Position numbers and translations under genes: made by a program
In this document: positions 1 to 64,000 of the stretch, piece after piece
Numbering within the stretch: the stretch's first letter is position 1
How the letters are laid out: each line of letters starts with the position of its first letter
Assembly: GCA_949130485.1 (NCBI GenBank)
Contig: OX422199.1
Span: forward strand, 4,326,402-4,390,401
Reading direction: 5' to 3'
DNA: 64,000 nucleotides
Source: Agelas oroides
Lineage: Eukaryota > Porifera > Demospongiae > Agelasida > Agelasidae
The notes under the pieces: model-generated
Database searches by the model: none
What the model was told of the DNA's origin: nothing
The model's input: only the letters and a program-made list of their open reading frames with translations

Positions 1-1
1 A

Positions 2-550
2 CACATCTCTGATAAGCTCAGAAAAGCCATACCAAACCCACCCCTGGTAGCCTACAGGAGACCACCCAACCTGCGAGATCTCCTGGTTCGAGCAGTGGTA
101 AAAACACCAACCCCACCCACCGTTGGAGACAATGCCCCCTGCGGCAGCAGACGATGCAAGACCTGCCAGCTAATAAAACACACCAACACTTTTACCAGTA
201 ATACCACGGGCAGGAGATACACCATCAGGAACCAATTTACATGTAAAACAAAAAACATCGTGTACATGACCAGCTGCAACAAGTGTAACAAGCAATATGT
301 GGGAGAGACAGAAAATGCCCTGCACATCAGGATGAATGGCCACCGGTCCGACATCACAACAAAGAAACTGGACAAACCGGTGGCCGCACACTTCAACCAG
401 CCAGACCACTCCTATGAAGATCTGAGGGTGATGGGGATAGAGAAGATAGAAGATCATAACAACAGCAGGAAACGGAGGAAGCTGAGGGAACGATATTGGA
501 TCTTCGAGCTCAGAACACTGACGCCCGAGGGACTCAACATCGAGGACTAA
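2..550 (+). CDS. Penelope-like element, C-terminal part with GIY-YIG endonuclease (5' truncated by window)
   Basis: The frame is open from the first full codon of the window to TAA at 548-550, so this is the C-terminal end of a longer protein (about 182 codons visible) and no true start is present. The first residues (PLVAYRRPPNLRDLLVRA) resemble the linker that joins reverse transcriptase to the endonuclease in Penelope-like elements. A CKTC motif follows, then the GIY-YIG-type core with NIVYMTSC, a CNKC pair and QYVGET, then LHIRMNGHRSDI. A basic C-terminal stretch with RKRRKLRERYW ends the domain. In this family the GIY-YIG endonuclease nicks the target DNA for target-primed reverse transcription. 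The reverse transcriptase itself must lie upstream, outside the window. No stop or frameshift is visible in this part. Family assignment is confident; whether the full element is intact is unknown. Confidence 0.85.
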   Translation, partial: HISDKLRKAIPNPPLVAYRRPPNLRDLLVRAVVKTPTPPTVGDNAPCGSRRCKTCQLIKHTNTFTSNTTGRRYTIRNQFTCKTKNIVYMTSCNKCNKQYVGETENALHIRMNGHRSDITTKKLDKPVAAHFNQPDHSYEDLRVMGIEKIEDHNNSRKRRKLRERYWIFELRTLTPEGLNIED

Positions 551-558
551 CAGACGCC

Positions 559-614
559 GCGTCTGGACGCTAACACCATGCGTCCGGACGCTAACAACAT
601 TGCGTCGGAACGCC
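559..614 (+). repeat. 21-base direct repeat with self-complementary core in the PLE tail
   Basis: Two full copies and one partial copy of a 21-base unit start at 559, 580 and about 601. Each carries a palindromic core: GCGTCTGGACGC (one mismatch to a perfect dyad) at 559-570 and the perfect GCGTCCGGACGC at 580-591. The RNA could form consecutive small hairpins. Role unknown. Confidence 0.6.
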
Positions 615-698
615 AGACTCTTAGAGATTTAGTATAAAAAGAACTCCACTTGTGTTATTTGTACCTTGTATTTGACCAGTGTCCCAGTTGTTGTATGC

Positions 699-726
699 CT
701 GAAGAAGGTCCGGATCGGACTGAAAC
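699..726 (+). ncRNA. Hammerhead-ribozyme-like core in the PLE tail (tentative)
   Basis: CTGAAGA (699-705) and GAAAC (722-726) flank a stem II candidate in which GGTCC pairs with GGACT (one G-U pair) around a short loop. This matches the conserved CUGANGA...GAAA part of a hammerhead. Penelope-like elements are known to carry hammerhead motifs. I could not find a convincing NUH cleavage site with good helices I and III on either side, so this may be a decayed ribozyme or chance. Confidence 0.35.
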
Positions 727-763
727 GTAGCAAGAAAAGTTTGACCAATGTAATAGCGAAGTA

Positions 764-3304
764 CTTCACTGCCACTTAAACAGGCCTGCACGTGATTCAC
801 AGAACCTACACGGATGTTAAAACGGCGTTATCAGGCCTTTCCCGCACAAAAACAGGCTTGCACAAACGCCTCACAGGGCCACCACAGCGGTGAAAACTGC
901 TTTCTCGATCTTCACTGCAACTTAAACAGGCCTGCACGTGTTTCTCAGTACCTACTCGGAGATTAAAACGGCGTTATCAGGAATTTCCCGCATAAAAACA
1001 GGCTTGTACTAATCTCACAGGGCCTCCACAGTGGTGAAAACTGCTTATCGATCTTCCCTTGCACTTAAACAGGCCTACACATGGTTCAAAGCACGCCCTA
1101 GGAGGTTAAAACGGCGTTATCAGGTCTTTCCAGCACATAAACAGGCTTGCACAAACGCCTCACAGGGCCACCACAGCGGTGAAAACTGCTTTCTCGATCT
1201 TCTCTGCAACTTAAACAGGCATGCACGTGTTTCACAGTACCTACTCGGAGATTAAAACAGCGTTATCAGGAATTTCCCGCATAAAAACAGGCTTGTACCA
1301 ATCTCACAGGGCCTCCACAGTGGTGAAAACTGCTTATCGATCTTCCCTTGCACTTAAACAGGCCCACACATGGTTCAAAGCACGCCCTAGGAGGTTAAAA
1401 CGGCGTTATCAGGTCTTTCCAGCACATAAACAGGCTTGCACAAACGCCTCACAGGGCCACCACAGCGGTGAAAACTGCTTTCTCGATCTTCTCTGCCACT
1501 TAAACAGGCCTGCACGCGCTTCACAGTACCTACTCGGAGGTTAAAACGGCGTTATCAGGCCTTTCCCGCACATAAACAGGCTTGCACCAACATCACAGGG
1601 CCTCCACAACGGTGAAAACTGCTTTCCCGATCCTCCCTGGCACTTAAACAAGCATACACGTGATTCACAGCACTTCCTCGGTGGTTAAAACGGCGCTATC
1701 AGGTCTTTCCCGCACATAAACAGGCTTCCACCAACCACACAGGGCCTCCACAACGGTGAAAACTGCTTTCTCGCTCTTCTTTGCCACCTGAACAGGCCTG
1801 CACGTGCTTCACAGTACCTCCTTGCAGGTTAAAACGGCGTTATCAGGTCTTTCCAGCACATAAACAGGCTTACACAAACGCTTCACAGGGCCTCCACAGC
1901 AGTGAAAACTGCTTTCTCGACCTACTCTGCAACTTAAACAGGCCTGCACGTGTTTCACAGTACCTACTCGGAGATTAAAACGGCGTTATCAGGAATTTCC
2001 CGGATAAAAACAAGCTTGCACCAATCTCACAGGGCCTCCACAGCGGTGAAAACTGCTTTCTCGATCCTCCCTGGCACTTAAACAAACCTTACACGTGCTT
2101 CACAACACTTCCTCGCAGGTTAAAACGGCGTTATCAGGTCTTTCCCGCATATAAACAGGCTTCCACCTCCCACACAGGGCTTCCACAGCAGTGAAAACCG
2201 CTTTCTCGATCTCCTTTGCCACTTAAAAAGCCTTCACGTGCTTCACAGTACCTACTCGGAGGTTTAAACGGAGTTATCAGGTCTTTCCCGCATATTAACA
2301 GGCTTGCACCAACCTCACAGGGCCTCCACAGCGGTGAAAACTGCTTTCTTGATCTTCTCTGGCACCTGAACAGGCCTGCACGTGCTTCACAGTACCTCCT
2401 TGGAGGTTAAAACGGCGTTATCAGGTCTTTCGAACACATAAACAAGCTTGCACTAAGCTGACACGGCCAGCACAACGGTGAAAACTGCTTCCTCGATCAT
2501 CTCTCGCACTTAAACAGGCCTCCACGTACCTCCCAGCACCTCCTAGGAGGTTAAAACGGGGTTATCAGCTCTTTCCCGCACATAAACAGGCTTCCACCAA
2601 CCACATAGGGCCTCCACAGCGGTACAAACTGCTTTCTCGATCTTCTCTGCCACTTAAACAGGCTTCCACGTGCTTCACAGTACCTCCTTGGAGGTTAAAA
2701 CGGTGTTATCAGGCCTTTCTCGCACATAAACAGGCTTGCACCAACCTCACAGGGCCTCTACAAGGGTGAAAACTGCATTGTCGATCCTCCCTGGTACTTA
2801 AATAAGATGACACATGCTTCACAGCACTTCCTCGGAGGTTAAAACGACGTTATCAGGTCTTTCCCACACATAAACAAGCTTGCACCAACCTCACAGGGTC
2901 TCGACAGCGGTAAAAACTGCTTTTTCGATCTCCCCTGGCACTTAAATAGGCCTACAGAAGCTTCACAGCACCTCCTCGGAGGTTAAAACTGCATTATCTG
3001 GATTTCCCGCATATAAACAGGCTTCCACCAACCACACACGGCCTCCACAGCGGTGCAAACTGCTTTCTCGATCTTTTCTGCCACTTAAACAGGCCTCCAC
3101 GTGCTTCACAGTACACACTCGGAGTTTAAAACGGCGTTATCAGGCCTTTCCGGCTTATAAACAGGCTTGCACCAACCTCACAGTGCCTCCAAAGCGGTGA
3201 AACCTGCCTTCTCCATCTCCCTGGGACTTAAGCAGGCCTACACGTTTTTTCACAGGGCCTCCACAGCGTTGAAAACTGCCTTCTCCATCTTCCCTTGCAC
3301 TTAA
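764..3304 (+). repeat. 144-base dimeric satellite, block 1
   Basis: Tandem units run from the PLE junction to the TTAA at 3301-3304. The unit can be tracked by CACTTAAACAGG (A half) and CACATAAACAGG (B half), which alternate every 72 bases. A-half starts at 1062, 1207, 1351 and 1497 give spacings of 145, 144 and 146. The last units before the MITE are shortened and include a hybrid A/B half near 3235-3304. No gene is visible; the short open frames are periodic shadows of the repeat. Confidence 0.95.
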
Positions 3305-3811
3305 CCCTTTACCAACCAATGACACCATATGGTGTCGTCAGATTTTGGCCGCATGTTATCAGTTGGCGCAATCCGTTTTGAAGATTGGCTCTGCGCTAGC
3401 AGAAAGGGTGGGACAGGGGGAGGTGGGTGGGTGCACCGCTCTGGCTGACAGTGCATGGCGGCGGTTGCAGCTGCCTGTAGAAAAGCCTTGGTCAATGCCG
3501 GGTGGGCCATTTGTCTGCTTTCTTGCACAAACGGGCATAGAAAACGCTCCTTTCACCGTGTAGGCACTCCATTTCTGGCATTTTAGGCAGCTTTTAGTCT
3601 AGAGGAGCGTTCTCTGGTTGGAGGTCCCTGACTATTGAACGCTCGCTAATGAGTGGGTGTGTCCAAGGTCATGAACCTACAGAGAATGTGTCAATAAAGC
3701 TTTGAGTCAAGTTTCCAGTGCTAGCTCCAAGCAGAAGTGAAAATACGGACCATGGAAGGTATCCATAGCCTAATAAACACTTCCAGTAAATAGCCTACGG
3801 TTATTAAAGAG
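3305..3811. mobile_element. piggyBac-like MITE, copy 1
   Basis: A 507-base non-satellite segment is flanked by TTAA on both sides (3301-3304 and 3812-3815). TTAA belongs to the normal satellite word CACTTAAACAGG, so removing the insert restores a satellite unit. The ends form an imperfect inverted repeat: CCCTTTACCAACC at the left against CTCTTTAATAACC read from the right. TTAA targets and CCC-type ends are typical of the piggyBac superfamily. There is no transposase, so it is non-autonomous. A perfect 16-base palindrome sits at 3321-3336 near the left end. Open frames of about 65-75 codons on both strands show no recognisable domain and are not conserved between copies. Confidence 0.7.
3321..3336. 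repeat. Subterminal perfect palindrome in MITE copy 1
   Basis: GACACCATATGGTGTC is its own reverse complement. The other two copies carry mismatched versions at the matching place, so copy 1 may hold the ancestral form. It could be a transposase-binding site, which is inference only. Confidence 0.6.
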
Positions 3812-3829
3812 TTAAACAAGCCTACACGT

Positions 3830-3902
3830 AAGTATGACCACGTAAGAACAGCCTCTGGCTGAATGGCCATTAAAGTTTCACTTCACTCCACTTCACTTCA
3901 CA
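3830..3902 (+). repeat. Junction module 1 with (TTCAC)n
   Basis: First of 17 copies of a non-satellite segment. It starts AAGTATGACCACGTAAGAAC, runs through GGCTGAATGGCCATTAAAG and ends in pentamers of TTCAC that merge into the satellite word CTTCACAGCAC. This copy directly follows MITE copy 1. Confidence 0.8.
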
Positions 3903-6900
3903 GCACTCCTCGGAGATTAAAACGGCGTTATCAGGACTTTCCCGCACATAAACAGGCTTGCACCAACCTCACAGGGCATCCACAGTGGTGAAAACTGCTT
4001 TCTCGACCTTCTCTGCCACTTAAACAGGCCTGCACGTGCTTCAGAGTACCTACTCGGATGTTAAAACGGCGTTATCAGGTCTTTCCCGCATAAAAGCAGG
4101 CTTCCACCAACCTCACAGGGCCTCCACACCAATGACAACTGCTTTCTCGATCGTCTCTGGCACTTAAAACAGGCCTACACATGGTTCATAGTACGCCCTC
4201 AGAGGTTAAAACTGCTTTATCCGGACTTCCCGAACATAAACTGGCTTGCACCAACCTCACACGGCCTACACAGCAGTGAACACTGCTTTCTCGATCATCT
4301 CTGGTACTTAAACAGGCCACGTGCTTCCCAGCACCTCCTAGGAGGTTGAAACGGCGTTATCAGGTCTTTCCAGCACATAAACAGGCTTCCGCCTCCCACA
4401 CAGGGCTTCCATAGCGCTGAAAACCGCTTTCACGATCTTCTCTGCCACTTAAACAGGCCTGCACGTGCTTCAGGGTACCTACTAGGAGGTTAAAATAGCG
4501 TTATCAGCATATGAACCGGTTTGTACCAACCTCAAAAGGCCTCCAAAGCGGTGAAAACTGCTTTCTCGATCCTCACTGGCACTTAAACAAGCATACACTT
4601 GATGCACAGCACTTCCTCAGAGGTTAAAACGGCGCTATCAGATCTTTCCCGCACATAAACAGGCTTCTACCAACCACACAGGGCCTCCACAACGTTGCAA
4701 ACTGCTTTCTCGCTCTTCTTTGCCACTTAAACAGCCTTCACGTGCTTCACAGTACCTACTCGGAGGTTAAAACGGCGTTATCAGGCCTCTCCCGCACATA
4801 AACAGGCATGCACCAACATCACAGGGCCACCAAAGCGGTGAAAACTGCTTTCTCGATCCTTCCTGGCACTTAAACAAGTATAGACGTCATTCACAGCACT
4901 TCCTCGGAGGTTAAAACGGTGTTATCAGGTCTTTCCCGCACATAAACAGGCTTCTACCAACAACACAGGGCCTCCAAAGCTGTGCAAACTGCTTTCTCGA
5001 TCTTCTCTGCCACTTAAACAGGCCTCCACGCGCTTCACAGTACCTACTCGGAGGTTAAAACGTCGTTGTCAGGCCTTTCCCGCCTATAAACAGGCTTCCA
5101 CCAATGACACAGGTCTTCCACAGCGGTGAAAACTGCTCTCTCGATCTTCTCTGCCACTTAAACAGTCCTCCACGCGCTTCACTGTGCCTACTCAGAGGTT
5201 AAAACGGCGTTATCAGGCCTTTCCCGAACACAAACACGCTTGAACCAACCTCACAGTGCCTCAACAACGTTGAAAACTGCTTTCTCGATCCTCCCTGGCA
5301 CTTAAACAAGCACACACGTGATTCATAGCACTTCCTCGGAGGTTAAAACGACGTTATCAGGTCTTTCCCGCACATAAACAGGCTTCCATCAACCACACAG
5401 GGCCTCCACAACGGTGAAAACTGGTTTCTCGCTCTCCTTTGCCACTTAAACAGCCTTCACGAGCTTCACAGTATCTACTCGGAGTTGAAAATGGAGTTAT
5501 CAGTTGTTTCCCGCATATAAACAGGCTTGCACAAACCTGACAGGGCCTCCACAGCGGTGAAAACTACTTTCTTGATCTTCTCTGGCACATAAACAGGCCT
5601 GCACGTGCTTCACAGTACCTCCTTGGAGGTTAAAACGGCATTATCAGGCCTTTCCCGCCAATAAACAGGCTTCCACCAACAACACCGGGCCTCCACAGTG
5701 GTGCAAACCGCTTTCTCGATCTTCTCTGCCACTTAAACAGGCCTGCACGCGCTTCACAGTACCTACTCGGAGGTTAAAACGGCGTTATCAGGCCTTTCCC
5801 GCACATAAACAGGCTTGCACCAACATCACAGGGCCTCCACAACGGTGAAAACTGCTTTCCCGATCCTCCCTGGCACTTAAACAAGCATACACGTGATTCA
5901 CAGCACTTCCTCGGTGGTTAAAACGGCGCTATCAGGTCTTTCCCGCACATAAACAGGCTTCCACCAACCACACAGGGCCTCCACAACGGTGAAAACTGCT
6001 TTCTCGCTCTTCTTTGCCACCTGAACAGGCCTGCACGTGCTTCACAGTACTTCCTTGCAGGTTAAAACGGCGTTATCAGGTCTTTCCAGCACATAAACAG
6101 GCTTACACAAACGCTTCACAAGGCCTCCACAGCAGTGAAAACTGCTTTCTCGACCTACTCTGCAACTTAAACAGGCCTGCACGTGTTTCACAGTACCTAC
6201 TCGGAGATTAAAACGGCGTTATCAGGAATTTCCCGGATAAAAACAAGCTTGCACCAATCTCACAGGGCCTCCACAGCGGTGAAAACTGCTTTCTCGATCC
6301 TCCCTGGCACTTAAACAAACCTTACACGTGCTTCACAACACTTCCTCGCAGGTTAAAACGGCGCTATCAGGTGTTTCCCGCATATAAACAGGCTTCCACT
6401 AACCACACAGGTCCTCCCCAACGGTGAAAACTGCTTTCTCGCTCTTCTTTGCCATCTGAACAGGCCTGCACGTGCTTCACAGTACCTCCTTGGAGGTTAA
6501 AACGGCGTTATCAGGTCTTTCGAACACATAAACAAGCTTGCACTAACCTCACACGGCCAGCACAACGGTGAAAACTGCTTCCTCGATCATCTCTGGCACT
6601 TAAACAGGCCTCCACGTACCTACCAGCACCTCCTAGGAGGTTAAAACGGGGTTATCAGGTCTTTCCCGCACATAAACAGGCTTCCACCAACCACACAGGG
6701 CCTCCACAGCGGTGCAAACTGCTTTCTCGATCTTCTCTGCCACTTAAACAGGCCTCCACGCGCTTCACAGTACATACTCGGAGGTAAAAACGGCGTTAGC
6801 AGGCCTTTCCCGCACATAAACTGGCTTGCACCAACCTCACAGGGCCTCCAGAACGGTGAAAACTGCTTTCTCGATCCTCCCTGGCACTGAAACAAGCCGA

Positions 6901-7510
6901 CACGTGCTTCACAGCACTTCTTCGGAGGTTAAAACGACGTTATCAGGTCTTTCCTGCATATAAACGTGCTTGTACTAATCTCACAGGTCCTCCAAAGCGG
7001 TGCAAACTGCTTTCTCGATACCCTCTGGCATTTAAACAAGCCTATACGTGATCCACAGCACTCCTTCAGAGGTTAAAAGGGCATTATCAGTTCTTTCCCG
7101 CATATAAACAGGCTTGCATGCACCAACAACACAGGGCCTGCACAGCGGTGCAAACTGCTTTCTCGATCTTCTCTGCCACTTAAACAGGCCTCCATGTGCT
7201 GCACAGTACCTACTCGGAGGATAAAACGGCGTTATCAGGCATTTCCCGCACATAAACAGGCTTGCACCAACCTCACAGGGCCTCCACAACGGTGAAAACT
7301 GCTTTCCCGATCCTCCCTGGCTCTTAAACAAGCATACACGTGATTCACAGCACTTCCTCGGCGGTTAAAACGGCGCTATCAGGTCTTTCCCGCACATAAG
7401 CAGGCATCCTCCAACCACACATGGCCTCCACAGCTGTGCAAACTGCTTTCTCGATCATCTCTGCCAGTTAAACAGGCCTCCACATGCTTCACAATATCTA
7501 CTCGGAGGTT

Positions 7511-8084
7511 AAAATGGCGTTATCAGGTCTTTCCCGCCTATAAACAGGCTTCCACCAACAACACAGGGCCTGCACAGCGGTGCAAACTGCTTTCTCAATC
7601 TTCTCTGCCACTTAAACAGGCCTCCATGTGCTGCACAGTACCTACTCGGAGGATAAAACGGCGTTATCAGGCATTTCCCGCACATAACAGGCTTGCACCA
7701 ACCTCACAGGGCCTCCACAACGGTGAAAACTGCTTTCTCGATCCTCCCTGGCACTGAAACAAGCCGACACGTGCTTCACAGCACTTCTTCGGAGGTTAAA
7801 ATGGCGTTATCAGGTCTTTCCCGCCTATAAACAGGCTTCCACCAACAACACAGGGCCTGCACAGCGGTGCAAACTGCTTTCTCAATCTTCTCTGCCACTT
7901 AAACAGGCCTCCATGTGCTGCACAGTACCTACTCGGAGGATAAAACGGCGTTATCAGGCATTTCCCGCACATAAACAGGCTTGCACCAACCTCACAGGGC
8001 CTCCACAACGGTGAAAACTGCTTTCTCGATCCTCCCTGGCACTGAAACAAGCCGACACGTGCTTCACAGCACTTCTTCGGAGGT
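7511..8084 (+). repeat. Local tandem duplication of two satellite units
   Basis: A two-unit segment beginning AAAATGGCGTTATCAGG at 7511 recurs at 7798, 287 bases later. Shared rare variants include AACAACACAGGGCCTGCACAG and CTCAATCTTCTC. This is a young local duplication of two 144-base units with a one-base loss. Confidence 0.7.
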
Positions 8085-11000
8085 TAAAACGACGTTATCA
8101 GGTCGTTCCTGCATATAAACGTGCTTGTACCAATCTCACAGGGCCTCCAAAGCGGTGAAAACTGCTTTCTCGATCCACTCTGGCATTTAAACAAACCTAG
8201 ACGTGATCCACAGCACTTCTTCAGATTTTAAAAGGGCATTATCAGGTCTTTCCCGCACATAAACAGGCTTCCACCAACCACACAGGGCCTCCACAGAGGT
8301 GCAAACTGCTTTCTCGATCTTCTCTGGCACTTAAACAGGCCTGTACGTGCTTCACAGTACATCCACAGAGGTTAAAACGGCGTTATCTGGACTTTTCCGC
8401 ACATAAACAGGATTGCACCAACCTCACAGGGCTTCCACAGTGATGAAAACTGCTTTCTCGATCTTACCTGCCACTTAAACAGGCCTACACATGGTTCAAA
8501 GCACGCCCTAGGAGGTTAAAACGGCGTTATCAGGTCTTTCCAGCACATAAACAGGCTTGCACAAACGCCTCACAGGGCCTCCACAGCGGTGAAAACTGCT
8601 TTCTCGATCTTCTCTGCAACTTCAACAGGCCTGCACGTGTTTCACTGTACCTACTCGGAGATTAAAACGGCGTTATCAGGAATTTCCCGCATAAAAACAG
8701 GCTTGCACCAATCTCACAGGGCCTCCACAGCGGTGAAAACTGCTTTCTCAATCCTCCCTGGCACTTAAACAAGCCTTACACGTGCTTCACAGTACCTACT
8801 CGGAGGTTAAAACGGAGTTATCAGGACTTTCCGCATATTAACAGGCTTGCACCAACCTCACAGGGCCTGCACAGCGGTGAAAACTGCTTTCTTGATCTTC
8901 TCAGTCGCCTGAACTGGCCTGCACGTGCTTCACAGTTCCTCATTGGAGGTTAAAACGGTGTTATCAGGTCTTTAGAACACATAAACAAGCTTGCACTAAG
9001 CTGACACGGCCAGCACAACGGTGAAAACTGCTTCCTCGATCATCTCTCGCACTTAAACAGGCCTTCACGTACCTCCCAGCACCTCCTAGGAGGTTAAAAC
9101 GGGGTTATCAGGTCTTTCCCGCACATAAACAGGCTTCCACCAACTACACAGGGCCTCCACAGCGGTGCAAACTGCTTTCTCGATCTTCTCTGCCACTTAA
9201 ACAGGTCTCCACGTGCTTCAAAGTACTTACTCGGAGGTTAAAACGGCGTTATCAGGCCTTTCCAGCACATAAACAGGCTTGCACTAACGCCTCACAGGGC
9301 CACCACAGCGGTGAAAACTGCTTTCTCGATTTTCTCCGCAACTTAAACAGTCCTACACATGGTTCAAAGCACGTCCTAGGAGGTTAAAACGGCGTTACCA
9401 GGTCTTTCCAGCACATAAACAGGCTTGCACTAACGCCTCACAGGGCCACCACACCGGTGAAAACTGCTTTCTCGATCTTCTCTGCAACTTAAACAGGCCT
9501 GCACGTGTTTCACAGTACCTACTCGGAGATTAAAACGGCGTTATCAGGAATTTCCCGCATAAGAACAGGCTTGCACCAATCTCACAGGGCCTCCAGAGCG
9601 GTGAAAACTGCTTTCTCGATCCTCCCTGGCACTTAAACAAGCATACACGTGGTTCACAGCACCTCCTCGGAGGTTGAAACGTCGCTATCACGTCTTTCCC
9701 GCACATAAACAGGCTTCCACCAACCACACAGGGCCTCCACAACGGTGAAAACTGCAATCTCGCTCTTCTTTGCCACCTGAACAGGCCTGCACGTGCTTCA
9801 CAGTACCTCCTCGGAGGTTAAAACGGCGTTATCAGGTCTTTCTCGCATATAAACAAGCTTGCACTAAAGTCAAACGGCCAGCCCACCGTTGGAAACTGCT
9901 TTCTCGATCATCTCTGGCACTTAAACAGCCCTCCACGTGCTTCCCAGCACCTCCTAGGAGGTTGAAACGGCGTTATCAGGTCTTTCCCACATATAAACAG
10001 GCTTCCACCTCCCACACAGGGCTTCCACAGCGGTGAAAACCGCTTTCTCGATCACCATTGCCACTTAAACAGCCTTCATGTGCTTCACAGTACATACTCG
10101 GAGGTTAAAACGGAGTTATCAGGTCTTTCCCGCATATAAACAGGCTTGCACCAAGCTCACAGTACCTCCACAGCGGTGAAAACTGCTTTCTTGATCTTCT
10201 CTGGCACCTGAACAGGCCTGCACGTGCTTCACAATACCTCCTAGGAGGTTAAAACGGCGTTATTAGGTCTTTAGAACACATAAACAAGCTTGCACTAAGC
10301 TCACACGGCCAGCACAACGGTAAAAACTGCTTCCTCGATCATCTCTGACACTTAAACAGGCCTCCACGTACCTACCAGCACCTCCTAGGAGATTAAAACG
10401 GGGTTATCAGGTCTCTCCCGCACATAAACAGGCTTATACCTACCACACAGGGCCTCCACAGCGGTGCAAACTGCTTTCTCGATCTTCTCTGCAACTTCAA
10501 CAGGCCTGCACGTGTTTCACTGTACATACTCGGAGATTAAAACGGCGTTATCAGGAATTTCCCGCATACAAACAGGCTTGCACCAATCTCACAGGGCCTC
10601 CACAGCGGTGAAAACTGCTTTCTCGATCCTCCCTGGCACTTAAACAAGCCTTACACGTGCTTCACAGTACCTACTCAGAGGTTAAAACGGAGTTATCAGG
10701 TCTTTCCCGCATATTAACAGGCTTGCACCAACCTCACAGGGCCTCCACAGCGGTGAAAACTGCTTTCTTGATCTTCTCTGGCACCTGAACTGGCCTGCAC
10801 GTGCTTCACAGTACCTCCTTGGAGGTTAAAACGGCGTTATCAGGTCTTTCGAACACATAAACAAGCTTGCACTAAGCTCACACGGCCAGCACAACGGTGA
10901 AAACTGCTTCCTCGATCATCTCTGGCACTTAAACAGGCCTCCACGTACCTCCCAGCATCTCCTAGGAGGTTAAAACGGGGTTATCAGGTCTTTCCCGCAC

Positions 11001-14000
11001 ATAGAGAGGCTTCCACCAACCACACAGGGCCTCCACTGCGGTGCAAACTGCTTTCTCGATCTTCTCTGCTACTTAACCAGGCCTCCACGTGCTTCACAGT
11101 ACCTACTCGGAGGTTAAAACGGCGTTATCAGGCCTTGCCCGCCTATAAACAGGCTTGCACCAACATCACAGGGCCTCCAAAGCGGTGAAAACTGCTTTCT
11201 CGATCTTCCATGGCACTTAAACAAGTATACACGTGATTCACAGCACTTCTTCGGAGCTTAAAACGGCGTTAACTGGTCTTTCCCGCACATAAACCGGCTT
11301 CCACCAACCACACTGGGCCCCCACAGCTGTGCAAACTGCTTTTTCGATCTTCTCTGCCACTTAACCAGGCCTCCACGTGCTTCACAGTACCTACTCGGAG
11401 GTTAAAACGGCGTTATCAGGCCTTTCCCGCCTATAAATAGGCCTCCACTAACAACACAGGGCCTCCACAGCGGTGCAAACTGCTTTCTGGATCTTATCTG
11501 CCACTAAAACAGGCCTCCACCTGCTGCACAGCACCTACTCGGAGGTTAAAACGGCGTTATCAGGCCTTTCCCACACATAAACTGGCTTGCAACAACCTAA
11601 CAGAGCCTCCTCAACGGTGAAAACTGCATTCTCGATCCTCCCTGGCACCTAAACAAGTCGACACATGCTTCTCAGCACTTCCTCGGAGGTTAAAACGGCG
11701 ATATCAGGTCTTTCCCGCACTTAAACAGGCTTCCACCAACCGCACAGGGCCTCCACAGCTGTGCAAACTGCATTCTCGATCTTCTCTGCCACTTAAAGAG
11801 GCCTCCACGTGCTTCACAGTACCTACTCGGAGGTTAAAACGGCGTTATCAGGCCTTTCCCGCCTATAAATAGGCTTCCACCAACAACACAGGGCCTCCAC
11901 AGCTGTGCAAACTGCATTCTCGATCTTCTCTGCCACTTAAAGAGGCCTCCATGTGCTTCACAGTACCTACTCGGAGGTTAAAACGGCGTTATCAGGCATT
12001 TCCCGCCTATAAATAGGCTTCCACCAACAACACAGGGCCTCCATAGCGGTGCAAACTGCTTTCTCGATCTTCTCTGCCACTTAAACAGTCCTCCACGTGC
12101 TGCACTGCACCTACTCAGAGCTTAAAACGGCGTTATCAGGCCTTTCCCGCACATAAACAGGCTTGCACCAACCTCACAGGGCCTCCACAACGGTGAAAAC
12201 TGCTTTCTCGTTCCACCCTGGTATTTAAACAGGCCTAGACGTGATCCACAGCACTTCTTCGGAGGTTAAAACGGCGTTATCAGGTCTTTCCCGCACATAA
12301 ACAGGTATACACCTACCACACAGGGTCTCCCAAGCGGTGAAAACGGCTTTGTCGATCTTCACTGCCACTTAAACAGGCCTGCACGTGCTTCACAGAACCT
12401 ACACGGATGTTAAAACGGCGTTATCAGGCCTTTCCCGCACATAAACAGATTTGCACCAACATCACAGGGCTTCCACAGTGGTGAAAACTGCTTTATCGAT
12501 CTTCCCTGGCACTTAAACAGGCCTACACATGGTTCAAAGCACGCCCTAGGAGGTTAAAACGGTGTTATCAGGTCTTTCCAGCACATAAACAGGCTTGCAG
12601 AAACGTCTCACAGGGCCACCACAGCGGTGAAAACTGCTTTCCCGATCTTCTCTGCAACTTAAACAGGCCTGCACGTGTTTCACAGTACCTACTCGGAGAT
12701 TAAAACGGCGTTATCAGGAATTTCCGCATAAAAACAAGCTTGCACCAATCTCACAGGGCCTCCACAATGGTGAAAACTGCTTATCGATCTTCCCTGGCAC
12801 TTAAACTGGCCTACACATGGTTCAAAGCACGACCTAGGAGGTTAAAACGGCGTTATCAGGTCTTTCCAGCACATAAACAGGCTTGCACAAACGCCTCACA
12901 GGGCCACCACAGCGGTGAAAACTGCTTTCTCGATCTTCTCTGCAACTTAAACAGGCCTGCACGTGTTTCACAGTACCTACTCGGAGATTAAAACGGCGTT
13001 ATCAGGAATTTCCCGCATAAAAACAGGCTTGCACCAATCTCACAGGGCCTCCAGAGCGGTGAAAACTGCTTTCTCGATCCTCCCTGGCACTTAAACAAGC
13101 CTTACACGTGCTTCACAGCACTTCCTCGCAGATTAACACGGTGCTATCAGGTCTTTCCCGCACATAAACAGGCTTCCACCAACCGCACAGGGACTCCACA
13201 ACGGTGAAAACTGCTTTCTTGCTCTTCTTTGCCACCTGAACAGGCCTGCAAGTGCTTCACAGTACCTCCTCGGAGGTTAAAACGGCGTTATCAGGTCCTT
13301 CGCGCATATAAACAAGCTTGCACTAAGCTCAAACGGCCAGCACACCGGTGAAAACTGCTTTCTCGATCATCTCTGGCACTTAAACAGGCCTCCACGTGCT
13401 TCCCTGTACTTCGTAGGAGGTTAAAACGGCTTTATCAGGTCTTTCCCGCACATAAACAGGCTTCCACCTCCAACACAGGGCTTCCACAGCGGTGAAAACC
13501 GCTTTCTCGATCTTCTCTGCCACTTAAACAGGCCTCTACGTGCTTCAGAGTACCTACTAGGAGGTTAAAACGGCGTTATCAGCATATAAACAGGCTTGCA
13601 CCAACCTCACAGGGCCTCCAAAGCGGTGAAAACTGCTTTCTCGATCCTCCCTGGCACTTAAACAAGCATACACGTGATTCACAGCACCTCCTCGGAGGTT
13701 GAAACGGCGCAATCACGTCTTTCCCGCACATAAACAGGCTTCCACCAACCACACAGGGCCCCACAACGGTGAAAACTGCTTTCTCGCTCTCTTTTTGCCA
13801 CCTGAACAGGCCTGCACGTGCTTCACAGTACCTCTTTGGAGGTAAAAACGGCGTTATCAGGTCTTTCCAGCACATAAACAGGCTTGCACAAACGCCTCAC
13901 AGGGTCTCCACAGCGGTGAAAACTGCTTTCTCGACCTTCTGTGCAACTTAAACAGGCCTGCACGTGTTTCTCAGTACCTACTCGGAGATTAAAACGGCGT

Positions 14001-17000
14001 TATCAGGAATTTCCCGCATAAAAACAGGCTTGCACCAATCTCACAGGGCCTCCACAGCGGTGAAAACTGCTTTCTCGATCCTCCCTGGCACTTAAACAAA
14101 CCTTACACGTGCTTCTACTCGGAGGTTAAAACGGAGTTATCAGGTCTTTCCCGCATATAAACAGGCTTGCACCAACCTCACAGGGCCTCCACAGCGGTGA
14201 AAACTGCTTTCTCGATCTTCTCTGGCACCTGAACAGGCCTGCACGTGCTTCACAGTACCTCCTTGGAGGTTAAAACGGCATTATCAGGTCTTTCGAACAC
14301 ATAAACAAGCTTGCACTAAGCTCACACGGCCAGCACAACGATGAAAACTGCTTCCTCAATCATCTCTGGCACTTAAACAGGCCTCCACGTACCTCCCAGC
14401 ACCTCCTAGGAGGATAAAACTGGGTTATCAGGTCTTTCCCGCACATAAACAGGCTTCCACCAACCACACAGGGCATCCACAGCGGTGCAAACTGCTTTCT
14501 CGATCTTCTCTGCCACTTAAACAGGCTTCCACGTGCTTCACAGTACCTCCTTGGAGTTTAAACGGCGTTATCAGGCCTTTCCCGCCTATAAACAGGCTTC
14601 CACCAACAACACAGGGCCTCCACAGCTGTGCAAACTTTTTTCTCGATCATCTCTGCCACTTAAACAGGCATCCACGTGCTTCACTGTACCTACTCGGAGG
14701 TTAAAACGGCGTTATCAGGTCTCTCCCACACATAAACAGGCTACCACCAACCACACAGGGCGTCCAGAGCATGTGAGAACTGCTCCATCGATCACCTCTG
14801 GCATATAACAGGCCTCCACGTGCTTCACAGCACCTCCTCGGAGGTTAAAACGGCGTTATTAGATCTTTCCCACATAAAATGGCTTGCACAAACCTCACAG
14901 GGCCTCGACAGCGGTGTAAACTGCTTTTTCAATCGTTCATGGCACTTAAACAGGCCTACACGAACTTCACAGCACCTCCTCGGAGGTTAAAACTGCATTA
15001 TCTGGATTTGCCGCATGTAAACAGGCTTCCACCAACCACACACAGCCTCCACAGCGGTGAAAACTGCTTTCTCGATCATCTCTGCCACTTCAAAAGGTCT
15101 GCACGTCTTTCACAGTACCTCCTCGGTGGTTAAAACGGCGTTATCAGGTCTTTCCCGCACATAAACAGGCTTCCATCAACCACACAGGGCCTCCACAACG
15201 GTGAAAACTGGTTTCTCGCTCTCCTTTGCCACTTAAACAGCCTTCACGAGCTTCACAGTATCTACTCGGAGTTGAAAATGGAGTTATCAGTTGTTTCCCG
15301 CATATAAACAGGCTTGCACAAACCTGACAGGGCCTCCACAGCGGTGAAAACTGCTTTCTTGATCTTCTCTGGCACATAAACAGGCCTGCACGTGCTTCAG
15401 AGTACCTACTAGGAGGTTAAAACGGCGTTATCAGCATATAAACAGGCTTTCACCAACCTCACAGAGCTTGCAAAGCAGTGAAATCTGCTTTCTCGATCCT
15501 CTCTGGCACTTAAAAAGCCTTCATGTGCTTCACAGTACCTACTCGGAGGTTAAAACGGAGTTATCAGGTCTTTCCCGCATATAAACAAGCTTGCACCTAC
15601 CTCACAGGGCCTCCACAGCGGTGAAAACTGCTTTCTTGATCTTCTCAGGCACCTGAACAGGCCTGCACATGCTTCACAGTACATCCTTGGAGGTTAAAAC
15701 TGCGTTATCAGGTCTTTCGCGCACATAAACAAGCTTGCACTAAGCTCACACGGCCAGCACAGCGGTACAAACTGCTTTCTCGATCTTCTCTGCCACTTAA
15801 ACAGGCCTCCACGTGCTTCACAGTACCTACTCGGAGGTTAAAACGGCGTTATCAGGCCTTTCCCACACATAAACAGGCTTGCACCAACCTCACAGGGCCT
15901 CAACAATGGTGAAAACTGCTTTCTTGATCTTCTCTGCCACTTAAACAGGCCTCCACGTGCATCACAGTACCTACTCGGAGGTTAAAACGGCGTTTTCAGG
16001 CCTTTCCCGCACATAAACAGCATTGCACCAACCTCACAGGGCCTCAACAACGGTGAAAGCTGCTTTCTTGATCTTCTCTGGCACTTAAACAGGCCTGTAC
16101 GTGTTTCATAGTACCTCCACAGAGGTTAAAACGGCGTTATCTGGACTTTTCCGCACATAAACAGCATTGCACCAACCTCACAGGGCTTCCACAGTGGTGA
16201 AAACTGCTTTCTCGACATCCTCTGCCACTTAAACAGGGCTGCATGTGCTTCAGAGTACCTACTCGGAGGTTAAAACGGCGTTATCAGGTCTTTCCAGCAC
16301 ATAAACAGGCTTGCACAAACGCCTCACAGGGTCTCCACAGCGGTGAAAACTGCTTTCTCGATCTTCTCTGCCACTTAACCAGGCCTCCACGTGCTTCACA
16401 GTACCTTCTCGGAGGTTAAAACGGCGTTATCAGGCCTTTCCCGCCTATAAACAGGCTTGCACCAACATCACAGGGCCTCCAAAGCGGTGAAAACTGCTTT
16501 CTCGATCTTCCCTGGCACTTCAACAAGTATACACGTGATTCACAGCATTTCCTCGGAGGTTAAAACGGCGTTAACAGGTCTTTCCCGTACATAAACCGGC
16601 TTCCACCAACCACACTGGGCTTCCACAGCTGTGCAAACTGCTTTTTCGATCTTCTCTGCCACTTAACCAGGCCTCCACGTGCTTCACAGTACCTACTCGG
16701 AGGTTAAAACGGCGTTATCTGGCCTTTCCCGCCTATAAATAGGCCTCCACCAACAACACAGGGCCTCCACAGCGGTGCAAACTGCTTTATCGATCTTCTG
16801 TGCCACTTAAACAGGCCTCCACCTGCTGCACAGCACCTACTCGGAGGTTAAAACGGCGTTATCAGGCCTTTCCCACACATAAACAGGCTTGCACCAACCT
16901 CACAGAGCCTCCTCAACGGTGAAAACTGAATTCTCGTTCCACCCTTGCACCTAAACAAGTAGACACGTGCTTCACAGCACTTCCTCAGAGGTTACAATTG

Positions 17001-20000
17001 CGTTAGCAGGTCTTTCCCGCACATAAACAGGCTTGCACCAACATCACAGGGCCTCCAAAGCGGTGAAAACTGCTTTCTCGATCGTGTCTGGCATTTAAAC
17101 AGGCCTAGACGTGATCCACAGCACTTCATCGGAGGTTAAAACGGTGTTATCAGGTCTTTCCCGCACATAAACAGGCATACACCTACCACACAGGGTCTCC
17201 GAAGCGGTGAAAACGGTTTGGTCGATCTTCACTGCCACTTAAACAGGCCTGTACGTGCTTCACAGAACCTACACGGATGTTAAAACGTCGTTATCAGGCC
17301 TTTCCCGCACATAAACAGACTTGCACCAACCTCACAGGGCTTCCACAGTGGTGAAAACTGCTTTATCGATCTTCGCTGGCACTTAAACAGGCCTACACAT
17401 GGTTCAAAGCACGTCCTAGGAGGTTAAAACGGCGTTATCAGGTCTTTCCAGCACATAAACAGGCTTGCAGAAACGTCTCACAGGGCCACCATTGAGGTGA
17501 AAACTGCTTTCTCGATCTTCTCCTCAACTTAAACAGGCCTGCACGTGTTTCCCAGTACCTTCTCGGAGATTAAAACGGCGCTATCAGGAATTTCCCGTAT
17601 AAAAACAGGCTTGCACCAATCTCACAGGGCCTCCACAGCGGTGAAAACTGCTTTCTTGATCCTCCCTGGCACTTAAACAAGCCTTACACGTGCTTCACAG
17701 CACTTCCTCGCAGGTCTTTCCCGCACATAAACAGGCTTCCACCAACCACACAGGGCCTCCACAACGGTGAAAACTATTTTCTCGCTCTTCTTTGCCACCT
17801 GAACAGGCCTGCACGTGCTTCACAGTCCCTCCTTGGAGGTTTAAACGGCGTTATCAGGTCTTTCGCGCATATAAACAAGCTTGCACTAAGCTCAAAAGGC
17901 CAGCACACCGGTGAAAACTGCTTTCTCGATCATGTCTGGCACTTAAACAGGCCTCCACGTGCTTCCCAGTACCGCCTAGGAGGTTAAAACGGCGTTATCA
18001 GGTCATTCCCGCACATAAACAGGCTTCCACCTCCAACACAGGGCTTCCACAGCGGTGAAAACCGCTTTCTCGATCTTCTCTGCCACTTAAACAGGCCTGC
18101 ACGTGCTTCAGAGTACCTACTAGGAGGTTAAAACGGCGTTATCAGCATATAAACAGGCTTGCACCAACCTCACAGGGCCTCCACAGCGGTGAAAACTGCT
18201 TTCTTGATCTTCTCTGGCACCTGAACAGGCCTGCACGTGCTTCACAGTACCTCCTTGGAGGTTAAAATGGCGTTATCAGGTCTTTCCCGCACATAAACAG
18301 GCTTCCACCAACCACACAGGGCCTCCACAGCGGTGCAAACTGCTTTCTTGATCTTCTCTGCCACTTAAACAGGCTTCCACGTGCTTTACAGTACCTCCTT
18401 GGAGGTTAAAACGGCGATATCAGGCCTTCCCCGCCTATAAACAGGCTTCCACCAACAAAACAGGGCCTCTACAGCGGTGCAAACTGCTTTCTCGATCTTC
18501 TCTGCCACTTAAACAGGCTTCCACGTACTGCACACTACCTACTCGGAGGTTAAAACGGCGTTATCAGGCCTTTCCCGCACATAAACAGGCTTGCACCAAC
18601 CTCACAGGGGCTCGATAGCGGTGAAAACTGCTTTTTCGATCTTCCCTGGCACTTAAACAAGCCTTACAAGTGCTTCACAGCACAACCTCGCAGGTTAAAA
18701 CGGCGCTATCAGGTCTTTCCCGCACATAAACAGGCTTCCACCAACCACACAGGGCCTCCACACCTGTACAAACTGCTTTCTCGATATTCTCTGCCACTTA
18801 AACAGGCCTCCACGTGCTTCACAGTACCTACTCGGAGGATGAAACGGCGTTATCAAGTGTTTCCCGCACATAAACAGGCTCCCACCACTCACACAGGGCC
18901 TCGAGAGTGGTGAAAACTGCTTTATCGATCATCTCTGGCATATAACTCGCCTCCACGTGCTTCACAGCACCTCCTCGGAGGTTAAAATGGCGTCATCAGA
19001 TCTTTCCCGCACGTAAACAGGCTTGTACCAACCTCACAGGGCCTCGACAGCGGTGAAAAGTGCTTTTTCGATCTCCCCTGGCACTTAAAGAGGCCTATAC
19101 AAGCTTCACAGCACCTCCTAGGAGGTTAAAACTGCATTATCTGGATTTCCCGCATATAAACAGGCTTCCACCAACCACACACCGCCTCCACAGCGGTGAA
19201 AACTGCTTTCTCGATCATCTCTGCCACTTAAAAAGGCCTGCAGGTCTTTCACAGTACCTCCTCGGAGGTTAAAACGGTGCAATCAAGTCTTTCCCGCACA
19301 TAAACAGGCTCCCACCACCCACACAGGACTTCCAGAGCGGTGAAAACTGCTTTATCGATCATCTCTGGCATATAACAGGCCTCCACATGCTTCACAGCAC
19401 CTCCTCAGAGGTCAAAACGGCGTTATCACATCTTTCCCGCACATAAACAGGTTTGCACCAACCTCACAGGGCCTAGACAGCGGTGAAAAGTGCTTTCTCG
19501 ATCTTCTCTGCCACTTAAACAGGCCTCCACGTGCTTCACAGTACCTACTCGGAGGTTAACATGGCGTTATCAGGCCTTTCCGGCTTATAAACAGGCTTGC
19601 ACCAACCTCACAGTGCCTCCAAAGCGGTGAAAACTGCTTTCTCGATCCTCCCTGGCACTTAAACAAGTATACACGTGATTCACAGCACCTCCTCGGAGGT
19701 TAAAACGGCGTTATCAGCTCTTTCCCGCACATAAACAGGCTTCCACCAACCACACAGGGCCTCCACAGCTGTGCAAACTGCTTTCTCGATCATCTCTGCC
19801 ACTTAAACAGGCATCCACGTGCTTCACAGTTCCTCCTCGGAGGTTGAAACGGCGTTATCAGGTCTTTCCCGCACATAAACAGGCTACCACCACACACACA
19901 GGGCGTCCAGAGTGGTGAGAACTGCTCTATCGATCATCTTTGGCATATAACAGGCCTCCACGTGCTTCACAGCACCTCCTCGGAGGTTAAAACGGCGTTA

Positions 20001-20968
20001 TCAGGTCTTTCCCGCATATAAACAGGCTTCCACCTCCCACACAGGGCTTCCACAGCGGTGAAAACCGCTTTCTCGATCTCCTTTGCCACTTAAACAGCCT
20101 TCACAGTACCTACTCGGAGGTTAAAACGGAGTTATCAGGTCTTTCCCGCACATAAACAGGCTTGCACCAACCTGACAGGGCTTCCACAGTGGTGAAAACC
20201 GCTTTCTCGATATTCTCTGCCACTTAAAAAGGCCTCCACGTGCTTCACAGTACCTACTCGGAGGATAAAACGCCGTTATCAAGTGTTTCCCGCACATAAA
20301 CAGGCTCCCACCACTCACACAGGGCCTCAAGAGGTGTGAAAACTGCTTTATCGATCATCTCTGGCATATAACTGGCCTCCAAGTGCTTCACAGCACCTCC
20401 TCGGAGGTTAAAACGGTGTCATCAGATCTTTCCCGCACGTAAACAGGCTTGCACCAACTTCACAGGGCCTCGACAGCGGTGAAAAGTGCTTTTTCGAACT
20501 CCACTGGCACTTAAAGAGGCCTGCACAAGCTTCACAGCACCTCCTAGGAGGTTAAAACTGCATTATCTGGATTTCCCGCATATAAACAGGCTTCCACCAA
20601 CCACACACGGCCTCCACAGCGGTGAAAACTGCTTTCTCGATCATCTCTGCCACTTAAAAAGGCCTGCACGTCTTTCACAGTACCTACTCGGAGGACAAAA
20701 CGGCGTTATCAAGTGTTTCCCGCACATAAACAGGCTCCCACCACTCACACAGGGCCTCGAGATGTGTGAAAACTGCTTTATCGATCATCTCTGGCATATA
20801 ACTGGCCTCCACGTGCTTCACAGCACCTCCTCGGAGGTTAAAACGGCGTCATCAGATCTTTCCCGCACATAAACAGGCTCCCACCACCCACACAGGACCT
20901 CCAGAGCGGTGAAAACTGCTTTATCGATCATCTCTGGCATATAACAGGCCTCCACGTGCTTCACAGCA

Positions 20969-20977
20969 CCTCCTCGG
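20969..20977. other. Empty-site paralogue of the MULE target
   Basis: CCTCCTCGG occurs once here. The sequence to its left (20880-20968) matches the left flank of the MULE (34430-34521), including the rarer words ACAGGACCTCCAGAGCGG and CATATAACAGGC. The sequence to its right, with GCGTTATCACATCTTTCCC, matches the right flank from 39049. It is therefore an unoccupied copy of the insertion site. Confidence 0.8.
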
Positions 20978-22183
20978 AGGTTAAAACGGCGTTATCACAT
21001 CTTTCCCGCACATAAACAGGCTTCAACCAACCTCACAGGGCCTCGACAGCGGTGAAAAGTGCTTTCTCGATCTTCTCTGCCACTTAAACAGGCTTCCACG
21101 TGCTTCACAGTACCTACTCGGAGGTTAAAACGGCGTTATCAGGCCTTTCCGGCTTATAAACAGGCTTACACCAACCTCACAGTGCCCCCAAAGCGGTGAA
21201 AACTGCTTTCTCGATCCTCCCTGGCACTTAAACAAGTATACACGTGATTCACAGCACCTCCTCGGAGGTTAAAACGGCGTTATCAGGTCTTTCCCGCACA
21301 TAATCAGGTTTCCACAAACCACACACTGACACAGGGCCTCCACAGCTCTGCAACTGCTTTCTCGATCATCTCTGCCACTTAAACAGGCATCCACGTGCTT
21401 CACAGTACCTCCTCGGAGGTTAAAACGGCGTTATCAGGTCTTTCCCGCACATAAACAGGCTACCACCACATACACAGGGCGTCCAGAGTGGTGAGAACTG
21501 CTCTATTGATCATCTCTGGCATATAACAGGCCTCCACGTACTCCACAGCACCTCCTCGGAGGTTAAAACGGCGTTATCAGATCATTCCCTCATAAAATGG
21601 CTTGCACCAACCTCACAGGGCCTCGACAGCGGTGAAAATTGCTTTTTCGATCGTTCCTGGCACTTAAACAGGCCTACACGAACTTCACAGCACCTCCTCG
21701 GAGGTTAAAACTGCATTATCTGGATTTGCCGCATATAAACAGGCTTCCACCAACCACACACGGCCTCCAAAGCGGTGAAAACTGCTTTATCGATCATCTC
21801 TGCCACTTAAAAAGGCCTGCACGTCTTTCACAGTACCTCCTCGGAGGTTAAAACGGCGTTATCAGGTATTTCCCGCACATAAACAGGCTTCCACCAACCA
21901 CACACGGCCTCCACAGCGGTGAAAACTGCTTTCTCGATCATCTCTGCCACTTAAAAAGGCCTGCACGTCTTTCAAAGTACCTCCTCGGAGGTTAAAACGG
22001 CGTTATCTGGATTTCCCGCACGTAAATAGGCTTGCACCGGCCTCACAGGACCTCCAAAGTGGTGAAAACTGCCTTCTCGATCGTCACTGGCACTTAAACA
22101 GACCTACACGTGCTTCACAGGGCCTCCACAGCGGTGAAAACTGCCTTCTCCATCTTCCCTGGTACTTAAACCGGCCTACACGG

Positions 22184-22255
22184 AAGTATGACCATGTAAG
22201 AACAGCATCTGGCTGAATGGCCATTAAAGTTTCACTTCACTTCACTTTACTTCAC
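22184..22255 (+). repeat. Junction module 2
   Basis: Same module as at 3830, with one TTTAC variant in the pentamer run. Counterpart at 40104. Confidence 0.75.
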
Positions 22256-22607
22256 AGCACTTCCTCGGAGGTTAAAACGGTGTGGTCAGGTCTTTCCCGC
22301 ACATAAACAGGGTTACACGAGCTTCACAGGACCACCACGGTGGAGAAAACCGCTTTCTCGATATTCTCTGGCACTTCAACAGGACTACACGTGCTTCACA
22401 CTATTTCGTAGGAGGTTAAAACTGCTTTCACAGGATTTTCAGCACATAAACATGCCTGCACTAAGCTCACAGGGCCTCCACAGCGGTGAAACCTGCCTTC
22501 TCCATCTACCCTGGCATTTAAACAGGCCTACACGTGCTTTACAGGGCCTCCACAGCGGTGAAAACAGCCTTGTCCATCTTCATTGGCACTTAAACAGGCC
22601 TACACGT

Positions 22608-22679
22608 AAGTATGACCACGTAAGAACAGCCTCTGGCTGAATGGCCATTAAAGTTTCACTTCACTTCACTTTACTTCAC
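22608..22679 (+). repeat. Junction module 3
   Basis: Module copy with a TTTAC variant. The next satellite unit has the unusual CTCGGAAGTTCAAACGG. Counterpart at 40529. Confidence 0.75.
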
Positions 22680-22938
22680 AACACTTCCTCGGAAGTTCAA
22701 ACGGTGTTGTCAGGTCTTTCCCGCACATAAACAGGGTTACACGAGCTTCACAGGACCACCACGGTGGAGAAAACTGCTTTCTCGATATTCCCTGGCACTT
22801 CAACAGGACTACACGTGCTTCACACTATCTCCTCGGAGGTTAAAACTGCTTTCATAGGATTTTCAGCACATAAACATGCCTGCACTAAGCTCACACGGCC
22901 TCCACAGCGGTGAAACCTGCCTTCTCCATCTTCCCTGG

Positions 22939-23103
22939 CACTTAAACAGGCCTACACGTGCTTCACAGGTCCTCCACAGCGGTGAAACCTGCCTTCTCCA
23001 TCTTCCCTGGCACTTAAACAGGCCTACACGTGCTTCACAGGGCCTCCACAGCGGTGAAAACTGCCTTCTCCATCTTCATTGGCACTTAAACAGGCTTACA
23101 CGC
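22939..23103 (+). repeat. Tandem run of 72-base hybrid half-units
   Basis: CACTTAAACAGG recurs at 22939, 23011 and 23083, exactly 72 bases apart instead of 144. Each unit begins like the A half (CACGTGCTTCACAG) and ends like the B half (GCGGTGAAAACTGCC, or a close variant). Recombination between the A and B halves explains this. Confidence 0.8.
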
Positions 23104-23175
23104 AAGTATGACCACGTAAGAACAGCCCCTGGCTGAATGGCCATTAAAGTTTCACTTCACTTCACTTCACTTCAC
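23104..23175 (+). repeat. Junction module 4
   Basis: Module copy preceded by the 72-base hybrid run. The pentamer run is five clean TTCAC units. Confidence 0.75.
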
Positions 23176-23792
23176 AGCACTCCTCGGAGGTTAAAACGGC
23201 GTTATCAGGTCTTTCCCGCACATAAACAGGCTTGCACCAACCTCACACGGCCACTACAGCGGTGAAAACTGCTTTCTCGACCATCTCTGGCACTTAAACA
23301 GGCCTGCACATGCTTCACAGTTCACACTCGGAGGTTAAAACGGCGTTATCAGGTCATTCCCGCACATAAACAGGCTTGCACCAAACTCACAGGGCTTTCA
23401 CTGTGGTGAAAACTGCTTTCTCGACCTTCTCTGCCACTTAAACAGGCCTGCATGTGCTTCAGAGTACCTACTCGGAGGTTAAAACGGCGTTATCTGGTCT
23501 TTCCCGCATATGTGGGACTCCACACCAATGACAACTGCTTTCTCGATCGTCTCTGACACTTAAAACAGGCCTACACATGGTTCATAGCACGCCCTCTGAG
23601 GTTAAAACTGCTTTATCCGGACTTCCCGAACATAAACTGGCTTGCACCAACCTCACATGGCCTACACAGCCGTGAACACTGCTTTCTCGATCATCTCTGG
23701 CACTTAAACAGGCCTACACGTGCTTCACAGGGCCTCCACAGCGGTGAAACTGCCTTCTCCATCTTCCCTGGCACTTAAACAGGCCTACACGT

Positions 23793-23859
23793 AAGTATGA
23801 CCATGTAAGAACAGCCTCTGGCTGAATGGCCATTAAAGTTTCACTTCACTTCACTTCAC
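23793..23859 (+). repeat. Junction module 5
   Basis: Module copy with a shorter pentamer run. Counterpart at 41267 (offset 17,474). Confidence 0.75.
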
Positions 23860-24358
23860 AGCAATTGCTCAGAAGTTAAAACGGCGTTATCAGATCTTTC
23901 CGGCCCGCACATAAATAGGCTTGTACGAGCTTCACAGGACCACCACAGTGGAGAAAACTGCTTTCTCGATATTCCCTGGCACTTCAACAGGACTACACGT
24001 GCTTCACACTATCTCCTCGGAGGTTAAAACTGCTTTCACAGGATTTCCAGCACACAAACATGCTTGCACTAAGCTCACACGGCCACTACAGCGGAGAAAA
24101 CTGCTTTCTCGACCATCTGTGGCACTTAAACAGGCCAGCACCTGCTTCACAGTACACACTCGGAGGTTAAAACGGCGTTATCAGGTCTTTCCCGCACATA
24201 AACAGGCTGCACAAACCTCACAGGGCCTCCACAGCGGTGAAACCTGCCTTCTCCATCTTCCCTGGCACTTAAACAGGCCTACACGTGCTTCACAGGGCAT
24301 CCACAGCGGTGAAAACTGCCTTCTCCATCTTCCCTGGCACATAAACAGGCCTACACGT

Positions 24359-24430
24359 AAGTATGACCACGTAAGAACAGCCTCTGGCTGAATGGCCATT
24401 AAAATTTCACTTCACTTCACTTCACTTCAC
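24359..24430 (+). repeat. Junction module 6
   Basis: Module copy with AAAATTTCAC in place of AAAGTTTCAC. Counterpart at 41833 (offset 17,474). Confidence 0.75.
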
Positions 24431-25071
24431 AGCACTTCCTCAGAGGTAAAAACGGCGTTATCAAGTCTTTCCCGCACATAAATAGGCTTGCACCAACCTC
24501 ACATGGCCACTACAGCGGTGAAAACTGCTTTCTCGACCATCTCTGGCACTTAAACAGGCCTGCACATGCTCCACAGTACACACTCGGAGGTTTAAACGGC
24601 GTTATCAGGTCATTCCCGCACATAAACGGGCTTGCACCAACCTCACAGGGCTTCCACAGTGGTGAAAACTGCTTTCTCGACCTTCTCTGCCACTTAAACA
24701 GGCTTGCACGTGCTTCAGAGTACCTACTTGGAGGTTAAAACGGCGTTACCAGGTCTTTCCCGCATATAAGCAGGCTTCCACCAACCTCACAGGGCCTCCA
24801 CACCAATGACAACTGCTTTCTCGATCATCTCTGACACTTAAAACAGGCTTACACATGGTTCATAGCACGCCCTCGGAGGTTAAAACTGCTTTATCCGGAC
24901 TTCCCGAACATAAACTGGCATGCACCAACCTCACACGGCCTACACAGCGGTGAACACAGCTTTCTCGATCATCTCTGGTACTTAAACAGGCCTACACGTG
25001 CTTCACAGTGTCTCCACAGCGGTGAAAGCTGCCTTCTCAATCTTCCTTGGCACTTAAACAGGCCTACACGT

Positions 25072-25133
25072 GAGTATGACCATGTAAGAACAGCCTCTGG
25101 CTGAATGGTCATTAAACCTTCACTTCACTTCAC
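25072..25133 (+). repeat. Junction module 7
   Basis: Divergent copy that starts GAGTATGACCATG and has ATTAAACCTTCAC. It has the shortest pentamer run of this block. Confidence 0.7.
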
Positions 25134-27756
25134 AGCACATACTCGGAGGTTAAAACGGCGTTATCAGGTCTTTCCCGCCCGCACACAAACAGGCTTGCAC
25201 GAGCTTCACAGGACCACCACAGTGGAGAAAACTGCTTTATCGATATTCCCTGGCACTTCAACAGGACTACACGTGCTTCACACTATCTCCTCGGAGGTTA
25301 AAACTGCTTTCACAGGATTTCCAGCACATAAACATGCTTGCACTAAGCTCACACGGCCACTACAGCGGTGAAAACTGCTTTCTCGACCATCTCTGGCACT
25401 TAAACAGGCCTGCACATGCTTCACAGTACACACTCGGAGGTTAAAACGGCGTTATCAGGTCATTCCCGCACATAAACAGGCTTGCACCAACCTGACAGGG
25501 TTTCCACAGTAGTGAAAACCGCTTTCTCGACCTTCTCTGCCACTTAAACAGGCCTGCATGTGCTTCAGAGTACCTACTCGGAGGTTAAAACGGCGTTATC
25601 AGGTCTTTCCCGCATATAAGCAGGCTTCCATCAACATCACAGGGCCTCCACATCAATGACAACTGCTTTCTCTATCGTGTCTGGCACTTAAACAGGCCTA
25701 CTCATGGTTCATAGCACGCTCTCGGAAGTTAAAACTGCTTTTATCAGGATTTCCCGAACATAAACAGGCTTGAACCAACCTCACACGACCAGCACAGCGG
25801 TGAACAGTGCTTTCTCGACCATCTCCGGTACTTAAACAGGCCTGCACGTGCTTCACAGCACTTCCTAGGAGGTTAAAACGGCGTTATCAGGTCATTCCCG
25901 CATATAAACAGACTTCCACCAACCACACACTGCCTCCACAGCGGTGAAAACTGCTTTCTCGATCATCTCTGCCACTTAAAAAGGCCTGCACGTCTTTCAC
26001 AGTACCTACTCGGAGGATAAAACGGCGTTATCAAGTGTTTCCCGCACATAAACAGGCTCCCACCACTCACACAGGGCCTCGAGAGGGTTGAAAACTGCTT
26101 TATCGATCATCTCTGGCATATAACTGGCCTCCACGTGCTTCACAGCACCTCCTCGGAGGTTAAAACGGCGTCATCAGATCTTTCCCGCACATAAACAGGC
26201 TTGCACCAACCTCACAGGGTCTCGACAGCTGTGAAAACTGCTTTTTCGATCTTCCCTGGCACTTTAACAGGCCTACACAAGCTTCACAGCACCTCCTCGG
26301 AGGTTAAAACTGCATTATGTGGATTTCCCGCCCATAAATAGGCTTGCACCAGGCTCACAGGACCTCCAAAGTGGTGAAAACTGCTTTCTCGATATTCCCT
26401 GGCACTTCAACAGGACTACACGTGCTTCACACTATCTCCTCGGTGGTTAAAACTGCTTTCACAGGATTTCCAGCACACAAACATGCTTGCACTAAGCTCA
26501 CACGACCACTACAGAGGAGAAAACTGCTTTCTCAACCATCTCTGGCACTTCACAGTGGTGAAAACCGCTTTCTCGACCTTCTCTGCCACTTAAACAGGCC
26601 TGCACGTGCTTCAGAATACCTACTCGGAGGATAAAACGGCGTTATCAGGTCTTTCCCGCATATAAGCAGGCTTCCACCAACCTCACAAGGCCTCCACACC
26701 AATGACAACTGCTTTCTCGATCGTCTCTGGCACTTAAAACAGGCCTACACATGGTTCATAGCACGACGTCGGAGGTTAAAACTGCTTTATCCGGACTTCC
26801 CGAACATAAACTGGCTTGCACCAACCTCACACGGCCTACACAGCGGTAAACACTGCTTTCTCGATCATCTCTGGCACTTAAACAGGCCTACACGTGCTTC
26901 ACAGGGCCTCCACAGCGGTAAAAACCGCCTTCTCCATCTTCCCTGGCACTTAAACAGGCCTACACATGGTTCATAGCACGACGTCGGAGGTTAAAACTGC
27001 TTTATCCGGACTTCACGAACATAAACTGGCTTCCACCAACCTCACACTACCAGCACAGCGGTGAACACTGCTTTCTCGATCATCTCTTGCACTTAAACAG
27101 GCCTGCACGTGCTTCCCAGCATCTCCTAGGAGGTTAAAACGGCGTTATCAGGTCATTCCCACATATAAACAGGCTTCCACCAACCACACACGGCCTCCAC
27201 AGCGGTGAAAACTGCTTTCTCGATCATCTCTGCCACTTAAAAAGGCCTGCACGTCTTTCACAGTACCTCCTCGGAGGTTAAAACGGCGTTATCAGGTCTT
27301 TCCCGCCCATAAACAGGCTCCCACCACCAACACAGGGCCTCCAGAGCGGTGAAAACTGCTTTATCGATCATCTCTGGCATATAACAGGCCTCCACGTGCT
27401 TCAGAGCACCTCCACGGAGGTTAAAACGGCGTTATCAGATCTTTCCCGCACATAAACAGGCTTGCACCAACCTCACAGGGCCTCGACAGCGGTGAAAACT
27501 GCTTTTTCGATCTTTCCTGGCACTTAAACAGGCCTACACAAGTTTCACAGCACCTCCTCCGAGGTTAAAACTGCATTATCTGGATTTCCCGCACATAAAT
27601 AGGCTTGCACCAGCCTCACAGGATCTCCAAAGTGGTTAAAACTGCCTCGTCGATCGTCCCTGGCACTTAAACAGACCTACACGTGCTTCACAGGGCCTCC
27701 ACAGCGGTGAAAACTGCCTTCTCCATCTTCCCTGGCACTTAAACAGGCCTACACGG

Positions 27757-27828
27757 AAGTATGACCATGTAAGAACAGCCTCTGGCTGAATGGCCATTAA
27801 AGTTTCACTTCACTTCACTTCACTTTAC
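27757..27828 (+). repeat. Junction module 8
   Basis: Module copy whose last pentamer reads TTTAC before AGCTCTTCC. Counterpart at 46364. Confidence 0.75.
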
Positions 27829-28308
27829 AGCTCTTCCTCAGAGGTTAAAACGGTGTTGTCAGGTCTTTCCCGCACATAAACAGGGTTACACGAGCTTCAC
27901 AGGACCACCACGGTGGAGAAAACTGCTTTCTCGATATTCCCTGGCACTTCAACAGGACTACACGTGCTTCACACTATCCCCTCGGGGGTTAAAACTGCTT
28001 TCACAGGATTTCCAGCACATAAACATGCTTGCACTAAGCTCACACGGCCACTACAGCGGTGAAAACTGCTTTCTCGACCATCTCTGCCACTTAAACTGGC
28101 CTGAATATGCTTCACAGTACACACTCGGAGGTTAAAACGGCGTTATCAGGTCTTTCCCGCACATAAACAGGCTGCACAAATCTCACAGGGCCTCCACAGC
28201 GGTGAAACCTGCCTTCTCCATCTCCCTGGGACTTAAACAGGCCTACACGTGTTTCACAGGGCCTCCACAGCGGTGAAAACTGCCTTCTCCATCTTCCCTG
28301 GCACTTAA

Positions 28309-28812
28309 CCCTTTACCAACCAATGACGCCATACGGAGTCGTCAGATTTTGGCCGCATGTTATTAGTTGGCGCAATCCGTTTGGAAGATAGGCTCTGCGC
28401 TAGCAGAAAGGGTGGGACAGGGGGAGGTGGGTGGGTGCACCGCTCTGGCTGACAGTGCATGGCGTCGGTTGCAGCTGCCGGTAGAAAAGCCTTGGTCAAG
28501 GCCGGATGGGCCATTTGTCTGCTTTCTTGCACAAACGGGCGTAGAAAACGCTCCTTTCACCGTGTAGGCACTCCATTTCTGGCATTTTAGGCAGATTCTA
28601 GTCTGGAGGAGCGTTCTCTGGTTGGAGGGCCCTGACTATTGATCGCTCGCTAATGAGTGGGTGTGTCCAAGGTCATGAACCTACAGAGAATGTGTCAAAA
28701 CTTTGAGTCAAGTTTCCAGTGCTAGCTCCAAGCAGAAGTGAAAATACGGACCATGGAAGGTATCCATAGCCTAATAAACACTTCCAGTAAATAGCCTACG
28801 GTTGTTAAAGAG
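28309..28812. mobile_element. piggyBac-like MITE, copy 2
   Basis: This 504-base copy of the element at 3305 is flanked by TTAA at 28305-28308 and 28813-28816. It differs from copy 1 by scattered substitutions and small indels, such as loss of the ATAAAGC region where copy 1 reads GTCAATAAAGC. Both flanks match those of copies 1 and 3, including the junction module downstream. Confidence 0.7.
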
Positions 28813-28830
28813 TTAAACAGGCCTACAGGT

Positions 28831-28902
28831 AAGTATGACCACGTAAGAACAGCCTCTGGCTGAATGGCTATTAAAGTTTTACTTCACTCCACTTCACTTC
28901 AC
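28831..28902 (+). repeat. Junction module 9
   Basis: Module copy directly after MITE copy 2. It carries the same CACTCCACTTCAC interruption as modules 1 and 17, linking the three MITE neighbourhoods. Confidence 0.8.
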
Positions 28903-31900
28903 AGCACTCCTCGGAGGTTAAAACGGCGTTATCAGGACTTTCCCGCACATAAACAGGCTTGCACCAATTTCACAGGGCATCCACAGTGGTGAAAACTGCT
29001 TTCTCGACCTTCTCTGCCGCTTAAACAGGCCTGCACATGCTTCAGAGAACCTACTCGGATGTTAAATCGGCGTTATCAGGTCTTTCCCGCATATAAGCAG
29101 GCTTCCACCAACCTCACAGGGCCTCCAAACCAATGACAACTGCTTTCTCGATCGTCTCTGGCACTTAAAACAGGCCTACACATGGTTCATAGCACGCCCT
29201 AAGAGGTTAAAACTGCTTTATCCTGATTTCCCGAACATAAACTGGCTCGCACCAACCTCACATGGTCTACACAGCGGTGAACACTGCTTTCTTGATCTTC
29301 TCTGGCACATGAACAGGCCTGCACGTGCTTCAAAGTACCTCCTTGCAGGTTAAAACGGCGTTATCAGGCCTTTCCCGCCTATAAACAGGCTTCCACCAAC
29401 AACACAGGGCCTCCACAGCGGTGCAAACTGCTTTCTCGATCTTCTCTGCCACTTAAACAGGCCTCCACGCGCTTCACAGTACCTACTCGGAGGTTAAAAT
29501 GGCGTTATCAGGCCTTTCCCGCACATAAACAGGCTTGCACCAACCTCACAGGGCCTCCACAACGGTGAAAACTGCTTTCCCGATCCTCCCTGGCACTTAA
29601 ACAAGCATACACGTGATTCACAGCACTTCCTCGGCGGTTAAAACGGCGCTATCAGGTCTTTCCCGCACATAAACAGGCTTCCACCAACCACACAGGGCCT
29701 CCACAGCTGTGTAAACTGCTTTCTCGATCTTCTCTGCCAGTTAAACAGGCCTCCACGTGCTTCACAGTACCTACTCGGAGGTTAAAACGGCGTTATCAGG
29801 CATTTCCCCCACATAAACAGGCTTGCACCAACCTCACAGGGCCTCCAAAGCGGTGAAAACTGCTTTCTCGATCCTGTCTGGCATTTAAACAAGCCTAGAC
29901 GTGATCCACAGCACTTCTTCGGAGGTTAAAACGGCGTTATCAGGCCGTGTCTTTCCCGCACATAAACAGGCTTACACCTACAACACAGGGCCTCCACAGC
30001 GGTGAAAATTGCTTTCTCGATCTTCTCTGCGACTGAAACAGGCCTGCACGTGCTTCACAGAACCTACACGGAGGATAAAACGGCGTTATCAGGTGTTTCC
30101 CGCACATAAACAGGCTTGCACCAACCTCACAGGGCCTCCACAACGGTGAAAACTGCTTTCTCGATCCTCCCTGGCACTGAAACAAGCCGACACGTGCTTC
30201 ACAGCACTTCTTCGGAGGTTAAAACGACGTTATCAGGTCTTTCCTGCATATAAACGTGCTTGTACCGTTCTCACATGGCCTCCACAGCGGTGAAAACTGC
30301 TTTCTTGATCTTCTCTGGCACTTAAACAGGCCTGTACGTGCTTCACAGTACCTCCACAGAGGTTAAAACGGCGTTATCTGGACTTTTCCGCACATAAACA
30401 GCATTGCACCAACCTCACAGGGCTTCCACAGTGGTGAAAACTGCTTTATCGATCTTCCCTGCCACTTAAACAGGACTACACATGGTTCAAAGCACGCCCT
30501 AGGAGGTTAAAACGGCGTTATCAGGTCTTTCCAGCACATAAACAGGCTTGCACAAACGCCTCACAGGGTCTCCACAGCGGTGAAAACTGCTTTCTCGATC
30601 TTTTCTGCAACTTCAACAGGCCTGCACGTGTTTCACAGTACCTACTCGGAGATTAAAACAGCGTTATCAGGAATTTCCCGCATAAAAACAGGCTTGCACC
30701 AATCTCACAGGGCCTCCATAGCGGTGAAAACTGCTTTCTCGATCCTCCCTGGCACTTAAGCAAGCCTTACACGTGCTTCACAGTACCTACTCGTACGTTA
30801 AAACGGAGTTATCAGGTCTTTCCCGCATATTAACAGGCTTGAACCAACCTCACAGGGCCTCCACAGCGGTGAAAACTGCTTTCTTGATCTTCTCTGGCAC
30901 CTGAACTGGCCTGCACGTGCTTCACAGTACCTCCTTGGAGGTTAAAACGGCGTTATCAGGTCTTTCGAACACATAAACAAGCTTGCACTAAGCTCACACG
31001 GCTAGCACAACGGTGAAAACTGCTTCCTCGATCATCTCTGGCACTTAAACAGGCCTCCACGTACCTCCCAGCATCTCCTAGGAGGTTAAAACGGGGTTAT
31101 CAGGTCTTTCCCGCACATAAAGAGGCTTCCACCAACCACACAGGGCCTCCACAGCGGTGCAAACTGCTTTCTCGATCTTCTCTGCCACTTAACCAGGCCT
31201 CCACGTGCTTCACAGTACCTTCTCGGAGGTTAAAACGGCGTTACCAGGCCTTTCCCGCCTATAAACAGGCTTGCACCAACATCACAGGGCCTCCAAAGCG
31301 GTGAAAACTGCTTTCTCGATCTTCCCTGGCACTTAAACAAGTATACACGTGATTCACAGCACTTCCTCGGAGGTTAAAACGGCGTTAACAGGTTTTTCCC
31401 GCACATAAACCGGCTTCCACCAACCACACAGGGCCTCCACAGCTGTGCAAACTGCTTTCTCGATCTTCTCTGCCACTTAACCAGGCCTCCACGTGCTTTA
31501 CAGTACCTACTCGGAGGTTAAAACGGCGTTATCAGGCCTTTCCCGCCTATAAATAGGCCTCCACCAACAACACAGGGCCTCCACAGCGGTGAAACTGCTT
31601 TCTCGTTCTCCTCTGCCACTTAAACAGGCTTCCACCTGCTGCACTGCACCAACTCGGAGCTTAAAACGGCGTTATCAGGCTTTTCCCGCACATAAACAGG
31701 CTTGCACCAACCTCACAGGGCCTCCAAAGCGGTGAAAACTGCTTTCTCGATCGTGTCTGGCATTTAAACAGGCCTAGACGTGATCCACAGCACTTCTTCG
31801 GAGGTTAAAACGGCGTTATCAGGTCTTTCCCGCGCATAAACAGGCATACACCTACCACCCTGGCAGGGTCTCCGAAGCGGTGAAAACGGCTTGGTCGATC

Positions 31901-34521
31901 TTCACTGCCACTTAAACAGGCCTGCACGTGCTTCACAGAACCTACACGGATGTTAAAACGGCATTATCAGGCCTTTCCCGCACATAAACAGACTTGCACC
32001 AACCTCACAGGGCTTCTACAGTGGTGAAAACTGCTTTATCGATCTTCCCTGGCACTTAAACAGGCCTACACATGGTTCAAAGCACGCCCTAGGAGGTTAA
32101 AACGGCGTTATCAGGTCTTTCCAGCACATAAACAGGCTTGCACAAACGCCTCACAGGGCCTCCACTGTGGTGAAAACTGCTTTCTCGATCATCTCTGCAA
32201 CTTAAACAGGCCTGCACGTGTTTCACAGTACCTACTCGGAGATTAAAACGACGTTATCAGGAATTTCCCGCATAAAAACAGGCTTGCACCAATCTCACAG
32301 GGCCTCCAGAGCGGTGAAAACTGCTTTCTCGATCCTCCCTGGCACTTCAACAAGCCTTACACGTGCTTCACAGCACTTCCTCGCAGGTCAAAACGGCGCT
32401 ATCAGGTCTTTCCCGCACATAAACAGGCTTCCACCAACCACACAGGGCCTCCACAATGGTGAAAACTATTTTCTCGCTCTTCTTTGCCACCTGAACAGGC
32501 CTGCACGTGCTTCACAGTACCTCCTTGGAGGTTTAAACGGCGTTATCAGGTCTTTCGCGCATATAAACAAGCTTGCACTAAGCTCAAACGGCCAGCACAC
32601 CGGTGAAAACTGCTTTCTCGATCATGTCTGGCACTTAAACAGGCCTCCACGTGCTTCCCAGTACCGCCTAGGAGGTTAAAACGGCGTTATCAGGTCATTC
32701 CCGCACATAAACAAGCTTCCACCTCCAACACAGGGCTTCCACAGCGGTGAAAACAGCTTTCTCGATCTTCTCTGCGACTTAAACAGGCCTGCACGTACTT
32801 CAGAGTACCTACTAGGAGGTTAAAACGGCGTTATCAGCATATAAACAGGCTTGCACCAACCCCACAGGGCCTCCACAGCTGTGCAAACTGCTTTCTCGAT
32901 CATCTTTGCCACTTAAACAGGCATCCACGTGCTTCACAGCTCCTCCTCGGAGGTTAAAACGGCGTTATCAGGTCTTTCCCGCACATAAACAGGCTACCAC
33001 CACATACACAGGGCGTCCACAGTTGTGAGAACTGCTCTATCGATCATCTCTGGCATATAACAGGCCTCCACGTGCTTCACAGCACCTCCTCGGAGGTTAA
33101 AACGGCATTATCAGATCATTCCCGCACATAAAATGGCTTGCACCAACCTCACAGGGCCTCGACAGCGATGAAAATTGCTTTTTCGATCGTTCCTGGCACT
33201 TAAACAGGCCTACACGAACTTCACAGCACCTCCTCGGAGGTTAAAACTGCATTATCTGGATTTGCCGCATGTAAACAGGCTTCCACCAACCACACACGGC
33301 CTCCACAGCGGTGAAAACTGCTTTATCGATCATCTCTGCCACTTAAAAAGGCCTGCACGTCTTTCACAGTACCTCCTCGGAGGCTAAAACGGCGTTATCA
33401 GGTCTTTCCCGCACATAAACAGGCTTCCACCAACCTCACAGGGCCTCCACAACGGTGAAAACTGCTTTCTCGCTCTTCTTTGCCACCTGAACAGGCCTGC
33501 ACGTGCTTCACAGTACCTCCTTGGAGGTTAAAACGGCGTTATCAGGTATTTCGCGCAAATAAACACGCTTGCACTAAGCTCAAACGGCCAGCACACGGGT
33601 GAAAACTGCTTTCTCGATCATCTCTGGCACTTAAACAGCCCTCCACGTGCTTCCCAGCACCTCCTAGGAGGTTAAAACGGCGTTATCAGGCTTTCCCCGC
33701 CTATAAACAGGCTTCCACCAACAACACAGGGCCTCTACAGCGGTACAAACTGCTTTCTCGATCCTCTCTGCCACTTAAACAGGCCTCCACGTGCTGCACA
33801 CTACCTACTCGGAGGTTAAAACGGCGTTATCAGGTCTTTCCCGCACATAAACAGGCTTGCACCAACCTCACAGGGGCTCGATAGCGGTGAAAACTTCTTT
33901 TTCAATCTTCCCTGGCACTTAAACAAGCCTTACAAGTGCTTCATAGCACAACCTCGCAGGTTAAAACGGCGCTATCAGGTCTTTCCCGTACATAAACAGG
34001 CTTCCACCAACCACACAGGGCCTCCATACCTGTGCAAACTGCTTTCTCGATATTCTCTGCCACTGAAACAGGCCTCCACGTGCTTCACAGTACCTACTCG
34101 GAGGATAAAACGGCGTTATCAAGTGTTTCCCACACATAAACAAGCTCCCACCACTCACACAGGGCCTCGAGAGGGATGAAAACTGCTTTATCGATCATCT
34201 CTGGCATATAACTGGCCTCCACGTGCTTCACAGCACCTCCTCGGAGGTTAAAACGGCGTCATCAGATCTTTCCCGCACGTAAACAGGCTTGCACCAACCT
34301 CACAGGGCCTCGACAGCGGTGAAAAGTGCTTTCTCGATCTCCACTGGCACTTAAAGAGGCCTGCACAAGCTTCACAGCACCTCCTCGGAGGTTAAAACTG
34401 CATTATCTGGATTTCCCGCATATAAACAGGCTCCCACCACCCACACAGGACCTCCAGAGCGGTGAAAACTGCTTTATCGATCATCTCTGGCATATAACAG
34501 GCTTCCACGTGCTTCACAGCA

Positions 34522-34530
34522 CCTCCTCGG
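34522..34530. repeat. Left target site duplication of the MULE
   Basis: CCTCCTCGG directly precedes the element and is repeated perfectly at 39040-39048. Nine bases is the usual duplication length for the Mutator superfamily. Confidence 0.85.
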
Positions 34531-34620
34531 GCGAATTTTTTTTTTGGGCGTACTTTCGACTTAGACTTTGGCAATGTTACTATGTGCGCATGCATGCACT
34601 AAGGGGTGCGGTCTGGATTA
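34531..34620 (+). repeat. Left terminal inverted repeat of the MULE
   Basis: It starts GCGAATTTT, runs through a T tract and TACTTTCGACTTAGACTTTG, and matches the reverse complement of 38956-39039 with a few indels and substitutions. Similarity fades after about 90 bases, where both arms have GC-rich GCGCATGC-type sequence. Confidence 0.85.
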
Positions 34621-34776
34621 TACTCACATGCCGCTTGGTTGGTTTCGCGGGAAAAGTGAGCGTTGAGTGACGTCTGACCTAGCTAGCTTGGAGGAAGGTA
34701 CGCCACATTGGGCTGCCAAAATGATGTAGCCACGTAATACTGATGCAGCTATAATTACATTCAACAACTTTCAGCG
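34621..34776 (+). promoter_or_regulatory. 5' leader of the MULE gene with an E2F-like site
   Basis: About 155 bases separate the inverted repeat from the proposed start codon. TTTCGCGGGAAAA at 34643-34655 fits the E2F consensus on the reverse strand, and TGACGTC lies shortly downstream (about 34667). No clear TATA box is seen. The promoter role is inferred from position. Confidence 0.35.
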
Positions 34777-36181
34777 ATGAGTGAGCAACAGCCAATTATA
34801 ATAACTGATGGCAATGACAATGAGCTGATTGCAGAGCTTTCCACTGAGCTGAATAGTGATGACCTCAGGAGGTTAGCTGGTAAAGAATGGCTGACTGACA
34901 AGGTAAATCAATTCCAGTGTTAAAGTGCACAATGGTTGTTTTGCAAGAGTATCAGCAGTGCCAGTATGTATACTCTTCTTGACCCACAGATCATGATAAA
35001 ATATCTTCATCTTCTCCAATCTGAAGCAGAGAGAGTAAGAATGAAAAGTTGGCTAGAAAAGCTTTACATACTTACAACATAGATTACTTTGTTAACAATT
35101 GGCTTGCAGCTGACACAAAGAAAGACCACCATTCTGAACAGTTTCTTCACAGAGAAATTGCTTTCTACTGGTTATGATGGTGTCCTACGATACTACAGAA
35201 AGGTATGTGGAATATCGGTTGATTACGTGCTTAGTACCTGAATACATACATATTTCAACACAGGAAAAGTTGCTTGAATCTGATGGAATACTGGTACTCT
35301 TCAATGATAAGCGAAACCACTGGACATTCATGGTACAGTACATGTACCTCAAGCTCATGGAGATGAATATTAATGAACTACATCTCCAATTGACAGTGGG
35401 CTGATCTGGCGGCAAAGGAAATGATATACTATGATTCATTCAAGCCACTATGTTCTCCCTACTTTTGCACAATTCGGTATGTAATCGTACATAAATATAA
35501 TACTTGTACTGCTACAGATAGATACTGTTGTTCTATTATTAACAGAAACTATCTTGAGAGAAGAGCACAAACAGAGGAAAAGATTATCAGCTGGCATGAC
35601 TGGAAATTCCATATGGCAACGGTTAGTAAGGCATCTGAGGGCGATATTTTCTGCAGTAGGTGGTACTGCTGTATATTTGTATTGTTATCCACTATAGGAC
35701 ATACCTTGCCAACTAAATGGGTACGACTGTGGCATCTTTAGTCTTGAGGTACCTATACATATGTACACTCAGTCAACTGGTTATTAGAATACTCATACAA
35801 GATTCAGTGTTGTGGTCGCTTTACAGTTATGTTAGTATAAGACCTTGTAAATACATTTGTAGTTGTGGTCTAATAAGTGGAATAATAATTCAATTTTGGC
35901 CTGATCTGTTAGTCTTTTGAATTGAAAAAAAAAAAGCTCAAAGATCTTGATATGCAACTGGAGTTCACTTGCAAGCAAAGCAGTGCATGACAAGTTTTGT
36001 CCTCTACACAGTTTACAAGACATTTGCTACTGGGTCTCCCAATGGGATTTGAGCAGGTAAGCATTTGTGAGCAATGTATGGGTACTAAACACACGTTACG
36101 CACACCCGTCTCCATATGCAGTGTGATACAGCACAGACTCGAAGTTGGATTCTTCACGAATTGACTGAGAAGAAGCTGCTT
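34777..36181 (+). CDS. Ulp1/SENP-like (C48) cysteine protease domain, exons 1-8 plus start of exon 9
   Basis: Exons by GT-AG boundaries: 34777-34902, 34990-35034, 35110-35202, 35264-35332, 35397-35476, 35546-35621, 35698-35748, 36012-36056, then exon 9 from 36122. The frame stays open throughout, with one phase-2 junction (exon 5 to 6) and the rest phase 0. Introns are 61-87 bases except one of 263. The protein (195 residues before exon 9) starts MSEQQPI and has the Ulp1 hallmarks in order: KEWLTDK, NSFFTEKLLSTGYDGV, the catalytic His in NHW (35318-35320), the Asp in IYYDSF (35433-35435), the Gln in CQLNG (35710-35712) and the Cys in YDCGIF (35728-35730). The spacings are 17 (H-D), 50 (D-C) and 6 (Q-C); yeast Ulp1 has 17, 49 and 6. 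The final helix, RSWILHELTEKKLL, is encoded in exon 9. Such enzymes cleave SUMO or related modifiers; the substrate here is unknown. Splice sites are predictions; the exon 4 donor (GTACAG) is the weakest. Confidence 0.82.
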
Positions 36182-38206
36182 ACAAATGACAACACATCAA
36201 GTAGCTCATTTACTCAGAAGCCATCAACAAATGCATCTGAGGCAAAGTCCAACAGTTATCTGAGCTCAGACAGTGACTTTGAAGACAAGTCAGCAGTCAG
36301 CCGAAAGAGAAAGAAGCAGATTAGTAACTCCTCAAAGTTTGAAAGTGATGGCAATAGTAGTGATGCACATGTTTGTAATTGTGATCGTACAAATATCTCA
36401 AGTGGGTTCACTTCCCCCAAGTCCCTCAATTGGGAACAACTTCCTGCTGATATTCAGTCTGTACTACCACGTGATGAAGAATATTCATACGTTATCCAAT
36501 CATACCAGGACCAGGAAACTAGATCATTTGAAGGTGCTCCGGAATTTGCTTTTAGTGCAGTAATTCGAATCAATCTTGAAAGCAATGAAGCAATTGACAA
36601 CTGGTTAAAGAAAATGATGGAAACAAGCTTGTGCACTTACAGAGTGTCCAGAGGAGGGCATAAACCACTTGGCAAACGCTTACTTTGTAAACATGAGATG
36701 CACTGTCAACACTCGAGAAAGGCTCTTACACCTAAACAGATACAGAAATCTGCTGCTGCAAAAGCGAAAAAACTGAGAAAACCTCTATGTACTTTAGTGA
36801 GAGACAAGAAAACACAATGTCCATCTACTCTCACTTTATCATTGCAAGTTCCTACAAAGAAACAGAAAAGAGCAGCTGAACAACATCCTTACCTGTTGAG
36901 CCACAGAGCTGTATTAAAGCTGGATTTCATCCACAACCATCCTATTCATGCTGCTCATCCTCTCAGCTTTCGCCCTATCAGTGAAAACACAAAGCAGCAA
37001 TTCTTTGAGTATTTTGACAAAGGCCATTGTGCCTCATCTGCGAGGCACACACATGAACAAATGCTCATTCTCAACTCAGAAACAGATGCTCACAAACAAA
37101 CAGTGCTAGCAGATCGTGCAACTAATCCAAACATACAAGACATATGTCGTTTGTTCATTCAATGGAGAAAGAGAAACTACGGGGAAGAAGATGGAAAACA
37201 AATGTTTGAAAGGCTACAGGATGAAGTAGACAAGTACAATGAAAAGCATGCAAGTATGGGTGGAAAAGCACTGCTGCAGTGGTATGAGGCAGATGATGAC
37301 AAAGATATGGACAGTGAAAGGGAATGCATTCCAAAGAAAAAGAAGAAAAGAGAGATATCAAATAAACCACTAATATTGGTTCTTTTGACCCCACTCATGG
37401 CACGTGCTCATGAAGAAATTCAACAAGCTAGTGAAATTGTGTTCTGTGACTCAACAGCATCTCTTGACAGATTTAACACATCTATATTCATTTTGTCCAC
37501 TGCCAGTACTGCATCTGGTGTACCTCTAGCAATAATACTAACATCAGATGAACGAGAGCACACTATTCAAAGAGCATTTGAGATGGTTAAGGAAACTTTA
37601 CCACCCTGGGCATTTTTTGGCAATGGACCGAATACTGGTCCAGAGGTATTCATGATAGATGACAGCTCTTCTGAACGAACAGCTATTAACAAGGCATGGC
37701 CATCAGCTGTAGTTCTCCTCTGCACTTTCCACTTCCTTCAAAGAAGGTGGACATGGCTGCAAGATGGTCAAAATAAAGTGGAAAAAAATGATCGTCTGAT
37801 TCTTATTGAAAAACTGAAGAACATGGTATATGCAAACAGCGAGAGCGCTCTTGAATCTCATTACCATAAACTACTTCAAACATGTCCACAAGCTACCAGA
37901 TACCCTCATTTTTTACAACATCTACAGTCTGTCTGGGAAAAGAGACATACATGGGCACACTGTTATCGAAGCACTCTGCCAGTACGAGGAAATCATACAA
38001 ATAATTATGCTGAAGCTGGGATCCGAATACTTAAAGAACTGATATTCTCACGGGTGAAATGTAGTTGTCCAGTATGGAGAATATGGGCTCAACTTCATTA
38101 CCAGCATGTCATCTTCAGCAAGACAAAAGCTCGCACGAATTGCGCTTGGAGATGGTGCCATCAAGGACCCAGGCTTTTATTCTTCAATCCATCAAGAATC
38201 CCTTGA
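36116..38206 (+). CDS. MULE transposase (exon 9, fused to the Ulp1 domain)
   Basis: The uninterrupted frame is 696 codons counted from an ATG at 36116. The likely exon starts at 36122 after TGCAG, because TGT GAT there continues the Ulp1 fold in frame. Residue numbers are from 36116. Residues 1-22 are the last Ulp1 helix, and 23-100 form a Ser/Asn-rich linker. A zinc-binding region resembling WRKY/GCM1 fingers of MULEs uses C191, C197, C235 and the HNH at 273-275. A basic KKKKKR (407-412) may be a nuclear signal. The DDE-type core has D445 in IVFCDST, D515/D516 in MIDDSSSE, the CTFH motif at 536-539, and E633 in NHTNNYAEAGIRILKE. The enzyme should bind the inverted repeats and catalyse cut-and-paste transposition in the nucleus. 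After about residue 648 (38059) the frame no longer looks like the family, and the sense continues in another frame. No SWIM zinc finger is visible. Confidence 0.85.
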   Translation: MQCDTAQTRSWILHELTEKKLLTNDNTSSSSFTQKPSTNASEAKSNSYLSSDSDFEDKSAVSRKRKKQISNSSKFESDGNSSDAHVCNCDRTNISSGFTSPKSLNWEQLPADIQSVLPRDEEYSYVIQSYQDQETRSFEGAPEFAFSAVIRINLESNEAIDNWLKKMMETSLCTYRVSRGGHKPLGKRLLCKHEMHCQHSRKALTPKQIQKSAAAKAKKLRKPLCTLVRDKKTQCPSTLTLSLQVPTKKQKRAAEQHPYLLSHRAVLKLDFIHNHPIHAAHPLSFRPISENTKQQFFEYFDKGHCASSARHTHEQMLILNSETDAHKQTVLADRATNPNIQDICRLFIQWRKRNYGEEDGKQMFERLQDEVDKYNEKHASMGGKALLQWYEADDDKDMDSERECIPKKKKKREISNKPLILVLLTPLMARAHEEIQQASEIVFCDSTASLDRFNTSIFILSTASTASGVPLAIILTSDEREHTIQRAFEMVKETLPPWAFFGNGPNTGPEVFMIDDSSSERTAINKAWPSAVVLLCTFHFLQRRWTWLQDGQNKVEKNDRLILIEKLKNMVYANSESALESHYHKLLQTCPQATRYPHFLQHLQSVWEKRHTWAHCYRSTLPVRGNHTNNYAEAGIRILKELIFSRVKCSCPVWRIWAQLHYQHVIFSKTKARTNCAWRWCHQGPRLLFFNPSRIP

Positions 38207-38729
38207 GCATAAATACGGGGGTAAAGGGAAAGACCAGATAAAACCATCATCACTTGACACAATGGACTTCAGCAGTACCCACTGGGATTTGATTCGGGTA
38301 GGTGCTTATGAGGACAATGAAGAGCCAGCTACTGACAAAATCTCCCCAAACGTAGAAGAGACATGTAAAATGATTGATTCTGTAGCAGAGGATTTAAAAA
38401 GAAGGCTAAGAGAGCACCCACTTGATGAACAGTTATTTTCAGGTACAAACAAATTCATTCATCGATACAACCGCTACTCATCCTGCAAATCAAATGCAAT
38501 GCTAGCTTCTGCTCTTCACAAATTTGGATGGGTTTTTGGAGGATCTGTTATGTCACAAAAGTTTGGAAGACTGCGTCATAGAAAATGAATCACTTTTCAA
38601 GCTACAGCTGCTGGCAGACGCAGAAAAGGAGTGAAAAAAGGGAAAGCTCCAGTTGTATCTGGAAGGCCAGCTGGATCTCAGTCTGTCCAACTCCCGATCG
38701 CACGAGCGATCGTTTGTTTCACAGACACA
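38058..38729 (+). pseudogene. C-terminal continuation of the transposase, frameshifted and with an in-frame stop
   Basis: From AAT at 38058 a different frame reads NVVVQYGEYGLNFITSM and continues open to TGA at 38586-38588, ending KFGRLRHRK. This suits the region that follows the catalytic Glu in related transposases, so the shift between GTGAAA and TGTAGTT is probably a small indel in this copy. Beyond the TGA the same frame continues with ITFQATAAGRRRKG, a basic tail, to a good donor (GTAAGT) at 38730. The TGA therefore looks like a nonsense mutation, or a replaced codon, and a further short exon may exist. An unrecognised intron at the shift point is the main alternative. Confidence 0.6.
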
Positions 38730-38955
38730 GTAAGTACCTTGCATGTACACATATAAAATAGCGAGACAGTATATAGAGTAGATGGTCTCAGGGTATGAGT
38801 TTACCATTTACCAGCATTTTGCTGACCTTTAGCGATGTTAGCACTAAGATTATGAAGACGTTTACCCTTAGGTTCATTACGAACGTGCACCGAGTATTTG
38901 TTAGTAATGTCAAGGTTCATATTCCATCTGCGGCCGCCGCGCCTGTGGCGAATAA
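38730..38955 (+). other. 3' non-coding region of the MULE
   Basis: This stretch has no recognised coding content. It begins with a consensus splice donor and may hide a small last exon, but I could not choose an acceptor with confidence. It ends in GC-rich sequence (CGGCCGCCGCG) next to the right inverted repeat. An AATAAA at 39028-39033 lies inside the repeat and may be chance. Confidence 0.4.
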
Positions 38956-39039
38956 CGTTCGGACCACAACCCCTGGCGCATGCGCATACAGTGGCCATTG
39001 CAAAGTCTAAGTCGAAAGTAGCCCAAAAATAAAATTCGC
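38956..39039 (-). repeat. Right terminal inverted repeat of the MULE
   Basis: Read on the minus strand it starts GCGAATTTT and contains TACTTTCGACTTAGACTTTG, identical to the left arm over that stretch. The T tract is interrupted by one A. Confidence 0.85.
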
Positions 39040-39048
39040 CCTCCTCGG
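39040..39048. repeat. Right target site duplication of the MULE
   Basis: CCTCCTCGG, identical to 34522-34530. The following AGGTTAAAACGG resumes the satellite unit in register. Confidence 0.85.
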
Positions 39049-40103
39049 AGGTTAAAACGGCGTTATCACATCTTTCCCGCACATAAACAGGCTTGCACCA
39101 ACCTCACAGGGCCTCGACAGCGGTGAAAAGTGCTTTCTCAATCTTCTCTGCCACTTAAACAGGCCTCCACGTGCTTCACAGTACCTACTCGGAGGTTAAA
39201 ACGGCGTTATCAGGCCTTTCCGGCTTATAAACAGGCTTACACCAACCTCACAGTGCCTCCAAAGCGGTGAAAACTGCTTTCTCGATCCTCCCTGGCACTT
39301 AAACAAGTATACACGTGATTCACAGCACCTCCTCGGAGGTTAAAACGGCGTTATCAGGTCTTTCCCGCACATAAACAGGCTTCCACCAACCACACAGGGC
39401 CTACACAGCTGTGCAACTGCTTTCTCGATCATCTCTGCCACTTAAACAGGCATCCACGTGCTTCACAGTTCCTTCTCGGAGGTTAAAACGGCGTCATCAG
39501 GTCTTTCCCGCACATAAAGAGGCTACCACCACATACACAGTGCGTCCAGAGTGGTGAGAACTGCTCTATCGATCATCTCTGGCATATAACAGGCCTCCAC
39601 GTGCTCCACAGCACCTCCTCGGAGGTTAAAACGGCGTTATCAGATCACTCCCGCACATAAAATGGCTTGCACCAACCTCACAGGGCCTCGACAGCGATGA
39701 AAATTGCTTTTTCGATCGTTCCTGGCACTTAAACAGGCCTACACAAACTTCACAGCACCTCCTCGGAGGTTAAAACTGCATTATCTGGATTTGCCGCATG
39801 TAAACAGGCTTCCACCAACAACACACGGCCTCCACAGCGGTGAAAACTGCTTTATCGATCATCTCTGCCACTTAAAAAGGCCTGCACGTCTTTCACAGTA
39901 CCTCCTCGGAGGTTAAAACGGCGTTATCTGGATTTCCCGCACGTAAATAGGCTTGCACCAGCCTCACAGGACCTCCAAAGTGGTGAAAACTGCCTTCTCG
40001 ATCGTCCCTGGCACTTAAACAGACCTACACGTGCTTCACAGGCCCTCCACAGCGGTGAAAACTGCCTTCTCCATCTTCCCTGGCACTTAAACAGGCCTAC
40101 ACG

Positions 40104-40176
40104 GAAGTATGACCATGTAAGAACAGCCTCTGGCTGAATGACCATTAAAGTTTCACTTCACTTCACTTTACTTCAC
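40104..40176 (+). repeat. Junction module 10
   Basis: Counterpart of module 2, with GGCTGAATGACC and one TTTAC variant. Confidence 0.75.
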
Positions 40177-40528
40177 AGCACTTCCTCGGAGGTTAAAACG
40201 GTGTGGTCAGGTCTTTCCCGCACATAAACACGGTTACACGAGCTTCACAGGACCACCACGGTGGAGAAAACTGCTTTCTCGATATTCCCTGGCACTTCAA
40301 CAGGACTACACGTGCTTCACACTATTTCCTAGGAGGTTAAAACTGCTTTCACAGGATTTTCAGCACATAAACACGCCTGCACTAAGCTCACAGGGCCTCT
40401 ACAGCGGTGAAAACTGCCTTCTCCATCTACCCTGGCACTTAAACAGGCCTACACGTGCTTCACAGGGCCTCCACAGCGGTGAAAACAGCCTTCTCCATCT
40501 TCATTGGCACTTAAACAGGCCTACACGT

Positions 40529-40600
40529 AAGTATGACCACGTAAGAACAGCCTCTGGCTGAATGGCCATTAAAGTTTCACTTCACTTCACTTTACTTCAC
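40529..40600 (+). repeat. Junction module 11
   Basis: Counterpart of module 3. Thirty bases later a second bare pentamer run begins. Confidence 0.75.
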
Positions 40601-40630
40601 AGCACTTCCTCGGAAGTTAAAACGGTGTTG

Positions 40631-40650
40631 TTCACTTCACTTCACTTCAC
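40631..40650 (+). repeat. Isolated (TTCAC)4 run
   Basis: A pentamer run without the rest of the module follows GAAGTTAAAACGGTGTTG. About 0.5 kb present at 22.7-23.15 kb is missing here, so this looks like a deletion between two modules by recombination in the pentamer runs. Confidence 0.65.
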
Positions 40651-41266
40651 AGCACTCCTCGGAGGTAAAAACGGCGTTATCAGGTCTTTCCCGCACATAA
40701 ACAGGCTTGCACCAACCTCACACGGCCACTACAGCGGTGAAAACTGCTTTCTCGACCATCTCTGGCACTTAAACAGGCCTGCACATGCTCACAGTACACA
40801 CTCGGAGGTTAAAACGGCGTTATCAGGTCATTCCCGCACATAAACAGGCTTGCACCAAACTCACAGGGCTTCCACTGTGGTGAAAACTGCTTTCTCGACC
40901 TTCTCTGCCACTTAAACAAGCCTGCATGTGCTTCAGAGTACCTACTCGGAGGTTAAAACGGCGTTATCTGGTCTTTCCCGCATATGTGGGCCTCCACACC
41001 AATGACAACTGCTTTCTCGATCGTCTCTGACACTTAAAACAGGCCTACACATGGTTCATAGCATGCCCTCGGAGGTTAAAACTGCTTTATCCGGACTTCC
41101 CGAACATAAACTGGCTTGCACCAACCTCACACGGCCTACACAGCGGTGAACACTGCTTTCTCGATCATCTCTGGCACTTAAACAGGCCTACACGTGCTTC
41201 ACAGGGCCTCCACAGCGGTGAAACTGCCTTCTCCATCTTCCCTGGCACTTAAACAGGCCTACACGT

Positions 41267-41333
41267 CAGTATGACCATATAAGAACAGCCTCTGGCTGAA
41301 TGGCCATTAAAGTTTCACTTCACTTCACTTCAC
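41267..41333 (+). repeat. Junction module 12
   Basis: Copy starting CAGTATGACCATATAAG, with two changes against its counterpart at 23793. Confidence 0.75.
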
Positions 41334-41832
41334 AGCACTTCCTCGGAGGTTAAAACGGCGTTATCAGATCTTTCCGGCCCGCACATAAATAGGCTTGCAC
41401 GTGCTTCACAGGACCACCACAGTGGAGAAAACTGCTTTCTCGATATTCCCTGGCACTTCAACAGGACTACACGTGCTTCACACTATCTCCTCGGAGGTTA
41501 AAACTGCTTTCACAGGATTTCCAGCACACAAACATGCTTGCACTAAGCTCACACGGCCACTACAGCGGAGAAAACTGCTTTCTCGACCATCTGTGGCACT
41601 TAAACAGGCCAGCACCTGCTTCACAGTACACCCTCGGAGGTTAAAACGGCGTTATCAGGTCTTTCCCGCACATAAACAGGCTGCACAAACCTCACAGGGC
41701 CTCCACAGCGGTGAAACCTGCCTTCTCCATCTTCCCTGGCACTTAAACAGGCCTACACGTGCTTCACAGGGCATCCACAGCGGTGAAAACTGCCTTCTCC
41801 ATCTTCCCTGGCACTTAAACAGGCCTACACGT

Positions 41833-41894
41833 AAGTACGACCACGTAAGAACAGCCTCTGGCTGAATGGTCATTAAACTTTCACTTCACTTCAC
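41833..41894 (+). repeat. Junction module 13
   Basis: Copy with AAGTACGACC and ATTAAACTTTCAC and a short pentamer run. It aligns with module 6 on its left and module 7 on its right, so it is probably a recombinant between the two. Confidence 0.7.
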
Positions 41895-43153
41895 AGCACT
41901 TAATCGGAGGTTAAAACGGCGTTATCAGGTCTTTTCCGCCCGCACACAAAAAGGCTTGCACGAGCTTCACAGGACCACCACAGTGGAGAAAACTGCTTTC
42001 TCGATATTCCCTGGCACTTCAACAGGACTACACGTGCTTCACACTATCTCCTCGGAGGTTAAAACTGCTTTCACAGGATTTCCAGCACATAAACATGCTT
42101 GCACTAAGCTCACACGGCCACTACAGCGGAGAAAACTGCTTTCTCAACCATCTCTGGCACTTCACAGTGGTGAAAACCGCTTTCTCGACCTTCTATGCCA
42201 CTTAAACAGGCCTGCATGTGCTTCAGAGTACCTACTCGGAGGTTAAAACGGCGTTATCAGGTCTTTCCCGCATATAAGCAGGCTTCCATCAACATCACTG
42301 GGCCTCCACACCAATGACAACTGCTTTCTCTATCGTGTCTGGCACTTAAACAGGCCTACTCATGGTTCATAGCACGCTCTCGGAAGTTAAAACTGCTTTT
42401 ATCAGGATTTCCCGAACATAAACAGGCTTGAACCAACCTCACACGACCAGCACCGCGGTGAACAGTGCTTTCTCGACCATCTCCGGTACTTAAACAGGCC
42501 TGCACGTGCTTCACAGCACTTCCTAGGAGGTTAAAACGGCGTTATCAGGTCATTCCCGCATATAAACAGGCTTCCACCAACCACACACTGCCTCCACAGC
42601 GGTGAAAACTGCTTTCTCGATCATCTCTGCCACTTAAAAAGGCCTGCACGTCTTTCACAGTACCTACTCAGAGGATAAAACGGCGTTATCAAGTGATTCC
42701 CGCACATAAACAGGCTCCCACCACTCACACAGGGCCTCGAGAGGGGTGAAAACTGCTTTATCGATCATCTCTGGCATATAACTGGCCTCCACGTGCTTCA
42801 CAGCACCTCCTCGGAGGTTAAAACGGCGTCATCAGATCTTTCCCGCACATAAACAGGCTTGCACCAACCTCACAGGGTCTCGACAGCTGTGAAAACTGCT
42901 TTTTCGATCTTCCCTGGCACTTTAACAGGCCTACACAAGCTTCACAACACCTCATCGGAGGTTAGAACTGCATTATGTGGATTTCCCGCCCATAAATAGG
43001 CTTGCACCAGCCTCACAGGACCTCCAAAGTGGTGAAAACTGCCTTCTCGATCGTCCCTGGCACTTAAACAGACCTACACGTGCTTCTCAGGGCCTCCACA
43101 GCGGTGAAAACTGCCTTCTCCATCTTCCCTGGCACTTAAACAGGCCTACACGT

Positions 43154-43225
43154 AAGTATGACCATGTAAGAACAGCCTCCGGCTGAATGGCCATGAAAGT
43201 TTCACTTCACTTCACTTCACTTCAC
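43154..43225 (+). repeat. Junction module 14
   Basis: Copy with CCTCCGGCTG and CCATGAAAG changes and four TTCAC pentamers before AGCAC. Confidence 0.75.
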
Positions 43226-43852
43226 AGCACTTCCTTGGAGGTTAAAACGGCGTTATCAGGTCTTTCCCATCCGCACATAAACAAGCTTGCGCGAGCTTCA
43301 CAGGACCACCACAGTGGAGAAAACTGCTTTCTCGATATTCCCTGGCACTTCAACAGGACTACACGTGCTTCACACTATCTCCTCGGAGTTTAAAACTGCT
43401 TTCACAGGATTTCCAGCACACAAACATGCTTGCACTAAGCTCACACGGCCACTACAGAGGAGAAAACTGCTTTCTCGACCATCTCTGGCACTTAAACAGG
43501 CCTGCACATGCTTCACAGTACACACTCGGAGGTTAAAACGGCGTTATCAGGTCTTTCCCACACATAAACAGGCTTGCACCAACCTCACACGGCCACTACA
43601 GCGGCCATCTCTGGCACTTAAACTGGCCTGCACAATGCTTCACAGTACACACTGGGAGGTTAAAACGGCGTTATCAGGTCTTTCCCGCACATAAAGAGGC
43701 TGCACAAACCTCACAGGGCCTCCATAGCGGTGAAACCTGCCTTCTCCATCTTCCCTGGCACTTAAACAGGCCTACACGTGCTTCAAAAGGGCCTCCACAG
43801 CGGTGAAAACTGCCTTCTCCATCTTCCCTGGCACTTAAATAGGCCTACACGT

Positions 43853-43919
43853 AAGTAGGACCACGTATGAACAGCCTCTGGCTGAATGGACATTAAAGTT
43901 TCACTTCACTTCACTTCAC
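43853..43919 (+). repeat. Junction module 15
   Basis: Copy with AAGTAGGACCACGTATG. Confidence 0.75.
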
Positions 43920-44130
43920 AGCACTTCCTCGGAGGATAAAACGGCGTTATCAGGTCTTTCCCGCACATAAACAGGCTTGCACCAACCTCACACGGCCACT
44001 ACAGCGGTGAAAACTGCTTTCTCGACCATCTCTGGCACTTAAACAGGCCTGCACATGCTTCACAGTACACACTCGGAGGTTAAAACGGCGTTATCAGGTC
44101 ATTCCCGCACATAAACAGGCTTGCACCAAC

Positions 44131-45580
44131 CTAACAGGGCTTCCACAGTGGTGAAAACCACTTTCTCGACCTTCTCTGCCACTTAAACAGGCCTGCACGT
44201 GCTTCAGAATACCTACTTGGAGGATAAAACGGCGTTATCAGGTCTTTCCCGCATATAAGCAGGCTTCCACCAACCTCACAAGGCCTCCACACCAATGACA
44301 ACTGCTTTCTCGATCGTCTCTGGAACTTAAAACAGGCCTACACCAGGTTCATAGCACGACGTCGGAGGTTAAAACTGCTTTATCCGGACTTCCCGAACAT
44401 AAACTGGCTTGCACCAACCTCACACGGCCTACACAGCGGTAAACACTGCTTTCTCGATCATCTCTGGCACTTAAACAGGCCTACACGTGCTTCACAGTAC
44501 ACACTCGGAGGTTAAAACGGCGTTATCAGGTCATTCCCGCACATAAACAGGCTTGCACCAACCTCACACGGCCACTACAGCGGTGAAAACTGCTTTCTCG
44601 ACCATCTCTGGCACTTAAACAGGCCTGCACATGCTTCACAGTACACACTCGGAGGTTAAAACGGCGTTATCAGGTCATTCCCGCACATAAACAGGCTTGC
44701 ACCAACCTAACAGGGCTTCCACAGTGGTGAAAACCACTTTCTCGACCTTCTCTGCCACTTAAACAGGCCTGCACGTGCTTCAGAATACCTACTTGGAGGA
44801 TAAAACGGCGTTATCAGGTCTTTCCCGCATATAAGCAGGCTTCCACCAACCTCACAAGGCCTCCACACCAATGACAACTGCTTTCTCGATCGTCTCTGGA
44901 ACTTAAAACAGGCCTACACCAGGTTCATAGCACGACGTCGGAGGTTAAAACTGCTTTATCCGGACTTCCCGAACATAAACTGGCTTGCACCAACCTCACA
45001 CGGCCTACACAGCGGTAAACACTGCTTTCTCGATCATCTCTGGCACTTAAACAGGCCTACACGTGCTTCACAGTACACACTCGGAGGTTAAAACGGCGTT
45101 ATCAGGTCATTCCCGCACATAAACAGGCTTGCACCAACCTAACAGGGCTTCCACAGTGGTGAAAACCGCTTTCTCGACCTCTGCCACTTAAACAGGCCTG
45201 CACGTGCTTCAGAATACCTACTTGGAGGATAAAACGGCGTTATCAGGTCTTTCCCGCATATAAGCAGGCTTCCACCAACCTCACAAGGCCTCCACACCAA
45301 TGACAACTGCTTTCTCGATCGTCTCTGGAACTTAAAACAGGCCTACACCAGGTTCATAGCACGACGTCGGAGGTTAAAACTGCTTTATCCGGACTTCCCG
45401 AACATAAACTGGCTTGCACCAACCTCACACGGCCTACACAGCGGTAAACACTGCTTTCTCGATCATCTCTGGCACTTAAACAGGCCTACACGTGCTTCAC
45501 AGGGCCTCCACAGCGGTAAAAACCGCCTTCTCCATCTTCCCTGGCACTTAAACAGGCCTACACATGGTTCATAGCACGAC
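44131..45580 (+). repeat. Young higher-order expansion of satellite units
   Basis: The rare word CTAACAGGGC recurs at about 44131, 44706 and 45139 (575 and 433 bases apart, close to 4 and 3 units). Shared rare variants between copies include GAAAACCACTTTCTCG (first two copies), CTACTTGGAGGATAAAACGG and CACCAGGTTCATAGCACGAC. The copies are nearly identical, so the expansion is recent. The corresponding region near 26.6-27 kb has a single copy. Confidence 0.75.
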
Positions 45581-46363
45581 GTCGGAGGTTAAAACTGCTT
45601 TATCCGGACTTCCCGAACATAAACTGGCTTGCACCAACCTCACACTACCAGCACAGCGGTGAACACTGCTTTCTCGATCATCTCTGGCACTTAAACAGGC
45701 CTGCACGTGCTTCCCAGCACCTCCTAGGAGGTTAAAACGGCGTTATCAAGTCATTCCCGCATATAAACAGGCTTCCACCAACCACACACGGCCTCCACAG
45801 CGGTGAAAACTGCTTTCTCGATCATCTCTGCCACTTAAAAAGGCCTGCACGTCTTTCACAATACCTCCTCGGAGGTTAAAACGGCGCTATCAGGTCTTTC
45901 ACGCCCATAAACAGGCTCCCACCACCAACACAGGGCCTCCAGAGCGGTGAAAACTGCTTTATCGATCATCTCTGGCATATAACAGGCCTCCACGTGCTTC
46001 ACAGCACCTCCACGGAGGTTAAAACGGCGTTATCAGATCTTTCCCGCACATAAACAGGCTTGCACCAACCTCACAGGGTCTCGACAGCGGTGAAAACTAC
46101 TTTTTCGATCTTCCCTGGCACTTAAACAGGCCTACACAAGTTTCACAGCACCTCCTCCGAGGTTAAAACTGCATTATCTGGATTTCCCGCACATAAATAG
46201 GCTTGCACCAGCCTCACAGGATCTCCAAAGTGGTTAAAACTGCCTCCTCGATCGTCCCTGGCACTTACACAGACCTACACGTGCTTCACAGGGCCTCCAC
46301 AGCGGTGAAAACTGCCTGCTCCATCTTCCCTGGCAATTAAACAGGCCTACACGGAAGTATGAC

Positions 46364-46426
46364 CATGTAAGAACAGCCTCTGGCTGAATGGCCATTAAAG
46401 TTTCACTTCACTTCACTTCACTTTAC
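46364..46426 (+). repeat. Junction module 16
   Basis: Counterpart of module 8 with the same CTTTACAGCTCTTCC ending. Confidence 0.75.
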
Positions 46427-46906
46427 AGCTCTTCCTCGGAGGTTAAAACGGTGTTGTCAGGTCTTTCCCACACATAAACAGGGTTACACGAGCTTCACAG
46501 GACCACCACGGTGGAGAAAACTGCTTTCTCAATATTCCCTGGCACTTCAACAGGACTACACGTGCTTCACACTATCCCCTCGGGGGTTAAAACTGCTTTC
46601 ACAGGATTTCCAGCACATAAACATGCTTGCACTAAGCTCACACGGCCACTACAGCGGAGAAAACTGCTTTCTTGACCATCTCTGGCACTTAAACAGGCCT
46701 GCACATGCTTCACAGTACACACTCGGAGGTTAAAACGGCGTTGTCAGGTCTTTCCCGCACATAAACAGGCTGCACAAATCTCACAGGGCCTCTACAGCGG
46801 TGAAACCTGCCTTCTCCATCTTCCTGGGACTTAAACAGGCCTACACGTGTTTCACAGGGCCTCCACAGCGGTGAAAACTGCCTTCTCCATCTTCCCTGGC
46901 ACTTAA

Positions 46907-47409
46907 CCCTTTACCAACCAGTGACGCCATATGGAGTTGTCAGATTTTTGCCGCATGTTATCAGTTGGCGCAATCCGTTTGGAAGATAGGCTCTGCGCTA
47001 GCAGAAAGGGTGGGACAGGGGGAGGTGGGTGGGTGCACCGCTCTGGCTGACAGTGCATGGCGTCGGTTGCAGCTGCCGGTAGAAAAGCCTTGGTCAATGC
47101 CGAAGGGCCATTTGTCTGCTTTCTTGCACAAACGGGCGTAGAAAACGCTCCTTTCACCGTGTAGGCACTCCATTTCTGGCATTTTAGGCAGATTTTAGTC
47201 TGGAGCGTTCTCTGGTTGGAGGGCCCTGACTATTGATCGCTCGCTAATGAGTGGGTGTGTCCAAGGTCATGAACCTACAGAGAATGTGTCAATAAAGCTT
47301 TGAGTCAAGTTTCCAGTGCTAGCTCCAAGCAGAAGTGAAAATACGGACCATGGAAGGTATCCATAGCCTAATAAACACTTCCAGTAAATAGCCTACGCTT
47401 GTTAAAGAG
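46907..47409. mobile_element. piggyBac-like MITE, copy 3
   Basis: This 503-base copy of the element is flanked by TTAA at 46903-46906 and 47410-47413, in the same satellite context as copies 1 and 2. It keeps GTCAATAAAGC like copy 1 but shares CGTCGGTTGCAGCTGCCGG with copy 2, so it is intermediate between them. The open frames are short and carry no known domain. Confidence 0.7.
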
Positions 47410-47427
47410 TTAAACAGGCCTACACGT

Positions 47428-47499
47428 AAGTATGACCACGTAAGAACAGCCTCTGGCTGAATGGCCATTAAAGATTCACTTCACTCCACTTCACTTCAC
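47428..47499 (+). repeat. Junction module 17
   Basis: Module copy directly after MITE copy 3, with the same CACTCCACTTCAC interruption as modules 1 and 9 and AAAGATTCAC in place of AAAGTTTCAC. Confidence 0.8.
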
Positions 47500-48908
47500 A
47501 GCACTCCTCGGAGGTTAAAACGGCGTTATCAGGACTTTCCCGCACATAAACAGGCTTGCACCAACTTCACAGGGCATCCACAGTGGTGAAAACTGCTTTC
47601 TCGACCTTCTCTGCCACTTAAACAGGCCTGCACGTGCTTCAGAGAACCTACTCGGATGTTAAATCGGCGTTATCAGCTCTTTCCCACATATAAGCAGGCT
47701 TCCACCAACCTCACAGGGCCTCCAAACCAATGACAACTGCTTTCTTGATCGTCTCTGGCACTTCAAACAGGCCTACACATGGTTCATAGCACACCCTAAG
47801 AGGTTAAAACTGCTTTATCCGGACTTCCCGAACATAAACTGGCTCGCACCAACCTCACAAGGCCTACACAGCGGTGAACACTGCTTTCTCGATCATCTCG
47901 GGCACTTAAACGGGCCTCCACGTGCTTCCCAGCACTCCCTAGGAGGTTAAAATGGCGTTATCAGGTCTTTCCAGCACATAAACAGGCTTCCGCCTCCCAC
48001 ACAGGGCTTCCACAGCGGTGAAAACCGCTTTGTCGATCTTCTCTGCCACTTAAACAGGCCTCCACGTGCTTCACAGAACCTACACGGATGTTAAAATGGC
48101 GTTATCAGGCCTTTCCCGCACATAAACAGGCTTGCACCAACCTCACGGCCTCCACAGCGGTGCAAACTCCTTTCTCGATCTTCTCTGCCACTTAAACAGG
48201 CCTCCACGTGCTGCACAGTACCTACTCGGAGGTTAAAACGGCGTTATCAGGCCTTTCCCGCACATAAACAGGCTTGCACCAAACTCACAGGGCTTCCACA
48301 GTGGTGAAAACTGCTTTCTCGATCTACACTGCCACTTAAACAGGACTACACATGGTTCAAAGCACGCCCTAGGAGGTTAAAACGGCATTATCAGGTCTTT
48401 CCAGCACATAAACAGGCTTCCACCAACAACACAGGGCCTCCACAGAGGTAAAAACTGCTTTCTCGCTCCTCCCTGTCACTTAAACAAGACGACACGTGCT
48501 TCACACCACTTCTTCGGAGGTTAAAACTACGTTATCAGGTCTTTCCTGCATATAAATGTGCTTGCACCAATCTCACAGGGCCTCCAAATCGGTGTAAACT
48601 GCTTTCTCGATCCCCTCTGGCATTTAAACAAGCCTAGACGTGATCCACAGCACTTCTTCAGAGGTTAAAACGGCGTTATCAGGTCTTTCCCACACATAAA
48701 CAGGGTTCCACCAACCACACAGGACCTCCACCGCGGTGAAAACTGCTTTCTTGATCTTCTCTGGCACTTAAACAGGCCTGCACGTGTTTCACAGTACCTC
48801 CTCAGAGGTTAAAACGGCGTTATCTGGTCTTTTCCGCACATAAACAGGCTTGAACCAACCTCACAGGGTTTCCACAGTGGTGAAAACTGCTTTCTCGATC
48901 TTCCCTGC

Positions 48909-50720
48909 CACTTAAACAGGCCTCCACATGGTTCAAAGCACGCCATAGGAGGTTAAAACGGCGTTATCAGGTCTTTCCAGCACATAAACAGGCTTGCACA
49001 AACCTGACAGGGCTTCCACAGCGGTGAAAACTGCTTTCTCGATCTTCTTTGCCACTTAAACAGGCCTACACATGGTTCAAAGCACGCCCTAGGAGGTTAA
49101 AACGGCGTTATCAGGGCTTTCCAGCACATAAACAGGCTTCCACAAATCTCACAGGGCCTCCACAGCGGTGAAAACTGCTTTCTCGATCTTCTCTGCAACT
49201 TAAACAGGCCTGCACGTGTTACACAGTACCTACTCGGAGATTAAAACGGCGTTATCAGGAATTTTCCGCATAAAAACAGGCTTGCACCAATCTCACAGGG
49301 CCTCCACAGCGGTGAAAACTGCTTTGTCGATCCTCCCTGGCACTTAAACAAGCCTTACACGTGCTTCACAGCACTTTCTCGCAGGTTAAAACGGCGCTAT
49401 CAGGTCTTTCCCGCACATAAACAGGCTTCCACCAACCACACAGGGCCTCCACAACGGTGAAAACTTCTTTCTCGATCATCTCTGCCACTTAAACAGGCGT
49501 GCACGTGCTTCCCAGTACCTCCTAGGAGGTTAAAACGGCGTTATGAGGTCTTTCCCGCACATAAACAGGCTTCCACCTCCTACACAGGGTTTCCACAGCG
49601 GTGAAAACCGCTTTCTCGATCTTCTCTGCCACTTAAACAGGCCTGCACGTGTTTCAGAGTATCTACTAGGAGGTTAAAACGGTGTTATCAGCATATAAAC
49701 AGGCTTGCACCAACCTCAAAGGGCCTCAAAAGCGGTGAAAACTGCTTTCTCGATCCTCCCTGGCACTTAAACAGGCATAGATGTGATTCACAGCACTTCC
49801 TCGCAGGTTGAAACGGCGTTATCAGGTCATTCCCGCACATATACAGGCTTCCACCAACCACACAGGGCCTCCACAGCTGTGCAAACTGCTTTCTCCACCT
49901 TCTCTGCCCCTTAAACAGGCCTCCACGTGCTTCACAGTAACTACTCGGAGGTTAAAACGGCGTTATCAGGCATTTCCCGCCTATAAATAGGCTTCCACCA
50001 ACCACACAGGGCCTCCACAGCGGTGCAAACTGCTTTCTCCACCTTGTCTGCCCCTTAAACAGGCCTCCACGTGCTTCACAGTAACTACTCGGAGGTTAAA
50101 ACGGCGTTATCAGGCATTTCCCGCCTATAAATAGGCTTCCACCTACAACACAGGGCCTCCACAGCGGTGCAAACTGCTTTCTCGATCTTCTCTGCCACTT
50201 AAACAGGCCTCCACGTGCTGCACAGTACCTACTCGGAGGTTAAAACGGCGTTATCAGGCCTTTCCCGCACATAAAGAGGCTTGCACGAACCTCGCAGTGC
50301 CTCCACAACGGTGGAAACTGCATTCTCGATCCTCCCTGGTACTTAAACAGGCCTACACACGGTTCATAGCACTTCCTCGGAGGTTAAAATGGCGTTATCA
50401 GGTCTTTCCCGCACATAAACAAGCTTGCAAACTCATAGGGCCTCCAAAGCGGTGAAAACTGCTTTCTCGATCCTGTCTGGCATTTAAACAGGTCTAGACG
50501 TGATCCACAGCACTTCTTCGGAGGTTAAAACGGCGTTATCAGGTTTTCCCCTCACATAAACAAGCCTACACCTACCACACAGGGTCTCCACAGCGGTGAA
50601 AACGGCTTTGTCGATCTTCTCTGCCACTTAAACAGGCCTGCACGTGCTTCACAGAACCTACACGGATGTTAAAACGGCGTTATCAGGCCTTTCCCGCACA
50701 TAAACAGGCTTGCACCAACC
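48909..50720 (+). repeat. 1.8-kb higher-order block, copy 1
   Basis: It begins with a unit carrying CCATAGGAGGTTAAA and includes the unusual words TGTTACACAGTACC, CTTTCTCGCAGG, GGCATAGATGTG and CACATATACAGG. It recurs 4,016 bases later. Confidence 0.8.
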
Positions 50721-50929
50721 TCACAGGGCCTCCACAGAGGTGCAAACTGCTTTCTCGATCTTCTCTGCCACTTAAACAGGCCTCCACGTGCTCCACAGTA
50801 CCTACTCGGAGGTTAAAACGGCGTTATCAGGCCTTTTCCGCACATAAACAGGCTTGCACCAACCTTACAGGGCTTCCACAGTGGTGAAAACTGCTTTCTC
50901 GATACTCTCTGGCATTTAAACAAGCCTAG

Positions 50930-52924
50930 ACGTGATCCACAGCACCTACTCGGAGGTTAAAACGGCGTTATCAGGTCTTTCCCGCACATAAACATGCTTG
51001 CACCAACCTCACAGGGCCTCCACAACAGTAAAATCTGCTTTCTCGCTCCTCGCTGGCACTTAAACAAGCCGACACGTGCTTCACAGCACTTCTTCGGAGG
51101 TTAAAACGACGTTATCAGGTCTTTCCTGCGTATAAACGTGCTTGCACCAATCTCACAGGGCCTCCAAATCGGTGAAAACTGCTTTCTCGATCCCCTCTGG
51201 CATTTAAACAAGCCTAGACGTGATCCACAGCACTTCTTCAGAGGTTAAAACGGCATCAGGTCTTTCCCGCACATAAACAGGCCTCCACCAACCACACAGG
51301 GCCTCCACAACGGTGAAAACTGTTTTCTTGATCTTCTCTGGCACTTAAACAGGCCTGTACGTGCTTCACAGTACCTCCTTGGAGGTTAAAACGGCGTTAT
51401 CTGGTGTTTTCCGCACATAAACAGGCTTGCACCAACCTCACAGGGCTTCCACAGTGGTGAAAACTGCTTTCTCGATCTTCCCTGCCACTTAAACAGGCCT
51501 ACACATGGTTCAAAGCACGCCCTAGGAGGTTAAAACGGCGTTATCAGGTCTTTCCAGCACATAAACAGGCTTGCACCAACCTCACAGGGCCTCCAAAGCG
51601 GTGAAAACTGCTTTCTCGATACTCTCTGGCATTTAAACGAGCCTAGACGTTATCCACAGCACCTACTCGGAGGTTAAAACGGCGTTATCAGGTCTTTCCC
51701 GCACATAAATAGGCTTGCACCAACCTCACAGGGCCTCTACAACGGTAAAAACTGCTTTCTCCATCCTCCCTGGCACTTAAACAAGCCGACACGTGCTTCA
51801 CAGCACTTCTTCGGAGGTTAAAACGACGTTATCAGGTCTTTCCTGCATATAAACGTGCTTGCACCAATCTCACAGGGCCTCCAAATCGGTGAAAACTGCT
51901 TTCTCGATCCCCTCTGGCATTTAAACTAGCCTAGACGTGATCCACAGCACTTCTTCAGAGGTTAAAACGGCATTATCAGGTCTTTCCCGCACATAAACAG
52001 GCCTCCACCAACCACACAGGGCCTCCACAAACGTGAAAACTGTTTTCTTGATCTTCTCTGGCACTTAAACGTGCCTGTACGTGCTTCACAGTACCTCCTC
52101 GGAGGTTAAAACGGCGTTATCTGGTGTTTTCCGCACATAAACAGGCTTGCACCAACCTCACAGGGCTTCCACAGTGGTGAAAACTGCTTTCTCGATCTTC
52201 CCTGCCACTTAAACAGGCCTACACATGGTTCAAAGCACGCCCTAGGAGGTTAAAACGGCGTTATCAGGTCTTTCCAGGACATAAACAGGCTTGCACCAAC
52301 CTCACAGGGCCTCCAAAGCGGTGAAAACTGCTTTCTCGATACTCTCTGGCATTTAAACAAGCCTAGACGTGATCCACAGCACCTACTCGGAGGTTAAAAC
52401 GGCGTTATCAGGTCTTTCCCGCACATAAACAGGCTTGCACCAACCTCACAGGGCCTCTACCACGGTAAAAACTGCTTTCTCCATCCTCCCTGGCACTTAA
52501 ACAAGCGACACGTGCTTCACACCACTTCTTCGGAGGTTAAAACGACGTTATCAGGTCTTTCCTGCATATAAACGTGCTTGCACCAATCTCACAGGGCCTC
52601 CAAATCGGTGAAAACTGCTTTCTCGATCCCCTCTGGCATTTAAACAAGCCTAGAGGTGATCCACAGCACTTCTTCAGAGGTTAAAACGGCATTATCAGGA
52701 CTTTCCCGCACATAAACAGGCCTCCACCAACCACACAGGGCCTCCACAACGGTGAAAACTGTTTTCTTGATCTTCTCTGGCACTTAAACGTGCCTGTACG
52801 TGCTTCACAGTACCTCCTCGGAGGTTAAAACGGCATTATCTGGTGTTTTCCGCACATAAACAGGCTTGCACCAACCTCACAGGGCTTCCACAGTGGTGAA
52901 AACTGCTTTCTCGATCTTCCCTGC
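50930..52924 (+). repeat. 720-base higher-order repeat array, first run
   Basis: Marker GTTAAAACGGCAT occurs at 51244, 51961 and 52680. The spacings of 717 and 719 are 5 x 144 less a three-base and a one-base loss. Each unit has five distinct 144-base monomers in fixed order. Confidence 0.75.
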
Positions 52925-54736
52925 CACTTAAACAGGCCTCCACATGGTTCAAAGCACGCCATAGGAGGTTAAAGCGGCGTTATCACGTCTTTCCAGCACA
53001 TAAACAGGCTTGCACAAACCTGACAGGGCTTCCACAGCGGTGAAAACTGCTTTCTCGATCTTCTTTGCCACTTAAACAGGCCTACACATGGTTCAAAGCA
53101 CGCCCTAGGAGGTTAAAACGGCGTTATCAGGGCTTTCCAGCACATAAACAGGCTTCCACAAATCTCACAGGGCCTCCACAGCGGTGAAAACTGCTTTCTC
53201 GATCTTCTCTGCAACTTAAACAGGCCTGCACGTGTTACACAGTACCTACTCGGAGATTAAAACGGCGTTATCAGGAATTTTCCGCATAAAAACAGGCTTG
53301 CACCAATCTCACAGGGCCTCCACAGCGGTGAAAACTGCTTTGTCGATCCTCCCTGGCACTTAAACAAGCCTTACACGTGCTTCACAGCACTTTCTCGCAG
53401 GTTAAAACGGCGCTATCAGGTCTTTCCCGCACATAAACAGGCTTCCACCAACCACACAGGGCCTCCACGATGGTGAAAACTTCTTTCTCGATCATGTCTG
53501 ACACTTAAACAGGCGTGAACGTGCTTCCCAGCACCTCCTAGGAGGTTAAAACGGCGTTATGAGGTCTTTCCCGCACATAAACAGGCTTCCACCTCCTACA
53601 CAGGGTTTCCACAGCGGTGAAAACCGCTTTCTCGATCTTCTCTGCCACTTAAACAGGCCTGCACGTGTTTCAGAGTATCTACTAGGAGGTTAAAACGGTG
53701 TTATCAGCATATAAACAGGCTTGCACCAACCTCAAAGGGCCTCAAAAGCGGTGAAAACTGCTTTCTCGATCCTCCCTGGCACTTAAACAGGCATAGATGT
53801 GATTCACAGCACTTCCTCGCAGGTTGAAACGGCGTTATCAGGTCATTCCCGCACATATACAGGCTTCCACCAACCACACAGGGCCTCCACAGCTGTGCAA
53901 ACTGCTTTCTCCACCTTCTCTGCCCCTTAAACAGGCCTCCACGTGCTTCACAGTAACTACTCGGAGGTTAAAACGGCGTTATCAGGCATTTCCCGCCTAT
54001 AAATAGGCTTCCACCAACCACACAGGGCCTCCACAGCGGTGCAAACTGCTTTCTCCACCTTGTCTGCCCCTTAAACAGGCCTCCACGTGCTTCACAGTAA
54101 CTACTCGGAGGTTAAAACGGCGTTATCAGGCATTTCCCGCCTATAAATAGGCTTCCACCTACAACACAGGGCCTCCACAGCGGTGCAAACTGCTTTCTCG
54201 ATCTTCTCTGCCACTTAAACAGGCCTCCACGTGCTGCACAGTACCTACTCGGAGGTTAAAACGGCGTTATCAGGCCTTTCCCGCACATAAAGAGGCTTGC
54301 ACGAACCTCGCAGTGCCTCCACAACGGTGGAAACTGCATTCTCGATCCTCCCTGGTACTTAAACAGGCCTACACACGGTTCATAGCACTTCCTCGGAGGT
54401 TAAAATGGCGTTATCAGGTCTTTCCCGCACATAAACAAGCTTGCAAACTCATAGGGCCTCCAAAGCGGTGAAAACTGCTTTCTCGATCCTGTCTGGCATT
54501 TAAACAGGTCTAGACGTGATCCACAGCACTTCTTCGGAGGTTAAAACGGCGTTATCAGGTTTTCCCCTCACATAAACAGGCCTACACCTACCACACAGGG
54601 TCTCCACAGCGGTGAAAACGGCTTTGTCGATCTTCTCTTCCACTTAAACAGGCCTGCACGTGCTTCACCGAACCTACACGGATGTTAAAACGGCGTTATC
54701 AGGCCTTTCCCGCACATAAACAGGCTTGCACCAACC
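52925..54736 (+). repeat. 1.8-kb higher-order block, copy 2
   Basis: Same order of variants as copy 1, with AAAGCGGCG and TATCACGTCTTTCC as changes shared only with copy 3. Similarity to copy 3 continues to at least 55690 at a constant offset of 5,748. Confidence 0.8.
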
Positions 54737-55691
54737 TCACAGGGCTTCCACAGTGGTGAAAACTGCTTTCTCGATCTACCCTGCCACTTAAACAGGCCTA
54801 CACATGGTTCAAAGTACGCCCTAGGAGGTTAAAACGGCGTTATCAGGTCTTTCCAGCACATAAACAGGCTTGCACCAACCTCACAGGGCCTCCAAAGCGG
54901 TGTAAACTGCTTTCTCGATACTCTCTGGCATTTAAACAAGCCTAGACGTGATCCACAGCACCTACTCGGAGGTTAAAACGGCGTTATCAGGTCTTTCCCG
55001 CACATAAACAGGCTTGCACCAACCTCACAGGGCCTCTACCACGGTAAAAACTGCTTTCTCCATCCTCCCTGGCACTTAAACAAGCCGACACGTGCTTCAC
55101 AGCACTTCTTCGGAGGTTAAAACGACGTTATCAGGTCTTTCCTGCATATAAACGTGCTTGTACCAATCTCACAGGGCCTCCAAAGCGGTGAAAACTGCTT
55201 TCTCGATCCCCTCTGGCATTTAAACAAGCCTAGACGTGATCCACAGCACTTCTTCATAGGTTAAAAGGGCATTATCAGGTCTTTCCCGCACATAAACAGG
55301 CTTTCACCAACCACACAGGGCTTCCACAGCGGTGAAAACTGCTTTCTTGATCTTCTCTGGCACTTAAACAGGCCTGTACGTGTTTCACAGTACCTCCTCG
55401 GAGGTTAAAACGGCGTTATCTGGTGTTTTCCGCACATAAACAGGCTTGCACCAACCTCACAGGGCTTCCACAGTGGTGAAAACTGCTTTCTCGATCTTCC
55501 CTGCCACTTAAACAGGCCTACACAAGGTTCAAAGCACGTCCTAGGAGGTTAAAACGGCGTTATCAGGTCTTTCCAGCACATAAACAGGCTTGCACCAACC
55601 TCACAGGGCCCCCAAAGCGGTGAAAACTGCTTTCTCGATCCCCTCTGGCATTTAAACAAGCCTAGACGTGATCCACAGCACTTCTTCAGAG

Positions 55692-58571
55692 GTTAAAACG
55701 GCATTATCAGGTTTTTTCCCGCACATAAACAGGCCTCCTCCAACCACACAGGGCCTCCACAACGGTGAAAACTGTTTTCTTGATCTTCTCTGGCACTTAA
55801 ACAGGCCTGTACGTGCTTCACAGTACCTCCTTGGAGGTTAAAACGGCGTTATCTGGTGTTTTCCGCACATAAACAGGCTTGCACCAACCTCACAGGGCTT
55901 CCACAGTGGTGAAAACTGCTTTCTCGATCTTCCCTGCCACTTAAACAGGCCTACACATGGTTCAAAGCACGCCCTAGGAGGTTAAAACGGCGTTATCAGG
56001 TCTTTCCAGCACATAAACAGGCTTGCACCAACCTCACAGGGCCTCCAAAGCGGTGAAAACTGCTTTCTCGATACTCTCTGGCATTTAAACGAGCCTAGAC
56101 GTTATCCACAGCACCTACTCGGAGGTTAAAACGGCGTTATCAGGTCTTTCCCGCACATAAATAGGCTTGCACCAACCTCACAGGGCCTCTACAACGGTAA
56201 AAACTGCTTTCTCCATCCTCCCTGGCACTTAAACAAGCCGACACGTGCTTCACAGCACTTCTTCGGAGGTTAAAACGACGTTATCAGGTCTTTCCTGCAT
56301 ATAAACGTGCTTGTACCAATCTCACAGGGCCTCCAAATCGGTGAAAACTGCTTTCTCGATCCCCTCTGGCATTTAAACTAGCCTAGACGTGATCCACAGC
56401 ACTTCTTCAGAGGTTAAAACGGCATTATCAGGTCTTTCCCGCACATAAACAGGCCTCCACCAACCACACAGGGCCTCCACAACGGTGAAAACTGTTTTCT
56501 TGATCTTCTCTGGCACTTAAACGTGCCTGTACGTGCTTCACAGTACCTCCTCGGAGGTTAAAACGGCGTTATCTGGTGTTTTCCGCACATAAACAGGCTT
56601 GCACCAACCTCACAGGGCTTCCACAGTGGTGAAAACTGCTTTCTCGATCTTCCCTGCCACTTAAACAGGCCTACACAAGGTTCAAAGCACGCCCTAGGAG
56701 GTCAAAACGGCGTTATCAGGTCTTTCCAGCACATAAACAGGCTTGCACCAACCTCACAGGGCCTCCAAAGCGGTGAAAACTGCTTTCTCGATACTCTCTG
56801 GCATTTAAACAAGCCTAGACGTGATCCACAGCACCTACTCGGAGGTTAAAACGGCGTTATCAGGTCTTTCCCGCACATAAACAGGCTTGCACCAACCTCA
56901 CAGGGCCTCTACAACGGTAAAAACTGCTTTCTCCATCCTCCCTGGCACTTAAACAAGCCGACACGTGCTTCACAGCACTTCTTCGGAGGTTAAAACGACG
57001 TTATCAGGTCTTTCCTGCATATAAACGTGCTTGCACCAATCTCACAGGGCCTCCAAATCGGTGAAAACTGCTTTCTCGATCCCCTCTGGCATTTAAACTA
57101 GCCTAGACGTGATCCACAGCACTTCTTCAGAGGTTAAAACGGCATTATCAGGTCTTTCCCGCACATAAACAGGCCTCCACCAACCACACAGGGCCTCCAC
57201 AAACGTGAAAACTGTTTTCTTGATCTTCTCTGGCACTTAAACGTGCCTGTACGTGCTTCACAGTACCTCCTCGGAGGTTAAAACGGCGTTATCTGGTGTT
57301 TTCCGCACATAAACAGGCTTGCACCAACCTCACAGGGCTTCCACAGTGGTGAAAACTGCTTTCTCGATCTTCCCTGCCACTTAAACAGGCCTACACAAGG
57401 TTCAAAGCACGCCCTAGGAGGTCAAAACGGCGTTATCAGGTCTTTCCAGCACATAAACAGGCTTGCACCAACCTCACAGGGCCTCCAAAGCGGTGAAAAC
57501 TGCTTTCTCGATACTCTCTGGCATTTAAACAAGCCTAGACGTGATCCACAGCACCTACTCGGAGGTTAAAACGGCGTTATCAGGTCTTTCCCGCACATAA
57601 ACAGGCTTGCACCAACCTCACAGGGCCTCTACAACGGTAAAAACTGCTTTCTCCATCCTCCCTGGCACTTAAACAAGCCGACACGTGCTTCACAGCACTT
57701 CTTCGGAGGTTAAAACGACGTTATCAGGTCTTTCCTGCATATAAACGTGCTTGCACCAATCTCACAGGGCCTCCAAATCGGTGAAAACTGCTTTCTCGAT
57801 CCCCTCTGGCATTTAAACTAGCCTAGACGTGATCCACAGCACTTCTTCAGAGGTTAAAACGGCATTATCAGGTCTTTCCCGCACATAAACAGGCCTCCAC
57901 CAACCACACAGGGCCTCCACAAACGTGAAAACTGTTTTCTTGATCTTCTCTGGCACTTAAACGTGCCTGTACGTGCTTCACAGTACCTCCTCGGAGGTTA
58001 AAACGGCGTTATCTGGTGTTTTCCGCACATAAACAGGCTTGCACCAACCTCACAGGGCTTCCACAGTGGTGAAAACTGCTTTCTCGATCTTCCCTGCCAC
58101 TTAAACAGGCCTACACATGGTTCAAAGCACGCCCTAGGAGGTCAAAACGGCGTTATCAGGTCTTTCCAGGACATAAACAGGCTTGCACCAACCTCACAGG
58201 GCCTCCAAAGCGGTGAAAACTGCTTTCTCGATACTCTCTGGCATTTAAACAAGCCTAGACGTGATCCACAGCACCTACTCGGAGGTTAAAACGGCGTTAT
58301 CAGGTCTTTCCCGCACATAAACAGGCTTGCACCAACCTCACAGGGCCTCTACAACGGTAAAAACTGCTTTCTCCATCCTCCCTGGCACTTAAACAAGCGA
58401 CACGTGCTTCACAGCACTTCTTCGGAGGTTAAAACGACGTTATCAGGTCTTTCCTGCATATAAACGTGCTTGCACCAATCTCACAGGGCCTCCAAATCGG
58501 TGAAAACTGCTTTCTCGATCCCCTCTGGCATTTAAACAAGCCTGTACGTGCTTCACAGTACCTCCTCGGAG
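55692..58571 (+). repeat. 720-base higher-order repeat array, second run (about four copies)
   Basis: Marker GTTAAAACGGCATTATC occurs at 55692, 56413, 57133 and 57853, giving spacings of 721, 720 and 720. Adjacent copies differ at only a few positions, for example ACAAGG against ACATGG, and one deleted C in AAGCGACACG near 58397. Confidence 0.85.
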
Positions 58572-58672
58572 GTTAAAACGGCATTATCTGGTGTTTTCCG
58601 CACATAAACAGGCTTGCACCAACCTCACAGGGCTTCCACAGTGGTGAAAACTGCTTTCTCGATCTTCCCTGC

Positions 58673-60484
58673 CACTTAAACAGGCCTCCACATGGTTCAA
58701 AGCACGCCATAGGAGGTTAAAGCGGCGTTATCACGTCTTTCCAGCACATAAACAGGCTTGCACAAACCTGACAGGGCTTCCACAGCGGTGAAAACTGCTT
58801 TCTCGATCTTCTTTGCCACTTAAACAGGCCTACACATGGTTCAAAGCACGCCCTAGGAGGTTAAAACGGCGTTATCAGGGCTTTCCAGCACATAAACAGG
58901 CTTCCACAAATCTCACAGGGCCTCCACAGCGGTGAAAACTGCTTTCTCGATCTTCTCTGCAACTTAAACAGGCCTGCACGTGTTACACAGTACCTACTCG
59001 GAGATTAAAACGGCGTTATCAGGAATTTTCCGCATAAAAACTGGCTTGCACCAATCTCACAGGGCCTCCACAGCGGTGAAAACTGCTTTGTCGATCCTCC
59101 CTGGCACTTAAACAAGCCTTACACGTGCTTCACAGCACTTTCTCGCAGGTTAAAACGGCGCTATCAGGTCTTTCCCGCACATAAACAGGCTTCCACCAAC
59201 CACACAGGGCCTCCACGATGGTGAAAACTTCTTTCTCGATCATGTCTGACACTTAAACAGGCGTGAACGTGCTTCCCAGCACCTCCTAGGAGGTTAAAAC
59301 GGCGTTATGAGGTCTTTCCCGCACATAAACAGGCTTCCACCTCCTACACAGAGTTTCCACAGCGGTGAAAACCGCTTTCTCGATCTTCTCTGCCACTTAA
59401 ACAGGCCTGCACGTGTTTCAGAGTATCTACTAGGAGGTTAAAACGGTGTTATCAGCATATAAACAGGCTTGCACCAACCTCAAAGGGCCTCAAAAGCGGT
59501 GAAAACTGCTTTCTCGATCCTCCCTGGCACTTAAACAGGCATAGATGTGATTCACAGCACTTCCTCGCAGGTTGAAACGGCGTTATCAGGTCATTCCCGC
59601 ACATATACAGGCTTCCACCAACCACACAGGGCCTCCACAGCTGTGCAAACTGCTTTCTCCACCTTCTCTGCCCCTTAAACAGGCCTCCACGTGCTTCACA
59701 GTAACTACTCGGAGGTTAAAACGGCGTTATCAGGCATTTCCCGCCTATAAATAGGCTTCCACCAACCACACAGGGCCTCCACAGCGGTGCAAACTGCTTT
59801 CTCCACCTTGTCTGCCCCTTAAACAGGCCTCCACGTGCTTCACAGTAACTACTCGGAGGTTAAAACGGCGTTATCAGGCATTTCCCGCCTATAAATAGGC
59901 TTCCACCTACAACACAGGGCCTCCACAGCGGTGCAAACTGCTTTCTCGATCTTCTCTGCCACTTAAACAGGCCTCCACGTGCTGCACAGTACCTACTCGG
60001 AGGTTAAAACGGCGTTATCAGGCCTTTCCCGCACATAAAGAGGCTTGCACGAACCTCGCAGTGCCTCCACAACGGTGGAAACTGCATTCTCGATCCTCCC
60101 TGGTACTTAAACAGGCCTACACACGGTTCATAGCACTTCCTCGGAGGTTAAAATGGCGTTATCAGGTCTTTCCCGCACATAAACAAGCTTGCAAACTCAT
60201 AGGGCCTCCAAAGCGGTGAAAACTGCTTTCTCGATCCTGTCTGGCATTTAAACAGGTCTAGACGTGATCCACAGCACTTCTTCGGAGGTTAAAACGGCGT
60301 TATCAGGTTTTCCCCTCACATAAACAGGCCTACACCTACCACACAGGGTCTCCACAGCGGTGAAAACGGCTTTGTCGATCTTCTCTTCCACTTAAACAGG
60401 CCTGCACGTGCTTCACCGAACCTACACGGATGTTAAAACGGCGTTATCAGGCCTTTCCCGCACATAAACAGGCTTGCACCAACC
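58673..60484 (+). repeat. 1.8-kb higher-order block, copy 3
   Basis: It lies 5,748 bases after copy 2 with no net indel over at least 2.7 kb (to about 61440). Only isolated substitutions are seen, such as GGTTAAATCGACG near 60864 against GGTTAAAACGACG. Confidence 0.85.
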
Positions 60485-61684
60485 TCACAGGGCTTCCACA
60501 GTGGTGAAAACTGCTTTCTCGATCTACCCTGCCACTTAAACAGGCCTACACATGGTTCAAAGCACGCCCTAGGAGGTTAAAACGGCGTTATCAGGTCTTT
60601 CCAGCACATAAACAGGCTTGCACCAACCTCACAGGGCCTCCAAAGCGGTGTAAACTGCTTTCTCGATACTCTCTGGCATTTAAACAAGCCTAGACGTGAT
60701 CCACAGCACCTACTCGGAGGTTAAAACGGCGTTATCAGGTCTTTCCCGCACATAAACAGGCTTGCACCAACCTCACAGGGCCTCTACCACGGTAAAAACT
60801 GCTTTCTCCATCCTCCCTGGCACTTAAACAAGCCGACACGTGCTTCACAGCACTTCTTCGGAGGTTAAATCGACGTTATCAGGTCTTTCCTGCATATAAA
60901 CGTGCTTGTACCAATCTCACAGGGCCTCCAAAGCGGTGAAAACTGCTTTCTCGATCCCCTCTGGCATTTAAACAAGCCTAGACGTGATCCACAGCACTTC
61001 TTCATAGGTTAAAAGGGCATTATCAGGTCTTTCCCGCACATAAACAGGCTTTCACCAACCACACAGGGCTTCCACAGCGGTGAAAACTGCTTTCTTGATC
61101 TTCTCTGGCACTTAAACAGGCCTGTACGTGTTTCACAGTACCTCCTCGGAGGTTAAAACGGCGTTATCTGGTGTTTTCCGCACATAAACAGGCTTGCACC
61201 AACCTCACAGGGCTTCCACAGTGGTGAAAACTGCTTTCTCGATCTTCCCTGCCACTTAAACAGGCCTACACAAGGTTCAAAGCACGTCCTAGGAGGTTAA
61301 AACGGCGTTATCAGGTCTTTCCAGCACATAAACAGGCTTGCACCAACCTCACAGGGCCCCCAAAGCGGTGAAAACTGCTTTCTCGATCCCCTCTGGCATT
61401 TAAACAAGCCTAGACGTGATCCACAGCACTTCTTCAGAGGTTAAAACGGCATTATCAGGTCTTTCCCGCACATAAACAGGCCTCCACCAACCACACAGGG
61501 CCTCCACAACGGTGAAAACTGTTTTCTTGATCTTCTCTGGTACTTAAACGTGCCTGTACGTGCTTCACAGTACCTCCTCGGAGGTTAAAACGGCGTTATC
61601 TGGTGTTTTCCGCACATAAACAGGCTTGCACCAACCTCACAGGGCTTCCACAGTGGTGAAAACTGCTTTATCGATCTTCCCTGC

Positions 61685-62640
61685 CACTTAAACAGGCCTC
61701 CACATGGTTCAAAGCACGCCCTAGGAGGTTAAAACGGCGTTATCAGAGCTTTCCAGCACATAAACAGGCTTCCACAAATCTCACAGGGCCTCCACAGCGG
61801 TGAAAACTGCTTTCTCGATCTTCTCTGCAACTTAAACAGGCTTGCACGTGTTACACAGTACCTACTCGGAGATTAAAACGGCGTTATCAGGAATTTTCCG
61901 CATAAAAATAGGCTTGCACCAATCTCACAGGGCCTCCACAGCGGTGAAAACTGCTTTGTCGATCCTCCCTGGCACTTAAACAAGCCTTACACGTGCTTCA
62001 CAGCACTTTCTCGCAGGTTAAAACGGCGCTATCAGGTCTTTCCCGCACATAAACAGGCTTCCACCAACCACACAGGGCCTCGACAACGGTGAAAACTTCT
62101 TTCTCGATTATCTCCGACACTTAAACAGGCGTGCACGTGCTTACCAGCACCTCCTAGGAGGTTAAAACGGCGTTATGAGGTCTTTCCCGCACATAAACAG
62201 GCTTCCACCTCCTACACAGGGTTTCCACAGCGGTGAAAACCGCTTTCTCGATCTTCTCTGCCACTTAAACAGGCCTGAACGATTTTCAGAGTACCTACTA
62301 GGAGGTTAAAACGGCGTTATCAGCATATAAACAGGCTTGCACCAACCTCAAAGGGCCTCAAAAGCGGTGAAAACTGCTTTCTTGATCCTCCCTGGCACTT
62401 AAACAGGCATACACGTGATTCACAGCACTTCCTCGGAGGTTGAAACGGCGTTATCAGGTCATTCCCGCACATATACAGGCTTCCACCAACCACACAGGGC
62501 CTCCACAGCTGTGCAAACTGCTTTCTCCACCTTCTCTGCCCCTTAAACAGGCCTCCACGTGCTTCACAGTAACTACTCGGAGGTTAAAACGGCGTTATCA
62601 GGCATTTCCCGCCTATAAATAGGCTTCCACCTACAACACA
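61685..62640 (+). repeat. 1.8-kb higher-order block, copy 4 (one unit deleted, then duplicated)
   Basis: Aligned to copy 3 it lacks exactly one 144-base unit near its start: the offset is 3,012 before and 2,868 after. Around 62640-62690 the order jumps back to CAAGCCTTACACGTGC, starting an internal 709-base duplication whose marker sequence is at 62440 and again at 63149. Confidence 0.75.
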
Positions 62641-64000
62641 GGGCCTCCAGCGGTGCAAACTGCTTTCTCGATCTTCTCTGCCACTTAAACAAGCCTTACA
62701 CGTGCTTCACAGCACTTTCTCGCAGGTTAAAACGGCGCTATCAGGTCTTTCCCGCACATAAACAGGCTTCCACCAACCACACAGGGCCTCCACAACGGTG
62801 AAAACTTCTTTCTCGATCATCTCTGACACTTAAACAGGCGTGCATGTGCTTCCCAGCACCTCCTAGGAGGTTTAAACGGCGTTATGAGGTCTTTCCCGCA
62901 CATAAACAGGCTTCCACCTCCTACACAGGGTTTCCACAGCGGTGAAAACCGCTTTCTCGATCTTCTCTGCCACTTAAACAGGCCTGTACGTGTTTCAGAG
63001 TACCTACTAGGAGGTTAAAACGGCGTTATCAGCATATAAACAGGCTTGCACCAACCTCAAAGGGCCTCAAAAGCGGTGAAAACTGCTTTCTCGATCCTCC
63101 CTGGCACTTAAACAGGCATACACGTGATTCACAGCACTTCCTCGCAGGTTGAAACGGTGTTATCAGGTCATTCCCGCACATATACAGGCTTCCACCAACC
63201 ACACAGGGCCTCCACAGCTGTGCAAACTGCTTTCTCCACCTTCTCTGCCCCTTAAACAGGCCTCCACGTGCTTCACAGTAACTACTCGGAGGTTAAAACG
63301 GCGTTATCAGGCATTTCCCGCCTATAAATAGGCTTCCACCTACAACACAGGGCCTCCACAGCGGTGCAAACTGCTTTCTCGATCTTCTCTGCCACTTAAA
63401 CAGGCCTCCACGTGCTGCACAGTACCTACTCGGAGGTTAAAACGGCATTATCAGGCCTTTCCCGCACATAAAGAGGCTTGCACCAACCTCACAGGGCCTC
63501 CACAACGGTGAAAACTGCTTTCTCGATCCTCCCTGGCACTTAAACAAGTATAGACGTGATTCACAGCACTTCCTCGGAGGTTAAAACGGCGTTATCAGGT
63601 CTTTCCCGCACATAAACAGGCTTGCAACCTCATAGGGCCTCCAAAGCGGTGAAAACTGCTTTCTCGATCCTGTCTGGCATTTAAACAGGTCTAGACGTGA
63701 TCCACAGCACTTCTTCGGAGGTTAAAACGGCGTTATCAGGTTTTTCCCGCACATAAACAGGCCTACACCTACCACACAGGGTCTCCACAGCGGTGAAAAC
63801 GGCTTTGTCGATCTTCTCTACCACTTAAACAGGCCTGCACGTGCTTCACAGAACCTACACGGATGTTAAAACGGCGTTATCAGGCCTTTCCCGCACATAA
63901 ACAGGCTTGCACCAACCTCACAGGGCTTCCACAGTGGTGAAAACTGCTTTCTCGATCTTCTCTGCCACTTAAACAGGCCTGCACGTGCTTCAGATTACCT

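Follow-up and report, generated by a model that had tools for sequence, protein, structure and literature searches.

A SENP-like protease domain predicted in frame at the N-terminus of a Mutator-like transposase in the sponge Agelas oroides

The stretch analysed here (the window) comprises 64,000 nucleotides of Agelas oroides contig OX422199.1 (assembly GCA_949130485.1), and all positions refer to it. At 34531-39039 the window holds a Mutator-like element (MULE) with terminal inverted repeats (TIRs), inserted in a 144-bp satellite and flanked on both sides by a perfect 9-bp target-site duplication (TSD), CCTCCTCGG; the rejoined empty site differs from the satellite by 1 mismatch in 40. The inverted-repeat arms were found at 34529-34593 and 38978-39041, their outermost two bases being common to the TSD, and the copies L027, L030, L032, and L037 have the same element ends as the window copy. 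The TSD falls within the 8-11 bp range given for the Mutator/MULE superfamily in PMC6446971, TIRs are present, and the MULE transposase domain also scores above its curated cut-off. Judged by the TSD and TIRs, the extent of 34777-38729 given in the preliminary description was too small. The features of the locus are as follows.

34522-34530, no strand: left TSD CCTCCTCGG, identical to 39040-39048
34531-34632, plus strand: left TIR, about 60-100 bp with small indels (inverted-repeat comparison; other copies)
34777-34902, plus strand: exon 1, with the start, the N-terminus, and the first conserved Ulp1 block, WLTDK (exon model; matched in the eight best copies)
34990-35034, plus strand: exon 2, Ulp1 (exon model; comparison with copies)
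35110-35202, plus strand: exon 3, Ulp1 (exon model; comparison with copies)
35264-35332, plus strand: exon 4, Ulp1, with presumed catalytic His107 at 35318-35320 (residue position computed from exon coordinates)
35397-35476, plus strand: exon 5, Ulp1, with presumed catalytic Asp124 at 35433-35435 (exon model)
35546-35621, plus strand: exon 6, Ulp1 (exon model; comparison with copies)
35698-35748, plus strand: exon 7, Ulp1, with Gln168 at 35710-35712 and the presumed nucleophile Cys174 at 35728-35730 (exon model)
36012-36056, plus strand: exon 8, Ulp1 (both flanking introns placed as in host genes L057 and L056)
36122-38206, plus strand: exon 9, with the last SENP helix (36122-36181), linker, and MULE transposase in one frame, open for 694 codons in the window copy
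37493-37741, plus strand: MULE domain (Pfam PF10551) inside exon 9 (profile match converted to window coordinates)
38058-38060, plus strand: breakpoint (38058/38059) of a deletion of about 290 bp (gap of 283-291 bp versus other loci)
38060-38588, plus strand: C-terminal part of the transposase, continued in a different frame up to a stop (ORF list, repeat analysis)
38686-38910, minus strand: segment inverted relative to other copies, whose minus strand encodes the conserved transposase C-terminus (...GQQNAGKW) (comparison with other loci)
38978-39039, minus strand: right TIR (inverted-repeat comparison)
39040-39048, no strand: right TSD CCTCCTCGG, identical to the left copy

The eight exons at 34777-36056 join in frame with exon 9, which begins at 36122; all eight introns are GT-AG and their phases agree. 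The spliced protein of 889 aa matches Peptidase_C48 at residues 37-195 (Pfam, E 1.5e-21; 77.7 bits, cut-off 20.7) and the MULE domain at residues 653-735 (E 4.4e-7; 30.7 bits, cut-off 27.6). Its 215-aa protease part resembles human SENP3/5/1/2 and yeast Ulp1 (best E 1.4e-21) and forms a full SENP/Ulp1 (C48) domain with His, Asp, Gln, and Cys in order (H107, D124, Q168, and C174, which we take to be the catalytic residues). The final SENP helix (DTAQTRSWILHELTEKKL) is encoded by exon 9, in the same frame as the transposase. When the spliced protein itself was used for splice-aware alignment, the same eight introns were returned, which is a consistency check only because the query was that protein; with human SENP5 as query, six of the eight introns were recovered exactly, one acceptor was shifted, and the fifth intron was misplaced. 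The preliminary description had proposed eight short exons carrying the Ulp1 hallmarks and a final Ulp1 helix in the exon and frame of the transposase, and both proposals hold. Together with the spliced frame, the two profile matches support its reading of the element as an animal MULE whose transposase would carry a SENP-like domain, in frame, at its N-terminus. The host genome contains Wnt genes, which mark it as animal.

The window copy is a dead, defective derivative. Its exon-9 frame stops at 38206, and does not continue to 38729 as previously described, because about 290 bp are missing at 38058/38059. This deletion shifts the frame and has removed the stretch that aligns with the SWIM-type zinc finger of relatives (alignment with P0001-P0010), so that the finger is absent from the window copy. 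A SWIM-type zinc finger on the C-terminal side of the DDE core is common in Mutator/MULE transposases, though not universal, and in the ten relatives scanned, SWIM scores were at or below the cut-off or there was no match. The segment at 38686-38910, which a minus-strand ORF (38801-39103) overlaps, lies in the opposite orientation at 7 of 7 other loci covering it (C9, C1, C14, C3, C7, C4, and C23). The deletion, the inversion, and the stops rule out the window copy as an intact element.

An exon-by-exon protein search found the Ulp1 exons upstream of the transposase, and in order, in all eight best copies in the genome, and splice sites and exon lengths are preserved among the copies with few exceptions. 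The preliminary description had asked whether in other copies the Ulp1 exons end with a stop of their own before the transposase. The order kept in the eight copies, and a family 52% identical to that of the window in which the last SENP exon again runs into the transposase, speak against this; on the other hand, in C1 and C14 a stop lies 47 codons into exon 9, and that exon is interrupted by a stop in each of the eight copies. We read these exon-9 stops as decay. One stop each was also found within the Ulp1 exons of C1 and C3. Pooled over the eight copies, the changed codons number 51 nonsynonymous versus 27 synonymous in the Ulp1 exons and 151 versus 74 in the transposase, counts that are not by themselves a sign of selection. 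C11 is decayed, too; its exon 3 aligns badly and contains a stop.

The 52% identical family retains seven of the eight introns and the SENP-transposase junction. Between the two families, synonymous change is in strong excess in the Ulp1 exons and the catalytic residues are kept, and, as far as codon comparison goes, this shows a protease under constraint, with the fusion and the catalytic residues conserved. The last helix was also sought in 47 relatives and 801 controls, using an 18-residue profile and then the same profile without its first residue. Two relatives (P0001 and P0041) scored above all 801 controls with the full profile. The first residue was dropped because four other relatives have their initial Met at the second position of the profile, and six of the 47 relatives were then positive, the helix not lying in the first 45 residues of the other 41. 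Within one set, 16 of 19 relatives did not begin with the last SENP helix, although the gene prediction may have ignored splicing.

A second lineage carries a diverged Ulp1-fold domain and a transposase in one uninterrupted frame of 1233 aa; the matches to six relatives span 97-100% of the query region. The predicted structure of one relative, weak overall (mean pLDDT 55, pTM 0.34), places protease and transposase folds in one chain, and the fold of a second-lineage relative matches the ISCth4 transposase. The Pfam profile search did not recognise the protease domain of this lineage. In L053, a broken element, the second protease type stands in place of the SENP domain, and this element seems to join that protease to a first-lineage transposase. 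Related elements thus bear the same or another protease N-terminal to the transposase. Beside the loci of the proline-rich families L033, L034, L036, and L038, exon-by-exon protein searches, which diverged exons may escape, list no match. A homologue search with the protease region alone gave no match at E 0.001 among 1868 candidates. Relatives in viral contigs and prokaryote genomes were not confirmed from 82, 87, and 92 pattern matches. Within the stretches examined, the TIRs of L041 and L028 and the right-hand TIR of L053 were not found.

Four host SENP-type genes were compared with the element; they belong to the same protease family and have intron positions and phases in common with it. 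In the best of the four, L057, six of six introns coincide with introns of the element in both position and phase; in L056 five of six do, the odd one lying in a badly aligned stretch. L055 (three of seven introns) and L073 (two of nine reported introns) align poorly, with most introns in bad stretches. Relative to these genes, the element contains two additional introns and continues into a transposase where they have the SENP end, and its exon running into the transposase is the counterpart of the last SENP exon of the host gene. Among the matches listed, no transposase match lies beside L055, L056, L057, or L073. The shared introns therefore show, to judge from these gene models, that the donor was an intron-bearing, probably animal, SENP-type gene captured as genomic DNA. 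What is new is that this intron match reveals both the kind of donor gene and the fusion junction; the capture was likely independent of the plant Ulp1 elements.

We consider the following account, taken as a whole, to be probable. A MULE transposon of an animal would have captured a SENP-type SUMO-protease gene in part, taking its catalytic end as genomic DNA, introns included, and the last SENP exon would have become the start of the transposase exon, so that the element would encode one protein, ordered as SENP domain, acidic/serine linker, DNA-binding region, and DDE transposase. The protease would be active and, at the DNA bound by the transposase, would free proteins of SUMO or of a related modifier; its targets would be either the transposase itself or host factors that silence the element's copies, and loss of the modifier would favour expression or movement of the element; the window copy is a dead derivative. 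Enzymatic activity, substrate, benefit, and deSUMOylation against silencing are here inferred from sequence. SUMO takes part in small-RNA silencing in animals, and a transposase bearing a SUMO protease therefore makes element-encoded counter-silencing directly testable. More tentatively, there may be a widespread animal MULE clade with an interchangeable N-terminal SUMO/ubiquitin-like-protease module, of a SENP type with introns or a diverged intronless type, exchanged between lineages as in L053 and acting as a targeted deSUMOylase that would counter, at copies of the element itself, the SUMO-dependent silencing by small RNAs.

The element could instead contain two genes, in which case the protease transcript would end in or close to exon 8/9 and a second transcript, for the transposase, would begin within exon 9. 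Plant KI-MULEs do bear their Ulp1 gene separately and in reverse orientation, and the early exon-9 stops of C1 and C14 and the 16 relatives predicted without the helix would agree with this; we nevertheless find it unlikely, as two families and six further ORFs have the last SENP helix in frame within the transposase exon, six relatives match nearly all of the query region, and the single frame of the second lineage shows protease and transposase as one protein. Quite improbable, too, is a SENP domain carried without any role for the element, a passenger capture as in pack-MULEs. Gene fragments are often carried by MULEs, the eight best copies are decayed, and nonsynonymous changes outnumber synonymous ones among them; however, the synonymous excess between families, the retained catalytic residues, splice sites, and exon lengths, and the presence of another protease at the SENP position in L053 all argue for a domain that is of use.

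As to what a protease retained for use within the fused protein would do, Ulp1 enzymes cleave after Gly-Gly, and the N-terminal, linker-joined protease might be thought to release the transposase from its own polyprotein. No GG occurs in the stretch of about 125 residues scanned after the window copy's protease, which rejects Gly-Gly self-cleavage in that linker, and we regard self-cleavage as very improbable. A strict SUMO-interaction pattern, which 6 of 1646 control blocks also contain, is present in exon 1 of C11 and is not matched in exon 1 of the window copy, so this motif was set aside as evidence. A doubtful but more serious alternative, argued by analogy, is that the protease targets proteins of DNA repair or of checkpoints where the element is excised or inserted, and not silencing. 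Such a role was suggested for the Ulp1/OTU domains of Ginger (PMC2836005), while on the other side some plant VANC anti-silencing genes bear an Ulp1 domain, the role of which is not known (PMC13317346); the present results do not tell the two apart.

Ulp1 domains recur in unrelated transposons without an accepted explanation, occurring in plant CACTA elements and some Cryptons besides plant MULEs and Ginger1, and in the present element one can see what kind of gene was the donor, where the junction lies, and that there is constraint. The preliminary description knew of no described animal example, but Mutator transposons of hydra and lancelet encoding Ulp1 were mentioned in 2010 from Repbase reports of 2008 and 2009 (PMC2836005), which rules out a first described animal case. 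Ulp1-bearing animal Mutators are thus already known, and the match of a SENP domain to host introns is new. A figure legend of the same paper describes an alignment in which transposases of Ginger1 and Mutator are compared in their Ulp1 and PHD domains; in the present element the domain is N-terminal and of SENP type. A term search of the main text of PMC6446971 and PMC13359780 found no mention of protease, peptidase, ULP, or C48. Plant MULEs share with the present element the possession of an Ulp1 domain, which is conserved in eudicots, occurs in VANC anti-silencing genes, and lies in direct orientation in some melon, rice, and grapevine MULEs. In the Kaonashi elements (KI-MULE; KIU, VANC with Ulp1), the Ulp1 gene is reverse to mudrA and TIRs are lacking; the present element, with Ulp1 on the same strand as and in one frame with the transposase, with TIRs, and with introns matching animal SENP genes, does not belong among them. 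Ginger1 is likewise an animal transposase fused to an Ulp1 or OTU protease (PMC2836005), but it combines an integrase-type transposase with a C-terminal protease, in contrast to the MULE domain and N-terminal protease found here, and membership in Ginger1 was rejected. Ginger1-like genes, with integrase plus Ulp1-PHD, are also present in the same genome.

One element, a MULE, breaks up the diverged 144-bp satellite of the region, and the 9-bp sequence CCTCCTCGG is duplicated at both its sides. When the flanks are joined without the element, the satellite is restored with 1 mismatch in 40. The inverted-repeat arms were found again at the ends of other copies.

Features of the element and its insertion site (window positions)
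30000-34530 and 39040-44000: long array of the diverged satellite, its 144-bp unit made of two 72-bp halves
34531-39039: element
34529-34593: inverted-repeat arm
38978-39041: inverted-repeat arm

The element's gene has nine exons and eight introns, all GT-AG, with a single frame throughout, and its spliced product of 889 aa matches Peptidase_C48 at 77.7 bits (cut-off 20.7) and the MULE domain at 30.7 bits (cut-off 27.6). The nearest PDB sequences to the protease are SENP3, SENP5, SENP1, SENP2, and yeast Ulp1 (best E for each, 1.4e-21 to 2e-17), and H107, D124, Q168, and C174, the catalytic residues, are all found in it. Exon 9 starts with the last SENP helix and then runs stop-free into the transposase.

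The fusion of protease and transposase in one gene, as proposed in the preliminary description, is kept in other copies. The genome (259 Mb) contains Wnt genes, with 8 places matched (best E 1e-43), and on that ground we read it as an animal's. Transposase matches occur in at least 72 places of this genome (64 of 172 candidates scored). In all eight of the best copies, whose best pieces are 89-100% identical in the transposase, protease exon 1 and exon 9 share a strand, with exon 1 placed 1.2-2.0 kb upstream. Three further fragmentary loci lie outside these eight (C18:3.82 Mb, C1:9.79 Mb, and C23:2.38 Mb); at the C18 locus, exon 1 is about 6 kb upstream of exon 9. Splice sites are mostly intact across the copies, which are named by contig, in a comparison that omits exon 1 of C1, most of exon 1 of C3, exons 1-3 of C14, and exons 1-4 of C4; the few exceptions are one acceptor lost in C1 and, in C8 and C4, gaps where exons end. 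C4 also has an insertion of about 790 bp within exon 7.

With seven copies pooled against the window, introns had 15.0 indels per kb, the linker 8.1, the transposase 2.1, and the Ulp1 exons 1.9; substitutions per site were 0.046, 0.020, 0.020, and 0.028 in the same order. Among the changed codons of the Ulp1 exons, 51 are nonsynonymous, 27 are synonymous, and 2 are stops; the transposase has 151, 74, and 9, respectively. Because the copies have a common history and have decayed after insertion, the exon/intron contrast backs the status of the exons more than present selection. Four Ulp1-exon fragments (C3:3536201-3536641, C3:3640266-3640703, C4:1462504-1462929, and C4:3775873-3776220) have no nearby transposase among the matches listed, and may have arisen from the element by internal deletion.

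The window copy itself is dead. It is short by 283-291 bp at 38058/38059 compared with other loci, a loss that shifts the frame and removes a SWIM-type region found in relatives, and its stretch 38686-38910 is inverted relative to all seven other loci covering it, so that the conserved transposase C-terminus lies on the minus strand. Exon 9 is broken in all eight best copies, the window's included.

Codons of exon 9 to the first stop
Window: 694
C9: 160
C8: 445
C7: 416
C1: 47
C3: 116
C14: 47
C4: 108

To place introns, four host SENP-type genes and the element were put on the scale of human SENP5 (residue/phase) by splice-aware alignment, a comparison covering animal SENP-type genes only. The element's introns fall at 22/0, 38/0, 64/0, 86/0, 113/2, 138/0, 155/0, and 170/0; the window-SENP5 run misplaced the fifth, whose position is taken from C11 and from aligning the protein of the element itself. 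All six introns of host gene L057 (22/0, 64/0, 113/2, 138/0, 155/0, 170/0) are common to the element, as are five of six in L056 (64/0, 113/2, 138/0, 155/0, 170/0; its 43/1, where alignment is poor, has no counterpart), three of seven in L055 (22/0, 64/0, 138/0), and two of nine in L073 (155/0, 170/0), whose alignment score is low. We take six matching positions and phases within 190 codons as common descent, which would mean that a SENP-type gene with introns gave the element its SENP domain in the form of genomic DNA; we take the last SENP exon to have turned into the beginning of the transposase exon.

In the C11/L028 family, with a transposase 52% identical to the window element's, seven of the eight element introns lie at identical position and phase, and the last SENP exon, DMPEIRKRISRELKANKL, likewise continues into the transposase. 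The intron after the HW block is kept in this family and absent from host SENP genes. Its second intron and exon 3 align poorly, with a stop in exon 3. A third family, L031 (43%), gives weak Ulp1-exon matches (E 0.02 to 0.07). Between window and C11, pN/pS was 0.356/0.909 in Ulp1 (113 codons: part of exon 1, exons 2, 4, 7, and 8, and the helix, with exons 3, 5, and 6 omitted) and 0.311/0.786 in the transposase (487 codons); with synonymous sites saturated, the direction is all that these values can show.

Using a 17-residue profile, we found the SENP helix at the start of six of 47 listed relatives (P0001, P0002, P0003, P0038, P0040, and P0041), each scoring above all 801 control blocks; 41 lack it there by this profile. 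A first profile of 18 residues passed two of the 47 (P0001 and P0041), missing the other four because their predicted starts drop the first residue. In the related MULE families L038, L033, L034, and L036, long proline-rich repetitive sequence lies on the N-terminal side of the transposase, with no protease seen within the stretch examined. Transposase relatives also occur in arbuscular fungi, P0014 (Rhizophagus) and P0043 (Gigaspora); a Pfam scan of P0014 gave no C48 match.

A second type of element carries a diverged, intronless Ulp1-fold module in a single frame with its transposase. Transposase-core trees of 50 and 52 rows, built without P0046 and P0047 and without P0036 and P0037, which were too short, set SENP-type apart from second-type elements; 30 rows carry no label, and L031's SENP label is based on its weak Ulp1-exon matches. 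The exception is L053, a broken and apparently mixed element, in which a single 441-aa frame contains a module of the second type (47% to P0026, E 4e-83) together with the beginning of a transposase, 54% identical to P0003 over 46 residues (E 1e-15). Its core groups with P0003, a bearer of the SENP helix (support 100/95), within the first clade (100/97). One swap of protease type at L053 is no more than likely, since its tree row joins three pieces of a broken copy for which a search did not find the right end. L053 and the window element have 44 bp of left terminal repeat in common (91%). The second-type module also occurs, with no MULE domain noted, in P0046 (three matches) and P0047 (one, plus an OTU-like region judged by eye only).

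The element protein is most likely a transposase that would carry a predicted SUMO protease to its DNA-binding sites. In C. elegans, Argonaute-directed silencing depends in part on promotion by SUMO (PMC8131101), SUMOylation regulates HMGXB4, a host factor of Sleeping Beauty (PMC10138897), and a Ulp1 domain of unknown role is present in some VANC anti-silencing genes of plant Vandal MULEs (PMC13317346). Taken together, these make removal of SUMO from silencing factors our leading reading, a tentative one that we hold as possible rather than probable; the protease may instead target repair proteins or the transposase itself.

The preliminary description knew of no described animal example, but one exists: the Ginger paper already states that Mutator transposons encode Ulp1 in hydra, lancelet, Arabidopsis, maize, rice, and melon (PMC2836005), and an animal Ulp1-Mutator is therefore not new. 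Literature searches not worded for these details, and with Repbase and most subscription papers outside their scope, turned up no account of the introns in the SENP domain, of its last exon being shared with the transposase, of a lineage with both in a single frame, or of an exchange between the two types. The same genome also has loci with C48 (Ulp1) followed by a PHD finger and adjoining integrase-type sequence (L062-L066, L068, L069, and L072), in several near-identical copies, identified by tblastn and, for L062 and L068 only, also by Pfam; these look like Ginger1 elements or relatives.
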